NCBI RefSeq assembly: GCF_026241205.1
Contig: NZ_JAPFQM010000001.1
Span: forward strand, 1,612,001-1,676,000
Direction of reading: 5' to 3'
DNA: 64,000 nt
Source: Thermomicrobium sp. 4228-Ro
GTDB taxonomy: Bacteria > Chloroflexota > Chloroflexia > Thermomicrobiales > Thermomicrobiaceae
The notes beneath the pieces were generated by a model that saw only the letters and a list, made by a program, of their open reading frames with translations, ran no database searches and was not told where the DNA came from. The translations under genes and the position numbers were made by a program. Shown one piece after another: positions 1-64,000 of the stretch; position 1 is the first letter of the stretch, and each line of letters starts with the position of its first letter.

Positions 1-609
1 CCACGCCTGGAGGGGAACGTCCTCGTGACGACCGGTCCAGTACCGCCCGGCTCGCACACGATCGTGCTGAGCTATACGGTGCCCTATTCAGGAACGCGTG
101 CGACGCTCTCCATCGGCACGGCTCTCCCAACCGGCACCTTGCGGGTGCTCGTTCGTGAGGGGACATACAAACTCGATTCGCGCAGCTTGATCGATACGGG
201 AACGGTCGATGTGAGCGGCGTGACGTACCGGGTCCTCGCGGTCGACGCGCCGGTCGTCGGTGATACGCACGTCGTCCAGGTCAGCGGACTTCCGCGAACA
301 GGATTGTTGTTCGATCTGCCGCTCGGTCCGAGTATCGCGATTGCCGTCGGCGTAGTCGGCCTGCTGGCTGCTGGCATCCTCACGATCATCGCGCTGCGCC
401 GACGCCATGCCCGTGCGGTTGCGAAGGGGTCAGCAGCTGCTTCGGTCGAGGACGAGCGCTTGCGCCTAGCCGCTGAGCTGAACCGGCTGGATGAGGCACG
501 GGCTGCGGGCGAGTTGGACGAGATGCAGTACAACGAGCGACGAGCAGCGGTCTTGGCACAGCTGCGGCAACTCGTGCTCCGCGAGCGTGGGGTCGAAGGA
601 GGTAACTGA
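1..609 (+). CDS. Membrane protein with C-terminal coiled coil (5' end outside window)
   Basis: The reading frame is open from the first base, so the N-terminus lies outside the window. About 202 residues are visible. The first ~100 are beta-rich and hydrophilic, consistent with an extracytoplasmic domain. One hydrophobic segment follows (visible residues about 111-131), then an Arg-rich cytoplasmic anchor (RRRH) and a charged helix with RLDEARAAGELDEMQYNERR, the kind of short helical tail found in CcmI/SHOCT-like proteins. The stop lies 4 nt before the next start, so it is probably co-transcribed with the downstream peptidase. No family is recognised with confidence. Confidence 0.6.
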   Translation, partial: PRLEGNVLVTTGPVPPGSHTIVLSYTVPYSGTRATLSIGTALPTGTLRVLVREGTYKLDSRSLIDTGTVDVSGVTYRVLAVDAPVVGDTHVVQVSGLPRTGLLFDLPLGPSIAIAVGVVGLLAAGILTIIALRRRHARAVAKGSAAASVEDERLRLAAELNRLDEARAAGELDEMQYNERRAAVLAQLRQLVLRERGVEGGN

Positions 610-613
610 GGCG

Positions 614-2593
614 ATGGCGCGACCGGTCGAAATCGGTGACCTCGCTGTTCTGCAGCTTCCGAGCGATGCGCAGATCGCACCCGACGGGCGCGAGGTGGCC
701 TATGTCCTGACCACGATGGACCTCGAGGCCGACCGCTACCGTTCGGCGATCTGGCTCGTTGGTAGAGGAGGTGGGCCGCCGCGTCGCTTCACGCAGGGGC
801 CAGGGCGCGATCTCATGCCGCGCTGGTCACCGGATGGGCGCTTCCTCGCCTTCCTTTCCGATCGCTCGGGTACTGACCAGTTGTGGGTCATCCCGCGCGA
901 TGGTGGTGAAGCGCGCCAGCTCACCCGGTTCGCTGAGCCGGTCACGGCGTTCGAATGGGCTCCGGAGGGAGAGCGTCTCGTCGTCGTGACGCGTGCAGTG
1001 CAGCCGGAAGGCGCACCGGATACGACCTCGGACGTGGTGCGCCTGACAGCGCTCCGCTACCGGTTCGATGGCCAACGGGGATTCTTGCACGAGCGGCGGA
1101 GCCACCTCTGGCTCGTGCGTCTTGCGGACGGTCAGGTGCAACGGCTGACCGACGGAGACTGGGACGACGACTGGCCGGTGTGGGCGCCGGATGGCTCGGC
1201 GATCGTCTTCATCTCGAACCGCACCGATGACCGGGAGTGGAATGCTGCGAGCGAATTGTGGCGGCTGCGCCTGGACGCGAGCGGCCGGCCGATCGATGTC
1301 GAGCGACTGTCCGGTGGTCGGGCGGCTGCGCTCGGCCGTCCGGCCTGGTCACCCGATGGTCGCTGGGTGACTGCTGTCGGTCACTTCGAGTCGTGGGCTG
1401 GCTCGGCTCGGCACAAGCGTCTGTGGATCGTTGCACCCGACGGAAGCGAGGTGCGCTGTATCACCGAGCAGTTCGACGCGACCCTGGACGACGCTCTCTT
1501 GTCCGATGCGTTCGGGCCGTCACGGCCAGGTCTGGCGTGGTCGCCGGACGGCCGGTGGGTGTATGCCCAGGTGAGCCAGCAGGGTGCCGTGCGGCTCTAC
1601 CGGTTTCCGGTCGATGGCGGCGAACCGCAGTGTGTTCTGGGCGGTGCCCGCCGGATTCTGGACTTCAGCCTGAGTCGCGACGGACAGTGGATCGCAGCGA
1701 CGATCGCCGACCCAAGCGATCCTGGCTCGATCTGGCTACTCGCTGCGGATGGTAGCCAAGCTGAGCAGCTGGTCGATCCGAACCGCGACTGGAAGGAGCA
1801 GGTCACGCTGGTCGAACCGGAGGAGCTGTGGGTTCCGAGCCCGACGGACGGCCGGTCGATCCACGCGTGGCTCTTGCGCCCGCAGACGGCGGGCGAACGC
1901 AAAGTACCACTGGTCTTGTCGATCCACGGTGGCCCGCACGCCATGTACGGCTGGGTGTACTGCCACGAGTTCCAGGTGTTGGCGTCCGCTGGGTACGCAG
2001 TCGTGTACGCCAACCCGCGGGGTAGCCAAGGATACGGGGAAGCGTTCTTGTCGTGCACGCGGGGTGCCTGGGGCGAGGCGGACATGCCCGATCTCATGGC
2101 GGTCGTCGATGCCGTAGTTGCACAGGGCTGGGTCGATCCGGAGCGATTGGGTGTCTGCGGTGGTTCCTACGGTGGATACATGACCAACTGGATTATCGGG
2201 CATACCGATCGTTTCAAGGCGGCAGTCTCGATGCGGTGCGTTTCCGATCTCCTGAGCATGTACGGGACGAGCGATATCGGCGTCTATTTCAACGAGTGGG
2301 AGATCGGTGCTGCTCCATGGGAAGATCCGGAGCGTTACCGGCGTCTCTCACCGCTCACGTACGCTCCCGATATCCGGACGCCGCTGCTCTTGCTCCATGC
2401 CGAGGAGGACTGGCGTTGTCCGATCGGGCAAGCGGAGGAGTTGTTCGCCTGGTTGCGACGGCTCGGGCGGACGGTCGAACTCGTCCGCTTTCCTGGTGAG
2501 GGGCACAATCTCACACGGAGCGGGCGGCCGCGACATCGTCTCGAGCACCTCGAGCACGAGCTGCGCTGGTTCCGTACGTACCTGGGCGGCTAG
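614..2593 (+). CDS. S9-family (prolyl oligopeptidase-like) acylaminoacyl peptidase
   Basis: A 659-residue cytoplasmic serine peptidase that would cleave short peptides or acylated N-termini. The N-terminal two thirds carry repeated beta-propeller (TolB/WD-like) motifs such as WSPDGR. The C-terminal alpha/beta-hydrolase domain has the nucleophile motif GGSYGGYM (Ser518), an acid in HAEEDW (Asp599) and the catalytic His in GEGHN (His631), so the triad is complete. The ATG at 614 is preceded by AAGGAGG at 596-602. A longer in-frame start exists but lies inside the upstream gene without a ribosome site. Its 3' end overlaps the convergent nuclease gene by 4 bp. Natural substrate unknown. Confidence 0.93.
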   Translation: MARPVEIGDLAVLQLPSDAQIAPDGREVAYVLTTMDLEADRYRSAIWLVGRGGGPPRRFTQGPGRDLMPRWSPDGRFLAFLSDRSGTDQLWVIPRDGGEARQLTRFAEPVTAFEWAPEGERLVVVTRAVQPEGAPDTTSDVVRLTALRYRFDGQRGFLHERRSHLWLVRLADGQVQRLTDGDWDDDWPVWAPDGSAIVFISNRTDDREWNAASELWRLRLDASGRPIDVERLSGGRAAALGRPAWSPDGRWVTAVGHFESWAGSARHKRLWIVAPDGSEVRCITEQFDATLDDALLSDAFGPSRPGLAWSPDGRWVYAQVSQQGAVRLYRFPVDGGEPQCVLGGARRILDFSLSRDGQWIAATIADPSDPGSIWLLAADGSQAEQLVDPNRDWKEQVTLVEPEELWVPSPTDGRSIHAWLLRPQTAGERKVPLVLSIHGGPHAMYGWVYCHEFQVLASAGYAVVYANPRGSQGYGEAFLSCTRGAWGEADMPDLMAVVDAVVAQGWVDPERLGVCGGSYGGYMTNWIIGHTDRFKAAVSMRCVSDLLSMYGTSDIGVYFNEWEIGAAPWEDPERYRRLSPLTYAPDIRTPLLLLHAEEDWRCPIGQAEELFAWLRRLGRTVELVRFPGEGHNLTRSGRPRHRLEHLEHELRWFRTYLGG

Positions 2594-3858
2594 CTTGTCG
2601 GCGAGAGGGATTCTCCAGCCTCGGCTCGCTCGATCAGCTGGCGACCTCGAGCGACGACAGCCCGGGCCAACTCGTCTGGCAACGAGCGAAGGCTCACCCA
2701 GCGCTCGAGGAGCGCTACGGGATCGTTGCGCGTCTCGTGCGCAACGTCGACACGCGGACGGGTGAGTCGTTCGGTCTCGATCAGGATACCCGCAACATGT
2801 GCTGCACCGAAGTCGAGTAGCCAGCGACGCACTTCGTGCGAACGCACCGCACCAGCTCGTTCGGGTGGCAGGCGGAGGAAGAGGCGGACGATTGCATCCT
2901 GCACCTCGGGCATTCGCTGCTCGAGGCGCGCGCGCAACTCCTCCATCGGCGTATCCGTTTCCAGTTCGAAACGCAGCGTCCGCATCGGACGCGTGCGGAT
3001 CGGGCGGAACGAACAGCTGACCGCCCGCGGATACGTTCCCGGTTCGACGGTCACCAGGACGAAGCCTTTCTCTTCGTGTTCCTCACCGAAATCGATCCGC
3101 TCGACGCTGCCCGCATAGACGACCGGTGGACGGTGGTGCAGGACCTGATGCTTGTGCAGGTGCCCGAGCGCGACATAATCGATCGGTGCCTCGACCAGAC
3201 CGAGTTCATCGAGTGCGAAGACCGGATCGGTGCCGAGCAGCGCGCTTCGCTCGGCACCGAACTGTCCTCCCTCCAGCGTGAGATGACCCAGGAAGACCGC
3301 GGGATGAGATGGGTCAAGTTCCATGAGGTGCTCGCGAACGATGCGACTGACGTGTTCCCGGAATGCCCGTTCCAACTCGACCGATGAGGATCGGTGCAAG
3401 CGATCATCTGCGAGAAGGATACCCATCGGAAGCCAGGGAAGCGCGACCACCTGGAGTGGCCCGGAGCGTGTCTCCAGCATCAACCGTTCAGGCCAGGTCA
3501 GGACCCGGACGCCCGGGAGCTGCAAGGCGTCGTAGATATCCATCGGCGTCGAGCGAGCGAGGCTGCGTGGCCGGTCATGGTTGCCGACGAGGAGGACGGT
3601 CGGAATATCCGCAGCGAGGAGACGTCGGATGCGCGACGCGAAGAGGCGCTGGAGCGTCGGGCTCGGATCGGCGTTCTTGAAGGCGTCCCCGGCAAAGAGC
3701 ACTGCGTCCACCTGCTCGGTGAGCGCGGCCTCGATCACCTGGTCGAACGCAGCGAGAAAGTCCTGGACGCGCGTGCTGTATCCGAGTTCCGGCCGGAAGG
3801 TACCGTGTGTCTCGATACCCAAGTGGAGGTCGGCGAAGTGGAGGATGCGCAGAGCCAC
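2590..3858 (-). CDS. Mre11/SbcD-like DNA repair exonuclease (metallophosphoesterase)
   Basis: A 422-residue calcineurin-like phosphoesterase of the DNA-repair nuclease group. Metal-binding motifs appear in order: FADLHLG near the N-terminus, GDAFKNADPS, GNHDRP, LGHLTLEGG and GHLHKHQ. This is the Mre11/SbcD pattern, and such enzymes use two metal ions to cut DNA ends. The C-terminal ~130 residues form a separate capping region. It begins 4 nt after the stop of the HerA-like helicase on the same strand, so the two probably form one operon and act together on DNA ends. No Rad50/SbcC gene is visible here, so which ATPase partners it is open. Confidence 0.85.
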   Translation of the reverse strand: MALRILHFADLHLGIETHGTFRPELGYSTRVQDFLAAFDQVIEAALTEQVDAVLFAGDAFKNADPSPTLQRLFASRIRRLLAADIPTVLLVGNHDRPRSLARSTPMDIYDALQLPGVRVLTWPERLMLETRSGPLQVVALPWLPMGILLADDRLHRSSSVELERAFREHVSRIVREHLMELDPSHPAVFLGHLTLEGGQFGAERSALLGTDPVFALDELGLVEAPIDYVALGHLHKHQVLHHRPPVVYAGSVERIDFGEEHEEKGFVLVTVEPGTYPRAVSCSFRPIRTRPMRTLRFELETDTPMEELRARLEQRMPEVQDAIVRLFLRLPPERAGAVRSHEVRRWLLDFGAAHVAGILIETERLTRPRVDVAHETRNDPVALLERWVSLRSLPDELARAVVARGRQLIERAEAGESLSPTS

Positions 3859-3862
3859 GCGA

Positions 3863-5494
3863 TCATCCTCTCTGGCCAGTCAGGAGCCGCCGCAATCGCT
3901 CCTCGCGCGCACGCTCCGAACCATCCGAGTGCCCCGGGCGGCTCCGCACGAGCGCGAACATGTCCTCGCGCCGGTACGGTCGTGTGCGGATCGCGACCGG
4001 CATCCGGACCGCGTGCCCGACGATCACGCACTCCTGACGCGGGCTGAGGTTCGCCAGGAGGTTGCGGAGACCGGAGCGATCGGCGACACCGGTGAGCACC
4101 GCCTCGATATCTTGCTGGTCGCTGAGCGGCCCGATGATCTTCGTGCCGAGCTGCGAGAGAATTTCCCGATCGATGCTGGACGGTCGTTGGTCAACGATGA
4201 GGAGGGTGACGCGGTACTTCCGCATCTCGCGCGCGATCGTGCCGAAGATCGACTGCCTGGCAGCCTCCGGAGTCAAGAATTTGTGTGCCTCCTCCAGGAC
4301 GATCACGAGCGGGCGAACCTTCGTCTCCCCGCCCGCGAGCTGGGCTTCCAGCACCTCTTCGGTGTACCGGCTGTGGATACGCCGGGTGAGCAGGTTAGCG
4401 ACGAGCATGTAGTCCAGGAACGAATCGTTCTTTCCGAACTGGACGATGACATGCGTGCCTTTTTGGAGCTTCTGGATGATCTCGTCGATGACGGAAAAGT
4501 CGAGCGATGAGCGGATGTAGGGACGGTTGACGAGCCGACCCAACTTCGACCGCAGTGCATTGACGGATGCCTCGGCAACGCCCGTTTCCGAGCAGAACGC
4601 CTTGACCGCCTCGCTGTCGAACTCCTGCGTCCGGACGATCCACTCCCGCCCGAACCGTCCGTACAGGTGATGCGCGACCGTGGCGAAGGTCGGGTTCAAG
4701 TTCAGCTCCTCGGCCAGCAGTTCGATGTCACCCGGCTCGATCTGATCGAGGCCGATATGGATCGTCCGCGCTGCCGCGCTCCGTTCTGTCCGGTCGTCCA
4801 GTGTGTAGACGTGGACCCGGCTCGGGCCGAAGAGTTCGAGCAGCCCGACGAGTTGCGGCTGGTCAGCCAGAGCGCGCGCGTACTCGTTGTGCATGTCGAA
4901 GAGGAGGACGGAAACCTCGTCGGCCAGGATCAGGCCGATGAGGAGCAGCCGGGTCAAGACGCTCTTCCCGCTCCCGCTCTGACCGAAAACGCCGTTGGAG
5001 CGCTTGACCAGCTCAGCGAGATCGATCGGTACCGGGATATCCATCGCTGGTGGAGTGCCGAGTGCGAAGTGCGTGGCATCCTCGTGGCCGAAGACGGCTG
5101 CGAAATCCTCGGCGGTCGCTTGCCGGAGGTGCGCGAAATGCGGCGGGATCGTTCGTGCTGGTTGCGGCTCGGCATTGCCGTGCTCCAGCTCGAGCGATGG
5201 CCGGATTTCAGCGACTGCATAGGCTTGCGTACCGCGCAGGATGCGACTCGCGAAAGACGATCGCAGAGGAGGATCGGCGGCGATCGCCGAGTCGGTCGTA
5301 TCGAGCGAGAGATCCGTGACCATGCCGAAATAGCGGTGACGGTCACCCTCGAGGACAACGAAGCTACCGACCCGCAGGTGCTCGACTGCGGCGGGATCCA
5401 GCAAGCGGACGCGCAGTCCTCGACTGAAGCTTCCCTCGGTCACCACACCGAGCAGGCAGTGGTCGGCGTCGTCTCGCTCGTCGGGTCGGTGCAC
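3863..5494 (-). CDS. herA: HerA-like DNA translocase/helicase
   Basis: A hexameric FtsK/HerA-superfamily ATPase that moves along duplex DNA, classically with NurA and Mre11-Rad50 in end resection. The N-terminal HAS-barrel-like region (GVVTEGSFSRGLRVRLL) precedes Walker A GQSGSGKS (about residues 171-178), Walker B LVIVLEEAH (about 395-403) and a C-terminal arginine motif region. The GTG at 5494 is chosen because AAGGTGA precedes it by 8 nt and because a TACAAT -10 candidate at 5548-5553 lies downstream of the alternative ATG at 5557. GTG at 5506 is also possible. It is followed 4 nt later by the Mre11-like nuclease gene, and the divergent histidine kinase starts at 5590. Confidence 0.85.
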   Translation of the reverse strand: MHRPDERDDADHCLLGVVTEGSFSRGLRVRLLDPAAVEHLRVGSFVVLEGDRHRYFGMVTDLSLDTTDSAIAADPPLRSSFASRILRGTQAYAVAEIRPSLELEHGNAEPQPARTIPPHFAHLRQATAEDFAAVFGHEDATHFALGTPPAMDIPVPIDLAELVKRSNGVFGQSGSGKSVLTRLLLIGLILADEVSVLLFDMHNEYARALADQPQLVGLLELFGPSRVHVYTLDDRTERSAAARTIHIGLDQIEPGDIELLAEELNLNPTFATVAHHLYGRFGREWIVRTQEFDSEAVKAFCSETGVAEASVNALRSKLGRLVNRPYIRSSLDFSVIDEIIQKLQKGTHVIVQFGKNDSFLDYMLVANLLTRRIHSRYTEEVLEAQLAGGETKVRPLVIVLEEAHKFLTPEAARQSIFGTIAREMRKYRVTLLIVDQRPSSIDREILSQLGTKIIGPLSDQQDIEAVLTGVADRSGLRNLLANLSPRQECVIVGHAVRMPVAIRTRPYRREDMFALVRSRPGHSDGSERAREERLRRLLTGQRG

Positions 5495-5547
5495 CGCAGC
5501 GTTCACCTTGTCTCGTCCGTTCGCGCCCTGTCGTTTCCGCGCAGCGG

Positions 5548-5553
5548 ATTGTA
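5548..5553 (-). promoter_or_regulatory. Candidate -10 element for the herA-nuclease operon
   Basis: The minus strand reads TACAAT here, preceded by GG. No convincing -35 lies 16-18 bp upstream. Its position between two candidate start codons favours the downstream GTG start of HerA. Confidence 0.35.
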
Positions 5554-5589
5554 CCATGAGAAGAAACGCGCGAGGCGGGAACGAGGCCC

Positions 5590-7299
5590 ATGCTGGACAA
5601 CGAGTGGGAAACGCTTGCCGAACTCTTGAAGGCCCCATCCGACCCGAGCCGGCGTGTACTGGCAGGTCCGGTCGGGCGACTCCAGGCGCTGCATTGGATC
5701 ACGCGTGCTGCGACCAGTAGTCTCGACCTGGACGAAATGCTGAATACGGTCGCGCGTGTCTTGCGTGAGACGATGCGAGCCGACTCATGCGGGATTTTCC
5801 TCTATGACGAGTCCTCAGGTACCCTCACGCTCCGCGCGGTCGATGGCGTCTCGCCGGATCGGCCGGGTCGGATCACGTTGCCGCTCGGCGTCGGGATCAC
5901 TGGGCAGGCTGCGCTCACGCGCCAGCTTCAGATCGCGTTCGATGCACCGCGTCATCCCGCGTACGTCGACTATCCGCACGTCGATGACCGGCCCTTCGCG
6001 AGCCAGGTGTCCGTGCCGTTGATCGCGCGGCAACCGGGGCGCCTCTTGGGCGTGCTCAACATCCTCACGCTCGAACCGCGCGAGTTCTGGCCGGAGGAGA
6101 TCGACTTCTTGGAGACAGCGGCAGGCGAAATCGCTATCGCGATCGAGAATGCGCTCCTGTACAGCGAGACGGATGCCGAACTCCGGCGGCGCATCGCGCA
6201 GCTCGAGTTGCTCCAGCAGCTCTGGCGAGCGATCGCCTCGACACTCGATCTCGGTGAGCTTTTGGCCACGATCGCGAACCGGGCGCTCGAGCTCTCCGGT
6301 GCTCGCGGTGTTTCGATCTTCCGGCAATCGCGTGCCACGGGCGGCGGGCTGGAGTTGCTGCGGGCTGCACCTCCCGAATGGGCAACGCACCACGATGGAG
6401 CACTGGAGCAGGCACTCCGGGGCGTGGTACAGGACGTGCTCGACTCCGGTGCCGCGGTGTGGCGGGAGCTGCCCGAGGAGGGCGTCGCGGTCTACGCGCT
6501 CCCGATGATCACTGGTCGTCGGGCTGTCGGGGCCCTTTGCCTGGCTTACCGGCACGGTACTGCGCCACCAGCCCAGACCGGCCTGCTGCACGCCTTCACC
6601 GACACCGCGGCGATCGCGATCGAAAATGCCGAACTGTACGAAGAAGCCCGGCGTGGGCTCGCTCGGGCTTCGGCGCTCCTGCGCGAGCTGCACCACCGTG
6701 TCCGCAATAACCTGCAAACGGTGGCGGCGTTGCTCTCGTTGCAGGCGCGACGCGCTGGACCGGAGGCGCGTGCTGTCTTGCAAGACGCCGTGAGCCGCAT
6801 CCGGAGTCTCACTGTTGTCCACGATCTCTTGAGCGGACGCGAGATGCCGGAAGTGTCGCTCCGCGAGCTGGCGCGCATCGTCGTCGCGCAGGCCGTGCAC
6901 TCCTTCTACGGCGACGACGTCGCCGTCGAGTGGGTGATCGAGGGGGACGAGGTCGCCGTTTCCTCGCGGCAGACGACGGTACTGGCGCTCCTGCTGAACG
7001 AGTTCGTGACGAATGCGGTGCGGCACGGTTTCGCCGGGGGCCCAGGGCGGATCGCCGTTCGCGTGCGGGCAGAAGGGAACCGGGCACTGGTCGAGTTCGA
7101 GGATAACGGGCGCGGGCTGCCGCCGGATTTCGATCCGTTGCGCGGCCGCGGGCTCGGCTTGCAGATCGCACGAACGCTGGTCGAGGTTGACTTGCGTGGC
7201 GAACTCGAGATCGGTCCAGGGAAGAATGGGGGGACGCTGGTACGGGTACGCTTCGTCCCCGAGGGACAGGAGACTGCGGTGCTGAGCGCTCCGAGTTGA
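5590..7299 (+). CDS. Soluble sensor histidine kinase, GAF-GAF-HisKA_2-HATPase
   Basis: A 569-residue cytoplasmic sensor kinase without membrane segments. Two GAF domains occupy about residues 45-185 and 210-350, and each ends in the typical AIAIENA(L/E)LY helix. The dimerisation/phosphoacceptor helix has ELHHRVRNNLQ (His368/His369), the HisKA_2 signature. The ATPase domain has an N box (LLNEFVTNAVRHGF), DNGRGL and GRGLGLQI. GAF domains would sense a small ligand, light or redox state. No response regulator is adjacent, so the partner is elsewhere. It is divergent from herA, sharing a ~95 bp intergenic region. Confidence 0.88.
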   Translation: MLDNEWETLAELLKAPSDPSRRVLAGPVGRLQALHWITRAATSSLDLDEMLNTVARVLRETMRADSCGIFLYDESSGTLTLRAVDGVSPDRPGRITLPLGVGITGQAALTRQLQIAFDAPRHPAYVDYPHVDDRPFASQVSVPLIARQPGRLLGVLNILTLEPREFWPEEIDFLETAAGEIAIAIENALLYSETDAELRRRIAQLELLQQLWRAIASTLDLGELLATIANRALELSGARGVSIFRQSRATGGGLELLRAAPPEWATHHDGALEQALRGVVQDVLDSGAAVWRELPEEGVAVYALPMITGRRAVGALCLAYRHGTAPPAQTGLLHAFTDTAAIAIENAELYEEARRGLARASALLRELHHRVRNNLQTVAALLSLQARRAGPEARAVLQDAVSRIRSLTVVHDLLSGREMPEVSLRELARIVVAQAVHSFYGDDVAVEWVIEGDEVAVSSRQTTVLALLLNEFVTNAVRHGFAGGPGRIAVRVRAEGNRALVEFEDNGRGLPPDFDPLRGRGLGLQIARTLVEVDLRGELEIGPGKNGGTLVRVRFVPEGQETAVLSAPS

Positions 7300-7365
7300 C
7301 GGGCGCGATCTCGCCTGCGGATACTGCAGCCGGACGTACGGTGGAGTGGGAACGGGAAGGGTACG

Positions 7366-8157
7366 ATGGCGAACGAGGGGTTCAGCGGTTACTGGGCAGT
7401 CATCCTCGGCGCGTCGAGTGGGTTCGGAGCGGCGACCGCACGGGAACTCGCGCGCGCCGGTATGCATGTCTGCGGTGTGCATCTCGATCGGCGAGCGACG
7501 CTGCCGCTGGCCGAGGCAGTCAAGGCGGACGTCGAAGCAGCGGGGGTTCAGGCTGTGTTCGTGAACGCGAATGCCGCGGACGCTGACACCCGCCAGCAGG
7601 TCGTGGCGGCCCTGCGCGAGCGCCGTGCGCGAGTGCGCGTACTGATGCACTCGCTCGCCTTCGGGACATTGCGACCCTACATCGACGAGGACCCCTCGCA
7701 ACAGGTGACGCAGAAGCAACTGGAAATGACGCTCGACGTCATGGCGAACTCGCTCGTCTACTGGACTCAGGACCTCTTCCACGCTGGCTTGTTCGAGCGT
7801 GACGCGCGGATCTTCGCCATGACGAGCGAGGGATCAACACGCGTCTGGCGTGGGTACGGACCTGTCTCGGCAGCGAAGGCTGCGCTGGAGTCGCATGTCC
7901 GGCAGCTCGCGGTCGAACTGGCCCGGTACGGGATCACGGTCAACGCGATCCAGGCCGGTGTGACGCCAACCCCAGCCCAGGCGAAAATTCCCGGTGCCGA
8001 TGAGATGCTCCGCGAGGCCGAGCGGCGGAATCCGAGCGGGCGACTCACCACACCAGAGGACATCGCCCGAGCGATCCGCGCGTTGAGTGCGCCTGGCCTG
8101 ACGTGGATCACCGGTAACGTGATCAAAGTCGACGGTGGCGAATCGCTCGTGCCCTGA
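7366..8157 (+). CDS. FabI-like short-chain dehydrogenase (possible enoyl-ACP reductase)
   Basis: A 263-residue NAD(P)-dependent Rossmann reductase. The nucleotide motif is the classical GASSGFGAA (residues 15-23), but the catalytic spacing is Y164-x6-K171 and there is an HSLAFG motif (95-100). Both are features of FabI-type enoyl-acyl-carrier-protein reductases rather than of YxxxK dehydrogenases. The C-terminal GNVIKVDGG is common to both. A role in fatty-acid elongation is plausible, but the hybrid motif set means another reductase function cannot be excluded. It stands alone between a kinase and a convergent peptidase. Start ATG 7366 follows a GGGAAGGG ribosome site. Confidence 0.8.
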   Translation: MANEGFSGYWAVILGASSGFGAATARELARAGMHVCGVHLDRRATLPLAEAVKADVEAAGVQAVFVNANAADADTRQQVVAALRERRARVRVLMHSLAFGTLRPYIDEDPSQQVTQKQLEMTLDVMANSLVYWTQDLFHAGLFERDARIFAMTSEGSTRVWRGYGPVSAAKAALESHVRQLAVELARYGITVNAIQAGVTPTPAQAKIPGADEMLREAERRNPSGRLTTPEDIARAIRALSAPGLTWITGNVIKVDGGESLVP

Positions 8158-8169
8158 CCTCCGCGCACC

Positions 8170-9219
8170 TCAGTGCTCGATCGGACCTTCGTAGACCAGT
8201 TGCTCGATGAGGAGGAGTGTCGCCTCGACGTCGGAGAGATCGACGGCCTCGAACGGTGCGTGCGTATGCCGCGCGCCGACTGCCAGGAGCGCAGTCGGGA
8301 TGCCCTGGCGAATCAATGCAGCACCATCGCTCCCGTATCGTTCGAAGACCACGTGCTGCACTGGGATGCCGGCGCGATCAGCGAGCTCGGCGAGCCGCCA
8401 CAACAGACGCTGGTCATAATGCGTCGCGGAGTCCTTGTGAACGAGTTGTGGCCCGTTGCCGAGTGCAGCGGGCATTGACTGCTCACCGATGGTCGGGAGA
8501 TCCCCGACGAGACCGACGTCGATGGCGACTGCCCAGTCGACATCGAGATCGTTTCGCAACGAGCTCGCGCCGAGCAGTCCATTCTCTTCCTGAACCGTCG
8601 CAGCGAGGTAGAGCGCGCAATTCAATTGCTGTGTGTCGATATGACGAAGAAGGAGCGTCAGGAGTGCCAGCCCGACACGGTCGTCGATCGCTTTCCCGTA
8701 GAGGCGAGGCCCGACCCGACGCGGCGGTGGGTTCCAAATGACGCTCGCACCGACGGTGATGCCGCGGTCGAGGACTTCCTGCTTCGAGTTCGCCCCGATG
8801 TCGACGAGAAGGTCGGAGAACGTGACCGGCTTGCTTCGGCGCTCCTCGGGGACGACGTGACCCGTAGCGGTGACGAAGACGCCCTCCACGCTCAGTCCAC
8901 GACCGAGAACCAGCGCTGGTTGCCCGACCGGAAAGCGCTCCTGTGGTTCACCCCGTACTTGCCCAGTGGTCAGCCAGAGGAGACCGCTCGAGTCGACCGA
9001 GCGGACGACGAAGCTCAATTCGTCGGCGTGTGCCGTTAGGAGAAGGCGTGGGCCGGACCCGCCGACGTACGCGAGCAGATTACCCACCCGGCTCCGCCAC
9101 AAGCGTTTGACATGCGGAGCCCAGGCTCGTTCCAGCCAGGCGAGGACGGGCTCCTCCCGTCCGGTGGGCCCTGGCAGTGCCATCAGATCGGTGAGCACTT
9201 CAGCGATCCGTTCGCGCAT
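8170..9219 (-). CDS. M42-family metallo-aminopeptidase
   Basis: A 349-residue dinuclear-metal aminopeptidase of the M42 (glutamyl aminopeptidase/deblocking aminopeptidase) family, which forms tetrahedral oligomers in the cytosol and trims peptides. Visible metal and catalytic motifs are LTAHADEL, GKAIDDRVG, TVQEENGLLG (general base and metal ligand Glu pair), AIDVG and the C-terminal HTHAPFEAVD. Full length for the family. The start ATG at 9219 follows GAGGAG. It is convergent with the reductase gene 12 bp away and divergent from the membrane protein at 9408. Confidence 0.9.
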   Translation of the reverse strand: MRERIAEVLTDLMALPGPTGREEPVLAWLERAWAPHVKRLWRSRVGNLLAYVGGSGPRLLLTAHADELSFVVRSVDSSGLLWLTTGQVRGEPQERFPVGQPALVLGRGLSVEGVFVTATGHVVPEERRSKPVTFSDLLVDIGANSKQEVLDRGITVGASVIWNPPPRRVGPRLYGKAIDDRVGLALLTLLLRHIDTQQLNCALYLAATVQEENGLLGASSLRNDLDVDWAVAIDVGLVGDLPTIGEQSMPAALGNGPQLVHKDSATHYDQRLLWRLAELADRAGIPVQHVVFERYGSDGAALIRQGIPTALLAVGARHTHAPFEAVDLSDVEATLLLIEQLVYEGPIEH

Positions 9220-9407
9220 CGGTCTGCTCCTCGTTCGCCCTGTCCGATCCCGGTGCCAGGATACAGCGTCCGCGTCGCGTGCGGCAGTCCTGCCGATCGC
9301 CGTTCACTCGGTGCGGTCACTTTGTGCCGCTCGCCCCTTGCCGGAGCGGTGCAGACCATCGAAACTTCTGGTGTATCAGTGTGCAGAGGATGGAGGTCTC
9401 TCCCTGA

Positions 9408-9944
9408 ATGGACACGCAACCTCGAGAGCGTCCGCAGCGGATCGTGGTTCGGCGCAGCCGTGTTCGCGCAGCGGTGCTCGGGTCGCTCTCGCTGGCGCTC
9501 TGTCTCGTCGCGATACGGTTCGCCTGGGGGGCCGACGTCTGGATCGAGCGCCTGTTCGCGGGTTCGATGGCGCTCTTCCTCGGTGTCGTCGCGATTCTGA
9601 CGATCCTGCTCGCGGTTGACCGGACACCCGTGCTCGAACTGGACGAAGAAGGCGTGATCGATCGCGGCTCGCTGGTGCGTGCAGGCCGTATCCGCTGGCA
9701 GGACGTGCGCCGCGTCGAAGCACGGGAATCCGGTGGGCGTCGCGTGCTGCTCGTTCAGGTGTACCGCCCGCAACGGTTCGCCGCTGATCTGGACCCGGAG
9801 CACCGGCGCAGCGCTGAGGAACTGATCCAACGCTACGGGACCCCGATCGTCATTCCTTGGGAAGCACTCGACCGACCGCTCGATCAGGTCGTCGCGTATG
9901 CTGAGGCGTTGCGACGAGGGATGCCGCCCGCGAGTGACTCGTAG
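9408..9944 (+). CDS. Two-TM membrane protein with PH-like cytoplasmic domain
   Basis: A 178-residue protein with two hydrophobic segments (about residues 22-42 and 49-70), then a cytoplasmic domain in which a short strand VLELDEEGVIDRG is followed by GRIRWQDVRRVEA. This resembles bacterial PH-like membrane proteins (STM3941-type), whose function is generally unknown. The ATG follows GGAGG by 11 nt. No operon partner; the ABC transporter genes start 250 bp later. Confidence 0.7.
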   Translation: MDTQPRERPQRIVVRRSRVRAAVLGSLSLALCLVAIRFAWGADVWIERLFAGSMALFLGVVAILTILLAVDRTPVLELDEEGVIDRGSLVRAGRIRWQDVRRVEARESGGRRVLLVQVYRPQRFAADLDPEHRRSAEELIQRYGTPIVIPWEALDRPLDQVVAYAEALRRGMPPASDS

Positions 9945-10194
9945 AGCGCGAGGGAGCTGTTGGCGTCCTCGCAGCAGCTGGCCGTTCTGACATCGACGAG
10001 GGTTCGGTCGCCGGAGGCACGGCAGCTGATACGTTTACTCAGCTGTTACAGAACGGTCGAAGCATTGGAGCACGATGCGCTGGAGGAGAAGTTGCTTGTC
10101 TCCAGACGCGCGGCCGGATCGGCGGGGCGAGCGGACGGAAGATGGTACCATCGAAACGTTCCGGCGCGCGGGCGCCGATGAGAGGAGACGTAAG

Positions 10195-10962
10195 GTGGAA
10201 ACAGTTCTCCAACCGCTCAGGACAGTGACAGAAGTCGAGCACTCACCCATCGTCGAAGCGCGAAATGTTCTCAAAATCTACGACACCGGTCGTGTCAAGG
10301 TACAGGCCTTGCGGGGTGTCTCGCTCACGGTCTATCGCGGCGAGATGGTCGCCGTCATGGGGCCGTCGGGGAGTGGCAAGACAACGCTGCTCAATTGTCT
10401 TTCCGGACTCGATACGATCGACCAAGGACAGATTCTCATCGCTGGCAAAGAACTCGCCAAGCTCCCGGACGATGTGCGCTCGACCTTTCGAGCCCGACAC
10501 ATGGGCTTCGTCTTCCAGCTCTTCAATTTGATTCCGGTGCTGACCGCGCTCGAAAATGTCGAGCTTCCTGCACTGCTCGCCGGTGCTCGGCCGAGCGAAG
10601 CACGACGGCGTGCCATGGAGGTGCTCGAGCAAGTCGGCCTCGCCGACCGGGCTGGTCACAAGCCGAACGAACTCTCCGGTGGCCAGCAGCAGCGGGTGGC
10701 GATCGCTCGTGCGCTCGTGAATCAACCGGACATCATCTGGGCTGACGAGCCGACCGGGAATCTCGATACCGAAACAGCGGACGAGGTGATGGCGCTGCTC
10801 CGGCGACTCAACCGGGACAATGGGCAGACGTTCGTGATCGTGACGCACGATCCTCGCATCGGAGCGATGTGTGACCGGATCGTCCAGATGCGCGACGGCC
10901 GGATCATCGATGACGGGTTCAATGGTGTCAACGCTGCGGGACGTGGGGGCGAGGCTCGATGA
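10195..10962 (+). CDS. MacB/LolD-type ABC transporter ATPase
   Basis: A 255-residue ATP-binding subunit. It contains Walker A GPSGSGKT, a Q-loop region ([20 protein letters not shown] is typical of LolD/MacB ATPases), signature LSGGQQQR, Walker B with DEPTGNLD and an H-loop VTHD. It would power the FtsX-type permease whose ATG overlaps this stop as ATGA, so the two form one exporter. GTG 10195 is preferred because GAGGAGA lies 8 nt upstream; the open frame extends further 5' without a ribosome site. Substrate (lipoprotein, peptide or drug) cannot be read from the sequence. Confidence 0.92.
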
Positions 10963-13934
10963 ACGAGATCTTCGGTGTCTCGCTCGCGCTCGTTTTGCGC
11001 ATTCTTCTCGTCGCCTTCGCGCTGATCCTCGCGATCACGGCTGGCCTCTGGATCTGGCGCCCCGTACTCGGGCGCATGGCACTACGGAACATTCCCCGCC
11101 GGCCGGTGCAAACGGTCCTCATTGTGATCGGTCTCATGCTCAGCACGCTGATCTTCTCAGCGTCGCTCACCACTGGAACCACATTACAGCGCAGCATCAC
11201 CGGTCAGGTTCTCCGGCTCGCTGGCCCGGTCGACGAGCTGGTCGTCCAGGCTAGCGGTGATGCGCGGTTTGCAGGGCCACAGCCAGGTGTCTTTCTGCCG
11301 GCTACGGTCGTCGAGCAACTGGACACGGTGCGCACGCAGGAGCCCCGTCTCACTGCAGTCGTGCCGGCGCTCTGGCAGCCGGTCGCCGCGATCGATCTCC
11401 GCACGCGTCAGAGCGAACCAGCCTTGAACCTGATCGGTCTGCCGCCTGACCGTCTCGCGGCGGTCGGTGGACTCGTCGATGTTGAGGGGCGACCGATCGA
11501 CCTCGCCGGTCTGGCTGAGGATGCGGTCGTGCTCGGTGCGGAGGCTGCCAAGCGGCTCGACGCTCAGGTCGGTGACCGGCTCCAGGTCTTTCTCGCTGGC
11601 CGACCCATCGAGGTTCAGGTGGCTGCGATCGCTCCGGACAACTTCTTTACCGGAACGCTCAACGTCGGCGACGCCGGTGGCTTGACCGTTCCGCTGGCTC
11701 GGGCTGAGCGATGGCTCGGCGTGTCCGGGCAGGTCAGTTTCGTAGCGCTGAGCAATCGAAACGGGCTCGACGACAGCGAAGCCGTCACCGCTGCAGCGAA
11801 CGCCGCACTCGCGGGAACGCCATTCCGTGCGGTGCCGGTCAAAGAGCGAGCAGTGGAGCAGGCAACGCAGGCGGGGGAGGCGTTTACGAATCTCTTCCTC
11901 CTGTCCGGACTCTTTTCGGTCGCTGCGGGAATCTTGCTCATTTTCCTGATCTTCGCACTGCTGGCTGCCGAGCGAAAGACGGAGATGGGCACGCTGCGCG
12001 CGCTCGGCATGAAACGCTGGCATCTGGTCGCCCTCTTCGCACTGGAGGGGATGGGGTACAACCTCCTAGCTGCCCTGGTGGGGGCTGTCGCTGGCGTCGC
12101 GGTGGCCTACGCCATCGCCGGGGTCATGGGCCGGTTGGTCGGGGAGTTCTTCACGATCGAGCCATCGTGGCGACCGCGCGACCTCGTGCTTGCCTACCTC
12201 ATGGGGGTCGTGGTGACCTTCGTGACGGTCGTCATTGCAGCCTGGCGCGTCAGCCGACTCAACATCGTGGCAGCGATCCGCGATCTGCCGGAACCGCAGC
12301 TCTCGCGTGCCAGCCGGCGCTGGCTCATCGCTGGTGTCGTCGGGTCGGTTGTCGGCGGTGTGCTCTGCTGGCTTGGCTGGCGCGATGAGAGCCTCGGTTG
12401 GTTCAGTGTGGGCATCTCGCTCCTCCCGTTGAGTGCAGCAGCAGTGCTCCGCCGCTTCGGCGTGCCGGCGCGACCACTCTATAGTGCGGCGGCGATTCTC
12501 GTCCTGATCTATTGGCTCATGCCGGATTCCTGGCACGAGCGGCTCTTCGGGCCGATGAGTGGGGGCTTTGAGCTGTTCGTGCTCTCCGGCCTCATGATGG
12601 TCGCCGCGCTCACAGTGCTGCTCGTCTGGAACATCGAAGTCGCAGTGGGACTCGTCGGCCGGCTCGGGCGTGCTTTCCGGCGCTGGTTACCGGCTGTGCG
12701 GATCGCCGTGGCCTATCCGATGGCATCACGTGGCCGTACGGGACTCACCGTGGCGATGTTCAGTCTGATCCTCTTCGCGCTCGTCGTCATGTCGACGATC
12801 TATGCGAACGTGGTCGCGATTTTCGCAGGCCCACTGGCAGATGCCGGCTGGGATGTGGAAGTCACGCAGGTCGGTGTCCAGCCGATCCCTGACCTGGTCG
12901 CTGCACTCCGCGAAAGTGGCGCCGATGTCGCGGCGATCGTTGCGACCGGACGGACGGCGAGCGTGCCTTGGACACGGGTCAGTGTCCGCCCGGTGCAGCA
13001 CGCGAACGACGAGTGGGCTCGCTACCCGGTACGTGGTATCGATCAGGACTTCGCGGCGAAGGTCGAGGCGCCGTTGCAACTGCGCAGTTCGGACTATGCA
13101 ACGGATCGTGAAGCCTGGGAGGCGGTCGCTCGTGACCCCTCTCTGGCGATCGTCGATGCCAACGTGCTCCAGCAGCGCGGTGGTGATCCGGCCAACTTGT
13201 ACCTTCCCGAGCTGCGGACTAGCCAGACAGATTTTCGACCGATCGAGCTGGAGCTCCGTGACAACGCCAGCGGGAAGACGACGACAGTTCGGGTGATCGG
13301 CGTGATCGACGGGCGGGTGTCGTCCCTCTCCGGGCTGTACGTCTCCGAGCAGGTCGTCGAGCAGGTGTTCGGGCAGCCGTCCACGATCGAGTACGAGCTC
13401 CGCCTCGCCCCGGGAACCGATGCACGGGCGTTCGCCCGGCAGGTCGAGGCGGCATTGCTCCCGTTCGGTGCCCAAGCAGAGGCGACGAGCGACCTCATCG
13501 GGCGGGCGACCGGAATCATCCGCGGTTTCATTCGGATCATCCAGGGATTCATGGCGCTCGGACTCGTCGTCGGGATCGCAGCGCTCGGTGTCGTCTCGTA
13601 TCGAGCCGTCATCGAGCGGCGGCATCAGATCGGGGCGCTGCGTGCGATCGGCTATCAGCGATTGATGGTGGCTGTCGGCTTCTTGCTCGAGTCGGCGCTG
13701 GTGACGAGTGCCGGAATCGCCGGGGGAACACTGCTCGGCGTGCTCCTGGCCCGGAACGTGGTAACGGGTGAGGACGATCTGGCCGGACGATTCGAGCAGT
13801 TCTCGCTCGTCATCCCGTGGGGACAGCTCGCGCTCTTCGCTGGACTCGCGTTGGCTGTGGCGCTGTTGATGGCGTACGTGCCAGCACGACAGGCGTCGCG
13901 CGTCTCAATCGTCGAAGCGCTGCGGTACGAGTGA
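10959..13934 (+). CDS. Large FtsX/MacB-type ABC transporter permease
   Basis: A 991-residue permease. The first TM helix lies near residue 10-30, followed by a large extracytoplasmic domain. A triple-helix FtsX core sits at about 310-440 (with [14 protein letters not shown]), central hydrophobic helices at about 450-560, a second extracytoplasmic domain, and a second FtsX core at the C-terminus ([15 protein letters not shown]). The two-core architecture is that of single-chain MacB-like mechanotransmission exporters. It overlaps the ATPase gene by 4 bp and is followed 7 nt later by the YibE/F gene. Confidence 0.9.
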
Positions 13935-13941
13935 AACCGGT

Positions 13942-15105
13942 ATGGTGGTCCGACGTCTTCTGGTCGCCGTCGTTCTCGCTGCTGTGGGGCTGTGGCTCGG
14001 CCAAGATGGTGACATCCGGGCACAGCAGGCGACGGGGCGAGCGCAGACGTTCACGGCAACTGCGCGTGTTGTCGCGGTGCTCGAGGAAGGCATCACCACT
14101 GTCGGGCCCGTGACGCAGCCGTACCAGCGGCTCCTCGTCGAGCTGACGAGTGGCCCGGAAAAGGGGCAGCGAGTGGAAGTGTCGGTCGGGGTGCGTGACT
14201 TGAACACGGCAGGGCAGCGTTTCGCACCAGGCAATCGACTGTTTCTCTCCGTTTCGACTGGCCCGGACGGCAGCCGTGCCTACACGGTGCTGGATCGCGA
14301 CCGCTCGACGCCGTTAGCCGTGCTCGGTGTCCTTTTCGCTGGCGCGATCGTCGCCCTCGGTCGGTGGAAGGGGGTGCGCGCACTTCTCGGCCTCGCGTTC
14401 ACATTCGTCATTCTGGTGTGGGTGCTCGTGCCGCTCATCCTGCGCGGTTATCCCCCTGTGCCCGTGGCGATCGTAGTCTCGTTCGTCGTGTTCGTCGTGA
14501 CGCTCACGGTAACGCACGGGATCGGGCGGATGGTGATGGCCGCGATGGCGGGTACCAGCCTGAGTCTGATTTTGACCGGTCTCCTGGCTGCGCTGTTCGT
14601 GGCGGCTGCTGGGTTGACCGGGCTCGCTGATGAGGAAGCGAGTTTTCTCCAGGTCGTCCTCGGTGAACGGGCGGTGAGTCCACAAGGTCTGTTGCTCGCT
14701 GGGATGCTGGTCGGGGCACTCGGTGTCCTCGACGACATCACGGTCTCGCAAAGTTCGCTCGTCTTCGAGTTGCGACGTGCGAATCCCGCCTTGACTGGCT
14801 GGGAACTGTTCGCCGCTGGTGTACGCGTCGGTCGCGACCATATCGCAGCGACGGTCAACACGCTCGTCCTGGCTTATGCAGGGGCAGCCTTGCCCCTGCT
14901 CCTCTTGTTCAGCCAGCTGGAGGAGCCGCTCATCTGGATCATGAACCGCGAGATCGTCGCACAGGAGATCGTCCAGATGCTCGTCGGGAGCCTGGGGCTG
15001 ATCGCTGCCGTGCCGCTGACGACCGGTTTCGCGGCCTGGTTGGCCGTGCGCACACCCGTCGCAGCGCTGGAAAGCCTCCCACACCAGCATGGGCATATCC
15101 ACTGA
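13942..15105 (+). CDS. YibE/F-like integral membrane protein
   Basis: A 387-residue protein with an N-terminal signal-like helix, a ~100-residue extracytoplasmic beta-rich domain, and about seven hydrophobic helices from residue ~115 on. The layout and the GALGVLDDITVSQSS motif match the YibE/F family of uncharacterised membrane proteins. The gene is packed between the exporter permease (7 nt gap) and the methyltransferase (1 bp overlap), so it belongs to the same transcription unit. Function unknown. Confidence 0.8.
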   Translation: MVVRRLLVAVVLAAVGLWLGQDGDIRAQQATGRAQTFTATARVVAVLEEGITTVGPVTQPYQRLLVELTSGPEKGQRVEVSVGVRDLNTAGQRFAPGNRLFLSVSTGPDGSRAYTVLDRDRSTPLAVLGVLFAGAIVALGRWKGVRALLGLAFTFVILVWVLVPLILRGYPPVPVAIVVSFVVFVVTLTVTHGIGRMVMAAMAGTSLSLILTGLLAALFVAAAGLTGLADEEASFLQVVLGERAVSPQGLLLAGMLVGALGVLDDITVSQSSLVFELRRANPALTGWELFAAGVRVGRDHIAATVNTLVLAYAGAALPLLLLFSQLEEPLIWIMNREIVAQEIVQMLVGSLGLIAAVPLTTGFAAWLAVRTPVAALESLPHQHGHIH

Positions 15106-15701
15106 TGACTCGCCGATCGCACAGCGCGACGCTGACCATCGTCACGACAGCATGGAAGACACCGATCGGCGTGCTTCGCCTCTACGGCTGTTCCCGTGGT
15201 CTCCTGGCGATCGCTTTACCGACCGAGGAGTTGCGTGCCGTCGAGCAGAGGCTAGCGCGGTGTCTGGCCAGGGAAGGGTTCCGTCACCTCGTGTTCCGTG
15301 AGGATGCTGCAGCGCTCGGCGAGGCGCAGCAGGAACTCGCCGAGTACTTCGCTAGCCTCCGGCAGCAGTTTACCGTGCCCGTGTATCTTTGCGGGACACC
15401 GTTTCAACAGCAGGTCTGGACACGGATCGCGATGATCCCCTACGGCATGACCTGGACGTACCGTGAGGTCGCCGAGCGATCGGGGAGTCCGGCAGCGGTA
15501 CGAGCCATCGGTGCGGCATTGGCGGCCAACCCCGTACCGATCGTGGTTCCGTGCCATCGCGTGGTGGGAGCACGTGGCGAGCTGCGCGGGTACGCTGGTG
15601 GACTCGCGCTCAAGCAACACCTGCTGGCACACGAGCGAGCAGTTCTGGAGCGGACATCTTCCTCACCAGCCGCGATCGAGTCGCTGGAAGGCCCGGTGTA
15701 A
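15105..15701 (+). CDS. ogt: Methylated-DNA--protein-cysteine methyltransferase
   Basis: A 198-residue suicide DNA-repair protein that moves alkyl groups from O6-alkylguanine to its own cysteine. The acceptor motif is PCHR with Cys150 (IVVPCHRVVGARG). An upstream helix-turn-helix region (TWTYREVAERSGSPAAVRAIG) with the Arg finger fits the family. The N-terminal ~85 residues form the variable domain. The ATG overlaps the preceding TGA (TGATG). Its 3' end overlaps the convergent rhomboid gene by 39 bp. Confidence 0.93.
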   Translation: MTRRSHSATLTIVTTAWKTPIGVLRLYGCSRGLLAIALPTEELRAVEQRLARCLAREGFRHLVFREDAAALGEAQQELAEYFASLRQQFTVPVYLCGTPFQQQVWTRIAMIPYGMTWTYREVAERSGSPAAVRAIGAALAANPVPIVVPCHRVVGARGELRGYAGGLALKQHLLAHERAVLERTSSSPAAIESLEGPV

Positions 15702-16418
15702 CCGCCGAGCGGCTCGTTGCCGCTCGACTCGCTCCGGATCCCGGAAGAGCCAGACGAGGACGATTCCCGCGAGGAAGCCCCCGATATGGGCCCAGTAGGC
15801 GACACCGCCGGTCGGTGCTGTTGGCACACCGAGCGAGGCGAGCCCGGCGAAGAACTGGAAGACGAACCAGAGCCCGATTAGGACGAGAGCAGGGAGGTAG
15901 AAGAAGATCGGAATGAAGCCGAAGAAGGTGACGGTACGGACGAGTCCTCCTGGATACAGGACGAGATAGGCTCCCATGACGGCGGAAATGGCACCGGAAG
16001 CGCCGACCATCGGGATGCGCGAAGAGGGATCGAGCAGTGTCTGTGCCCAGGCTGCAGCGACGCCTCCGAGAAGGTAAAAGATGAGGTAGCGAACGTGTCC
16101 CATCGAATCTTCGACGTTGTCGCCGAAGATGTACAGGTACCACATGTTGCCGATCAGGTGGGCGAAACCGCCGTGCAGGAACATCGAGGTGAAGACGGTG
16201 AGATAAATAGGAAATCCGACCGTCGGAGGGAGATCGACGCCGCGGGTCAGCTCGTATGGGATCGCCCCGTACTTGAAGATGAACGCCTCCAGCCGCCGCG
16301 GTGATTCCGCCATGAGGAGCAACTGGTACAGAAAGACGAGCACATTGATGGCGATCAGCAGCGTATTGACGATCGGAAAGCTCTGCCGACCGCTATTGTC
16401 GTCCCCGATCGGAAACAT
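15663..16418 (-). CDS. Rhomboid-family intramembrane serine protease
   Basis: A 251-residue polytopic membrane protease that cleaves substrates within the bilayer. The catalytic dyad is visible: GASGA with Ser141, and His211 in AHIGG. The family's HGGFAHLIGNMW segment (82-93, with the stabilising His and Asn) is present. Six or seven hydrophobic helices are visible and the C-terminal tail is Arg-rich and cytoplasmic. Start ATG 16418. It lies downstream of a strong hairpin that separates it from the next minus-strand gene. Confidence 0.92.
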   Translation of the reverse strand: MFPIGDDNSGRQSFPIVNTLLIAINVLVFLYQLLLMAESPRRLEAFIFKYGAIPYELTRGVDLPPTVGFPIYLTVFTSMFLHGGFAHLIGNMWYLYIFGDNVEDSMGHVRYLIFYLLGGVAAAWAQTLLDPSSRIPMVGASGAISAVMGAYLVLYPGGLVRTVTFFGFIPIFFYLPALVLIGLWFVFQFFAGLASLGVPTAPTGGVAYWAHIGGFLAGIVLVWLFRDPERVERQRAARRLHRAFQRLDRGW

Positions 16419-16446
16419 GGCCAGCTAGCCCCCCGCTCCGATAGAC

Positions 16447-16489
16447 GACGCCGGTAGCGAGTGCACCGAACCTGCTCGCTACCGGCGTC
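16447..16489 (-). terminator. Long perfect hairpin between two minus-strand genes
   Basis: A 15-bp perfect inverted repeat (16447-16461 with 16475-16489) with a 13-nt loop sits 8 nt downstream of the small gene ending at 16497. No T-tract follows, so it may act as an RNA stabiliser or a weak terminator. Confidence 0.55.
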
Positions 16490-16496
16490 ACCGCGT

Positions 16497-16772
16497 TCAC
16501 TCGCCCTGTCGGGTCTCCTCCTGAGCCTGCTCGGCCAGAAGGCGGCGAAACTCGTGCACTTCCTGCTCGTACCCCTGGTACTGGAAGGTGACACGCGACT
16601 GGTTGTTGGCATCGCCGCGGATGTCGATCTCGACGAATCCGTGAGGGTCCTCGAACCGCATGAAGCCTGCGAGATCCCGCACCAGTGGGATGCCGAGCTG
16701 CTCGCCGAAGAATTGCCGGGCTCGCCGTGCGACTTCGTCCGGATGGAGGCGAAACGGATGCGTCTCGGCCAT
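16497..16772 (-). CDS. Small conserved-looking protein, unknown function
   Basis: A 91-residue soluble protein of mixed alpha/beta character. The N-terminus MAETHPFRLHPDEVARRARQ is followed by a beta section (FMRFEDPHGFVEIDI) and an acidic C-terminal helix rich in Glu/Gln. The ATG at 16772 is preceded by GGGAGG. A longer frame reaches 16850 but overlaps the HAD stop without a ribosome site. Possibly the last gene of the EamA-M20-HAD operon (75 bp gap). Family not recognised. Confidence 0.65.
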   Translation of the reverse strand: MAETHPFRLHPDEVARRARQFFGEQLGIPLVRDLAGFMRFEDPHGFVEIDIRGDANNQSRVTFQYQGYEQEVHEFRRLLAEQAQEETRQGE

Positions 16773-16846
16773 GACACTCCCTCCCATTCGCATTCGTCCA
16801 CGACGATACCGGGCGCGGGCTGGCCCGGCAAGTCCGCTGAGCCCGG

Positions 16847-17554
16847 TCACGCGGACCGGGCGAGCGATTCGAGCAACGCGACGACCCGTTCGACCTCGGT
16901 GAGATCGGGCACCACAGCGTCCGGCTGCAGGGCTCGGAGCTCGTCGACACCGAAGCGTCCGGTCGCAACCGCCAGTACGCGCGTCCCGCTCGCCTGTGCA
17001 GCGGCGATATCGCGCGGTGTATCGCCGATGAGAATCGTCTCGTCGAGCGACGGGGCGATGGCGAAGCGAGCGCGTGCGGCTTCTCGTGCTCGGGTGACGA
17101 GTTCGTGACGCTCCTCGGCTTCGTCCCCGTATGCCCCGAAGGGCAAGAAGCCATCGAGGTCAGCGGCAGCCAGTTTCCAGCGGGCGACGAGCTGAGCGTT
17201 CCCCGTGAGCACACCCGCCAGGTGACCACGCTGCCAGAGCCGGTCGAGGAGCGGTCGGACACCAGGCAGCACCCAGTCGCGGCGGGAGCCTGGATGAACG
17301 AGTTCTCGGTACCGCAGGCCCATCCGCTGCATGACCGCGGGTAGGATCTGTGCGATGTCCTCTTCAGGCACACCATGCCGGTGCAGCGCCAGCCGAGCGA
17401 TCTGACGATCGAGCATGCCGGCGAGCGGGATGCCGTCGAGCGGCACCGGCTCGCCGAGGGTTTCGGCGAGCGCATCGCGCATCGCCTGGGCATGCGCTGG
17501 ATCGCCAGCCCGGAGGAGCGTGCCGTCGATATCGAACAGGACGAGGAGTGTCAC
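16847..17554 (-). CDS. HAD-superfamily phosphatase (phosphoglycolate phosphatase-like)
   Basis: A 235-residue HAD hydrolase. Motif I is FDIDGTLL near the N-terminus, with nucleophile and acid/base Asp. Motif II is VLTGNAQL, and motif IV is ILIGDTPRDI near residue 170. A helical cap sits between motifs I and II as in Gph/PGP enzymes; the substrate is probably a small phosphorylated metabolite. GTG 17554 overlaps the TGA of the upstream M20 gene (GTGA) and follows GAGGAG, so translation is probably coupled. Confidence 0.88.
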   Translation of the reverse strand: MTLLVLFDIDGTLLRAGDPAHAQAMRDALAETLGEPVPLDGIPLAGMLDRQIARLALHRHGVPEEDIAQILPAVMQRMGLRYRELVHPGSRRDWVLPGVRPLLDRLWQRGHLAGVLTGNAQLVARWKLAAADLDGFLPFGAYGDEAEERHELVTRAREAARARFAIAPSLDETILIGDTPRDIAAAQASGTRVLAVATGRFGVDELRALQPDAVVPDLTEVERVVALLESLARSA

Positions 17555-18900
17555 CGGCGGCTCCTCGCATGCGGTGCACAAAAACGCGTCACGATCTCGA
17601 AGAGCGCTCGGGTCGCGAACTCCAGGGTATCGACCGAAATACGCTCGTCGTGGGCATGAGCGAGGTCGAACTCCTCCGGATGGTCACGCATCGGCATGAA
17701 CCCGTAGACCTTTATGCCGGGTAGGCACTTGGCATCGGTACCTCCCGGGACGAGGTACGGGACCACTCGTGCGCCGGGATCGAGCTCCGCTATCGTCTCG
17801 CTGATGACCCGGAAGAGTGTCGAGTCCGGTTCGGCCTCGATGCCGCGACCCCGGCTCGTGAGCTGCACTTCGACGTTCGGTCCGACGAGTCGCTGGACCT
17901 CAGCAGCGAAGGCTTCCGGCTCTTGCCCCGGTAAGATGCGGCCGTCGACTTCGATCGTCACTTCTGATGGAATCACGTTGATCCGATGCCCGCCCCGGAC
18001 GATCGTCGGCACAGCGGTATTGCGTGTCATCGCATAGAGCAGTCGTCGCTCACCGGTACCGAGCGGTAACGCGGCGAGCCGCTCCCACGTCGGGTCAGCG
18101 AGCGCAGCCTCGATCTGCTCACGGATGCGGCCGCCGAGTGCCTGGCCGATCTCGCGGAGGAAGCGAGTCACCGTGGGAGTGAGGACAGTCGGGAACGTAT
18201 GCGTGCTCAACGTCAGGATGGCACGGGCGGCGTGCTGCATCGCCGTCTCTGGAATCGGCATGGAGGCGTGGCCAGGTTCACCGCGGGCCACCAGCCGCAG
18301 GCGCGCTGCTCCCTTCTCCCCGGTCTGGCACAGATAGAAGCGCTGGCCGGCGAGTGTCAGTGCCATGCCACCACCCTCGTTGATGGCGAACTCGGCATCG
18401 ATGAGGTCGCGCCGGTTCTGCCACATCCAGCAGGCGCCGAACTGACCGCCAGCCTCCTCGTCGGCGAACACGGCGAAGATGACGTCGCGTTCGAGCGGGA
18501 TAGCCAGGCGGCGAAGGAGCAGCATCACGCCGAGTTCGCACGCAACCAGGCCCTTGGTATCGACTGCCCCGCGTCCCCAGACCTTGCCGTCAACGAGTTC
18601 GCCGCCGAACGGATCGCGTGTCCACTTCTCCCGCTCCACGCTGACGACGTCGCTGTGCGCCATCAGGAGGAGCGGTCGGGCTTTCCCGTTCCCACGCAGG
18701 CGCGCGACCAGATTCCCGCGTCCTGGTGCACTCTCGACGACGTCAGCCGGGATGCCTTCCCGCCGGAGCACGTCAGCTAGGTACTCAGCGAGCGGTGTCT
18801 CGTTGCCCGGTGGGTTGACCGTCTCGAAACGGATCAGGGCCTGCAAGTGCCGTGTCACCTCGTCGCGGACGGTGCTCCACTCGATACCGTAGTCGATCAC
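17551..18900 (-). CDS. M20-family metallopeptidase (ArgE/DapE/carboxypeptidase-like)
   Basis: A 449-residue zinc peptidase. Metal ligands and the catalytic acid are visible as LLMAHSDVV, GRGAVDTKGL, FADEEAGG and near the C-terminus PGGTDAKCL. The central dimerisation domain lies between about residues 190 and 310. Such enzymes remove C-terminal or acyl-linked amino acids. It sits between an EamA transporter (ATGA overlap) and the HAD phosphatase (GTGA overlap), so import or export and hydrolysis of an amino-acid derivative by the three is plausible but inferred. Confidence 0.9.
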   Translation of the reverse strand: MIDYGIEWSTVRDEVTRHLQALIRFETVNPPGNETPLAEYLADVLRREGIPADVVESAPGRGNLVARLRGNGKARPLLLMAHSDVVSVEREKWTRDPFGGELVDGKVWGRGAVDTKGLVACELGVMLLLRRLAIPLERDVIFAVFADEEAGGQFGACWMWQNRRDLIDAEFAINEGGGMALTLAGQRFYLCQTGEKGAARLRLVARGEPGHASMPIPETAMQHAARAILTLSTHTFPTVLTPTVTRFLREIGQALGGRIREQIEAALADPTWERLAALPLGTGERRLLYAMTRNTAVPTIVRGGHRINVIPSEVTIEVDGRILPGQEPEAFAAEVQRLVGPNVEVQLTSRGRGIEAEPDSTLFRVISETIAELDPGARVVPYLVPGGTDAKCLPGIKVYGFMPMRDHPEEFDLAHAHDERISVDTLEFATRALFEIVTRFCAPHARSRR

Positions 18901-19826
18901 GTTTGCCTCCCTTCTCCACGGACCAGCATCGCAGCGATGACGACCATTAGCCCACCGGCCAGCTGTTCGACTGTGAGTCGCTCCCTGAGCACCAGCAGGG
19001 CAATGCCCACCGAAGCGACCGGTTCGAAAGTACCGAGCAGCGCAGCTGGCGTTGGCCCCAACCGGACGCTACCGAACAGGAAGAGCTGCACGGGTAGGAC
19101 GGTCGCGAAGAGCACGATGCCCAGGGTCGGTGCCAGTGCTGATGCTTTGACGAGCAGCGGAGCGTGCGTGACGTGTGCTGCGGCGAGTGCCGCGATCGCT
19201 GCGGCCGGAAACAGGACCGCTGTCGCGAGGACCGGGGAAGCGTCCCGCAGTCCTCGATGAGCGAGCACGATGTAGGCCGCGTACAGTGTTGCCGAGGACA
19301 GCATGAGTGCTGCGCCGGGCAGATCGACCTGGTGCCATTGCCACCCGAGCGTGAGCGTCACGCCGCTGAGCCCCAGCACGAGCGCGATGCACTGTTGGAT
19401 CGAGGGACGCTCGCGCCAACCGAGCGACCGAAGCAGCATGACCAGGACAGGATAGGCATAGAAGAGGGCAGCTGCGACGGTGATCGACACGGACTGCAGT
19501 GCGACGAAATACAGCGTCGTGTTGCCGACGAAACAGGCGACTGCGAGCACTGCAGTCGCGAGGCGCCGTCTGGACCACGGCTCGTGACCGAGGAGATGGC
19601 CACGCCGCCGGTACTCGAGCGGGAGTACACAGAGGACGAGGAGTGTCGCTAGGCCGAAGCGCCAGGCGATCAGGGTCGGTACGGCAACGCCAGCAGCGTA
19701 GGCGATCTTCGTCAGGGTCGCCAGAGTACCGAAGCCCAATGCCGAAACGAGGACGGCGGCGGTGCCGACCGGATCGATCCCGTACGTGCAGAGCATTCGC
19801 GGTGCAGCTATGCTCGGTATCTTCAC
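18897..19826 (-). CDS. EamA/DMT-family transporter
   Basis: A 309-residue transporter with ten hydrophobic helices and an internal two-fold repeat (two EamA domains, each beginning with a GFGTLATLTKIAY- or SSATLYAAYIVLAH-like helix). Members export amino acids, purines or other metabolites. GTG 19826 is chosen for GGGAGG just upstream; ATG 19871 lacks a ribosome site. First gene of the EamA-M20-HAD operon. Confidence 0.85.
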   Translation of the reverse strand: MKIPSIAAPRMLCTYGIDPVGTAAVLVSALGFGTLATLTKIAYAAGVAVPTLIAWRFGLATLLVLCVLPLEYRRRGHLLGHEPWSRRRLATAVLAVACFVGNTTLYFVALQSVSITVAAALFYAYPVLVMLLRSLGWRERPSIQQCIALVLGLSGVTLTLGWQWHQVDLPGAALMLSSATLYAAYIVLAHRGLRDASPVLATAVLFPAAAIAALAAAHVTHAPLLVKASALAPTLGIVLFATVLPVQLFLFGSVRLGPTPAALLGTFEPVASVGIALLVLRERLTVEQLAGGLMVVIAAMLVRGEGRQT

Positions 19827-19990
19827 TGTGCCTCCCGTCGCATTCTCGCGGAGGTGCGGAGGAGGAGACAAGCCCTGGAGTGTTGCCGAGGTCGGGAGCC
19901 AAGGACGGTGCCTATCGTGCTGTACGGATGCCCAGGATGCACCGCGAGGCCTAGAATTGTGGTGCCGGGGCGAGCCGGGTAGGGGCGACG

Positions 19991-20449
19991 ATGACTGGAC
20001 TGGGCGATTTCGACCCGACGCTGGACTACTATCAGATCCTCGGCGTTCCGGTCACGGCAACGCTGGAGGAGATCCGTCGTGCCTACCGGCAGCTGATGCG
20101 AGCGACGCATCCCGATCGGGTGCGCGATCCGGACAAGCGGCGCATCGCTGAGGAACGGGCGAAGCTCCTCAACGCAGCCTACGCCGTCTTGAGCGACCCG
20201 GAGCGTCGACGGGTCTACGACGAGCAGCTTCGGCAGCGTGCGGTTACAGACCTGCTCTTCCAACGCTACACCGCGCCCAGCCCGGCCTGGGTGCGCCCGG
20301 CTCCGAGTCGCCGGTCACGGCAGACAATGGCCGACGATCTCGCAGCGTTCGTGCAGCTCCTCGCGGTAACGGTGATTTTCGTCGCGACACTCGTCCTGCT
20401 TCTCGTGGCCAGCAGCGCACTGAGTGGCCTCTTCGGCAGCCTCAGCTAG
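19991..20449 (+). CDS. J-domain membrane protein (DnaJ-like)
   Basis: A 152-residue protein with an N-terminal J domain (YYQILGV... with the HPD tripeptide at residues 40-42), a basic linker and one C-terminal transmembrane helix (about 120-143). It lacks the zinc-finger and substrate-binding domains of true DnaJ, so it is a membrane-tethered DnaK co-chaperone type. A TAGAAT -10 candidate lies at 19952-19957. It converges with the hydrolase gene with a 4-bp overlap. Confidence 0.85.
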   Translation: MTGLGDFDPTLDYYQILGVPVTATLEEIRRAYRQLMRATHPDRVRDPDKRRIAEERAKLLNAAYAVLSDPERRRVYDEQLRQRAVTDLLFQRYTAPSPAWVRPAPSRRSRQTMADDLAAFVQLLAVTVIFVATLVLLLVASSALSGLFGSLS

Positions 20450-21294
20450 TGCGTGACCGAGCGCCAGAGCAGGCGACCGTGTTCTCGGACGAGCGTTCCC
20501 GCGACCGGTAGGAAGTGACTCGCGAGGAGCGCGATACCCTCGCGCTCGGCCCGTTCCGTCGTTGCCCGGCGGGTCGCGATCGCCTGTTCCCGATCCATGT
20601 CGAACGCCGAGCACCACTCCGGGCGGTCGATCTGCGCTGGATGGGTGAAGGTATCGGCCACGATCCAGACCGCTCCTTCCGCGCTGGTGAGTTGGATGCG
20701 GAGCATCCCGGGGGTATGACCGGGTGCGAGCGCGATCGTCAGCCCGGGAGCGAGTTCGGTCTCCGGTTCGACGACGTCGAGGACGCCTGCACGCTCGAGG
20801 GGCGCCAGGCAAGCATCGAGATAGCCCGGTGCGATCGTCTCCATGGCTACCCGGACGTCGTTGCGATGGAAGGCCTCGAGCTCGACCTCGCTCACGATGT
20901 AGCGAGCGCGGGGGAATGTCGGGCGACCGTCGAGCGTAGCCCAGCCCACATGATCGGGATGGAGGTGCGTGAGTATGACGGTGTCGATCTCGGCGGCACT
21001 CAGGCCGCGCCGGGCCAGTTCGTCGAGCAGGCGTCCTCGCTCGTTCCCGAAGAGCGGCACCGGTCCGGCTCCGATACCGGCATCGACGAGGAGTGTCTGG
21101 CCCTTTCCCCGGAGTAGGAAGCAGTTGACACGAGTGTAGAGCATATCGGAGCCCGCGAAGGTGTCAGGATAGCGATCCCGGAATGCTTCCCACTCGGCGA
21201 GCGCAACTTCAGGAAATACGACCGAGAGGGGAAAGAATGTCCCCTCGACATCGACGATCGGTTCGATCGTCAAATCCCCGGCACGCAGGATCAT
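20446..21294 (-). CDS. Metallo-beta-lactamase-fold hydrolase (AHL-lactonase-like)
   Basis: A 282-residue MBL-fold enzyme. The metal site THLHPDHVGW is intact (HxHxDH), and further ligands appear in APGHTPGM, VADTFTH and ASHFLP. The region around VDAGIG is typical of the N-acyl-homoserine lactonase/MBL branch. The substrate is not deducible; a lactone or thioester is likely. ATG 21294 follows AAAGGAGGT; the frame's earlier ATG (21327) lacks a ribosome site. Confidence 0.88.
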   Translation of the reverse strand: MILRAGDLTIEPIVDVEGTFFPLSVVFPEVALAEWEAFRDRYPDTFAGSDMLYTRVNCFLLRGKGQTLLVDAGIGAGPVPLFGNERGRLLDELARRGLSAAEIDTVILTHLHPDHVGWATLDGRPTFPRARYIVSEVELEAFHRNDVRVAMETIAPGYLDACLAPLERAGVLDVVEPETELAPGLTIALAPGHTPGMLRIQLTSAEGAVWIVADTFTHPAQIDRPEWCSAFDMDREQAIATRRATTERAEREGIALLASHFLPVAGTLVREHGRLLWRSVTH

Positions 21295-21399
21295 CGTCGG
21301 TACCTCCTTTCTCGTTCGATCGAGCACGCGAACGGGCCGCTACGGGAACTCGCAGCGTCTGCCGATCGTCTCAATGATGAGACACGAAAGGGGTTACTG

Positions 21400-22191
21400 A
21401 TGAGTGAAAGGCTGTGGCGCAACAGGAACCGTACCCCCTTGGTCGGAATCGTTTTCCCGTTCGTCGTGGTGGCCCTCTTGGCCGCCTGTGTGACATCGGT
21501 TGAGACACCGACGCCATCAAGCGGCGGGGCGTCGCCGGGTACACCCTCGCCGGCCGTCGAGCGACCGAGCCCCACACCAGCGAGCGAGCGGATCGAGGTT
21601 TCTCTGGCCAGTGCCTCGCTGCGGGATACGGCTGACGGGAAAACGGAGCTGATCGTCCAGGCCACGCTTCCGGACGCTTGCACGGAGGCGCGACACCGGG
21701 TCGGTGCAGAAGGCGATCGAATCATCGTCGAGATCTGGGGCGAGCGGCCGGTCGGTGTCGCTTGCGCGCAAGTGCTGCGGGAAGTAGACCTCACCATACC
21801 GCTCGGTCGAGCAGTGACGGACGACCAGACCGTGGAAGTCAACGGGATGCTGGTAGCGAGAGGACCCTTGGGAAGCGGTTCGCACGAATACGGCGCAGCG
21901 TTCGTCGAACAGGTCACGGTCCATGTCGGGAATGGGGAGCCGCGGCACGTGACGATCGAGGTACAGGGGTCGTTGCCCGATGCCTGCTCCGAGCTGGTCG
22001 AAAACCCGAGCGTCACGGTGCGCGGCCACGAGGTGATCGTCCAGCTCCAATGGCAGCGCCCGCGCGATCTGGTCTGCGCGCAGGTGCTCCGACCGTTCAC
22101 GACGACGGTCGACGTGGGGAATCTCGATCCCGGTGCGTATACCCTCAGCGTGAACGATTTCACGACGACCTTCACCGTTGAGGGAAGCTAA
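21400..22191 (+). CDS. Secreted lipoprotein with two internal repeats
   Basis: A 263-residue lipoprotein. The signal peptide ends in a lipobox LAAC with lipidated Cys30, then a Pro/Ser/Thr-rich linker (residues 36-62). Two homologous segments follow: residues ~84-136 with LPDAC (Cys94) and CAQVLR (Cys122), and ~185-240 with LPDAC (Cys196) and CAQVLR (Cys226). The paired cysteines probably form a disulfide in each repeat. Function unknown. Start ATG 21400 follows AAAGGGG. A perfect 6-bp inverted repeat lies in the leader at 21366-21381. Its 3' end overlaps the convergent hydratase by 4 bp. Confidence 0.8.
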   Translation: MSERLWRNRNRTPLVGIVFPFVVVALLAACVTSVETPTPSSGGASPGTPSPAVERPSPTPASERIEVSLASASLRDTADGKTELIVQATLPDACTEARHRVGAEGDRIIVEIWGERPVGVACAQVLREVDLTIPLGRAVTDDQTVEVNGMLVARGPLGSGSHEYGAAFVEQVTVHVGNGEPRHVTIEVQGSLPDACSELVENPSVTVRGHEVIVQLQWQRPRDLVCAQVLRPFTTTVDVGNLDPGAYTLSVNDFTTTFTVEGS

Positions 22192-22964
22192 CCAGAAACC
22201 CAATTCGGAGCCCGACGCTCGGCGAAGGCGCGCAGTCCTTCCTCGTATTCTGGGCTGTGGTCGAGTGCCCGGCGCAGTGCGCGGATATCAGCGAGCGTTA
22301 CCGCGTCGCAGGTGAGCGCGCGCCGGAGCGCAGCCTTGGCAGTGCGAACTGCGGTCGGTGCTGCCTGGCGCAACTCGCCGAGCCAGGCGTCGATCAGGCT
22401 GTCGAGCCGCCCCGGTTCGCAGAGCCGATCGATCAGCCCGATCCGGAGCGCTTCCTCGGCGTCGATGATCCGCCCGGAGAAAAGCAGGTCGGCCGCGCGT
22501 GATGGTCCGACGAGCTGCGGGAGCCGGAGCATCCCGCCAGCTCCGGGAAAGATGCCACGCCGCACCTCGGGAAACCCGAACCGGGCTGTGGTATCGGCAA
22601 AACGCAGGTCACAGGCCAGCGCGAGCTCCGCACCACCAGCGAGACATGCTCCCGAAATCACAGCGATCGTCGGCACCGGGATTTCGGCGAGCGCTTCGAC
22701 CGCTGCAGCGATCGTCTCGGTATGGGCCGTCCGTTCCTCCGGACTGAGTGCGATCCGTTCGCGCAGATCGGCTCCCGCACAGAAAGCAGGCGGTGACCCG
22801 CGGAGGACGACTGCCCGCAGTCGCTCGTCACGCGCCAGCTCCCGGGCGGTCGTCGTGAGTGCCTGTGCGAGGGCGCGGTCAAGGGCGTTCCGTACCGCTG
22901 GTCGGTTCAGAACGATCGTTGCCACGTCGCCCGCGCGCTGGACGAGGAGCACTGGTTCTCCCAT
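22188..22964 (-). CDS. Enoyl-CoA hydratase/isomerase family protein
   Basis: A 258-residue crotonase-fold enzyme. The CoA/oxyanion-hole motif AFCAGADLRE and the second motif ISGACLAGGAELALACD with the downstream FGFPEV(R)RGIFPGAGG are present, including the Glu expected for hydration. It probably acts in beta-oxidation or branched-chain degradation. ATG 22964 has GGAGGG upstream. ATG 23003 is an alternative adding 13 residues. No pathway partner is adjacent. Confidence 0.88.
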   Translation of the reverse strand: MGEPVLLVQRAGDVATIVLNRPAVRNALDRALAQALTTTARELARDERLRAVVLRGSPPAFCAGADLRERIALSPEERTAHTETIAAAVEALAEIPVPTIAVISGACLAGGAELALACDLRFADTTARFGFPEVRRGIFPGAGGMLRLPQLVGPSRAADLLFSGRIIDAEEALRIGLIDRLCEPGRLDSLIDAWLGELRQAAPTAVRTAKAALRRALTCDAVTLADIRALRRALDHSPEYEEGLRAFAERRAPNWVSG

Positions 22965-23162
22965 CAGGCGAGGACTCCCTCCAGGTACGAGCCGGTTCGC
23001 CATCTTTCAGTTTCACGTACCCGTCAGTATGGCACATGGCTCAGCGCGTTCGATGGCTCGCTGCGTCGGCTGCTGTGCGGGAATGACTGGGTTCTCACCG
23101 GCACAGGAAACTGGGTGAGACGAGAGGTTCTCAGCCCGTTCGTGAGCGGAAGGAGTTGTGCG

Positions 23163-24329
23163 GTGAACGACTTCGGACGGATCGTGATGCTCGGGCGGGC
23201 GTTCCCGATGGCTATCTGGCTGCGCGAGCGTGCGTCGGAGCGGCCAGGCGTCTTACGTGAGTTTCTCGAGGGGGCACGGGCCTGGCGGGCTCGCGGCGGA
23301 CATCTCGATCTCGCGCGCATCGTCCGTCAGGTGGACCCGTCACTGGTCGATCCGGAGACCTCCATGCCACGGGGAGACGTACACGGCCTCTACCAGCAAC
23401 GCTTCGGCATCCACTTCTTCCAGGATGTGATCGAGCAGCTGGAGCCGCTTTCCACGACGCAGGGCGCGATCGCTCTGGCCAGCCAGCTCGGCCTCGAACC
23501 GTGGTACGTCTGGGCGCACGTGGCACCGCGACGAGCCGAGCGGGAACCCCTCGACCCGCTCGATCTGGAGGTGCCGCGTCAGGCGATCGTCCGCATGGGT
23601 GACTGGGCGATCGGATTACAACTCATGGATGTCGTTGCACCGGAGCTCTTCGGCGAGCTCGTCGGCGACGACAGCCTCTCGCACCACGAGCTGGCGGTGT
23701 GGCCGGTCACGCTGGCGCTCCGCCGCCGGATTCCGCACCCACTGCTCCTTCCCGAGCGCGAGCGGGACGAATTCGTCGATGCCGTTGCGGCGTGGGAGCA
23801 TGGTGCGGAGACGGACGACTTTCTGATCGAGGCGATGTCACTCGCCTGGGTCGATCGCTTCGGTGAGCCACCGCGGTCACCAGCCCGAGCGAACCTGCCG
23901 GGACCCTGGCACCCGTTGCACTGGCCGGAGGCGCTGGATCCGGCGGATGCGGTGCTCTGGGAGCTGCTGCGCCAGGGTGTTGGACTCGTCGAAGGATGGC
24001 AGCGGGACGTTCCAGCGTTGCTGACGGCAGACGAGCTGCGCGCGGCCTGGGAACGGTCGAGTACCGCGCTCGATGGGTTGCTCGCAACGAGCTATGCCCG
24101 GCAGGTGGCACGGCTGCTGGGGATCGCCTGGGCACTGGGTGGCGACCTGCCGGAGGACACGGGCGAGGCGGCCTGGCGTCTGCTGGTCTTCGAGGGAGTC
24201 TTGCGGGAGCTGGTCGGTGCGATCCGCGCACTGGTGCTGGATCCAGATGCCTGGCTGGGTGAGTACGATTGGCTGGCCGACCAGTTCGACGCCTGGACCC
24301 GTTATGGCTTCCGGCACTTCGGCGTATAG
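23163..24329 (+). CDS. Unknown protein, first of a tandem paralogous pair
   Basis: A 388-residue, largely helical, Trp- and Arg-rich soluble protein not assignable to a family. It shares motifs in the same order with the next gene: (L/V)EPW near residue 120, (I/V)PHPL near 195, and a C-terminal FE(G/S)VLRE-x-x-GA-x-x-AL-x-x-DP block. GTG 23163 follows AAGGAG by 7 nt; the open frame continues upstream without a ribosome site. The next gene begins 24 bp later and is probably co-transcribed. No catalytic motif, signal peptide or membrane helix is evident. Confidence 0.72.
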   Translation: MNDFGRIVMLGRAFPMAIWLRERASERPGVLREFLEGARAWRARGGHLDLARIVRQVDPSLVDPETSMPRGDVHGLYQQRFGIHFFQDVIEQLEPLSTTQGAIALASQLGLEPWYVWAHVAPRRAEREPLDPLDLEVPRQAIVRMGDWAIGLQLMDVVAPELFGELVGDDSLSHHELAVWPVTLALRRRIPHPLLLPERERDEFVDAVAAWEHGAETDDFLIEAMSLAWVDRFGEPPRSPARANLPGPWHPLHWPEALDPADAVLWELLRQGVGLVEGWQRDVPALLTADELRAAWERSSTALDGLLATSYARQVARLLGIAWALGGDLPEDTGEAAWRLLVFEGVLRELVGAIRALVLDPDAWLGEYDWLADQFDAWTRYGFRHFGV

Positions 24330-24353
24330 GGTGAGCCGCGAACGGGGGTAGAG

Positions 24354-25556
24354 GTGGAGCAGTCACAGAGCGGAGATCTCATCCAGGACGGGCTTCGAAT
24401 CGCACAGGCTTTCGGTCGCGAACTCGAGCCGGACCAGCGTGCCAGACGCATGACGTACCAGCTCGTCGTTTCGGCGAGGCAGTGGCGCGAGAGCGGCCAT
24501 CGCTGGAACCCAGCGGATGCGCTGGAACGCGCTGGTCTGACCGATCATGTCGGAGAGCGCTGGATCGACGCGCGAGCTCTCGGCTATCTCGCTGAACTGA
24601 CTCGGCAGCTCGGGCCGCTGGCGACGACGCCGGCTGCCCTGTACTGGGCAGCCAGGATCGGTGTCGAGCCGTGGCTGGTGCTCGGGCTGCTGCGGCGGGA
24701 GGGTATCTCCCTACCGGGTGCAGCGGGCCTGCGCGTTCCCTGGGAAGTGATCCGCCGGATCAACCGGTGGAGCCTGGCACTGTGCGTGCTCGCGTTCGCA
24801 CTGTGCGAGACAGCCAAAGAGTGCGAAGAGCCCTCCGACGCTGAGCGAGTCCGGCTCGACTGGCCGCTCCTGTGGAACCTCCGTCACCTCGTTCCGCACC
24901 CGCTCGCGCTCGATCCCGAAACCGCGCGGTCGTTCGTCGAGGCGTGCGCAAACTGCGATCCGGTCGTCCGGGCCTCCGACTGCCTTCTCGAAGCGCTCTG
25001 GTCGGAGGTGCGGCTCCTGGACAGCGTACGGGCTCTCGTGCAGCGCCGACCGCTCTCCGATCCCTCGCTCGCAGGCCAGCCGAAACAGCGGACAGCTGCA
25101 CTCGACGAGTATCCGCGTGACGCCTGGGTCGAGGCGGTGCTGACGGCAGCGGCATACTGGCTCCTGCATCCTGAGCGGATCGCGGATGAAATGGCGGAGC
25201 TGATGGCAGCTGAGATGTCGGGAGAAACGGGAGAACCACTGCCGCCTGTCTTTCGTTTGGAGCCGTCGAACGGCGCGGAGCGCTGGCAACGCGCGTCGGA
25301 GGTACTCGGACCGTTACTGTCGAACGGGTATGCCGACGCGGTGCGGGCAGCGCTCCAGGTTCCGGAGAACAGTGTGGGTGGACTGCTCGCCGGTCGCTGG
25401 GAACAGTGGGCGCGTCTCGTGCTGTTCGAGTCAGTGCTCCGGGAAGCTTACGGAGCGGTGTCGGCGCTGCTCGTGGATCCGCTGGCAGCGATGGAGCGGA
25501 CGCGGCCTCGGGCCGAACGACTGCTCGGCCCGCTCGATCGGCCGCTGGGAACGTGA
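24354..25556 (+). CDS. Unknown protein, second of a tandem paralogous pair
   Basis: A 400-residue helical protein whose motif order matches the preceding gene (VEPW, VPHPL, then FESVLREAYGAVSALLVDP near the C-terminus), which shows an old tandem duplication. Start GTG 24354 sits in GGGGGTAGAGGTG. The central part is more divergent and includes a Cys-containing stretch (ALCVLAFALCETAKECE) that the first copy lacks. Function unknown. Confidence 0.72.
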   Translation: MEQSQSGDLIQDGLRIAQAFGRELEPDQRARRMTYQLVVSARQWRESGHRWNPADALERAGLTDHVGERWIDARALGYLAELTRQLGPLATTPAALYWAARIGVEPWLVLGLLRREGISLPGAAGLRVPWEVIRRINRWSLALCVLAFALCETAKECEEPSDAERVRLDWPLLWNLRHLVPHPLALDPETARSFVEACANCDPVVRASDCLLEALWSEVRLLDSVRALVQRRPLSDPSLAGQPKQRTAALDEYPRDAWVEAVLTAAAYWLLHPERIADEMAELMAAEMSGETGEPLPPVFRLEPSNGAERWQRASEVLGPLLSNGYADAVRAALQVPENSVGGLLAGRWEQWARLVLFESVLREAYGAVSALLVDPLAAMERTRPRAERLLGPLDRPLGT

Positions 25557-25740
25557 TCGCAGGGTGAACCGGGCGGTGTGCTGCCGGTGGGACGGCACGC
25601 TCGTGGTGAGCTCCCGCAGGCAGGTGCACAACGGTTCTCCGGTACCGGCGAGTCTCCTCGGGGCGCTCGGTTGGCTCCGTATCGAGTAGCCGGGAGCAGC
25701 GTGTGCTCGCGGATCCTCGAATGCGTGGTGCGCGGCAGGG

Positions 25741-25780
25741 GCGAAAACGATCGACCGGGTAGCAGGCGCTACCCGGTCGA
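25741..25780 (-). terminator. Intrinsic terminator downstream of tRNA-Gly
   Basis: A perfect 13-bp inverted repeat (25751-25763 with 25768-25780) with an AGGC loop, followed on the minus strand by TCGTTTTC. It lies 6 bp past the tRNA 3' end. It could also stop transcripts arriving from the plus-strand gene ending at 25556; the 184 bp in between hold nothing recognisable. Confidence 0.75.
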
Positions 25781-25785
25781 CTCGG

Positions 25786-25858
25786 AGCGGGAGACGGGAT
25801 TCGAACCCGCGACAACCGGCTTGGGAAGCCGGCACTCTACCAGCTGAGTTACTCCCGC
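25786..25858 (-). tRNA. tRNA-Gly(CCC)
   Basis: A 73-nt cloverleaf. The acceptor stem GCGGGAG pairs with CTCCCGC, with discriminator U. The anticodon stem CCGGC/GCCGG carries loop TTCCCAA, anticodon CCC. The T arm contains GGTTCGAATCC. The encoded 3' end is CCG rather than CCA, so CCA must be added after transcription. Confidence 0.95.
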
Positions 25859-25876
25859 ACTCGCTTCCCAGCTAGC

Positions 25877-25905
25877 ATTATAGCAGGATTGGCATACCCT
25901 GTCCA
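25877..25905 (-). promoter_or_regulatory. Promoter of tRNA-Gly(CCC)
   Basis: On the minus strand TGGACA (-35, 25900-25905) and TATAAT (-10, 25877-25882) are separated by exactly 17 bp, with TGC before the -10 (extended -10). The expected start is about 12 nt upstream of the tRNA. Confidence 0.8.
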
Positions 25906-26051
25906 GGGAAATGTGCGGCCTGCTAGGCGAGGCTTTACGGAATCGTGGGTGCTTCGCTACACACATCATTGGACCCGGGTGCGCCGCTCCAACCGCGTTA
26001 ATAAATACCGGTCCGTGTTGGACGTGGCAGATTCTTGGTTATGAACGACGG

Positions 26052-27066
26052 CTATTGGTGTAGTGAAGGACTCGGTACGAGTTTCGCAAACAATGTCCGC
26101 AAGTCGTCGAACGCATAACCCGACATCAGGGCAAATAGCAGTGCGAGTCTTGCCTTCGGTCCGGAAAGGTGTGGTGCTGGTATTACGTACGCACGGATTT
26201 TCTGTCCGCCGCCGACACCACCGTAGCTGAAAGTGAGGGGGCCAGAAGGGCAGCGTGTAGTTACGACAACGGGAATTGCACGACTATTACAGACTTCAAG
26301 GAATGATTCCCATTCAAAATAGAGGTTTCCGCTGCCGAAGGCTTCGATAACGATACCATGAATAGGATACCCGGATTCCAGGAGTACCTTATACGGTACC
26401 GCAGTGATACCGGCAGCCATTTTGATAAGCAAGACGTTCGGGGAGGGTTGGTAGGTGTGAGGTGAATCCTAGGCCACGTCCGATGTAACCAAATGACAAT
26501 ATTATCGTGGTCGACTCTTCCGACAGGCCCAAAATTGGGCGAAGCAAACGCAGAAATCGCAGTACTGTCGGCCTTCGTCACCCATCGTGCGGCGTGAATT
26601 TGCCCGGCAAGGGTGACAAGCACTCCGAGACCTCGGGCTGAGGGGTGGAGCGCGACTTGAGCGGCGTCGACTAAGTTGCGGGGCCATCCGATCCGACGGA
26701 ACCGCTGGGCAGCATGGCACCGGTAAGAACGACAGGGATATCAATATCTAGCAGAATATCAAGAGCGAACGCTGTCTCTTCGAGTGTATCCGTGCCGTGT
26801 GTCACGATAATGCCATCGAAGGAATCGTTTCTAAGCATGGAAGCTATTGTGCTGGCGAGTTCTACGTGCATCGTTGGTGTCATATTCCAGCTGCCAATAA
26901 GGGCAAACTCATGAGTTGTACAGTCCGCCAGCTGTTGAAGCTGAGGGACAGCGTCAAGTAGCTCATGAGCATGCGCGGCCGGAATAGCAGCGCCTGTAGT
27001 CGGGTCAATCCGGCTTGCGATTGTACCGCCTGTGGTAATGACCAAGAGTCTTGGGCGGTGCTGCAC
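26052..27066 (-). pseudogene. ansA: L-asparaginase, broken by two frameshifts
   Basis: The three pieces together cover a whole asparaginase. The N-terminus has the catalytic TGGTIAS, then THGTDT and GSDGP. The middle has GQIHAARWVTK, and the C-terminal domain has IKMAAGITAVP and SGPLTFSYGG. One-base deletions in a C4 run near 26680-26683 and another near 26440-26443 break the frame. Active enzyme would hydrolyse asparagine to aspartate and ammonia. It begins 3 nt after the permease gene, so it was the last gene of the island operon. Confidence 0.85.
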
Positions 27067-27069
27067 AGG

Positions 27070-27876
27070 TTACTCCTTTCGGAACCGAGCGAATTGGGAG
27101 ATGAGCGACGGTACAAGGAGTAAGAAGACAATGCCCAGCGTCACGATGACTGTTAAGGCCCCTAATGCGTATACGTCAGGATCAAGGACCCGAACCGTTA
27201 CGATAGACCAAAGCTGGAGAGGAAGAGTGTTTTGTGTGGTGACGAGGAGACTGCGCTCGAATTCATTGAGGGACAGGGTGAAGCCGAATAGAGCCGCGCT
27301 GAGGATACCCGGCCATGCGATCGGCAGAAGTACGTCGAGTAGTGTTCGGTAGCCTGAGGCACCGAGGTCTCTCGCTGCTTCCTCAATGTTTGGATTAATA
27401 CGGGTAAGTACAGCTACGAGAATGAGAAATGCGAACGGGAGAGCCCATATGACGTGCACACCGAGCAGCGGTACGTTACCCGGTTGGAGACCGAGAATAC
27501 GCCACCAGAGACTGACGCCTAGTCCAAGCAGGATTCCCGGCGTCAGAAGCGCAAGGAAGATGCCCCATGTCAGAAAAGACGCGACGCGGGCGCGTCGGCG
27601 GACTGCTAGGGCAGAGATAAAGCCGAGCACTGCGACGATAATTCCCGTCATTACCGCGATTGCAATCGACCTCAGCAACGGCGCGCCGAGTTCGGGGAGT
27701 CGGACGGTGAACAATCGCTGCCACCAGTAGGTGCTTACTCCCTTGAGTGGGAGAGTCATGCCACCCGTGGGTCCCTGGAATGAGAGAATGGTCATTATGA
27801 TTATAGGGCCGTAGAGAAAGATACTGAACATACCGAAATATAATGTCAGAAACGTGATTCCCAGTTTTGTGCGCAT
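27070..27876 (-). CDS. PotC-type ABC transporter permease (intact frame)
   Basis: A 268-residue inner-membrane permease with six hydrophobic helices and the cytoplasmic EAA loop EEAARDLGASGYRTLLDVLLP that docks on the ATPase. It belongs to the spermidine/putrescine- or iron-type importer group. The reading frame is intact, unlike PotA, PotB and PotD upstream, so the transporter as a whole is probably dead. ATG 27876 lies 5 nt from the PotB stop. Confidence 0.85.
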   Translation of the reverse strand: MRTKLGITFLTLYFGMFSIFLYGPIIIMTILSFQGPTGGMTLPLKGVSTYWWQRLFTVRLPELGAPLLRSIAIAVMTGIIVAVLGFISALAVRRRARVASFLTWGIFLALLTPGILLGLGVSLWWRILGLQPGNVPLLGVHVIWALPFAFLILVAVLTRINPNIEEAARDLGASGYRTLLDVLLPIAWPGILSAALFGFTLSLNEFERSLLVTTQNTLPLQLWSIVTVRVLDPDVYALGALTVIVTLGIVFLLLVPSLISQFARFRKE

Positions 27877-27880
27877 GGAC

Positions 27881-28778
27881 TCAGACTCCTTCCAAGATTC
27901 GACCATATCGAACGAGAAGAACGACTGCAAGGAGGGTCAGAATGACAAGGATACTCGCCGCAGCGGCGGCGAGAGGAAATTGAACGAATAACATGAAATT
28001 CTGAATCGTTAAGCCAAGTGATGAAGCAGACCCACCGCCGATAAGCCGGACAGTCGCAAAATCACCCATCGAAAGTACAAAGACAAAGATCGCACCAACA
28101 AAGACCCCTGCCGACTTAAGGGGATGATGACTTCAAGGAGCACCCGAAAGAAGGTCGCACCCATGTCGCGTGCCGCCTCTATAAGAGATCGATCGATAGT
28201 CGAAAGCGAAAAGAAGATCGGAGATATCATAAACAGTATGTAGAGCTGAATCATTGCGAGACGGACAGCGAAATTTGAGAACAGCAGCACGTCCAGAGGT
28301 TGTTGGATGATGTGAAGCCGCAGGAGTAGCCAGTTGACAGCGCCCTCACGACCCATAAGGGGTATCCAGGCTATAGCGCGAACGACGGAGCTTGTGAAGA
28401 ATGGGGCGAGAGCAATGAGAAAAAGGCAAAACGCAGGCGCAGATTTGGAAGAGAGAAAGCAAGATAGTAAGCAATCGGGTAGCCAAAAATGAGGGCAAGC
28501 AGAGTGGTTATAATAGCATTAGTGAGAGTTGTTAGTATCGTTTGAAGGAAGGATGATGAGGACAGAAGGTCACGGTAATTCTGGAGGGTAAACTGATAAA
28601 TGTAACCACTGATGGTTGGTGTGAGAACGCTAACGACAAGGACAATGACGACGGGCGCAACAAGAAAGAAAAGTAGCCAAAGGGCAGGCATCGCGTATGC
28701 CGCATAAGAGAGCGCCGTCTGTAGGCGAGAAGCTGCAGTCAGTGTAACCGGGTTAGTCCGCGCGTAGGATGTGGACAT
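27881..28778 (-). pseudogene. PotB-type ABC transporter permease, two frameshifts
   Basis: Three fragments in successive frames form one permease: N-terminal helix and periplasmic part (28778 down to ~28425), middle with the EAA loop EAARDMGATFFRVLLEVIIP, and C-terminal part starting VLSMGDFATVRLIGG. One-base deletions in a T5 run at 28420-28424 and a C4 run at 28121-28124 break it; restoring one base at each gives a continuous protein. Its start overlaps the PotA 3' end by 26 bp. Confidence 0.82.
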
Positions 28779-29882
28779 AGTGACCCTCCCAGGTCAGCCA
28801 AAACTCATTGCCAATATCAGCGTCGGAGTAAGTGGGGGAGCTAAAGGTTTTAACCAGGAGTTCGCCAACGGATGGATGCGAGAAGAACAGTTTTGTGACG
28901 TCGCCGAGGTATTCGACAAAGATGAGGCGGGCTTTGAGAGCATTCGTACGAGTTGGTGTGGTTGCTGGCTCTACTCGGACGTGAGCGGCAGGGATAACGG
29001 CGTGCACGTGTGTACCAGGAGAGGGTGTAGGTACAGGGGTGTGCGATTCGAGAACAAGGTCCCCGTGACGAAGCTCGATGCGAGATCCTATGACATTGGA
29101 GACAGTTGCTGGAATAATGTTGTTGTCACCCATAAATCTGGCGACGAAAAGGGTTGCTGGTCTGTTGTAGATTGCCGGTGGACTGTCGATTTGCTCAATT
29201 CGGCCGCTATTCATTACAACGATACGGTCAGCAATGGCCAGTGCTTCCTCCTGGTTGTGGGTGACGTGGATAAAGGTGATTCCTAACCGACGTTGAAGTT
29301 GCCGCAATTCACGACGCATGCGAAGCTGAAGAAGTCGGTCGAGATCACCGAGGGGCTCGTCGAGGAGGAGCAGGGTCGGACGAGTGACTAGCGCTCGGGC
29401 GAGGGCGACTCGTTGCTGCTGACCGCCTGAGAGTTGGCGGGGATATCGGTCGAGAAGGGAGTCAAGTTCAAGGAGATGGGCCACCTCTTCTACTCGCTTA
29501 GCACGCTCGTCGTGAGGTATACCGCGCATGCGAAGACCAAACTCGATATTAGCACGTACGGTCTTGTGTGGGAAAGGGCATAATGCTGGAAGACTGTAGA
29601 GATGTCGCGCTCGTGCGCCGCAATTGAGAGGATGCTGCGACCATCAAGGAGAATCTCACCAGAGTCTGCTACCTCGTGGCCACCAAGAATACGGAGGAGA
29701 GTCGTCTTACCACATCCGGAAGGGCCAAGGAGAACGACGTAGGTTCCCGGCTGGACAGTGAGACTGATGCCGTCCAGTGCGACAGTGGATCCGAAACTTT
29801 TGCGAACGTCTTGGATGACGAGTTGGCCGCGACCGTCACTGATCGAAGGTGAGAATGGCTGGGAGTGGACGCTTCTAACCAT
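28753..29882 (-). pseudogene. PotA-type ABC transporter ATPase, one frameshift
   Basis: The first fragment has Walker A GPSGCGKTT and VFQHYAL. The second has signature [15 protein letters not shown], Walker B LLLLDEPLGDLD and a C-terminal TOBE-like domain. Between them a T run at 29573-29575 is one base short; restoring it reads LFPHKTVRANIEFGLRMRG, the conserved Q-loop continuation. Length and domains are otherwise complete. Confidence 0.85.
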
Positions 29883-29918
29883 TTGTAACCCGCCCCATTC
29901 TCTGCTTTGATGTTCTCC

Positions 29919-31255
29919 TTATGCAGTGAGAAACTCGTTCCACTTTGTCACGAGATATTGATGTTGGTCCATGACGGTATTCCAGACGGCGATACCTGTC
30001 TTGCATACCCGATCCTGGAGGCTGCCTCCGTCACGAACCTCACCCTTTTAACGACAACGTTTCCGAATGGGTCCTTTAGGTCTTCTGCCGCAGGCTTGCC
30101 CTCATACCAATAGTCCCATTCTCCCGGAGTCAGATACTGTTTGACATTCTCTGGTATGGAGAAGTAGTATCCCTGACGGGCGACAACGGCTCCCGCCCAG
30201 CCGGACAGCCACCAGTTCAGGTAGGCATAACAAGCGTCCAGAACTTTACCTGATGCTGCCTTGTTGAGCATGATGCCACCATGCCAGCCTCTGTAGCCTT
30301 CTTTTGGCGAGGCGTATCGCACTGGGAAACCGCGGGCGCGGAGGGCAGTAACGGCAGGGGACCACATGCTCTCAACGACAACTTCGCCAGCCGCCATGAG
30401 GTTGACAGACTCGTCAAAGGAGTTCCAGAAGGCGCGGAACTGGCCCTTGCGCTTATAATCGATGAGGAGTGCTAGCAATTTATCAATTTCCTCGCGAGTC
30501 ATGTTGCCGATGTCTTGGAAACTCATGAGGCCAGCGGCCTTTGCAGCTAGCGCCAAATCCATGAGGCCTGTACTCGGGTCGCTATAGAGACCGATGGCTC
30601 CAGCGTATTTGTTACTGAAGAAGATAGCCCACGAGCGAGCATCGTCTTCCTTGACCTTCTCGGTGTTGTAGCCGAATGAGTCTACATTGAAGGTCAGAGG
30701 TAGCATAGAGATCTTATCAGTCTTATTGCTGCGAAGAGTTCCATCAGACTGCACGTAGAGTAGCCGGTACGGCGCGTCGCCAGCACCGACGGGGGCGTCA
30801 GGACAGAGGCGTCCCTCAGTGGTGAGCGGCATAAGTTTGGACCAATCAGTGAGTCGGTTCACGTCAATGGGTTGGGCAACACGGGCTCCCCAGACAATTT
30901 TGACGGAGTTGAACCATTGATCATAGAGGTCCCAAGCCTGAGGCTGTGTTACCGCCTTTTGTTGTGCACCTGGGCCGTCTTTGACGTCGTATTCAAGCTT
31001 GATGCCGAGGTCTTTCTCAGCTTGGACCCGAATCGGCTCGAGAAGGGTGACACCCGTGCCGACAACACGGAGAGTGACCCCTGTGATGACTGCAGGGGTA
31101 GCGGGCGTACTGGCTTGCGAGGGAGCTTGGGCTTGAGTCGCCGGTGTAGGTGACGTCGACGATCCCTCGCAAGCCCAAAGGAGGCTGCCGGACGCAGCAA
31201 GAAGCGATGTAGCCAGAAATCGACGGCGAGTGAGCTTGTGCGCGTTGTAGGCCAT
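29919..31255 (-). pseudogene. PotD-type substrate-binding lipoprotein, C-terminal frameshift
   Basis: The open frame (29948-31255, 435 residues) has a twin-arginine-like start TRRRFLATSLL, a lipobox LLWAC and a Thr/Pro linker, then a periplasmic binding fold of the spermidine/putrescine type. The last ~13 residues are out of frame. In the next frame the sequence IAVWNTVMDQHQYLVTKW continues to TAA at 29919-29921, the normal end of such proteins. The missing base lies near 29998-30010. It may still fold, so it is the least damaged broken gene of the set. Confidence 0.75.
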
Positions 31256-31274
31256 GAGATACCTCCTCCTCTGC

Positions 31275-32315
31275 TTACTGCTGAGCGATCCTGCTGACGA
31301 TGTCAGTCTCTAGAGGTGTGGCCGAAGGCACTTTGGGGTCAAGGATATCACGCAAGGTAGTCAAGGAGTGCGAAACGGTCTCTGGCAGAATATCCTTGGT
31401 AATGAGAACTAGCGTGTTTGTAGGTGTGGCGTCTGCGAGATGGATATGTTCCGGTTCATGTATGACGTGTTGGAGTGCCTGAAAGAGCACAGGTGATGTG
31501 GCGTTGGGTGGCGCGAGAATACCTTTGACTCGCAGTAGCTTATCCCCGTGACGGTGGATAAGGAGAGAAAACCATGTGACAAAGAAATCGAGGTCGAGAT
31601 CGTCGGGCAGAGTGTAGGTAGCAGAACGGACCGACTCGGTGTGTCGGGTAACGGGAAGCTCAGGTAAGTTGGCGGCTGTTGAGCTCTCCACGCCAGTATT
31701 GGTGGATGCGAGCAGTGCCGTGACATCGGTGTCTGGTACCCCATGGTCAAGGAATGCGATTGACGCAGTTGGGTTGATGGACGTCAGCGCCGCGATTATC
31801 TGTGCAATAGCCTCCTCGGAAACGAGGTCTCGCTTAGTAATGAGGAATGTATCGGCTGCAACGCACTGGGCCGTGACCTCAGGGTACTGCGAGAGGTTTG
31901 AGAGAAAGTGTGCGGCATCGATAGTGACAAGCATCTTCGTGATGCGAACCTGGTGACGCAGGACGGGATCGGCAGTGAGCGTGTGACGGATGGCCACGGG
32001 ATCAGCGAGGCCCGTCGTCTCGAGGATAATATCGGGTGCACAAGCGGAGGCACGGGACTTGTTCGCTCGAACAGTGTCCAAGAGTGGGTAGAGGATTTGG
32101 GGAAGATCCTGGCGATAGGCGCAGCAGAGGCAGCCGCCGGCTAGAAGGTGGGTACGTTCCGCCGCAAAATGGACGAGATGGTGGTCTACAGAGATAGGGC
32201 CGAACTCGTTGATGATGACTTGGGTTCCCTTGAACTCAGGCTGTGCTAGCAGGTAACGAAGAAAGGTGCTTTTGCCGCTGCCCAGGAATCCGGAAATGAC
32301 CACGATATTGATCAC
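31275..32315 (-). CDS. CobW/COG0523-family metal-chaperone GTPase
   Basis: A 346-residue G3E GTPase. Walker A GFLGSGKST, the switch region INEFGPISVD, the metal-binding GCLCC, ETTGLADP and TKRD base recognition are all present, followed by a C-terminal CobW_C-like domain. Members deliver zinc, cobalt or other metals to enzymes, here presumably to one of the neighbouring hydrolases. GTG 32315 overlaps the upstream TGA (GTGA). With PotC this is one of only two island genes without visible damage. Confidence 0.88.
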   Translation of the reverse strand: MINIVVISGFLGSGKSTFLRYLLAQPEFKGTQVIINEFGPISVDHHLVHFAAERTHLLAGGCLCCAYRQDLPQILYPLLDTVRANKSRASACAPDIILETTGLADPVAIRHTLTADPVLRHQVRITKMLVTIDAAHFLSNLSQYPEVTAQCVAADTFLITKRDLVSEEAIAQIIAALTSINPTASIAFLDHGVPDTDVTALLASTNTGVESSTAANLPELPVTRHTESVRSATYTLPDDLDLDFFVTWFSLLIHRHGDKLLRVKGILAPPNATSPVLFQALQHVIHEPEHIHLADATPTNTLVLITKDILPETVSHSLTTLRDILDPKVPSATPLETDIVSRIAQQ

Positions 32316-32716
32316 GACTGTCCAGCCTTTCGGGAATTATGGAGGCTAGTCCGGAGGTTGACTAAGTAGGCCGGATCTAATGGGTCAGGCGAAGCTCTGA
32401 ACACCGTGTCGGCTAGTTGCCAAAGGTGCGAGAGATTGGCTGCTACCTCGCAGCGGCCCGTAGGGGACTGCAGAAAGAATGCAGTCCCTCCCAATCGCGT
32501 ACCCGTAGATGCCACGGCGAGAGCAGTGCACTCGCAAGCGAAGCTCTCCGGGAACGCGTAGAGAGTCGGGCGGCACGAGAGAAAAGATGTCCCTCAAACG
32601 TAACGGTCGGAGCTGTACCGTGGGACGCACTATCCGGATGGAAATCGGTCCAGTGGTCAGCGTTCACGAGAAGTTGGCATAGGGAGCACACCTGTGCACC
32701 TCGCTTGACAAACTGC
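32312..32716 (-). pseudogene. Unidentified coding remnant upstream of the CobW gene
   Basis: The frame that ends in the TGA overlapping the CobW start can be followed back only to about 32590, where a stop interrupts it. Neighbouring frames remain open further upstream, which fits a frameshifted small gene. The visible C-terminal part contains [17 protein letters not shown] and SPDPLDPAYLVNLR. No family was recognised. Translational coupling to CobW suggests it was the original upstream gene. Confidence 0.35.
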
Positions 32717-33640
32717 CTAGCGCTGTGGCGGCCACGCTTCAATGTAGCTTTCTGGCTTTTTACCGCTCCCCGCGGATAGCGTGCGCGGAAGTCGTCGGCG
32801 ATTTCTTCAAATGTTACCCACCTTACGCCAGGGTGGGCGCCGATGTGGCTGATGACACGTTCAAGCATAAGGAGTACTTGCGGGCGTCCACTGACATCGG
32901 GATGGATCGTAATCGGAAAGATCGCGTAGTCGTACTCACGATACACCCAGTCAAATTGGTCCAGCCACATCTGCTCGATATCGCGGGGTTCACAAATCCA
33001 TGACTATTGGGCGCTTTCTTGATAAACATCATAGGCGGAAGGTCGTCAAGGTACCAGTTAGCAGGAATCTCAACGATGTCAGTCTCTTCACCACGGATCA
33101 GAGGTTTCATCCACTCTTCTGCCGGTTTGGAATAGTCAATTTTGGTCCATGTGTCGCCCACTCGAGCATAGAAAGGATGGAAGTCGTTGTCCATTCGGCT
33201 GTGGTCGTATTTGATGCCATACTTCTGAAGAAGGCCTATTGTATTGGGGGAGAGCTCCCACCACGGTGCAACGTACCCGACTGGGCGGCGACCACTGAGC
33301 TTTTCAACAAGGTCAATTGTCTTGACTAGAACAGCCTCTTCTTGTTCGGGTGTCATCGCGATCGGGTTTTCGTGGGAGTAGCCGTGCAGACCGATTTCGT
33401 GCCCTGCATCGGCCACCATCTTCATTTGCTTTGGGAAGGTTTCGATTGAGTGGCCGGGAATGAACCAGGAGGTGCGAATGCCGTATTTATCAAAGAGTTT
33501 CAGCAGGCGAGGGGTACCGATTTCACCAGCGAAAAGTCCACGGGTAATGTCACAAGGAGAGTCCTCGCCCCGTATGAGCCCAGCCAGCCGGCCACAGCGT
33601 CAACATCGACGCCGAAGGCACAGAGAATTTCCTTGGGCAT
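32717..33640 (-). pseudogene. HpPgdA-type polysaccharide deacetylase, frameshifted
   Basis: The start [16 protein letters not shown] (metal-binding DVD) is followed by a frame break at a C4 run on the plus strand (33568-33571). The second part has the zinc motif [13 protein letters not shown] and WWELSPNT. A second break at 32985-32988 leads to [20 protein letters not shown] and [12 protein letters not shown] third break near 32770 would give a stop at 32717-32719. Relatives of this family include peptidoglycan deacetylases and purine-degradation amidases. ATG 33640 follows GGAAGGGAG. Confidence 0.8.
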
Positions 33641-33677
33641 TCCCCATCTCCCTTCCTAGTAAGCCCGATCAGGCCAC

Positions 33678-33706
33678 ATGTTAGCACAGCCGCAGAGCCG
33701 TGTCAA
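33678..33706 (-). promoter_or_regulatory. Promoter of the decayed island operon
   Basis: On the minus strand a perfect TTGACA (33701-33706) is 17 bp from TAACAT (33678-33683). It lies 38 bp upstream of the deacetylase start and would drive the whole deacetylase-CobW-Pot-asparaginase run. Confidence 0.65.
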
Positions 33707-33791
33707 GCCGCAAGACATATGACAGAGACGAGGGCGGATGATTTGGAAACGCGAGGAGATCGATGATGACGCACGATTACGCGTCACAGGC

Positions 33792-34365
33792 TCGTATCGG
33801 AATATTCTGAGCTTCGAGAACAGGGCGCTATTCGATGTGGAGTTCAAGGTGACAGTGGGCAAGCCCGAGGCGAGCGGAAGCGCTGCGTTTATACCCAATC
33901 CGCGTCACCTCGTCTTCAAATGGTTCTACCGGTAGAATCGCGGTGACAGCAGACAAAATTTTTGCAGAAGCGGCCTGCCACAGGGCCGCTATACAGCGTC
34001 GCTGGCTGATGGGACGACGGGTTGCGATCCGGAGGTCGTTTAGGGTTGTGAGCACTTCGAGGGCGGCGAGTAAACCAATAGAACCGTCCAATCGGCCGCC
34101 GCATGAAAGAGTATCGAGATGTGAACCGACGAGAATGGTAAGCAGATTGGTATTTGTGCCTTACGGGCGGCCAATAATGTCGCCGAAGTCGTAAGCTTAT
34201 ACCGTTAGGGCCGTTGCCTGCATTCAACACAAGAGTAATGCACGCGCCAGCCTGCCTTCGTTGGTGAGCGCAAGACGGGTGACACCTCTCGCGGGGGTTC
34301 GTCCAATCTTTGGAAGTTCGTCCATTCGGCTCTGCAGAAGCTGGATGTTGATCTACACGCACCAC
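33792..34365 (-). pseudogene. M20 carbamoylase/allantoate amidohydrolase remnant
   Basis: The minus strand still reads recognisable family blocks: LLQSRMDELPKIGRTPARG near the start, VGSHLDTLSCGGRLDGSIG with the metal ligands, LAALEVLTTLNDLRIATRRPI, then after an internal deletion RIGY...HLELHIE followed by a stop where family members have Gln, then RPVLEAQNIPI. In-frame TGA, TAA and TAA interrupt the first half, TAG lies at 33828-33830, and there is an early frame change. The rest of the gene (about half) is missing. Active enzymes release ammonia from carbamoyl-amino acids or allantoate. Confidence 0.75.
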
Positions 34366-34531
34366 TCCAATCGGGCTTTCCGATCGGTTGATTGGCCGCC
34401 TACCAAGTACAGACGGTGCTTATTATGTTATGCACAACAGCGCTAGCGGCAAGCATGACGGACTACACAGCCTTCCCTGTTGATGCGCCCCGGGGAAGGG
34501 AGGCACTGTATCGATCGTTACGGAAAGCTCC

Positions 34532-34560
34532 TTGACAGGAGGGGAGCCAACGGGTAGACT
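34532..34560 (+). promoter_or_regulatory. Promoter of tRNA-Ala(CGC)
   Basis: TTGACA (34532-34537) and TAGACT (34555-34560) with a 17-bp spacer. The predicted start lies about 10 nt before the tRNA. The -10 sits in the loop of an inverted repeat (see 34546-34570). Confidence 0.8.
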
Positions 34561-34570
34561 TCCCGTTGGC
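34546..34570. promoter_or_regulatory. Inverted repeat framing the tRNA-Ala -10 element
   Basis: A perfect 9-bp inverted repeat (GCCAACGGG at 34546-34554, CCCGTTGGC at 34562-34570) encloses seven bases that consist of the -10 hexamer plus one base. It could be a repressor operator, a cruciform or chance; no regulator is identified. Confidence 0.4.
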
Positions 34571-34576
34571 GAACGT

Positions 34577-34649
34577 GGGGGCATAGCTCAGCTGGGAGAG
34601 CGCGACAATCGCACTGTCGAGGTCGGGGGTTCGAGTCCCCCTGCCTCCA
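34577..34649 (+). tRNA. tRNA-Ala(CGC)
   Basis: A 73-nt cloverleaf. The acceptor stem GGGGGCA pairs with TGCCTCC and includes the G3-U70 wobble pair that is the alanine identity element. Anticodon loop ATCGCAC gives anticodon CGC. The D arm (GCTCAGCTGGGAGAGC) and T arm (GGGGGTTCGAGTCCCCC) are normal. CCA is not encoded. Confidence 0.96.
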
Positions 34650-34756
34650 CCGAGTTTTTCCACACTCTTTTGGACAACGCTTTCCGCTCGTGAACTGTCA
34701 TTCACTGTCGACCTGCTGGTTGGCGGAGAGCCGCTGAGTGCGAAAGGAGGCCGCCG

Positions 34757-35017
34757 ATGGAAGTGCGTGCGTTCCAGCCAGTCGGTCGGCGCAGCGGCCA
34801 ACCGGATGTGCTCCTCTTCCGCGACCGAGAGGGTCGCTATTACCTGCGGCCTGGGTGCAGTGGACGGCTCGTGCGCTTGACTGCCCGCGACGCGCAACGA
34901 CTGCTGCGGCAATACCAGTATCGTCCGATTTTGAGCGGTGCCTGGTTGACCTACGACGAGGTGATCCAGGTCGACTGCCCCTTCCCCGACGAACGGAACA
35001 GCACTGCTGCCGGGTGA
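34757..35017 (+). CDS. Small protein of unknown function
   Basis: An 86-residue basic protein with mixed strand/helix content (for example YYLRPGCSGRLVRLTARD and WLTYDEVIQVDCPFPDE). ATG 34757 is preceded by AAAGGAGG with ideal spacing, the main support for a real gene. Longer overlapping frames in other phases lack ribosome sites. Family not recognised. It ends just before a convergent hairpin terminator. Confidence 0.6.
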   Translation: MEVRAFQPVGRRSGQPDVLLFRDREGRYYLRPGCSGRLVRLTARDAQRLLRQYQYRPILSGAWLTYDEVIQVDCPFPDERNSTAAG

Positions 35018-35033
35018 GAAACAACGACATGAA

Positions 35034-35063
35034 GGCGGGTTCGTCCAACCGGGCGAACCCGCC
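35034..35063. terminator. Bidirectional hairpin between convergent genes
   Basis: A perfect 10-bp inverted repeat (GGCGGGTTCG / CGAACCCGCC) with a 10-nt loop between the small gene and the ftsH stop. There is no clear T-tract on either strand. Confidence 0.6.
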
Positions 35064-35090
35064 TCTCGGTAGCCGTACGGCCGCGTGCCG

Positions 35091-37031
35091 TCAGGATGCC
35101 GGCTGTGGGCGAATCTGCGGTGCGGCTGCTGGGCGCGGCTCCGGCGCCGGCTGGGGCCGCTGCATCAGTGCCGCCGGCTTGGTCACGGGTGGACCGACCA
35201 GCTCCGGCCGTGGGCGCGGCTCGTCGAACAGCGCTTCGATCTCGTGCCCCTCGAGCGTCTCCTTCTCGACGAGGAGCGTCGCGATCTTCTCGAGCTTGTC
35301 CACGTGCTCCATCAGGATGCTCTTGGCAGTGCGGTAGGCCTGGTCGATGAGCCGGCGGACCTCCTGGTCGATCTCGTAGGCAACCTGATCGCTGTAATTG
35401 CGCTGCTCGGCGATCTCGCGACCGAGGAAAACGAGCTCCTCCTTGCGGCCGAAAGCGAGCGGCCCGAGTCGCTCGCTCATTCCGAATTCGGTCACCATCC
35501 GCCGGGCGAGCGTCGTGGCGCGCTCGATATCGTTCGCAGCGCCGGTCGAGATCTCCTGGAAAACGAGCTCTTCGGCAACCAGCCCAGCCATGAACACGGC
35601 CAGCTGCGCCTCGAACTGCTTCTTCGTCCAGAAGAAGCGATCCTCCTCAGGTAGCACGCGGGTGTAACCGCCCATCATGCCGCGGGCGACGATGGAGACC
35701 TTGTGCACCGGGTCCGCATGCGGTAACATCCGGGCCACCAGCGCGTGGCCAGCCTCGTGATAGGCCGTCATCAGCTTCTCGCGCTCGCTGATGCGCCGGC
35801 TCTTGCGTTCGGGACCAGCTACGACGCGATCGATCGCCTCGTAGAGCTCGCGGCGGCCGATCGTCTTCTTGTTGCGCCGCGCTGCCAGGATCGCAGCCTC
35901 GTTGACCAAGTTCTCCAGGTCGGCACCCGAGAAGCCAGGCGTCTGACGCGCGAGATCCTCGAGGTCGACGTCACTCTCGAGCGGTTTGCCGCGGGTGTGA
36001 ACCTTGAGGATGGCGAGCCGACCGTGCAGGTCCGGCCGATCGAGAACCACCTGCCGGTCGAACCGGCCCGGCCGGAGCAAGGCCGGGTCGAGGACGTCGG
36101 GACGGTTGGTCGCCGCGAGAACGATGACGTTCGTGCTGGAGTCGAACCCGTCCATCTCGACCAGGATCTGGTTGAGCGTCTGCTCGCGCTCGTCGTGGCT
36201 CCCGCCGAGTCCAGCGCCGCGCTGCCGACCCACCGCGTCGATTTCGTCGATGAAGACGATGCAGGGAGCGTTCCGCTTCGCTTGGTCGAAGAGGTCGCGC
36301 ACCCGGCTGGCACCGACGCCGACGAACATCTCGACGAATTCAGAACCGCTGATACTGAAGAACGGTACTCCAGCTTCCCCAGCCACCGCTCGGGAGAGCA
36401 GTGTCTTCCCCGTGCCGGGCGGTCCGACCAGCAGCACGCCACGCGGAATGCGCGCGCCCAGCGCAGCGAATTTCTCGGGGTACTTCAGAAATTCGACGAT
36501 CTCCCGCAGCTCTTCCTTGGCCTCGTCGACGCCTGCCACGTCATCGAAGGTCACGGTCGGCCGATTACTGGTGAAGACGCGAGCGCGGCTCTTGCCGAAG
36601 GAGAGTGCCTGGTTGTTCGTTCCCTGGGCCTGGCGCATCATGAAGATGATCACGCCGATCAGGAAGATGGTCGGCAAGAGGAACGTCAGCGTGCCGAGCC
36701 AGTTCCCCCACTGGCTCGCTGCCTTGGTCGTGATGTTCACCGTCTGCGGATCGATGCCGTACGTCTGGAGCAATTCGAAGATGTCGACATTGGTCGGCAA
36801 GCGGAGCGTGCGGACCTCTTGTGAGCCGTAGTAGTGCACCTGGACCTCATCGGAGCCACTGGTCATCACCAGCTGCTCGACCTTGCCGGCCTTGATGTCC
36901 GCCGCGAGTTGCTGGGTGGTGAGCGAGGAGCCGCTGTGACCACCCTGCACGAACGTCACCCAGACCGCAATCGCAGCGATGATCAGGATCATCCAGACGA
37001 AGCCGTTCCGGAGCCACTTGTTGTCTGCCAT
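35091..37031 (-). CDS. ftsH: ATP-dependent zinc metalloprotease FtsH
   Basis: A 646-residue membrane-anchored AAA+ protease that degrades misfolded or regulatory membrane proteins as a hexamer. TM helices lie at about residues 11-28 and 112-131, enclosing the periplasmic FtsH_ext domain. Walker A is GPPGTGKT (203-210), Walker [12 protein letters not shown], then the SRH arginines (RPGRFDR) and the zinc site HEAGH (425-429). The C-terminal ~40 residues are Pro-rich. ATG 37031 follows GGAGG; the open frame's earlier ATG lies upstream of the -10 at 37090-37095. It lies downstream of tilS-hpt, a conserved order in many bacteria. Confidence 0.97.
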
Positions 37032-37089
37032 CGGGGTAGCCTCCACTGTCGTCGGCCCGCAGCGTCGCACGGTGTCGCGGGCGCCCCCG

Positions 37090-37095
37090 ATTATA
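37090..37095 (-). promoter_or_regulatory. Extended -10 element for ftsH
   Basis: The minus strand reads TGC TATAAT, a consensus extended -10, about 60 bp upstream of the ftsH ATG. No good -35 is visible. Confidence 0.5.
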
Positions 37096-37263
37096 GCAAG
37101 CGGTGGAGGTGCTCTGGCCGTACCAATGTCCGAGCGCTCCCCGGCCACCGCGCGAGCCTTCTCGGTGACCTGCACCTCCAAAGGCATCGACCGGTGGAGG
37201 CACGGGGGCGCAGGCCTTTTCGTACCGGCTCGCGTCAGCGGACGTTACCCGAATACCGGTGCG

Positions 37264-39240
37264 CTACTTTGCGGTGCGGTAAACGGCGATGAAGGGCAAG
37301 TTGCGGAAGCGGCCAGCCGCATCCAGGCCATAGCCTACGACGAACTCGTCCGGGATGTCGAAGCCGACCCAATCGACCGGTACTTGAATCGCCTCTGGCT
37401 TCTGCTTGCGGAGCAAGACGACGACGCGCAAGCTCCGCGGGTTGCGGCGGCGGAGCACGTCGAGGAGGTATTGCAAGGTCAGGCCACTGTCGACAATGTC
37501 CTCGACGAGCAACACGTCTCGCCCCTCGATCGGCCGGTCGAGATCTTTGATGATGCGGACGACGCCTGAGGTCACGGTGGCTTGCCCGTAGCTGGAGACG
37601 GCCATGAAATCGACATCGAGTTCGATCGGCAGATGACGGATCAGGTCGGCCATGAACACGAACGCGCCGGTGAGAACCCCGATCAAAACGGGCCGTTGCC
37701 CGCGATAGGCCTGCGCGATCTCGTTCCCGAGTTCGGCGACACGCTTCTGGAGCGTCGCCTCGTCGATCAGGACGCGCTCCAGCTCTCCCGGGACAGTGCG
37801 AACTGTCTCGTTCACCCGCTGCGCCTCCTCGCTTCTCCGTAGTTCCACCACCAAGGTGCCATCTGGAGCCACGAACCGCTCCGATCCCAGACCAGCGATC
37901 CACCAGACGACGCCGTCACTGGCGACCATGGCCAAGCGGTCGCGGACGTAGCTCGGGATCTTTTCGTTGACGAGCCAATTCTGTAAGCGAACCGGCGTCG
38001 AGGTACCCGGTCGGACGAGCCGGTCACCGATCCGTCGCGTGCGCAGGAACCAGCGACCTTCGGTCGCCTCGTAGACGACGAGCGACCAGCCATTCGCGAG
38101 CCGGACGGTCATGCCCCTCTCGAGCGGGAGAACGGTTCCCGGCTCTAGGAGCGGGTATCCCGACCGCCGTCGCAGAAAGTCCTCGATCCGTGCAGCCGGA
38201 CCGAGAACAGCCTCAGTGTAGCTGATGAGCGCAACGATGCCACGGCCGAGCTCGACGCGTGCTCCGGGACGCCCCTGCTCGATCGCGTGACGGAGCGCGA
38301 GCAGTCGGTCGCGGGGGAGTGTCCAGGTTGGGTCGATGAGGTCGCGGATGGTGAGTTGGAGGACCCGTCGCTGGAGAGCTGGGGCCAAACACCGAAAGGA
38401 CGACCGGTCGACGATGGCGAAGCCATCCACCAGCTGGACGCTCCTCCGGTACGCGTCGCTCGCACAGTCCAGGAGATACTGCGCGTCCTCCTGGAGCTGC
38501 TCGGCTACCTGCGCGAGCGTCTCGACCGCTCCCGGACGGATCTCTTCGAGGACGGGAATGACCCGTTGGCGGACCGCGTTGCGCTCGAACGCCAGCGAGA
38601 CGTTCGTCGGGTCCTGCAACGGTTCCAGGCCGAGCAACGAGAGCGTCGCGAGGATGGTCTGACGACGGACTTTGAGGAGCGGCCGGAGCAACTGGATCGT
38701 CGCGAACGTGTGGTGTTCGGGATCCAGGGGAACGCGCAGTTCTGTCAGCGGGCGCATCCCGGCGAGACCGTCGAGGCCGGCGCCCCGGAGCAGGCGGAGG
38801 AGGAGCGTTTCCGCCTGGTCGTCACGCGTGTGTCCGACCGCGATCCAGCGCGTGCCGTGTTCCTGCGCGACCTGGGCGAGCGCAGCATAGCGCGCAGCAC
38901 GTGCGCCTGCTTCGGTGCCGCCTTCGCGAAGTTCTGGCCAGGCGTTGACATCGACCGTGCGGACCAGCACGGTAAGCCCCAGTCTCGTGCCGAGAGCGGC
39001 TGCGCGCGCTGCGAGCGCGGAGGAGTCCGGATGCAGCCGATGATCGACGTGGACGGGGATCGGTTGTGGTCCAACACCTTGCCGGGCCAGGTGCTGGAGA
39101 CCCCAGAGGAGCGCGAGCGAGTCTGGCCCGCCGGAAAACCCGACGACCACGCGTTCGGCCGGTGACAGTCCGGTCGCTTGGAGGGCAGTACGGAGCGCTC
39201 GCAGAAGGACACTGACCGCACCATCGCGCGCTGACGACAC
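37264..39240 (-). CDS. tilS-hpt: TilS-Hpt fusion: tRNA-Ile lysidine synthetase with hypoxanthine phosphoribosyltransferase
   Basis: A 658-residue bifunctional protein. The N-terminal PP-loop ATPase has SGGPDS near residue 36 and GHTRDDQAETLLLRLLRG, then the TilS C-terminal domains up to about residue 470. This part makes lysidine-34 on CAU-anticodon tRNA-Ile so that it reads AUA. Residues ~475-658 are a complete purine phosphoribosyltransferase with the PRPP loop VLLVEDIVDSGLT and the base site DEFVVGYGLD. In most bacteria tilS and hpt are separate neighbours upstream of ftsH; here no stop separates them. GTG 39240 follows GGGAAGG. Confidence 0.93.
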   Translation of the reverse strand: MSSARDGAVSVLLRALRTALQATGLSPAERVVVGFSGGPDSLALLWGLQHLARQGVGPQPIPVHVDHRLHPDSSALAARAAALGTRLGLTVLVRTVDVNAWPELREGGTEAGARAARYAALAQVAQEHGTRWIAVGHTRDDQAETLLLRLLRGAGLDGLAGMRPLTELRVPLDPEHHTFATIQLLRPLLKVRRQTILATLSLLGLEPLQDPTNVSLAFERNAVRQRVIPVLEEIRPGAVETLAQVAEQLQEDAQYLLDCASDAYRRSVQLVDGFAIVDRSSFRCLAPALQRRVLQLTIRDLIDPTWTLPRDRLLALRHAIEQGRPGARVELGRGIVALISYTEAVLGPAARIEDFLRRRSGYPLLEPGTVLPLERGMTVRLANGWSLVVYEATEGRWFLRTRRIGDRLVRPGTSTPVRLQNWLVNEKIPSYVRDRLAMVASDGVVWWIAGLGSERFVAPDGTLVVELRRSEEAQRVNETVRTVPGELERVLIDEATLQKRVAELGNEIAQAYRGQRPVLIGVLTGAFVFMADLIRHLPIELDVDFMAVSSYGQATVTSGVVRIIKDLDRPIEGRDVLLVEDIVDSGLTLQYLLDVLRRRNPRSLRVVVLLRKQKPEAIQVPVDWVGFDIPDEFVVGYGLDAAGRFRNLPFIAVYRTAK

Positions 39241-39289
39241 CGACGGTTCCTTCCCAACCGGGGATGCCTGGCGATCCTACTCGATGATG

Positions 39290-39295
39290 ATTGTA
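39290..39295 (-). promoter_or_regulatory. Candidate -10 element for tilS-hpt
   Basis: TACAAT on the minus strand, 50 bp before the GTG start, directly after the tRNA terminator. The -35 is poor. Confidence 0.35.
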
Positions 39296-39304
39296 GTGAA
39301 AACG

Positions 39305-39327
39305 AAAAACGGCGCACGCAGGCGCCG
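39305..39327 (-). terminator. Intrinsic terminator of the CAT tRNA
   Basis: Stem CGGCGC/GCGCCG (39322-39327 with 39310-39315) followed on the minus strand by five T residues (39305-39309). Confidence 0.8.
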
Positions 39328-39337
39328 CTCGCTGCAG

Positions 39338-39409
39338 TGCCGGTGGGCGGATTCGAACCACCAACCCAGGGCTTATGAGTCCCCTGCTCTACCGTTGAGC
39401 TACACCGGC
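39338..39409 (-). tRNA. tRNA(CAT): elongator Met or lysidine-type Ile2
   Basis: A 72-nt cloverleaf with acceptor GCCGGTG/CACCGGC, discriminator A, anticodon loop CTCATAA (anticodon CAT) and T arm GGTGGTTCGAATCCACC. A Watson-Crick pair at 1-72 argues against initiator Met. The anticodon stem has an A31-G39 mismatch. It lies immediately upstream of tilS, so a tRNA-Ile2 substrate of TilS is as plausible as elongator Met; sequence alone does not settle it. CCA is not encoded. Confidence 0.92.
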
Positions 39410-39425
39410 TCACGTTCCGTGCGAG

Positions 39426-39455
39426 AGTGTAGCATGTCCTCCGTCGTGTCGTCAA
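39426..39455 (-). promoter_or_regulatory. Promoter of the CAT tRNA
   Basis: TTGACG (39450-39455) and TACACT (39426-39431) on the minus strand with an 18-bp spacer, 16 bp upstream of the tRNA. Confidence 0.65.
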
Positions 39456-39474
39456 CGGTCAAGAGCATGGCAAG

Positions 39475-39500
39475 GGGCTCGGGACAACCGTCCCGAGCCC
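39475..39500 (-). terminator. Terminator hairpin at the end of the UGSC/SDR operon
   Basis: A perfect 10-bp inverted repeat (39475-39484 with 39491-39500) 8 nt after the last SDR stop. No T-tract follows on the minus strand. Confidence 0.6.
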
Positions 39501-39508
39501 GCCGAGCG

Positions 39509-40324
39509 TTATTCTCCGATGTCCTTGCCGATCTGTCGTGCCATCGCCCGATAGCCGGCGAAGTCGCCCAGTCCGGTCGCGTTCGCTCCGGGAACGACGA
39601 TGACGCTCGCTGAGATGAGATGCGCTTCTGGGCTGGCCAGGTGGGCACAGATGGCGCCGATGTCGTCCGGTTGCGCCCAGCGCCGGGCTGCGACGAGGCG
39701 CTCCGCCTGCGGCCCCATTTCCGCCCGCATCCGCCCGCTCAGGATGCCAGCCGGGAGCACTGCGTTGACCGTGATGTTGTACGAGTAGAACTCAGCAGCG
39801 AGTTGCCGGGTGAGACCGAGCAAGCCGCGCTTCGAGCTGGTGTAGCCGGCTCCCCCATTGAGGCTAGCGCGAAGCGCTGCGAGCGAGCCGATATTGATGA
39901 TCCGTCCGTACTGCTGTCGCATCATGTGCGGGAGTGCGGCACGGCTCATGTAGAAGGGGCCAGAGAGGTTGACCGCAATGTAGCTGTGCCATTCCTCATC
40001 CGACATCCGCTCGACCGCTGGCGACCGCCCGAGCCTCGCGGCGTTGTTCACCAGAATGTCGATTCGGCCATGTTGCTCGACCACTGTCTCGACCATCTCG
40101 CGAGCGCGTCGCGGGTCGGAGACATCGCCAGCGAGAACGAACGCCTGGCCACCCTGCTGGGTGATCTGTTCGACGGTCGCTCGCGCGTATTCTTCGTTCA
40201 AGTCGTTCACCGCCACGACGGCACCTTCGCGAGCGAGCACGCGGGCAATGCCAGCTCCGCCGCCTCCCAGCTCGCCGCCGCCCGCGCCAGTGACGAGCGC
40301 CACCAGGCCTGCCAACCGTCCCAT
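39509..40324 (-). CDS. Short-chain dehydrogenase/reductase, third of three
   Basis: A 271-residue NAD(P)-dependent SDR. The catalytic YTSSK follows GGAG, NNAA is present, and the serine is in INIGSLAALR. The nucleotide loop is unusual, TGAGGGELGGGGAGIA, with extra residues compared with TGxxxGIG. ATG 40324 follows GGGGAGAG. An ATG at 40342 that overlaps the upstream TGA (ATGA) is an alternative. Substrate unknown; context with CoA transferase suggests a hydroxyacyl compound. Confidence 0.88.
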   Translation of the reverse strand: MGRLAGLVALVTGAGGGELGGGGAGIARVLAREGAVVAVNDLNEEYARATVEQITQQGGQAFVLAGDVSDPRRAREMVETVVEQHGRIDILVNNAARLGRSPAVERMSDEEWHSYIAVNLSGPFYMSRAALPHMMRQQYGRIINIGSLAALRASLNGGAGYTSSKRGLLGLTRQLAAEFYSYNITVNAVLPAGILSGRMRAEMGPQAERLVAARRWAQPDDIGAICAHLASPEAHLISASVIVVPGANATGLGDFAGYRAMARQIGKDIGE

Positions 40325-40338
40325 CGTTCTCTCCCCCG

Positions 40339-41157
40339 TCATGCAAACGCTGCTTCCGGATCGTTCCGCGCTCCCGGCACTACGGAGGCCGCTCCGTCGA
40401 TCGGGATCGCGGCACCGGTGATGTACCCAGCCTCGTGGCTCGCTAGGAAGACGATGAGCGCTGCTACTTCTTCAGGTGTCCCAGCACGCAACGCTGGAAT
40501 TGTTTCGGCCAACCGGGAGATGCGCTCCTCACCCCACTCTACCGCGAGTTTGGGGGTCACGATGAAGCCGGGCAGGATCGCGTTGACGGTGATACCGTGC
40601 TGTGCCACCTCGATCGAGAGGTGACGAGTGAGGCCGTAGAGTGCTTCCTTGGTCGCGACGTACGCCACACCATTGAGGACGCTCGTCCGGATAGCGGTAA
40701 TGTTCGAGACGTGAATGATGCGGCCGAAACGGCGCTGGCGCATGTGACGGACAGCTGCCCGACTCAGGTAGAACGGAGCATGCACGTTGACTGCCAAGAC
40801 CGCTTCCCACTCGTCGTCCGTGACCCCGTCGGAGCGACGCCCGCTCCCGTGCGCCTCCGCCTTGTTGACCAGAATATCCAGTTGGCCGAATCGCTCGACC
40901 ACTGCCTGGACGAGTCGATCGACCAGTGCGGAATCGGTCACGTCAGCCGGAAAGCCCTCGACCGCGAAACCAGCCTGCCGGAGCTCCTCGACGGTCGCAG
41001 CAGTGCATTCGGCCGTACGATCGTTGACCGCAACGGTCGCGCCAGCCTGGGCGAGCGCGCGAGCGATGAACGGGCCGAGCCCGGCGCGCAACCCGCCGCC
41101 AGCACCGGTGACGAGAGCGACCATCCCCGTGAGGTCGCAGCCTTGCTGGGTCTGCAT
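40339..41157 (-). CDS. Short-chain dehydrogenase/reductase, second of three
   Basis: A 272-residue SDR with catalytic YVATK and ISNITAIR-like serine region (HVSNITAIRTS). The glycine motif TGAGGGLRAGLGPFIA again carries an insertion. The usual NNAG is changed to NKAE, which may alter cofactor positioning or substrate choice. It overlaps the next SDR region by a few bases and starts 31 bp after the first SDR stop. Confidence 0.87.
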   Translation of the reverse strand: MQTQQGCDLTGMVALVTGAGGGLRAGLGPFIARALAQAGATVAVNDRTAECTAATVEELRQAGFAVEGFPADVTDSALVDRLVQAVVERFGQLDILVNKAEAHGSGRRSDGVTDDEWEAVLAVNVHAPFYLSRAAVRHMRQRRFGRIIHVSNITAIRTSVLNGVAYVATKEALYGLTRHLSIEVAQHGITVNAILPGFIVTPKLAVEWGEERISRLAETIPALRAGTPEEVAALIVFLASHEAGYITGAAIPIDGAASVVPGARNDPEAAFA

Positions 41158-41188
41158 CCGATCCTCCCGTGCCGTGTTTCAGAACGCC

Positions 41189-42004
41189 TCAGCCGATACC
41201 CTTGCGACTCCGCCGTGCGTACTCGACGAAGTTTCCGAGCGCACTTCCCAATCCGCGATCCAGCGGAATGGCTGCTCCGGAGATGAAGCCGACGTCGCGT
41301 CGTGCCAGGAAGGCGACCAGCTTACCGATCTCCTCCTCGGGATCGAGCGGGCCGAATTGTCGGTCAGTGCCCTGGAAAAGGTCTGGGCGGCGACGCAAGA
41401 TCGCCGGATTGCGGATGCCGGTCGGCAAGAGCACGTTGACCGTGATGCCGTAGGCAGCGAACTCGATGGCCATCTGTCGTGTTAGCCCGATGAGCCCGCT
41501 TTTGGCGGTGGTGTACGGTGCGCCACTGACGAAGCCGGTGCGGATACCGGCGAGCGAGCCGATGTTGACGATGCGCCCGAACCGTCGTGGAACCATGTGC
41601 TTGAGCGCTGCTCGACTCATGAAGAAAGGGCCGGACAGGTCGACCGCGGCCTGCCGGTGCCAGATGTCGTCGGGCAATCGCTCGATAGATGGTACCAGTC
41701 CGCCGAGTGCCGCATTGTTGACGAGAATGTCAATCTGGCCGAAGCGCTCGACTGTGGCCGTGATCATCTGCTCTGCGTCGCGTGAACGCGAGACGTCACC
41801 GACGATGCCCCATGCCTCGCCGCCGCGCTGCTGGATCTGGGTGACGGTCGCGGCGACGAATTCCTCGGTCAGGTCGTTCACGACGACACGAGCACCGTGC
41901 CGTGCGAGTGCCCGAGCGATTCCGGCTCCGCCGCCCCCGTCTTCACCACGGCCAGCTCCGGTGACGAAGGCGACCATGCCTTCCAGCCATCGCTCGTCCA
42001 TCAC
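41189..42004 (-). CDS. Short-chain dehydrogenase/reductase, first of three
   Basis: A 271-residue SDR with catalytic YTTAK, NNAALGG and the loop TGAGRGEDGGGGAGIA, matching the insertion in the third copy. It starts 63 bp after the stop of the GWTDGLP-motif gene, with a hairpin in between, so the SDR block may be transcribed at a different level from the upstream genes. An in-frame second Met follows the first directly. Confidence 0.88.
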   Translation of the reverse strand: MMDERWLEGMVAFVTGAGRGEDGGGGAGIARALARHGARVVVNDLTEEFVAATVTQIQQRGGEAWGIVGDVSRSRDAEQMITATVERFGQIDILVNNAALGGLVPSIERLPDDIWHRQAAVDLSGPFFMSRAALKHMVPRRFGRIVNIGSLAGIRTGFVSGAPYTTAKSGLIGLTRQMAIEFAAYGITVNVLLPTGIRNPAILRRRPDLFQGTDRQFGPLDPEEEIGKLVAFLARRDVGFISGAAIPLDRGLGSALGNFVEYARRSRKGIG

Positions 42005-42031
42005 GACTGATCCTCTCCGCGGCGAAGAAAG

Positions 42032-42058
42032 GGGAACCGGGCATCCAGCCCGGTTCCC
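42032..42058 (-). terminator. Attenuator-like hairpin inside the operon
   Basis: A perfect 11-bp inverted repeat (42032-42042 with 42048-42058), loop ATCCA, followed on the minus strand by CTTTCTTC. It lies just after the 42068 gene stop and before the SDR genes. Confidence 0.65.
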
Positions 42059-42067
42059 ACGGTTCCG

Positions 42068-43111
42068 TCATGCTTTGGCCCGGATCGGTACGGTGACCTG
42101 CTGTCCGATGAACGTGGGGCAGACGGTCGAGATCCCGGCATTCCGGGCTCCAGCGACGACGAGCAGGATCGTCTCCGGCGAATGAGCGAAGCGGACGAAC
42201 GCGTCGTCTGGCAGCGAGGGGTCGATCAGCGCGTCCTTGGCCAGTCGACGGAGCACCCCGGCTGGTCGCCCGAAGTGCTCCCAGAGGTGCTGACGAGCCT
42301 GCTCCTTGCTCCACCCCGCTTCGGCGATGAGCTGCGCATGCTCCGGCCCCAGGACGACGATCCCCGCGTGCCCACGCGGGGTCGGAAAGTAGGTGCCAGC
42401 GTAGGACATCGAATCGGCGATCGTCTCCAGGATAATTTCCGGTTGCTTCGAGTCGCGCTGCTCGACCTGCATGGTGCCGCGGACGAAGCCGACCGTGACC
42501 GTACTCTCATCCCGTGCAAAGCCCCGTTCGACGTGCAGTGGCTCCCAGGGGCTCTCTTCCTCGTTCTCGGCGATGCAGAGACTCAACTTCCCCGGTTGTC
42601 CCTGCGTCGACTGGTCGAACTCGTGCGGCCGAATCCCCAGCGCGTTCATGATCACGAGCCGGATCGCCCGCCCGATAGTCACGTTCGGCCGGTCGCCCGG
42701 GCTGAACGCGTTGTCCCGGCTGTTGAACCCCAGTCGTGTGCGGATCGGCCCGTTGACCACCACGAAGACCGCTTGCCCGGTCGTGCTCTGGAGCAACCCA
42801 CGACTCCCGGGGAGGCGGTTCAAGGCGTCCAGCGCCGCGAGCACGACGGGAAAGTACTCCGGTTTGCAGCCAGCCATGACCGCATTGGCCGCCGCCAGGC
42901 GGAGGGTGCACTTGCGGCCGAGATGTTCCTGCTCGATGACGACCTCCTCGGGATCGCGGTCGACCTGGGCCAGGAACTCCTCGACGAATTCCTCAGCGGG
43001 CGGAACGACGGGCAGACCATCCGTCCAGCCGCGCTCGTAGCAATACTCGATCGCCTCGCGGGCGTGCCGCACGGCCTCCAGCGTTGGCTCAGCCGTTCGC
43101 TGCACGCTCAT
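42068..43111 (-). CDS. UGSC-associated protein with GWTDGLPVVPP motif
   Basis: A 347-residue soluble protein. The N-terminal motif ERGWTDGLPVVPP (residues 26-38) and the block NAVMAGCKPEYFPVV (76-90, with Cys82) are features I associate with proteins found beside or fused to UGSC-family (seleno)proteins; this link is from memory of the family, not from a search. Several further Cys residues are present (68, 24), but no recognised catalytic centre. The start overlaps the UGSC gene stop by 23 bp, indicating translational coupling and probably a joint complex. Reaction unknown. Confidence 0.78.
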   Translation of the reverse strand: MSVQRTAEPTLEAVRHAREAIEYCYERGWTDGLPVVPPAEEFVEEFLAQVDRDPEEVVIEQEHLGRKCTLRLAAANAVMAGCKPEYFPVVLAALDALNRLPGSRGLLQSTTGQAVFVVVNGPIRTRLGFNSRDNAFSPGDRPNVTIGRAIRLVIMNALGIRPHEFDQSTQGQPGKLSLCIAENEEESPWEPLHVERGFARDESTVTVGFVRGTMQVEQRDSKQPEIILETIADSMSYAGTYFPTPRGHAGIVVLGPEHAQLIAEAGWSKEQARQHLWEHFGRPAGVLRRLAKDALIDPSLPDDAFVRFAHSPETILLVVAGARNAGISTVCPTFIGQQVTVPIRAKA

Positions 43112-43658
43112 GCGTTTCCTCCCCGGCTGCTTCCTCGACGCCCAGCAAGCGCAGGACGGCAGGCAGCACCTGCTCGGCCCGTTGCCGCACCTCTTCCGGG
43201 CTCAGGCTGCTGATCGGGTGGGGGATGACGGCGTAGGGATACCCCGGCATCCCCTGTGTCTGGGCCATCGCGTCTGCCGTCGCCCGGAAGACTTCCGTGA
43301 TGATCGGAGCAGCGGGAACGCCGACTTCCTCGAACCGGATCGCATCGGCCACACTGGCCGCGCTGCAGGACCCTCAGTCCCCGACCGCAGCGATCGCGAA
43401 GTCACAGCGCTCCTTGAGCTCGGCAACCGCCGTCGGGTCGATCGGTACCGAGGCGTTGGGCTTGCGCTGCATGACGACTTCCGCAACGCCATACCGCTCG
43501 CGGAGCAGTTCGCCGATGGCCTGGAGCAGGAGATCGGCATTCTTCTTGCCATTGTCGATCAGGCAGACGCGTGCACCGCGCAGCGAGCGTCGGGTGCGCG
43601 CCGCGCGCGTTTTCGTGGCGAGTCCCGTTTGTCCGGTCGGATCGACGAGCACTGGCAT
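43089..43658 (-). CDS. UGSC-family probable selenoprotein (in-frame UGA = Sec95)
   Basis: The two open frames 43374-43658 and 43089-43352 are in the same phase and separated by a single UGA at 43374-43376. Reading it as selenocysteine gives AVGD-U-GSCSA at residue 95, exactly the U-G-S-C motif for which the UGSC family is named, with Cys98 as partner. The upstream part has VCLIDNGKKNADLLLQ (near residue 31), the downstream part a conserved helix-strand pattern, and together they form one 189-residue protein. A hairpin with a GUG loop lies 13 nt after the UGA. The family is redox-type with unknown substrate. It is co-transcribed with a CoA transferase, a CxxC NifU-like protein and SDRs. Confidence 0.82.
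43346..43360 (-). promoter_or_regulatory. Candidate bacterial SECIS hairpin
   Basis: On the minus strand, 13 nt after the UGA, CGGCCA and TGGCCG form a 6-bp stem closed by a GUG loop. The loop begins 19 nt after the UGA and has G first, both within the published bSECIS constraints. The stem is shorter than that of E. coli fdhF, so SelB binding is unproven. Confidence 0.5.
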
Positions 43659-43660
43659 GA

Positions 43661-43930
43661 TCAGCTCTCCTCGGGTAGTCGCTTCTCGAGTCGAATTTCA
43701 CGCAGAGACGGATAGACGGGTGCGATCGCCTGTTGCAGCATCGCGTGCAGCAGCTGGTCCGGCACCAGGCAGTCCAGGCACGCGTCGGGCAGTGCCTGAA
43801 GGACCAGCTCGACGATTCCGTCATCCGTCACATGCTCGACCCGCAATTCGAATCCATCCGGCGCGAGACCAGCGCGGATCTGGTCGAGCGCCCGGTCGAT
43901 CTCTTGCACGACAGCTGGTGATGCACTCAT
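43661..43930 (-). CDS. Small NifU-like CxxC protein
   Basis: An 89-residue protein with the pattern of a NifU C-terminal (Fe-S scaffold) domain: RAGLAPDGFELRVEHVTDDG, a beta strand, then CLDC (residues 51-54) and a helix. The usual NifU motif is CxxC preceded by G(A/S)C; here the preceding part is DACLDC, giving two cysteines in CxxC. It could bind a metal cluster or act as a dithiol redox partner for the adjacent UGSC protein. ATG 43930 follows GGAGGG; the UGSC ATG comes 2 nt after the stop. Confidence 0.75.
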   Translation of the reverse strand: MSASPAVVQEIDRALDQIRAGLAPDGFELRVEHVTDDGIVELVLQALPDACLDCLVPDQLLHAMLQQAIAPVYPSLREIRLEKRLPEES

Positions 43931-43986
43931 CGCTTCGGTCTGCCCTCCTTCCGTATGCTCATCGAGCCCGCCGTTCCGTCTGCGAA

Positions 43987-44679
43987 TCACGGGGCGAGCA
44001 ACGCAGCTCCGGCGAATTCGGCCGGGATCTCCATCGTGCGCACCGTGGGCGGGATGGTCAATGGCGCTCCGGTGCGTGCCACGACATCCTCGATCGTCAC
44101 ACCGGGTGCGACTTCCTCGAGGACGAGTTGCTCGCCTTCGACCGAAAGTACCGCGAGATCGGTGTAAATGCGCCGCACGCAACGCGCGGCCGTCAACGGA
44201 TAGGTGCATTCCTCGACGATCTTCGGTTCCCCCTGATCGGTCGTGTGCATCGTCGCCACCCACACGCGTTGGGCTCCCACCGCGATATCCATCGCACCAC
44301 CGACGCCTGGAACGCGAGGCCCGGGGATGCGCCAGCTGGCGAGATCGCCCCGGCGCGAGACCTGGAGCGCACCGAGGATAGCGTGTGTCAGATGGCCGCC
44401 GCGGATCATGGCGAACGAAAGCGCATGGTCGAACACGCTCGCCCCCGGGATGAGCGTGACATAATCCCCGTTCGCGTTGACCAGGTCGGGATCGACCTCA
44501 TCCGGTCGGGCCTTCGGTCCGGCTCCGAGGATGCCGTTCTCGCTGTGGATGAGAATCGTCTTCCCTGGAGGGAGGAATCGCGCGACCAGAGACGGTGTGC
44601 CAGTGCCGAGGTTGACGAAACTCTCATCCGGGAGATCCTGGGCGATGCGGTAGGCGATTCCTTCACGCGTCAACGGCAT
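43987..44679 (-). CDS. scoB: CoA-transferase subunit B (3-oxoacid CoA-transferase family I)
   Basis: A 230-residue subunit with the catalytic glutamate motif HSENGILGAGP, an oxyanion region GGAMDIAVGAQRVWVAT, and the C-terminal FAGAA-type end. Together with subunit A it moves CoA from an acyl-CoA to a 3-oxo or related acid. ATG 44679 follows GGTGAGG, 7 nt after the subunit A stop. The acceptor acid is not known here. Confidence 0.9.
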   Translation of the reverse strand: MPLTREGIAYRIAQDLPDESFVNLGTGTPSLVARFLPPGKTILIHSENGILGAGPKARPDEVDPDLVNANGDYVTLIPGASVFDHALSFAMIRGGHLTHAILGALQVSRRGDLASWRIPGPRVPGVGGAMDIAVGAQRVWVATMHTTDQGEPKIVEECTYPLTAARCVRRIYTDLAVLSVEGEQLVLEEVAPGVTIEDVVARTGAPLTIPPTVRTMEIPAEFAGAALLAP

Positions 44680-44686
44680 AGCTGCC

Positions 44687-45382
44687 TCACCGTACTTCAG
44701 GCGTTGTGCGACGAACCCAGTCGCGCGGTCCTTCGACCACGCGATCGACGAAGATACAGGGCGTTTCGATCTCTTCCGGTGACAACGCGCCGACCGGTAC
44801 GATTTCGTCGACTTCGACGATGACCGTGTTGGCCGCCGTCGCCATGATGGGGTTGAAATTGCGCATGGTGCGCCGGTAGACGAGGTTCCCCCACCGGTCG
44901 GCACGATAGGCCTTGATGAAGGCGTAGTCGGCACGGAGCGGTAATTCGAAGACATAGGGTCGACCGTCGATGATGCGCACTTCCTTGCCTTCTGTCAGCT
45001 CGGTGCCGACGCCGGTCGGTGTGTAGAAGCCGCCGAGCCCCGCGCCGCCGGCGCGAATCCGCTCGACGAAGGTGCCCTGGGGAAGGACTTCGAGTTCGAG
45101 TTCTCCAGCGAGATATTTCTCGCGTACGGCCGTCGCACCGGGATGGGTCGGGAACGACGTAATCAGCTTCCGGACAGCTCCGTCGGCGATCAGTCCGCCG
45201 ATACCGTCTTCTTCGGTGCCACCACCGCAATAAATCAGAATCAGATCGCGCAGCTTGCGTCGGCGGAGCGCCTTGACCAGGTTCACGGGAATACCAGGCG
45301 GCCCGAATCCGCCGATCATGATCGAGGCACCGTTCGGGATATCGGCCACAGCCTCGTCACACGTCGCTACGACTCTGTCCAT
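44687..45382 (-). CDS. scoA: CoA-transferase subunit A (3-oxoacid CoA-transferase family I)
   Basis: A 231-residue subunit. The CoA-binding motif GGFGPPGIPVNLVKAL, the TSFPTHPGA turn, LPQGTFVERIRAGGAGLGGFYTPTGVGT and NFNPIMATAANTVIVEVDE are typical for SctA/PcaI-like subunits. First gene of the operon, 45 bp downstream of a strong promoter. Its presence suggests the UGSC/SDR proteins handle a CoA-activated or acid intermediate, which is inference. Confidence 0.92.
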   Translation of the reverse strand: MDRVVATCDEAVADIPNGASIMIGGFGPPGIPVNLVKALRRRKLRDLILIYCGGGTEEDGIGGLIADGAVRKLITSFPTHPGATAVREKYLAGELELEVLPQGTFVERIRAGGAGLGGFYTPTGVGTELTEGKEVRIIDGRPYVFELPLRADYAFIKAYRADRWGNLVYRRTMRNFNPIMATAANTVIVEVDEIVPVGALSPEEIETPCIFVDRVVEGPRDWVRRTTPEVR

Positions 45383-45686
45383 CGCACCGGACTTTCCGTT
45401 TAAGGATTAACTCAGCGACTAGCTCGATCATACGGGTACCGGACCGGTCTGTCAAGCCGGGGCACTCCAGCCGACCGTCCGACACCGCAGGGGTGCGCGA
45501 CCCGGCGCGACTGTGCTGAGAGGGCTCGCTGGGACTGGAGGCGAGGCGGTCTGTCGGATCGGTGCGGCTGGCTCGTACATCCGGCCCGGCAGGACCACGC
45601 AGCGCGAGCGATGCGGGGTCGTGCCCTGTCTCCTCGGGTGAGCCAGTTGCTTCAGGGTAGAATCGGCTCGGTAAGGAGTGCTCATC
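45383..45686. other. Divergent intergenic region between the CoA-transferase operon and the helicase
   Basis: About 304 bp without a supported gene. It holds the operon promoter at 45427-45455 (minus) and a TAGAAT -10 candidate at 45658-45663 (plus) with a poor -35 for the helicase. A small open frame on the minus strand has no ribosome site. Confidence 0.6.
45427..45455 (-). promoter_or_regulatory. Near-consensus promoter of the CoA-transferase/UGSC operon
   Basis: Perfect TTGACA (45450-45455), a 17-bp spacer and TATGAT (45427-45432) on the minus strand, with the predicted start ~38 nt before the subunit A ATG. The closest match to the sigma-70 consensus in the window, so the operon is probably expressed at a substantial level. 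Confidence 0.8.
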
Positions 45687-48005
45687 ATGTCCGACTTGCA
45701 GGAGAGACCGGTAGGGGAAGAGCTGTTGACCTCCGCTCCTGACTTCTCGAGTGTACGGAGCGGGCCGGGTGCTGGGCACTGCGGGTCCGAGCCCGCGCAG
45801 CGGATCGAGCTGCTGCTCGAGCGGCTCGACCCGGATCAACGCCGCGCGGTGACGACGACCGAGGGACCGGTTCTCATCGTTGCCGGCCCAGGGAGCGGCA
45901 AGACGCGGGTCCTGACTCATCGTGTCGCCTATCTCATCGCCAGCGGTCGCGCCCGTCCCTGGCACGTGCTCGCGGTGACCTTCACCAACAAGGCCGCGCG
46001 CGAGATCCGCGAGCGGCTGGAGCAGTTGCTCGGTCCCGATCCGGCACGCCTCGTGCAGGCCGGTACGTTCCATAGCGTGTGCGCTCGGGTTCTGCGTCGC
46101 GACGGCGGACGGATCGGGCTGGAGCCGTCCTTCACGATCTATGACGAGGATGACCAGCTCGCCCTCGTCAAGCAGGCGTTGCGTGACCTCGGATTGGATG
46201 CGCAGCGCTTCGCGCCACGTTCCGTGCTCGGTCGTATCTCGCGTGCCAAGAACGCCTTCCAGTCGCCTGCGGAGCTGGCGCAGGGCGCCCAGAGCTACTG
46301 GGATGAGGTCGCCGCACGGGTCTACGAGCGATACAGTCAGCTCCTGCAGCGTGCGCAAGCGGTCGACTTCGACGATCTCCTCCTCCTGACGGTCGATCTC
46401 TTCGACCGGCATCCGGATCTGCTCTCCTCCTATCAGGACCGCTGGCGGTATCTCCTGATCGACGAGTATCAGGATACGAATCACCTCCAGTATCTCCTGG
46501 TGCGCCAGCTCGCGACAGCGCACCGCAACGTGTGCGTCGTGGGGGATCCGGACCAGTCGATCTACAGCTGGCGGCAGGCCGATATCCGGAACATCCTCGA
46601 GTTCCAGCGGGACTTCCCGGATGCGGTCGTGATCCGGCTGGGGCGGAACTATCGTTCTACCCCACAAATCGTCGCGGCAGCCGATGCCGTGATCCGAGCG
46701 AACCGGCAGCGCATCGAGCGCCCTTTGTGGACGGAGAACCCACCGGGGCCGCCGATTCGCGTGCTGGCCTGCTGGGACGAACAGCACGAAGCGGAAACAG
46801 TCGTCGCCGAGATCGCCCGGTTGGTCGCAGGGGGAGAGGCGCGCTACCGGGATATCGCCGTGCTCTACCGTATCAACGCGCAGAGCCGGCCGGTCGAAGA
46901 GGCGTTGATCCGTGCGCAGGTCCCGTACCAGGTCGTCGGTGGCGTCCGTTTCTACGAGCGCAAGGAAGTGAAAGATGCGCTGGCGGTGCTGCGAGTCCTC
47001 GTGAATCCCAAGGACTGGCTGAGTCTGCAGCGGGTGCTGCGGGAGAGCACGCTGGGTCGCGGCATCGGCGACAAGACGCTCGTGCAGATCGAACACTGGG
47101 CGGCCCAGGTAGGGCGTTCGCCGGCCGAGGCGCTGCCGGCCCTGGCGGAGGAGCTGGACGTGGCTCCACCGAACGTCTCGGCGCAAACGGCCAAGCGACT
47201 CCGCGAGGTGTGGGGGGAGCTGGTGCGGCTTCGCGGCGCGCTCGTCTCGCAACCACTCAGCAGTGTGTTCGACCTCGCACTCGAGCGAACCGGGCTCGCT
47301 GCGCGGTATCGCGACGCGAGCGATCCGACCGAGCGGGACCGTTGGGAGAACCTGGTGCAGCTGCGCAGCGTCCTCGAACGCTACGATGAGCTGCCAGCGA
47401 GGGAGGGCCTCGAGCGCTTCCTCGAGGAAGCCGCGCTGGTGGCGAGCGTGGACGAGGCGGAGCTCGGAGGCGATCAGGTGACGCTGCTCACGCTCCATGC
47501 CGCCAAAGGGCTGGAGTTCCCGGTCGTGTTCCTGATCGGCGTCGAGGAAGGGCTGTTGCCGCACGCGCGAGCGCTGGAGAGCGAGGCGGAACTGGAGGAA
47601 GAACGACGACTCTTCTACGTCGGTATCACGCGGGCGAAACAGCGCCTCTACCTGAGCTACGCGCAGCTGCGCAGCCGGTTCGGCTTCCGCGAGCGCGGGA
47701 TCCCTTCGCACTTCCTGGACGCCTTGCCGCCCGATGTTGTCGAAGAACGAAAGGCCGGTACGGGGTATCGTGGCGACGATGGGTGGCCCGGCAGAGCGCC
47801 GCGCCGGCAACCGGAACCGCCTGCAACAACGCCAGTGCCGCGCCGGTACAAGCCGGGCCAGCGTGTCTTCCATGCGACCTTCGGTGATGGTGTGGTGCTG
47901 TCCGTTCGAGAGAGCGCGGGAGACCAGGAAGTGACGGTACAGTTCAAGCGACACGGGACGAAGACCTTATTGGCCAGCCTTGCCAGGCTCATCGTCGACG
48001 GTTAA
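45687..48005 (+). CDS. pcrA: UvrD/PcrA-type ATP-dependent DNA helicase
   Basis: A 772-residue superfamily I 3'-5' helicase. Motifs in order: AGPGSGKT, TFTNKAAREI, DEYQDTN, GDPDQSIYSWRQAD, GRNYRST, LLTLHAAKGLEFPVVF and EERRLFYVGITRAK. The C-terminal ~60 residues form a Tudor-like domain (GQRVFHATFGDGVVLSV) typical of PcrA, which binds RNA polymerase. It acts in repair and in clearing replication obstacles. ATG 45687 follows AAGGAG by 8 nt; a GTG nine bases upstream overlaps the ribosome site. Confidence 0.95.
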   Translation: MSDLQERPVGEELLTSAPDFSSVRSGPGAGHCGSEPAQRIELLLERLDPDQRRAVTTTEGPVLIVAGPGSGKTRVLTHRVAYLIASGRARPWHVLAVTFTNKAAREIRERLEQLLGPDPARLVQAGTFHSVCARVLRRDGGRIGLEPSFTIYDEDDQLALVKQALRDLGLDAQRFAPRSVLGRISRAKNAFQSPAELAQGAQSYWDEVAARVYERYSQLLQRAQAVDFDDLLLLTVDLFDRHPDLLSSYQDRWRYLLIDEYQDTNHLQYLLVRQLATAHRNVCVVGDPDQSIYSWRQADIRNILEFQRDFPDAVVIRLGRNYRSTPQIVAAADAVIRANRQRIERPLWTENPPGPPIRVLACWDEQHEAETVVAEIARLVAGGEARYRDIAVLYRINAQSRPVEEALIRAQVPYQVVGGVRFYERKEVKDALAVLRVLVNPKDWLSLQRVLRESTLGRGIGDKTLVQIEHWAAQVGRSPAEALPALAEELDVAPPNVSAQTAKRLREVWGELVRLRGALVSQPLSSVFDLALERTGLAARYRDASDPTERDRWENLVQLRSVLERYDELPAREGLERFLEEAALVASVDEAELGGDQVTLLTLHAAKGLEFPVVFLIGVEEGLLPHARALESEAELEEERRLFYVGITRAKQRLYLSYAQLRSRFGFRERGIPSHFLDALPPDVVEERKAGTGYRGDDGWPGRAPRRQPEPPATTPVPRRYKPGQRVFHATFGDGVVLSVRESAGDQEVTVQFKRHGTKTLLASLARLIVDG

Positions 48006-48068
48006 ACAAGGAAGCAGCAGCTGGCTCGGCATCGATCTGCGTATGACCAGAGACGAGGAGGGAGCGTC

Positions 48069-50717
48069 ATGGCCTCTGTGGCGACCGGACGACGCTGGGT
48101 GTACCTCTTCCGCGAAGGGAACGCGCAGATGCGCGACCTGCTCGGCGGAAAGGGGGCCAACCTCGCCGAGATGACCCGGATCGGCCTCCCGGTGCCGCCG
48201 GGATTCACCGTCACGACGAAGGCATGCGTCGCCTACCTCCAGGGTGGGCGCCAGATGCCCGAGGGGTTATGGAGTGAAGTGCTGGAGGGGTTGCGGGATA
48301 TCGAGGAACAACTGGGCCGCCGGTTCGGCGATCCGGCCCAGCCGTTGCTCGTTTCGGTCCGGTCCGGTGCCAAGTTCTCCATGCCTGGCATGATGGACAC
48401 CATCCTCAACGTCGGGCTGACCGACGAGACGGTGCGTGGTCTCGCTGCGATGACTTCGAACGAGCGTTTCGCCTACGATTGCTACCGGCGCCTGATCCAG
48501 ATGTTCGGAAAAGTCGTGCTCGATATCCCCTCGGAACGTTTCGAAGACGCGCTCGACGAGCTCAAGCGGGAACTCGGTGTCGTCCAGGACTACGAGATCC
48601 CGGCCGAGCAGCTTCAGCAATTGGTCGAGGCGTACAAGAGAATCGTCCGAGAAGCGACCGGGAGCGACTTCCCGCAAGATCCGTTCGAGCAGTTGCGCCG
48701 GGCGATTCTCGCGGTGTTCGAATCGTGGAACAATCGGCGAGCGATCGACTACCGGAATGCGCACGGCATCCCGCACGACCTGGGCACGGCAGCGAACGTC
48801 CAAGCGATGGTCTTCGGGAATCTGGGGCCGGATTCGGCGACGGGCGTCGCCTTCACGCGGAATCCGAGTACCGGCGAGAAGGGGATCTTCGGCGAGTATC
48901 TGACCAATGCTCAGGGCGAGGACGTCGTCGCTGGTATCCGCACGCCGCAGCCGATCCAGGAGATGGCGAACGACCCGCTCCTCCGCGGGGCATACCAGCA
49001 GCTGCTCGAAGTTGCCGAGCGGCTCGAGCGCCACTATCGCGACATGCAGGATCTGGAGTTCACGGTCGAGCGCGGCAAGCTCTGGATGCTCCAGACGCGG
49101 ACCGGCAAGCGCACCGGCCGGGCGGCGGTCAAGATCGCGGTCGATATGGTGCACGAAGGGCTGATCGAGCCCCAGGAAGCGGTGTTGCGGGTCTCGCCGG
49201 AACATCTCGATCAGTTGCTGCATCCGATGATCGACCCCTCCTGGAAAGGGGAACCGATCGCCAAGGGGCTGCCGGCCAGTCCGGGGGCAGCGAGCGGGAA
49301 GGTCGTCTTCGACGCCGACGAAGCCAAGCTCCTCGGCGACCGTGGCGAAGCGGTTATCCTGGTGCGATTGGAGACGTCGCCCGACGATTTCCACGGCATG
49401 CTGGCTGCCCGGGGTATCCTGACAGCGCGTGGTGGCATGACCAGCCATGCCGCGGTGGTGGCGCGCGGTATCGGGAAGCCGGCTGTCGTCGGGTGCTCGG
49501 CGCTGGTGGTCGATTACGAGCGGCAGGAATTCCGCGTCGGTGATGTCGTGGTGCGGCGCGGTGACGTCATCACGATCGATGGCTCGACCGGCGCCGTGCT
49601 GCTCGGTGCGGTCCCGACGATCCCCCCGAGTGTCGGTGGCGACTTGGCGGAGCTTTTGAGCTGGGCCGATCAGTTCCGGCGCTTGCGGGTGCGTGCCAAT
49701 GCCGATACCCCGGAAGATGCTGCGAAGGCCCGCGAGTTGGGCGCCGAGGGTATCGGGCTGTGCCGCACCGAGCATATGTTCTTCCAGGGTGACCGTATCT
49801 GGGCGATGCGCGAGATGATCATGGCGACGACGCCGGAGGAGCGACGGGCGGCTCTGGCCAAGCTGGAGCCGATGCAGCGGGAGGATTTCATCGGGATCTT
49901 CAAGGCGATGGCAGGTTTCCCGGTGACGATCCGGACGCTCGACCCGCCGCTGCACGAGTTCCTGCCCAAGCACGAGGAAGAAATCCAGGCGATGGCCGAG
50001 CGGCTGGGCGTGTCGCCGGAGGCGATTCGCGCCAAGGTCCAGGCGCTCACCGAGGCGAACCCGATGCTCGGGCATCGCGGTTGCCGCTTGGGCATCACCG
50101 CGCCGGAGATCACGGAAATGCAAGCGCGCGCGATCTTCAGCGCTGCGCTGCACTGTGCTGCCGAGGGGATCGAAGTCCATCCGGAGATCATGGTGCCGCT
50201 CGTTTCCGACGTGCGGGAGCTGATGCTGCAGCGCGAGATCATCGACCGCGTCGCGCGGGAACTGTTCGCCCGAGCTGGTCGCGAGATTCCGTACTCGGTC
50301 GGCACCATGATCGAGGTGCCCCGTGCGGCGCTCACGGCGAACGAGATCGCGCGCGAGGCCGAGTTCTTCAGCTTCGGCACGAACGACCTCACCCAGATGA
50401 CCTTCGGTATCTCGCGTGACGATGCTGGGCGCTTCTTGCCGTATTACCTCGAGCAGGGGATCTATCCGGCCGATCCCTTCCAGACGCTCGATCGGGCTGG
50501 CGTCGGTCGCTTGATCGAGATCGCGCGGGACGGTGGGCGTGCGACGCGACCGGACATCAAGCTCGGGATCTGCGGCGAGCACGGTGGCGATCCGGCGAGC
50601 ATCCGCTTCTGCCACGAGGTCGGCCTGGACTACGTGTCCGCTTCTCCCTACCGGGTTCCGATCGCACGATTGGCGGCAGCACAAGCGGCGCTCGGTACCC
50701 GTGAGGGCGATGTGTAG
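48069..50717 (+). CDS. ppdK: Pyruvate, phosphate dikinase
   Basis: An 882-residue enzyme interconverting pyruvate, ATP and phosphate with phosphoenolpyruvate, AMP and pyrophosphate. The N-terminal ATP-grasp domain has GGKGANLAEM and SGAKFSMPGMMDT. The swivelling domain has the phospho-His motif TSHAAVVARG (His460). The TIM barrel ends with GICGEHGGDP, where Cys835 is the acid catalyst. Length is typical. It starts 63 bp after the helicase stop and is followed by a hairpin. A central role in gluconeogenic or glycolytic flux is expected. Confidence 0.96.
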   Translation: MASVATGRRWVYLFREGNAQMRDLLGGKGANLAEMTRIGLPVPPGFTVTTKACVAYLQGGRQMPEGLWSEVLEGLRDIEEQLGRRFGDPAQPLLVSVRSGAKFSMPGMMDTILNVGLTDETVRGLAAMTSNERFAYDCYRRLIQMFGKVVLDIPSERFEDALDELKRELGVVQDYEIPAEQLQQLVEAYKRIVREATGSDFPQDPFEQLRRAILAVFESWNNRRAIDYRNAHGIPHDLGTAANVQAMVFGNLGPDSATGVAFTRNPSTGEKGIFGEYLTNAQGEDVVAGIRTPQPIQEMANDPLLRGAYQQLLEVAERLERHYRDMQDLEFTVERGKLWMLQTRTGKRTGRAAVKIAVDMVHEGLIEPQEAVLRVSPEHLDQLLHPMIDPSWKGEPIAKGLPASPGAASGKVVFDADEAKLLGDRGEAVILVRLETSPDDFHGMLAARGILTARGGMTSHAAVVARGIGKPAVVGCSALVVDYERQEFRVGDVVVRRGDVITIDGSTGAVLLGAVPTIPPSVGGDLAELLSWADQFRRLRVRANADTPEDAAKARELGAEGIGLCRTEHMFFQGDRIWAMREMIMATTPEERRAALAKLEPMQREDFIGIFKAMAGFPVTIRTLDPPLHEFLPKHEEEIQAMAERLGVSPEAIRAKVQALTEANPMLGHRGCRLGITAPEITEMQARAIFSAALHCAAEGIEVHPEIMVPLVSDVRELMLQREIIDRVARELFARAGREIPYSVGTMIEVPRAALTANEIAREAEFFSFGTNDLTQMTFGISRDDAGRFLPYYLEQGIYPADPFQTLDRAGVGRLIEIARDGGRATRPDIKLGICGEHGGDPASIRFCHEVGLDYVSASPYRVPIARLAAAQAALGTREGDV

Positions 50718-50745
50718 TGCTCGAAAGACGCAGGTCGGATCGCGG

Positions 50746-50773
50746 CGAGGCCAGCGGATTCCCGCTGGCCTCG
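50746..50773 (+). terminator. Hairpin terminator after ppdK
   Basis: A perfect 12-bp stem (50746-50757 with 50762-50773), loop ATTC, 29 bp after the ppdK stop, followed by a short T pair only. Confidence 0.65.
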
Positions 50774-50859
50774 CGGTTCTGCACGCGCTGAGAAAGCGGA
50801 ACGGGAGCCGCACCGGCAGCTGGCAACGGAGCGGGTCGCCAGCGACTGGGTCGCTCGTG

Positions 50860-50888
50860 TTGCGGTGTCGGTGCGGTCATCTTATACT
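50860..50888 (+). promoter_or_regulatory. Promoter of the NTase-phosphoesterase-cyclase-permease run
   Basis: TTGCGG (50860-50865) and TATACT (50883-50888) with a 17-bp spacer; the start would give a ~95-nt leader before GTG 50991. Confidence 0.55.
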
Positions 50889-50990
50889 TTACCCAGTTGC
50901 CGTCACGATCAGGCGAAATGGTTCGTTTCGACCTGTCGGGCACGAGATCACGATGGAGTTGCCGAACCGGTAGCATTCGGGGGAAACCAA

Positions 50991-51758
50991 GTGGAATCGA
51001 GGATCGTCGCGGCTACGCCATTCGCGGACATTCGTGAGGAAGTCAAGCGCATTCTGGAAGCCGCCGAAACGCGTGGTGTGACGCTGCGCGTGCTCGGCGG
51101 TGTCGCAGTCTACCTGCATTCACCCAGCGCGACGCACCGGGCGTTGCAGCGCACCTATCGCGATGCGGATTTCATGGGCTTGTCGGCGCAAAAGCGGGCG
51201 ATCGAGTCGCTGTTCGCCGAGCTCGGGTACCAGGCGGACCGCGAGTTCAACACGCTGCACGGGCACCAGCGGCTGTTCTTCTGGGACCCGCAGCACGAGC
51301 GCCAGATCGATGTCTTCCTCGATCAGCTCCGCATGTGTCACACCCTCGATCTGCGAGGGCGGCTCGATCGAGATCGGTTAACGCTTCCGCTCGCCGATCT
51401 CTTGTTGACGAAGCTGCAGATCTGGGAAGCGAACGAGAAGGATCTGATCGACATCGTCGCGCTCCTGCACGATCATCCGCTCGGTTACGGTGACGAGGAG
51501 ACGATCGATATCCGGCGCATCGTGGACGTCTTGAGTAACGACTGGGGCTGGTACCGGACAGCGAAGGAAAACGTGGAACGCGTCCGTTCGTTGATTCTCG
51601 AGCGGGAACTCCAGGAAGAGTTCGTTTCTCTCCGCCGGCTCGAGGAGCTGTGGCGTGCAGTCGAGGATGCTCCGAAGAGTCGCGCCTGGAAGCTGCGCGC
51701 CATGATCGGGGAACGCAAGCGCTGGTACGAGCTACCGGAAGAAGTACGGCATGACTGA
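50991..51758 (+). CDS. Nucleotidyltransferase-fold protein (AbiEii-like)
   Basis: A 255-residue protein with the features of AbiEii/minimal nucleotidyltransferase-type proteins: LRVLGGVAVYLHSPS near residue 27, YRDADFMGLS with the acidic pair, RQIDVFLDQL, and LPLADLLLTKLQI followed by KDLIDIVALL. No antitoxin gene is next to it. It may transfer nucleotides to RNA or protein, but the catalytic GS motif is replaced by GG, so activity is uncertain. GTG 50991 follows GGGGGAAA. First gene of a tightly packed five-gene run. Confidence 0.72.
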   Translation: MESRIVAATPFADIREEVKRILEAAETRGVTLRVLGGVAVYLHSPSATHRALQRTYRDADFMGLSAQKRAIESLFAELGYQADREFNTLHGHQRLFFWDPQHERQIDVFLDQLRMCHTLDLRGRLDRDRLTLPLADLLLTKLQIWEANEKDLIDIVALLHDHPLGYGDEETIDIRRIVDVLSNDWGWYRTAKENVERVRSLILERELQEEFVSLRRLEELWRAVEDAPKSRAWKLRAMIGERKRWYELPEEVRHD

Positions 51759-51784
51759 AGGAAGCGGGAGTAGGTAGGCGAAGG

Positions 51785-52765
51785 ATGGTGTGGTTCCGCA
51801 AGGGAAAAGATCGGGCCAGTCGGCAGCTGGCACTTTACTATACGAGTGATGTCCATGGCTCAGAGCGGTGTTTTCTGAAGTTCCTGAATGCTGCCAAGTT
51901 CTACGGTGTCGATACATTGATTCTCGGGGGTGATCTCACCGGAAAGGTTCTTGTCCCAATCGTCCAGACTGACGGCCGTTGGGAGATGACCTTCTTGGGG
52001 CGACATGAGGTGCTGAGGAGTGCGGAGGAGGTCGAAGAGGCAGAAAAGCGGATCCGGTTCAATGGCTTCTACCCCTACCGCTGCGATCCAGATGAACTGG
52101 CACGTATGGAGGCTGACCCCGCCTATGCGGAACGGATCTTCCGGCGGGTCATGCGGGAATCGGTCGAGCGCTGGGTGCGTCTCGCCGAAGAACGCCTTCG
52201 TGGTACCGGGGTACGATGCTTCGTCATGCCGGGGAATGACGACGAGTTCGAGATCGACGAGGTCTTGAACCGGAGCGACGTCGTGATCAATCCCGACGGA
52301 GCGGTCATTGAGCTCGACGGCTACCAGCTGCTCAGTCTCGCCTGGGCCAATCCGACCCCGTGGAACAGTCCGCGCGAGTTGCCGGAAGAGGAACTGGCGG
52401 CACGGATCGAGCGACTGGCACGCGAGTTGGACCCGTCCCTGCCGGTGATCTTCAACCTGCACTGCCCGCCCTATGACTCGACGCTGGATAGCGCGCCGCA
52501 GCTTCGCGAGGACCTCTCCGTCGTGATGGTGGGTGGGCAACCGAATATGGTTCCGGTCGGCAGCCGTGCGGTTCGGGAGGCGATCGAGCGCTACCAACCG
52601 GTCTTGAGTCTTCACGGACACATCCATGAGTCGCGCGGTGCCGTGCGGATCGGCCGGACCTTGTGCGTCAACCCGGGATCGGCCTACGGTGAAGGTGTCC
52701 TCCACGGGGCTCTGGTGCGTCTCGAAGACGATCGCGTGGCGAGTTACCAGCTCGTGAGTGGATAG
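51785..52765 (+). CDS. Calcineurin-like metallophosphoesterase
   Basis: A 326-residue phosphoesterase with all family motifs: YYTSDVHG (D, H), LILGGDLTG, VMPGNDDEFE, NLHCPPYDS and SLHGHIHES. It probably hydrolyses a phosphodiester or phosphomonoester with two metal ions in the cytosol. It starts 26 bp after the nucleotidyltransferase-like gene, and the next gene begins within 6 bp of its stop. Substrate unknown. Confidence 0.88.
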   Translation: MVWFRKGKDRASRQLALYYTSDVHGSERCFLKFLNAAKFYGVDTLILGGDLTGKVLVPIVQTDGRWEMTFLGRHEVLRSAEEVEEAEKRIRFNGFYPYRCDPDELARMEADPAYAERIFRRVMRESVERWVRLAEERLRGTGVRCFVMPGNDDEFEIDEVLNRSDVVINPDGAVIELDGYQLLSLAWANPTPWNSPRELPEEELAARIERLARELDPSLPVIFNLHCPPYDSTLDSAPQLREDLSVVMVGGQPNMVPVGSRAVREAIERYQPVLSLHGHIHESRGAVRIGRTLCVNPGSAYGEGVLHGALVRLEDDRVASYQLVSG

Positions 52766-52770
52766 TGGGG

Positions 52771-53406
52771 ATGCGGGTCTTCGATCTCTCGCATACGATC
52801 GTTACGGGCTTACCGATCTTTCCGGGCGATCCGGAGGTGCGGCTCGAGCTGGCCAATGCAACCCCTCCCTGGCGCGTGACGCGTATGACGCTCGGCAGCC
52901 ATTCAGGCACGCATATCGATGCACCGTCTCACTTTTTTGCCGATGGACGATCGATTACCGATTATCCTGCCGCGCGCTTCATTCTGCCGGCCATTCTGGT
53001 CCAACTTCCGGACCTCGCCGATGATGCGGCGATTCCGTTCCCCCTCTTGCGCGAATGCGTGCCTGGCTCACCGACCGGTCAGGCGGTGTTGCTCGCGACC
53101 GGCTGGGACCGCTACTGGGGGACGGATCGGTATTTTCGTCACCCCTACCTCTCCGAGGAGGCAGCGACCTGGTTGGCGGAGGCGCGAGCGGCGCTGGTCG
53201 GGATCGATGCGCTCAACGTCGATTCGACGGTGCAGGGAACCGACCATGCGCATGCCCACCTGCTCGGGGCCGATGTGTTGATCGTCGAGAACCTGCGAGG
53301 CCTCCGTACCGTGCCTCCTGGCCGCGACTATCTTTTCGTCTGTCTGCCCTTACCCCTCGAGGGAGCGGACGGTGCCCCGGTGCGGGCGGTGTTGCTGGAA
53401 CGATGA
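52771..53406 (+). CDS. Cyclase-family (kynurenine formamidase-like) hydrolase
   Basis: A 211-residue metal-dependent hydrolase with MRVFDLSHTI at the N-terminus, the metal motif SHSGTHIDAPSHF, and GIDALNVDSTVQGTDHAHAH later. This is the cyclase/KynB pattern, which opens amide or isatin-type rings. ATG 52771 is used because typical members start MRVFDLSH; GTG 52765 overlapping the previous TAG is possible. Position before two amino-acid permeases suggests uptake and breakdown of an amino-acid-like compound (inference). Confidence 0.85.
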   Translation: MRVFDLSHTIVTGLPIFPGDPEVRLELANATPPWRVTRMTLGSHSGTHIDAPSHFFADGRSITDYPAARFILPAILVQLPDLADDAAIPFPLLRECVPGSPTGQAVLLATGWDRYWGTDRYFRHPYLSEEAATWLAEARAALVGIDALNVDSTVQGTDHAHAHLLGADVLIVENLRGLRTVPPGRDYLFVCLPLPLEGADGAPVRAVLLER

Positions 53407-53439
53407 GTGGTTCGAGTCACTGAGGGAAGGAGCGGAACA

Positions 53440-55077
53440 GTGTCGGGGAGTGGGCAGAGCTCAGGACCGCGTGTCTTCACGCGTGCAGCGACCGGCCTGG
53501 TGCGGGAGGCTGGTCTGCTGGATGCGCTCGTCTACAACGTCAACTTCATCTCGATCGGACTCATGGTCGCGCTCATGTTCCTGTACATGCCCTCGTACGG
53601 CGGCGTGAGCCTACCGCTCTCGCTCGTCCTCTGTGCCCTCCTCGCGCTGCCGACCGCCGCGACGTACGGCATGCTGGCAGCGATCATGCCGCGGAGCGGT
53701 GGGGACTATGTCTACGTCAGTCGTGTGTTAGGGCCAGCCTGGGGCATGATGTCGAACTGGAATACGACAGTCTGGTGGGTGTTGTATGGTGGGGTGCCGT
53801 CTGCATTCCTTGCGAGTTTCGGTATTGCCCCGCTCATGCGCATCATTGCTGCCTTCACCGGCAATGTGGCCGTGCTCCGTTTCGCGGACTGGGCGGCCTC
53901 GCCGACCGGCATGTTCGTGATCGGAGCACTCTTGATCCTCATCTTGACTGGCATTTTCATCCTCGGGCTGGGTGTGTATTTTCGTGTGCAGAACGTTCTC
54001 TTCGCGTTCGCCATGTTGGCGACGGTGCTCGTTGTCCTCGTTACTCTTCTGCGGTCGCCGGGTGTCCTGCAGTCCAGCCTGGCGCAACACCTCGCTGCTC
54101 TCGCTGGCCGCCCGGACATTTTGGAGGCGCTGCTTCGGGAGAGCGGCTACGAAGTACAGTCCTTCAACCTGCGGAACACTGTCATCACGATGACCTGGAT
54201 CTATCTGACGATGGGCTTCAGCTTCTCCAGCGCGTACATCGGCGGTGAGGTGAAGCAAGCCAGCAAGATCCAGGTCTGGGTGATACCGGGTACGGTGATC
54301 TATGCGCTCGTCTGGGGGCTGCTCTTGGTCTGGAGCGTCACTCGGGCTGTCGGGGAGGAGCTCATCGGAGCGATCAGCACGCTCGGCGATGCCGGTGCGC
54401 CGAACGTCGGCCTGGCAGCGGCACCGCGCTTTCACGAGCTCGTTGCCCTCGGGAGCGGAAATCTTCTGCTCGCATTCCTGATCGGGTTCGGCTTCATCTT
54501 CTGGAGCTACGCCTGGCTACCTGGACAGATCTTAAATGCGTCACGGAACCTAGTGGCCTACGCGATCGACGGCTTGATGCCATCTGCCCTGGCCTGGGTG
54601 AGCCCGCGTTTCCATACCCCGGTCGTGAGTCTCGTGCTGATGGGCGGACTGTCGATCGTGTCGCTCGCGATCTATGTTTTCACGCCCTACTTCGCGACGC
54701 TCGTCGGGATCTTCGGTTTCCTCCTGACCTTCATCATGGTCTCGCTCAGCGCGGTGCTTTTGCCGTACCGTCGACCCGACCTCTTCGCAGGCTCTCCAGT
54801 AGCGTGGCGGATCGGCGGTGTGCCGGTACTCAGCATCGTCGGTGCGATATCGATCGTGGCGTGCCTGGTCATGCAGTGGGCGTACCTCAACGATCCCTAC
54901 TCGGGAATCAGTCTCGACCCGAGCACGCTGCGTGAAGGGATTCTCGGATTCGGCATGTTCCTCCTGAACGTCGCGATCTTCCTCTCGGGGCTCGTCATCT
55001 ACGGGATCGCCCGCTGGTGGCGGAATCGACAGGGGATCGACATCTCGCTTGCCTATCGCGAAATCCCCGTCGAGTGA
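53440..55077 (+). CDS. APC-superfamily amino-acid permease, copy 1
   Basis: A 545-residue transporter with about 12-14 hydrophobic helices. The GLLDALVYNVNFISIG start and PRSGGDYVYVSRVLGPAWG (helix 3 region) match APC permeases. GTG 53440 follows AAGGAG by 7 nt; the longer frame lacks this. It is paralogous to the next gene (same N-terminal block, same C-terminal SLAYREIP end). Confidence 0.9.
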   Translation: MSGSGQSSGPRVFTRAATGLVREAGLLDALVYNVNFISIGLMVALMFLYMPSYGGVSLPLSLVLCALLALPTAATYGMLAAIMPRSGGDYVYVSRVLGPAWGMMSNWNTTVWWVLYGGVPSAFLASFGIAPLMRIIAAFTGNVAVLRFADWAASPTGMFVIGALLILILTGIFILGLGVYFRVQNVLFAFAMLATVLVVLVTLLRSPGVLQSSLAQHLAALAGRPDILEALLRESGYEVQSFNLRNTVITMTWIYLTMGFSFSSAYIGGEVKQASKIQVWVIPGTVIYALVWGLLLVWSVTRAVGEELIGAISTLGDAGAPNVGLAAAPRFHELVALGSGNLLLAFLIGFGFIFWSYAWLPGQILNASRNLVAYAIDGLMPSALAWVSPRFHTPVVSLVLMGGLSIVSLAIYVFTPYFATLVGIFGFLLTFIMVSLSAVLLPYRRPDLFAGSPVAWRIGGVPVLSIVGAISIVACLVMQWAYLNDPYSGISLDPSTLREGILGFGMFLLNVAIFLSGLVIYGIARWWRNRQGIDISLAYREIPVE

Positions 55078-55100
55078 CGAGAGGACGAGGAGGCTGAGCG

Positions 55101-56714
55101 ATGAGCAGTGGCGGCGGTCGCAGCCCAGTCCGGGGACCGCGGACGTTCGTTCGTGAGGCGACCGGACTCACGAAGGAACTCTCGCTGCTCGATATCTTCG
55201 TCTACAACACCAACAACCAGAATATCGGGCTCGGTGTCTTGTTCATCCTGTTGTTCGTGCCGGCCTTCTATCCTGGGGCCAGCATGCTGGCGGGAGCGCT
55301 TGTTGCCGGTCTGCTGGCGTTAGCACACGCGACGACCTATGCCTTCTTCGCAGCGGCCTTGCCGCGCAGTGGTGGCGACTACGTGTACATCAGCCGCACG
55401 CTCTCGCCGGTTCTCGGTTTCATCAGCAGTTTCAACTGGCTCGTCTGGTTGAGCGTGTACATCGGCATCCCGGCTGCCTACTTCGGTCAGTATGGGCTGT
55501 CCTCGCTGTTCCGGATGCTCGCTGCGAATGCCGAGAATCCTGAGATCATGAGGCTGGCGGATTTTTGGCAAACTCCGCTCGGCATTTTTCTCGCAGGGAC
55601 GGTACTCATCGTCCTCTTCGGCATCGTCTTCGCACTCGGGACGAAGTTGTATTTTCGCATTCAGAACGCTGCCTTCCTTTTCGCGACCATCGCGGTTGCG
55701 GTTGCTGGACTCATCGCGCTCGTTACCCCGCGTGAAACGTTCCTCTTGCGTTTCGACGAGTACGTGCGTGCGGTCGGTGGTGTGGAGCATGCGTTCGCCG
55801 TAGCCCAGCTGAGCGCTGGTTACCAGACGCATCCGTTCGATGCCTATCAGACCTTCCTTTCGCTGAGCTTACCGCTCTATATCGTATTGTTCGCGATTAC
55901 CTCGAGTTTCATCGGCGGGGAAGTGAAGAACGCACGCCGGGCGCAGTTCTTTGGCATGCCCGGCTCGGTGCTGTACTGCACGGCCTGGATCCTGCTGCTC
56001 GTGGCGGCATTCCAAAAGATGGTCGGCTACGGCGGTCTGGCGGTCATCGGTGCAGCGGACCCGCAAGCCTTGGGGCTGGCCTTCACACCGACCTTCATCG
56101 AGCTCGCCGGGGCAGTCGTGCACCGCAATCTGGTGCTGGTCCTGTTCCTCGGTATCGGCTTTCTGCTCTGGACGTACGTCTGGTTGCCGATCAACTATCT
56201 GGCGTCGACGCGCATCTTGCTCGCCTGGTCGTTCGATCGTCTGATGCCGGAAAAGCTCTCGTACGTGAGCCCGCGGACGCATACGCCGCTGGTGGCGATC
56301 CTGGTGGTCGGGCTGATCGGGGAGGTTTGCCTCGCGCTCTATGCCTGGCACATCGTGCTCGCGAGCATCGTCGGGATTTTCGGCTGGATTGTCTCGTTCA
56401 TCTTGACCGCGATCGCGGCGATCGTGTTCCCCTACCGGCGGCGCGACGATTTCGAGTCCTCACCGGTCCGTTGGCGCTTGGCCGGGATACCGCTGATGTC
56501 GATCGTGGGAGCGCTGGCGGTCGTCAGCTTGCTGGTGTGCGAGGTCGTGTTCTGGCTCGACCCATTCGTCGGGCTCGCCCATTACCCGAACGTGCAGGTG
56601 CTGACGGTCGCTGTCTTCATCGTGGGGATGCTGGTCTACTGGCTGGCCAAGACGATTCAGGCTCGCCGGGGTATACGCGTCGAGTATGCCTTCCGAGAGA
56701 TTCCGCCGGAGTGA
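55101..56714 (+). CDS. APC-superfamily amino-acid permease, copy 2
   Basis: A 537-residue permease closely patterned on copy 1: FVREATGL, SLLDIFVYNTNNQNIG, PRSGGDYVYISRTLSPVLG and the C-terminal YAFREIPPE. ATG 55101 follows GAGGAGG. The pair may form a heteromeric or differently specific set for related substrates. Confidence 0.9.
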   Translation: MSSGGGRSPVRGPRTFVREATGLTKELSLLDIFVYNTNNQNIGLGVLFILLFVPAFYPGASMLAGALVAGLLALAHATTYAFFAAALPRSGGDYVYISRTLSPVLGFISSFNWLVWLSVYIGIPAAYFGQYGLSSLFRMLAANAENPEIMRLADFWQTPLGIFLAGTVLIVLFGIVFALGTKLYFRIQNAAFLFATIAVAVAGLIALVTPRETFLLRFDEYVRAVGGVEHAFAVAQLSAGYQTHPFDAYQTFLSLSLPLYIVLFAITSSFIGGEVKNARRAQFFGMPGSVLYCTAWILLLVAAFQKMVGYGGLAVIGAADPQALGLAFTPTFIELAGAVVHRNLVLVLFLGIGFLLWTYVWLPINYLASTRILLAWSFDRLMPEKLSYVSPRTHTPLVAILVVGLIGEVCLALYAWHIVLASIVGIFGWIVSFILTAIAAIVFPYRRRDDFESSPVRWRLAGIPLMSIVGALAVVSLLVCEVVFWLDPFVGLAHYPNVQVLTVAVFIVGMLVYWLAKTIQARRGIRVEYAFREIPPE

Positions 56715-56833
56715 CCGGCTGCTCCGCCCGAGAGTGTCCAGTCTGTTGCCAGTACGATTGTGCAGTCGAGTACGTTCGTGGCGTTACACTTCGCGTCGTC
56801 GAGTCAGAGACGAGCAGAACACGTGTTCGGTGA

Positions 56834-57391
56834 ATGGGGCAGCGGACGGTGACGATGGACGATCGCGAGCACATTCCCCATACCGAAATCCACCGCCTGT
56901 CGCGGCGCTTTTTGGAGGCTGCACAGGACATTCTCGTCGTCGCCCTCGTCATCGTCCTTTTCGGATTGATGATCCGGACGCTGCTCATCTTGATCGACCA
57001 TCTCTTCGGGCCCTCCCTGGACTTTCGCGTCGTTATCGCTGAGGTACTGTTCATGCTCGTCATGGTCGAGCTGATGCGCTTGCTCATCGTCTACCTGGAG
57101 GAACACCGAGTAGCTGTCGATTTCATGGTCGAACTCGGCATCGTCGCCACGCTGCGCGAAGTCGTTCTCCGCGGTGTGGTCGAACTGGGCTGGGCGCAGG
57201 TGCTGGCGATCAGTGCCTTCCTGCTCACGCTCGGTGCCTTGCTCCGGTTCGGCACACTGCGAGCTCAGTTGCAAGCACGGCAAGCGCGTTGGCTCCGTGC
57301 GGAACGTCCGGGACCGGACCAGGCTGCCCGGGAAGCTGGCGAGCGGGTCCGCACCGCTACGGCGCGATCGGAGTGGACTCCGGAAGACTGA
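56834..57391 (+). CDS. PsiE-like small membrane protein
   Basis: A 185-residue protein with four hydrophobic helices (about residues 30-52, 66-90, 100-118, 126-148) and the MVELMRLLIVYLEEHRV segment typical of phosphate-starvation-inducible PsiE-family proteins. ATG 56834 is the first start; ATG 56855 is an alternative with GGTGA upstream. Its 3' end overlaps the convergent gene by 35 bp. Role unknown. Confidence 0.75.
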   Translation: MGQRTVTMDDREHIPHTEIHRLSRRFLEAAQDILVVALVIVLFGLMIRTLLILIDHLFGPSLDFRVVIAEVLFMLVMVELMRLLIVYLEEHRVAVDFMVELGIVATLREVVLRGVVELGWAQVLAISAFLLTLGALLRFGTLRAQLQARQARWLRAERPGPDQAAREAGERVRTATARSEWTPED

Positions 57392-58136
57392 CCAGCGCTG
57401 CGAGCGGGACGCGCAGTTCCCCGTTTGCGAGGCGGATGTCGACCCGCTCACCGCGCCCGAGCTGGATCTCGTACGGTGCGACTGGTGCGAGGTCTTTCCC
57501 CCGGCGCGGTTCGGGCCGGAGGACGAGCGGAGCATCAGTGCGCACGGATTGGCGCAGTGCCACCAGCGCTGCGGCGCGTCCGCAGGGATCGGCGTACTCT
57601 GCCTGCGTCGCCGCATCAACCAAACCGATACCGATGTTTCCAACGCGCAAGCAGGCTAGCAGCGCATCCTGCCGAGGGATGACCTCCAGCACGCTCTGGT
57701 TGCCGAGTGGAACGGCGAATGGTTCGTTCAGTTTCAAAAAACGGAGACCACGCGCAGTTGCCATACGTTCCAGAATCGTCCACGCAGGGTCGTCGTCTGG
57801 CGAGCCGGCGATGATGACAGAGCGCACGGCGCGGCGCTCGACAAAACCGAGAGCTCCCGTGACCTGGTCCGTATCCCACGCAGGAACGATGAGGAGCTCG
57901 TAGGGGCGTTGCCAGGGAAGCGTTGCGCGGTCGGCCAGTTCCACGCCAGCGTTCGGTACCGAACCGCCACCGAGTACGATGACGCGACCATCGAACAGCA
58001 GGACCGTGCTCAGCGTGCTCCCAGTACTCCCGACGACGAGACGCTGACCGGTCTGGTGGTGAACGAGGAAGAGACTCGTGAGGAGTCCGAGGATGAGTCC
58101 GCTGAGCAGCTGTGCGGGGGCACGCTGGCTGCGCAC
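57357..58136 (-). CDS. Membrane-anchored protein resembling the ComEC C-terminal domain
   Basis: A 259-residue protein with one N-terminal membrane helix (about residues 9-25). The rest has the strand pattern STLSTVLLFDGRVIVLGGGS and ELLIVPAWDTDQVTGA, like the MBL-type tail of ComEC but without the HxHxDH metal ligands. GTG 58136 follows GTGAGGCG. It starts 9 bp after the PASTA kinase stop, so it is co-transcribed and may be a kinase target or cell-envelope partner. Weak assignment. Confidence 0.6.
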   Translation of the reverse strand: MRSQRAPAQLLSGLILGLLTSLFLVHHQTGQRLVVGSTGSTLSTVLLFDGRVIVLGGGSVPNAGVELADRATLPWQRPYELLIVPAWDTDQVTGALGFVERRAVRSVIIAGSPDDDPAWTILERMATARGLRFLKLNEPFAVPLGNQSVLEVIPRQDALLACLRVGNIGIGLVDAATQAEYADPCGRAAALVALRQSVRTDAPLVLRPEPRRGKDLAPVAPYEIQLGRGERVDIRLANGELRVPLAALVSLPESTPIAP

Positions 58137-58145
58137 GGTTTCGCC

Positions 58146-59975
58146 TCACTGCGAACCGTTCTGCTGCTTCTGATAGAAGGCGATATCGATGGGTGAGCCA
58201 CGCGGCACCCAGCTGTTCCACTGGAGCGTTGCACTGACGACGCCCCCGTCTGGAAACTGCGCGCAGTCGAACGACGGGAAAGTGGCGGTGATCTGGGTGC
58301 AGGTCATCGGGGTAACATTGCGGACGACGAGGCCAGCTCGCTCCAGTTCGATGACCGCTTGCTGGTACGGCTTGCTGTACATGTCCGGAACGCGCACGCG
58401 GTCACCGACACTGACATAGACCTTGACGGTGCCACCGTTGCGTACCTGCTCGGCGGGTTCGGTCCGGATGACGTAGCCTTCCGGAACGGTCCGGCTTCCC
58501 TCTTCGACCTTCTCCACGGTGACCGGCAGCCCCTGGAGTTGTTGCAGGACCTCGGTGTACGGTTTCCCAGCCAACCCGATCAGGGTGATCCACTCCGGCC
58601 CCTTACTGACCCACACCCGTACGGTGCTGCCTCTTTCGGCGAGTGTGCCCGGAGGCGGATCCTGCCGGACGATCGTTCCCGCCGGGACAACGTTATCGAA
58701 CACTTCTTCCACCTGGAGTTGGAAATCGCCAGCCGCGGCCACTGCTTCGGCCTGCCGGAGGGTCGAGTTGACGAGATCAGGGACACGGGCCATTTCGGGT
58801 GTCGGCGTCGGGCTCGGTGTCGGTTCGGTCGTCGGAGTCGGGACGCTGGTCGGTGTGGCTGGTGGACTCGGTGTCTCGGCGATCGTCGGGCTGGGCACGA
58901 TAGCCACAGTGGTCGGGGAGGGATGCGGGCGATCGTCGATGCCCGTCAGAGCGCCGAGATCGACCAGCTGGAATGCGAGCACGACCAGCGCAACGATGCC
59001 CACGAGAATTGCGCTTCCCACGAGCCAGGTCGCGCAGCCGATGTCGCCGGCCCGGCTGACTGCTGCGGGCGGTGGTGGCGTACTGCGCGCCCGTGCGCGG
59101 CCGGCTGGGACACGCGGCGGCACGCCACCGCGCGGCGGTGCTGGTGTGCTTCCCGCTCCGTGTTGACGCCAGTGGGCGAGCGCGTGCGCCAGTGCACCGG
59201 CCGTCGGAAAGCGCTGGCGGGGATCTTTGGCCAACGCGCGCAGGATGATCGCTTCGACCGCCGGTGGGATGTTCGGATTGAACTGTCGTGGCGACGGCGG
59301 GGCTTCGTGGACATGCTGCAGAGCGAGGCCGATGGGATTATCAGCGTCGAAGGGGAGGTGCCCGGTCAGCATTTCGTAGAGGACCACACCGAGCGCGTAG
59401 ATGTCCGAAGCCGGTGTGGCTGGCTCTCCGCGCGCCTGCTCCGGCGAGACATAGTGGACCGTGCCCATCCCGAAGCCCGCTTCGGTGAGGCTTACATCGG
59501 TCAGCCCCTTTGCGATCCCGAAGTCGGTCACTTTGACGAAGCCCCGTTCGTCGACGAGGATATTTTGCGGTTTGATGTCCCGGTGCACGAGGCCGTGCTG
59601 GTGCGCGTAATCGAGGGCAGCAGCGACCTGGCGGACGATGTGGATCGCCTCGTCGAGCGAGAAGGGCGCGTGTTCGAGGATCAGTCGCTTCAGTGTCTTG
59701 CCTGGGACGTACTCCATAACGATATAGCGGGTACCGTCGTCGCGGCCAACGTCGTACACGCTCACGATGTTCGGGTGACTGAGACGGGCGGCCGCTTGCG
59801 CTTCGCGTTCGAAGCGCCGGAGGAAGCTCGCATCCGCTGCGAACTGGCCACGCAGCACCTTGATCGCGACAGGACGATCGAGGACGAGATCGTAACCGCG
59901 GTAGACGACGGCCATCCCGCCCTCGCCGATCGGTTCGTCGAGTCGATAGCGGCCGTTCAAGACGCGTGTTTGCAC
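58146..59975 (-). CDS. pknB: PASTA-domain Ser/Thr protein kinase (PknB/StkP-type)
   Basis: A 609-residue membrane kinase. The Hanks kinase domain (residues 10-270) has GEGGMAVVY, Lys39 in VAIKVL, HRDIKPQN and DFGIAKG. A Pro-rich juxtamembrane stretch leads to one TM helix (about 315-340), then a Thr/Pro linker and three extracytoplasmic PASTA repeats (starting about 400, 465 and 535). PASTA domains bind peptidoglycan fragments and tie cell-wall state to growth. No partner PP2C phosphatase is in the window. Confidence 0.95.
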   Translation of the reverse strand: MQTRVLNGRYRLDEPIGEGGMAVVYRGYDLVLDRPVAIKVLRGQFAADASFLRRFEREAQAAARLSHPNIVSVYDVGRDDGTRYIVMEYVPGKTLKRLILEHAPFSLDEAIHIVRQVAAALDYAHQHGLVHRDIKPQNILVDERGFVKVTDFGIAKGLTDVSLTEAGFGMGTVHYVSPEQARGEPATPASDIYALGVVLYEMLTGHLPFDADNPIGLALQHVHEAPPSPRQFNPNIPPAVEAIILRALAKDPRQRFPTAGALAHALAHWRQHGAGSTPAPPRGGVPPRVPAGRARARSTPPPPAAVSRAGDIGCATWLVGSAILVGIVALVVLAFQLVDLGALTGIDDRPHPSPTTVAIVPSPTIAETPSPPATPTSVPTPTTEPTPSPTPTPEMARVPDLVNSTLRQAEAVAAAGDFQLQVEEVFDNVVPAGTIVRQDPPPGTLAERGSTVRVWVSKGPEWITLIGLAGKPYTEVLQQLQGLPVTVEKVEEGSRTVPEGYVIRTEPAEQVRNGGTVKVYVSVGDRVRVPDMYSKPYQQAVIELERAGLVVRNVTPMTCTQITATFPSFDCAQFPDGGVVSATLQWNSWVPRGSPIDIAFYQKQQNGSQ

Positions 59976-60171
59976 TCAGCTCGCCTCTCTACGCACTCGC
60001 ACAGCGCGATGGTCGGGCCAGCCCTTCCTCACGGGGTTATCCTACTACGTGCCCCTGCGAGCGTTCTGGATTCTGACGGATACGCTCAGGCAGAGTGGGC
60101 CCTCGCCGTCAACTCTGCCGGCCCTCACTGTGGCAAGATGGAGCGCGAAGCGAGGCGGAGGGGACGGTTCG

Positions 60172-61113
60172 ATGGGACCCTCGATGCACTGCCGGCTCGG
60201 TGAAGCGCTCACGGAGCGAATCGGAAACACCCCGCTCTTCTGTTTGCAACGGCTCCCAGCGGAGTATGGTGTTGCCGACGGTGTTCAGCTGCTCGTGAAA
60301 GCGGAGTGGTACAACCCGGGGGGCTCCGTCAAGGATCGAGCAGCATTCCGCATCGTTCAGGAGGCGTTTCGTTCGGGGGCGCTCGGTAACGGCAAGCGCC
60401 TGCTCGATGCCACGTCGGGGAACACCGGTATCGCCTATGCGATGCTCGGGGCGGCGTGGGGCTTCGGGGTAACGCTCGTCGTGCCGGCGAGTATCGGCGA
60501 GGAGCGACGGGCTATCCTCCAAGCCTACGGTGCTGAGCTGATTTTCAGCGACCCCTACGAGGGGACGGATGGCGCGATACGGCTGGCGCGGCAGCTGGCG
60601 GCCGCGCATCCCGATCGGTACTACTACGCCGACCAATACAGTAACCCGGCCAACTGGCTTGCACACTACGATGGGACGGGAGTCGAAATCTTGGAGCAGA
60701 CGCGTGGGCAAGTGACGCATTTCGTCGCTGGCCTGGGAACGACCGGAACGATGATGGGCACCGGGCGTCGCCTCAAGGAGGCGAACCCGAGCGTGGTCTT
60801 GGTCGGCGTTCAACCCGACGATCCCTTTCACGGGCTGGAGGGTTTGAAACACTTGTCGACTGCTCTCGTTCCAGCGACCTATGATCCGTCACTGATCGAC
60901 CGCATGGAGTTCGTCGATACCGAGGAAGCGTACCGACTGGCGCGCGATCTCGCGCGGATCGAAGGACTGCTTGTCGGCCCTTCGGCGGCAGCAGCGGTCG
61001 TTGCGGCGTTACGCGTCGCACAGGAACTCGAATACGGCGTGATCGTCGCGATCCTGCCAGATAGCGGGCTCAAGTATCTCAGTACACCACTCTGGCATCC
61101 AGACCGAGCTTGA
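60172..61113 (+). CDS. cysM: Cysteine synthase of the CysM/O-phosphoserine type
   Basis: A 313-residue PLP enzyme. The cofactor lysine is Lys54 in GGSVKDRAA, the Asn-containing loop is ATSGNTGIA, and the glycine-rich phosphate cup GLGTTGTMMG follows. Placed just before a ThiS-like carrier and a JAMM protease, it matches the mycobacterial CysM-CysO-Mec system, where sulfide is delivered as a protein thiocarboxylate. ATG 60172 follows GGAGGGGA; a second Met follows four codons later. Confidence 0.92.
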   Translation: MGPSMHCRLGEALTERIGNTPLFCLQRLPAEYGVADGVQLLVKAEWYNPGGSVKDRAAFRIVQEAFRSGALGNGKRLLDATSGNTGIAYAMLGAAWGFGVTLVVPASIGEERRAILQAYGAELIFSDPYEGTDGAIRLARQLAAAHPDRYYYADQYSNPANWLAHYDGTGVEILEQTRGQVTHFVAGLGTTGTMMGTGRRLKEANPSVVLVGVQPDDPFHGLEGLKHLSTALVPATYDPSLIDRMEFVDTEEAYRLARDLARIEGLLVGPSAAAAVVAALRVAQELEYGVIVAILPDSGLKYLSTPLWHPDRA

Positions 61114-61146
61114 CGGCACACTGGGGACAGAAGGGAGTGAGAGACG

Positions 61147-61425
61147 ATGGCGGTGACGATCTTGATACCAGCACCGCTCCGGCGGTTCACCGAAGATCGA
61201 GCAGCGGTGCAGGTGGACGCCAAGACGGTTGGCGAAGCGCTGGCCAAACTAGACGAACTGTATCCCGGCCTCCGCGAACGGATCTGCGAGCCGGATGGTC
61301 GCGTCCGCCGATTTGTCAGTGTCTTCGTGAACGGGAAAGATATCCGTTCATTGCAGGGAATCGATACGCCCCTCAACGATGGGGACGAGGTCGGCATCAT
61401 TCCGGCGATGGCGGGTGGACGGTGA
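61147..61425 (+). CDS. cysO: Sulfur-carrier protein CysO (ThiS/MoaD family)
   Basis: A 92-residue ubiquitin-fold carrier. The C-terminal sequence is DEVGIIPAMAGGR, so the reactive Gly-Gly is followed by one Arg that must be removed before adenylation and thiocarboxylation. The ATG follows GGGAGTGAG 34 bp after cysM. The stop overlaps the mec GTG (GTGA), so the three genes are one unit. Confidence 0.9.
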   Translation: MAVTILIPAPLRRFTEDRAAVQVDAKTVGEALAKLDELYPGLRERICEPDGRVRRFVSVFVNGKDIRSLQGIDTPLNDGDEVGIIPAMAGGR

Positions 61426-61904
61426 TCCGTATTCCACGCGAGCAGTACGACGCGATCATCGCTCATGCGCGGCGCGAGGCTCCCCGTGAGGCCTGTGGGC
61501 TCGTCGCGGGTCACCGCGACCGGGTCGAACGGGTCTATCCAGTCGCGAACCGGGCTGAGTTCGCAGTCGAATTCTTCGCTGAACGGGGACTCATTCCGCC
61601 CGGCCGGGATTACCGGCCGGATGCTCCCGGATCGATCGCGGTGGAGCGCTTCTTCATGGATCCGGAAGAGCAGTTCCGCGTGTTGCGCGAAATCGAAGCG
61701 AGCGGGCTCGAGCACCTGGGAAGCTATCACTCGCATCCAGCGACCGAGGCCTATCCATCGCGGACAGACGTGGAGATGGCTGCCTTCTGGCCGGGGATGC
61801 TTCTTCTGATCTGCTCGCTGGCCGATCCCGATCGGCCGGTCGTGCGCGCTTTCCGCGTCATCGATGGACGTGTCGAGGAAGAGCCGGTCGTCGTCGAAGA
61901 GTGA
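61422..61904 (+). CDS. mec: JAMM/Mov34 metalloprotease Mec
   Basis: A 160-residue JAMM peptidase. Zinc motif SYHSHPATEAYPSRTD (HxH ... D) and the catalytic Glu in PREACG are present. In the CysO pathway Mec cuts free cysteine from the CysO-cysteine adduct; here it may also remove the C-terminal Arg of CysO. GTG 61422 overlaps the cysO stop. Followed by an intrinsic terminator. Confidence 0.9.
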   Translation: MIRIPREQYDAIIAHARREAPREACGLVAGHRDRVERVYPVANRAEFAVEFFAERGLIPPGRDYRPDAPGSIAVERFFMDPEEQFRVLREIEASGLEHLGSYHSHPATEAYPSRTDVEMAAFWPGMLLLICSLADPDRPVVRAFRVIDGRVEEEPVVVEE

Positions 61905-61926
61905 TCGACAGGTGGCCAGACGGAGC

Positions 61927-61961
61927 AGAGGGGCCACGGCTCGAGCCGTGGCCCCTCTTTT
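61927..61961 (+). terminator. Intrinsic terminator after mec
   Basis: A perfect 14-bp inverted repeat (61927-61940 with 61945-61958), loop TCGA, followed by a T4 run at 58-61. It separates mec from the convergent rhodanese-MoeB gene. Confidence 0.85.
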
Positions 61962-61985
61962 CGGAAGTTCCTGTTCCCGAGGGCT

Positions 61986-63182
61986 TCAGTCGGCGACGCT
62001 GCGGCTGACCGGCAGGATGCAGCTCTGCTGGTAATCGATCTGGCCGATCGTCTCCACGGTGAGCGTCGAGTTGGGGCCGCAGGCTGCGCACTCCGGATCG
62101 CGCTCGACGTGGAGTTCGCGGAAAGTAGCCGACAGGGCGTCGTACAGGAGGACGCGGCCGATGAGCGGCTCGCCCAGACCGAGCAGGAGCTTGATGGCCT
62201 CGGTCGCCTGCAGGACGCCGATGACGCCCGGGAGCACACCGAGCACACCGGCCTGGTCGCAGCTCGGCGCCAGCTCGGGCGGCGGCGGCTCCGGATAGAG
62301 GCACCGGTAGCACGGCCCCTCGCCCGGCTTGTAGACCGTCACCTGGCCGTCGAACCGGAAGATGCTCCCGTCGACAACCGGCTTCCCGAGCAGCACCGCG
62401 GCATCGTTGACCAAGTACCGTGTCGGGAAATTGTCGGCTCCATTCACGATCACGTCGTAGTCTCGGATCACGTCGAGGATCGTCTGACTGCTCAACCAGA
62501 CATCGTGAGTGATAACTTTGACGTCCGGGTTGAGGGCCTCGATCGTCTCGCGGGCCGACTCGGTCTTCGGTCGTCCGACGCGATCGGTCGTGTGGATGAT
62601 CTGCCGCTGTAGGTTGCTGAGGTCGACCACGTCGGCGTCCACGATGCCGATCGTCCCGACCCCCGCTGCGGCCAGGTACAGTGCTGCTGGCGAGCCGAGC
62701 CCTCCCGCCCCGATGATGAGCACCTTCGAGTCGAGCAGGCGTGCCTGGCCCTCCTCACCGACCTCCGGAATCAGGAAGTGCCGGCTGTAGCGCTGGAGTT
62801 GCTCGCGCGTCCACTGGCGCGGTGTCACGAACGGGTAACCAGCGTGCTTCCAGGCACTGAAGCCGCCGGCGACCGAGTAGACGTTCTGGTATCCCAGTTC
62901 CTGGAGCGCCTTCGCGGCGAACGCCGAGCGAACGCCACCGGCGCAGTAGACGTAGACGGGTGTCGACTTGTCCGGCACCTCTTCCTCGATACGGAGCTCG
63001 AGGTAACCGCGCGGAATGAAGATCGCGCCGGGGATGTATCCCTGCTCCCACTCCTCGCGTTCGCGCACGTCGACGATCACCGGACGACGACCAGCTCGGA
63101 GCTGCTCGTAGACCTGATGGACGTCGACCTCGCGAATCGCTCGCTTGATTTCCTGAAAGAGTTGTTCGTACCTTCTCGCCAT
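61986..63182 (-). CDS. Rhodanese-MoeB fusion (carrier-activating sulfurtransferase)
   Basis: A 398-residue protein with an N-terminal rhodanese domain (about residues 15-118; active Cys80 in VYVYCAGGVRS) and a C-terminal E1-like adenylyltransferase (130-398) with GAGGLGS (158-164), CYRC and CAAC zinc cysteines. It would adenylate the CysO C-terminus and put sulfur on it. In MoeZ/Uba4 the order is E1 then rhodanese; here it is reversed. ATG 63182 follows GGAGG; the longer frame begins upstream of the -10 element. Confidence 0.93.
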   Translation of the reverse strand: MARRYEQLFQEIKRAIREVDVHQVYEQLRAGRRPVIVDVREREEWEQGYIPGAIFIPRGYLELRIEEEVPDKSTPVYVYCAGGVRSAFAAKALQELGYQNVYSVAGGFSAWKHAGYPFVTPRQWTREQLQRYSRHFLIPEVGEEGQARLLDSKVLIIGAGGLGSPAALYLAAAGVGTIGIVDADVVDLSNLQRQIIHTTDRVGRPKTESARETIEALNPDVKVITHDVWLSSQTILDVIRDYDVIVNGADNFPTRYLVNDAAVLLGKPVVDGSIFRFDGQVTVYKPGEGPCYRCLYPEPPPPELAPSCDQAGVLGVLPGVIGVLQATEAIKLLLGLGEPLIGRVLLYDALSATFRELHVERDPECAACGPNSTLTVETIGQIDYQQSCILPVSRSVAD

Positions 63183-63247
63183 CGATCGGTCCTCCGCGAT
63201 AGGCTCGTGCACTGGCTGGCAGTGTTGCCTGAGCCAACGACAGCTCG

Positions 63248-63277
63248 ATTGTACCCTAGAGGGGTACGAGATGTTCA
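63248..63277 (-). promoter_or_regulatory. Promoter of the rhodanese-MoeB gene
   Basis: TGAACA (63272-63277) and TACAAT (63248-63253) on the minus strand with an 18-bp spacer. GTACCC/GGGTAC (63251-63267) forms an inverted repeat over the -10. Confidence 0.5.
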
Positions 63278-63295
63278 TGGCGAAAAGGATGAGCG

Positions 63296-63769
63296 ATGGC
63301 AGGCGAGCGTGTCAACCGAGTGACCGATCATGGCTGCTTCGGATGTGGTGAGCGCAATCCGATCGGGCTCAAGTTGGCCTTCTATCGGGAGGAGGAGGGC
63401 GTCGAGGCCTCCTTCACGCCGCAACCGGAGCACGAGGGATACATCGGTCTCGTCCACGGCGGGATCCTCGCGACGCTGCTCGACGAGGCGATGAGCTGGG
63501 CGGTGATCAGCACGGCCGGGCGGCTGATGGTGACGGCCCACCTGTCGATCGCTTTCCGCCGGCCAGTTGCGGTCGGTCAGCAACTCCGTCTCCGTGGTTG
63601 GGTCGAGCGGTCGGAGCGTCGGCTCGTGCGGGCCCGTGCGGAAATCCGCGATGCTGTCCAGGGAACCCTACTGGCCGAAGCGGAGGGAACTTTCCTCCCT
63701 GTCGCTGCGGACCGTGAGAAGTCGTGGCGGGAGCAGTATATCCGGTCGGCCACGGCAGACAGCGAGTGA
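63296..63769 (+). CDS. Hotdog-fold (PaaI-type) acyl-CoA thioesterase
   Basis: A 157-residue hotdog protein. The N-terminal HGCFGCGERNPIGL is the short zinc-less Cys pair motif of the PaaI subgroup. The HGGILATLLDEAM segment carries the catalytic acid, and VTAHLSIAFRRPVAVG the substrate tunnel. It probably hydrolyses aromatic or medium-chain acyl-CoAs. ATG 63296 follows AAAGGATG. Confidence 0.85.
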   Translation: MAGERVNRVTDHGCFGCGERNPIGLKLAFYREEEGVEASFTPQPEHEGYIGLVHGGILATLLDEAMSWAVISTAGRLMVTAHLSIAFRRPVAVGQQLRLRGWVERSERRLVRARAEIRDAVQGTLLAEAEGTFLPVAADREKSWREQYIRSATADSE

Positions 63770-63782
63770 GAGCTCGTTCGGG

Positions 63783-64000
63783 CTACCCCTTCGGCAAGAG
63801 CGGTGGCGATGTCTCTGTCGTCTGGAGCGTGAAGTTCACGCTCACGGACTGCCAGTCCGGCTCGTACGGTGCAGCGAGGATCGGTCGCAGACCAGCGTGC
63901 TCGAGTCGGCTCGCGATCGCTTCTGCCGCGGTGCGCTCCGGGCACCAGGTGAAGATCGCCGGTCCAGCTCCGCTCGGCCAGGCCCAACGGGCTCCAGCGG
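63783..64000 (-). CDS. C-terminal part of a GHMP-kinase-like protein (cut by window end)
   Basis: About 72 residues are visible in a frame open to the window edge, ending at TAG 63783-63785. The stretch WPSGAGPAIFTWCPER resembles the GHMP-kinase substrate loop (SGxGPxxF), and the C-terminus continues with alternating strand and helix. It could be a homoserine, mevalonate or ISP kinase; the visible part does not tell which. Confidence 0.5.
   Translation of the reverse strand, partial: AGARWAWPSGAGPAIFTWCPERTAAEAIASRLEHAGLRPILAAPYEPDWQSVSVNFTLQTTETSPPLLPKG

Follow-up and report, generated by a model that had tools for sequence, protein, structure and literature searches.

The gene located at positions 43089 to 43658 of the window (the whole stretch of 64,000 nucleotides of Thermomicrobium sp. 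4228-Ro that was analysed) is very probably, from sequence comparisons, a true UGSC-family selenoprotein gene, and its product would be one half of a two-component enzyme whose other half is an adjacent protein of 347 residues. The name UGSC refers to the UGSC-containing protein of marine metagenomes (PMC2398784, UGSC passages). The family accounts for 8.2% of the selenoprotein genes of marine metagenomes and is among the commonest there (PMC9402790, UGSC passage). No function of UGSC proteins was found in these passages of the UGSC literature. The features that carry the argument are the following.

43089 to 43658, minus strand: UGSC-family selenoprotein coding sequence, Sec95-Gly-Ser-Cys98 (frame with TGA read as U; PF24696; NF041046).
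43374 to 43376, minus strand: UGA codon, putative selenocysteine (Sec), residue 95 (sequence; TGA at the aligned column of relatives).
43346 to 43360, minus strand: putative bSECIS hairpin CGGCCA-GUG-UGGCCG, +14 to +28 after the UGA (covariation).
42068 to 43111, minus strand: partner protein, 347 residues (open reading frame that co-occurs with and adjoins UGSC).

When UGA is read as U, a single unbroken frame of 189 residues plus stop extends from an ATG at 43658 to a TGA stop at 43089-43091. The coordinates given by the initial annotation are correct, and the strand, which it left unstated, is the minus strand. The annotation had also described a UGA at 43374-43376 that interrupts a same-phase frame and places U-G-S-C at residues 95-98; the frame read with TGA as U agrees with this, the context being AVGD-U95-GSC98-SAAS. 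ORF calling with table 11 cuts the gene into 43374-43658 (94 residues) and 43089-43352. Membership of the UGSC family, likewise claimed beforehand, is borne out by two models, both scoring above their curated cut-offs: PF24696 (Pfam UGSC; E 1e-61, 208.5 bits for a cut-off of 25), whose domain spans the UGA, and NF041046 (NCBIfam UGSC_fam; 164.2 bits for a cut-off of 125). Judged by these matches, the protein is a typical representative of an already described selenoprotein family. The described family (PF24696 / NF041046; PMC2398784, UGSC passages) is the same sequence family, with Sec in UGSC, a bSECIS and Sec predominant, and no difference was found between it and the protein analysed here.

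A UGSC frame with one TGA is found in five of the seven genomes of the genus, including that of the window; the two genomes that lack it are 54% and 99% complete. The latter (G004) carries selA and lacks both UGSC and the partner, so its Sec machinery presumably serves other proteins. Over codons 96-172, the numbers of synonymous and nonsynonymous codons are respectively 26 and 1 (congener G005), 30 and 3 (G001), 35 and 7 (G006), 37 and 7 (G002). The codons 99-105, which span the hairpin, show 0, 0, 1 and 1 changes in the four congener comparisons. Such coding selection 3′ of the UGA implies a UGSC product longer than 94 residues.

The sel genes, whose search in the same genome had been proposed by the initial annotation, are all present in the genome of the window (3.07 Mb, 99.89% complete). 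tRNA-Sec: contig C1:65290, 73 bits, reported by ARAGORN as SeC with anticodon tca. SelA: 548 bits. SelB: 359 bits, with two wing domains. SelD: 357 bits, with one in-frame TGA (SCAG-U-AGK). SelD is thus itself a selenoprotein; its gene (C1:1677655-1678590, L026) lies about 1.7 kb past the end of the window.

TGA occupies the Sec column in 87 of 91 aligned rows. This first set was derived from 93 sources, two of which (L038 and L163) are not represented; L144, an additional match in another frame with a gap at the column, was dropped. The 91 rows include paralogues and a fragment, L162 (TGC), that is apparently a false alignment. The other rows that differ encode Cys (TGT in L138, G431:C10), Thr (ACC in L159, G315:C21) or Met (ATG in L161, G314:C145), and are possibly converted or decaying. 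Two of the 91 rows thus have neither Sec nor Cys, which indicates that some copies function without them or decay. In a second set, taken from named genomes (best 80 of 578 matches) and overlapping the first by at least one genome (L164 / G006), TGA is found in 82 of 84 rows; the remaining two, L170 and L171, have TGC and come from MAGs titled Thermomonosporaceae and Streptosporangiaceae. Neither the Sec column (U written as C) nor Cys98 varies in a 33-row family alignment, in keeping with the earlier placing of the motif at residue 95. The retention of TGA agrees with the 255 selenoproteins and 21 Cys homologues given for UGSC in Table 2 of PMC2398784 (table and UGSC passages). Some genomes of the phylum carry large families of UGSC paralogues (G279, 12 matches; G266, 8; G431, 7); 26 of these 27 matches have one TGA.

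The 6-bp hairpin with a GUG loop that had been reported 13 nt past the UGA is present at 43346-43360, and its loop begins at +20 after the UGA. The loops of bSECIS elements lie 16-37 nt after the UGA. A bSECIS is expected to have a small apical loop that contains a guanosine (PMC1088965, bSECIS passage), as the UGSC hairpin does. Covariation was counted on distinct sequences: the 87 TGA rows correspond to 84 of them, 69 of GSC type, which were retained, and 15 of STC type, which were excluded. In the 69 sequences, the six pairs are formed in 89.1% of cells, changes on both sides are found in 54 cells for 14.2 expected by shuffling, and the covariation score is 0.422 for 0.159 in shuffled data, a value equalled by none of 500 shuffles. 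Shuffling leaves the relatedness of the sequences in place, so the control with slid registers matters; it gives scores of 0.096 at most. Of the five measures, one alone is unremarkable, the count of pairs in which both sides have changed (5 for 4.0 expected; 144 of 500 shuffles give at least as many).

Taken by itself, the window sequence would leave the hairpin unconvincing, because the folding energy of this single sequence is no better than that of shuffles (z -0.52 and z -0.40); by single-sequence folding, the stretch that follows the UGA in L063 folds otherwise. In the second set (best 80 of 578 matches; one of the 84 rows, too short, was left out), 96.5% of pairs are formed over 77 distinct TGA sites: all six pairs in 64 sites, five in 12 and two in one. 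In each of the two TGC-bearing relatives, three of the six pairs are formed. Conversely, the paralogue L138 (TGT) retains five of six, judged by eye, and loss of the codon is therefore not always coupled to loss of the stem. In the 15 STC-type sequences, the six-pair register breaks at two pairs; by eye, they have a 4-bp stem and a 4-nt loop. The search of Rfam over 42000-45500 gave one match only, regarded as chance.

According to the preferred reading, SelB together with Sec-tRNA(UCA) would bind the hairpin just 3′ of the UGA, and Sec would be inserted at residue 95. That selenocysteine is made here, as the initial annotation had proposed, is supported by the sel genes, by the conservation of the UGA and of the hairpin and by the coding selection. 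The UGA could instead be an ordinary stop or a sequencing error, the frame beyond it being accidental or a separate gene. TGA does end 7 of the 11 genes checked in the region, UGSC included; against this stand the UGA shared by five genomes of the genus, the nearly all-synonymous drift 3′ of it, the family domain that crosses it and the covariation of the hairpin, and this explanation is regarded as extremely improbable. Decoding of the UGA as an amino acid other than Sec, through suppression or codon reassignment, is given an equally negligible probability. No evidence supporting it was found, neighbouring genes are closed by TGA, and the use of this codon as the normal stop of those seven genes indicates that there is no wholesale reassignment of the code. 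The genome also encodes the Sec machinery, and the changed codons lead to Cys in three cases (TGC in L170 and L171, TGT in L138), although to Thr in L159 and to Met in L161.

The start codon of the partner gene lies within the 3′ end of the UGSC gene (23-bp overlap, 43089-43111). No Pfam or NCBIfam family was matched by the partner protein at E values up to 10. Among 400 genomes of the phylum, UGSC is found in 41, the partner in 41 and both in 40 (42 with either); UGSC occurs without the partner in G379 and the partner without UGSC in G223. A partner match lies within 1.2 kb of at least 72 of 88 UGSC matches, 71 of them on the same strand (up to five partner and eight UGSC candidates were scored per genome; 72 of 88 is a lower bound). 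Orientation among the 72 pairs: partner 3′ of UGSC in 46 and 5′ in 25, on the same strand; opposite strand in one. At this locus, the 23-bp overlap could couple partner translation to read-through of the UGA, but such coupling cannot be general, because the partner is 5′ of UGSC in 25 of the 72 pairs. In named genomes, UGSC is found at 76 of 80 partner loci (best 80 of 578 matches), whose record titles include Proteobacteria, Actinomycetes, Rokubacteria and Bacillus piscicola.

UGSC and the partner form one frame in L085 when the UGA is read through. Thirteen of the 400 genomes hold partner open frames of exactly 449 residues, a length suggestive of this fusion in further STC-type members. A fusion of UGSC to a domain named Unknown_1 has been described (PMC2398784, UGSC passages); as in L085, a conserved domain is joined to UGSC, the two cases being compared by description only. 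The predicted model of the partner (pLDDT 84) has no clear fold match by Foldseek or VIA-align (VIA-align Z at most 6.5). Two candidates were rejected for the partner. Class I fumarate hydratase: ten Foldseek rows with E below 0.001, but query TM of 0.25-0.28, from which no function was drawn. HisF-type chains, found by searching the PDB by sequence: best E 0.00079, over the last quarter only, not trusted.

The other genes that surround the pair are the following.

43661 to 43930, minus strand: small open reading frame of about 89 residues, 5′ of UGSC (86-92% identity in four congeners, same order); no Pfam family was found for it.
43987 to 44679, minus strand: 3-oxoacid CoA-transferase subunit B-like gene (TIGR02428, 283.1 bits for a cut-off of 243.55); the start is approximate, the longest open reading frame extending to 44955.
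44687 to 45382, minus strand: 3-oxoacid CoA-transferase subunit A-like gene (TIGR02429, 284.9 bits for a cut-off of 128.5).
41189 to 42004, minus strand: short-chain dehydrogenase/reductase (SDR), first of three 3′ genes (PF13561, E 2.4e-44).
40339 to 41157 and 39509 to 40342, minus strand: second and third SDR genes (tblastn likeness to the first).

The order of the two CoA-transferase genes is kept in four congeners. Three SDR genes are found at the same place in all three congener loci that reach that far, the first of them just 38-45% identical in two of the three. The CoA-transferase pair and the three SDR genes are oriented alike, and their order is kept in congeners; this suggests a catabolic role of the UGSC-partner pair, which is put forward as possible though rather doubtful. 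Outside the congeners, the surroundings of the pair differ. No third gene was found to recur clearly near it in 24 loci, where 133 of 135 ORFs selected from the 230 obtained by rough ORF calling were scanned; the commonest Pfam families occur six times.

On profile evidence, UGSC is a distant homologue of the Sec-bearing C-terminal domain of GrdB (selenoprotein B of glycine/sarcosine/betaine reductase) and PrdB (D-proline reductase). After UGSC's own model, the five NCBIfam models matched by the most of 33 UGSC members are all of GrdB, GrdF, GrdH or PrdB types; they match 16, 11, 7, 4 and 4 members, with best E values of 7.2e-5 to 5.8e-4 that are individually marginal. Among them, the GrdB model TIGR01917 matches 16 of the 33 members (best E 2.5e-4) and the PrdB model TIGR04483 matches four (best E 5.8e-4). 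Alignment by hhalign of UGSC with a 17-row GrdB/PrdB set gives a score of 61.2 and a probability of 95.3 over 91 columns, with Sec on Sec. The score is 52.4 when Sec is masked and 39.9 when all four UxxC columns are masked. Controls: 18.8 at most for 100 column shuffles, 20.4 for the reversed set, 11.4 for the partner. UGSC shares with GrdB (PF07355) and PrdB (TIGR04483) the aligned Sec, UxxC, a G-[IL]-[PS] segment and an H-P or F-P motif. TGA is found at the Sec place in all 17 loci of GrdB/PrdB type that were read (20 were fetched for PF07355; L094, L095 and L105, in which the ORF pick missed the gene, were left out). For 12 of the 17 loci read, the start of the best hairpin lies 11-13 nt past the UGA, the figure for the UGSC gene of the window being 14, a comparison for which no null was computed.

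The N-terminal part of GrdB is absent from UGSC, and PF07355 has no match in the genome of the window at E 1e-3. With the models tried, no relation of the partner of UGSC to GrdE/PrdA was found: PF09338 (GrdE/PrdA type) has no match among 18 partner members at E values up to 10, and the GrdB analogy consequently covers one subunit only. Among the 33 UGSC members, PF09338 was matched once (E 0.083), which is regarded as chance. Many genomes of the phylum hold short proteins whose match to PF07355 is limited to roughly its last 140 positions. The nine that were read (L096-L104) end at a TGA followed by an in-frame P-x-C and thus look like PrdB-type selenoproteins shortened by a plain ORF call.

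The AlphaFold model of UGSC (U given as Cys; mean pLDDT 90.4) has five alternating strand-helix units; Sec95 is placed after strand 3, where the next helix starts. The prediction is of an alternating alpha/beta fold, in contrast to the published suggestion of a thioredoxin fold. The fold search gave modest scores: Foldseek reached E 3.3e-4 at best, with query TM values under 0.5, and the highest Z, 11.1, was obtained with a designed protein; the matches listed are mostly of flavodoxin, lumazine synthase, receiver and Rossmann types. Searching the PDB by sequence gave a best E of 0.064 for UGSC and of 0.092 for the GrdB/PrdB set, the last rows of the latter being two glutaredoxins (E 0.89 and 1). 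The literature view of UGSC, that of a generic thiol-disulfide oxidoreductase with a thioredoxin-like fold, in which the neighbour would be a redox accessory, is regarded as unlikely. It is favoured by the UxxC motif and by a partner homologue (L080:5907-7454) that carries a fused N-terminal AhpC/TSA peroxiredoxin-like domain. The predicted topology, whose five strand-helix units are not in thioredoxin order, argues against it, as do the listed fold matches, mostly to other alpha/beta folds. No thioredoxin family is included in the 17 Pfam families matched by the 33 members, and the profile score is 14.9 against a Trx-type domain (a control made of one single sequence), versus 61.2 against GrdB/PrdB.

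The two-component reading, preferred here, would assign the Sec subunit to UGSC and the role of regular partner to the 347-residue protein. By analogy with GrdB, Sec95, paired with Cys98, would attack a substrate that the partner helps to bind. The substrate would be cleaved reductively, as the GrdB/PrdB domain does with glycine, betaine or proline, and could then enter a catabolic route of acyl-CoA type. GrdB-like chemistry of UGSC is given a little less than an even chance. Relatives of GrdB have been proposed for the cleavage of fluoroacetate (PMC10838667, abstract).

The partner gene and the link to GrdB may be new. In the UGSC literature passages, no relation to GrdB and no partner gene besides the fusion were found; earlier statements could exist in Mukai et al. 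2016 (UGSC-motif proteins, Geodermatophilaceae). UGSC and its partner could represent a widespread, unrecognised class of two-component selenoenzymes, a cousin of glycine and proline reductases with a different second subunit, present in up to 12 copies per genome in some members of the phylum; the pair would use Sec to cleave small organic substrates reductively in organisms other than the classical amino-acid fermenters. This wider proposal is plausible, with the balance leaning somewhat against it.

The gene provides an example of truncation at residue 94 by plain ORF calling. The predicted fold puts in question the thioredoxin-fold label of UGSC. The regular partner and the link to GrdB/PrdB would turn an orphan family into a testable enzyme.
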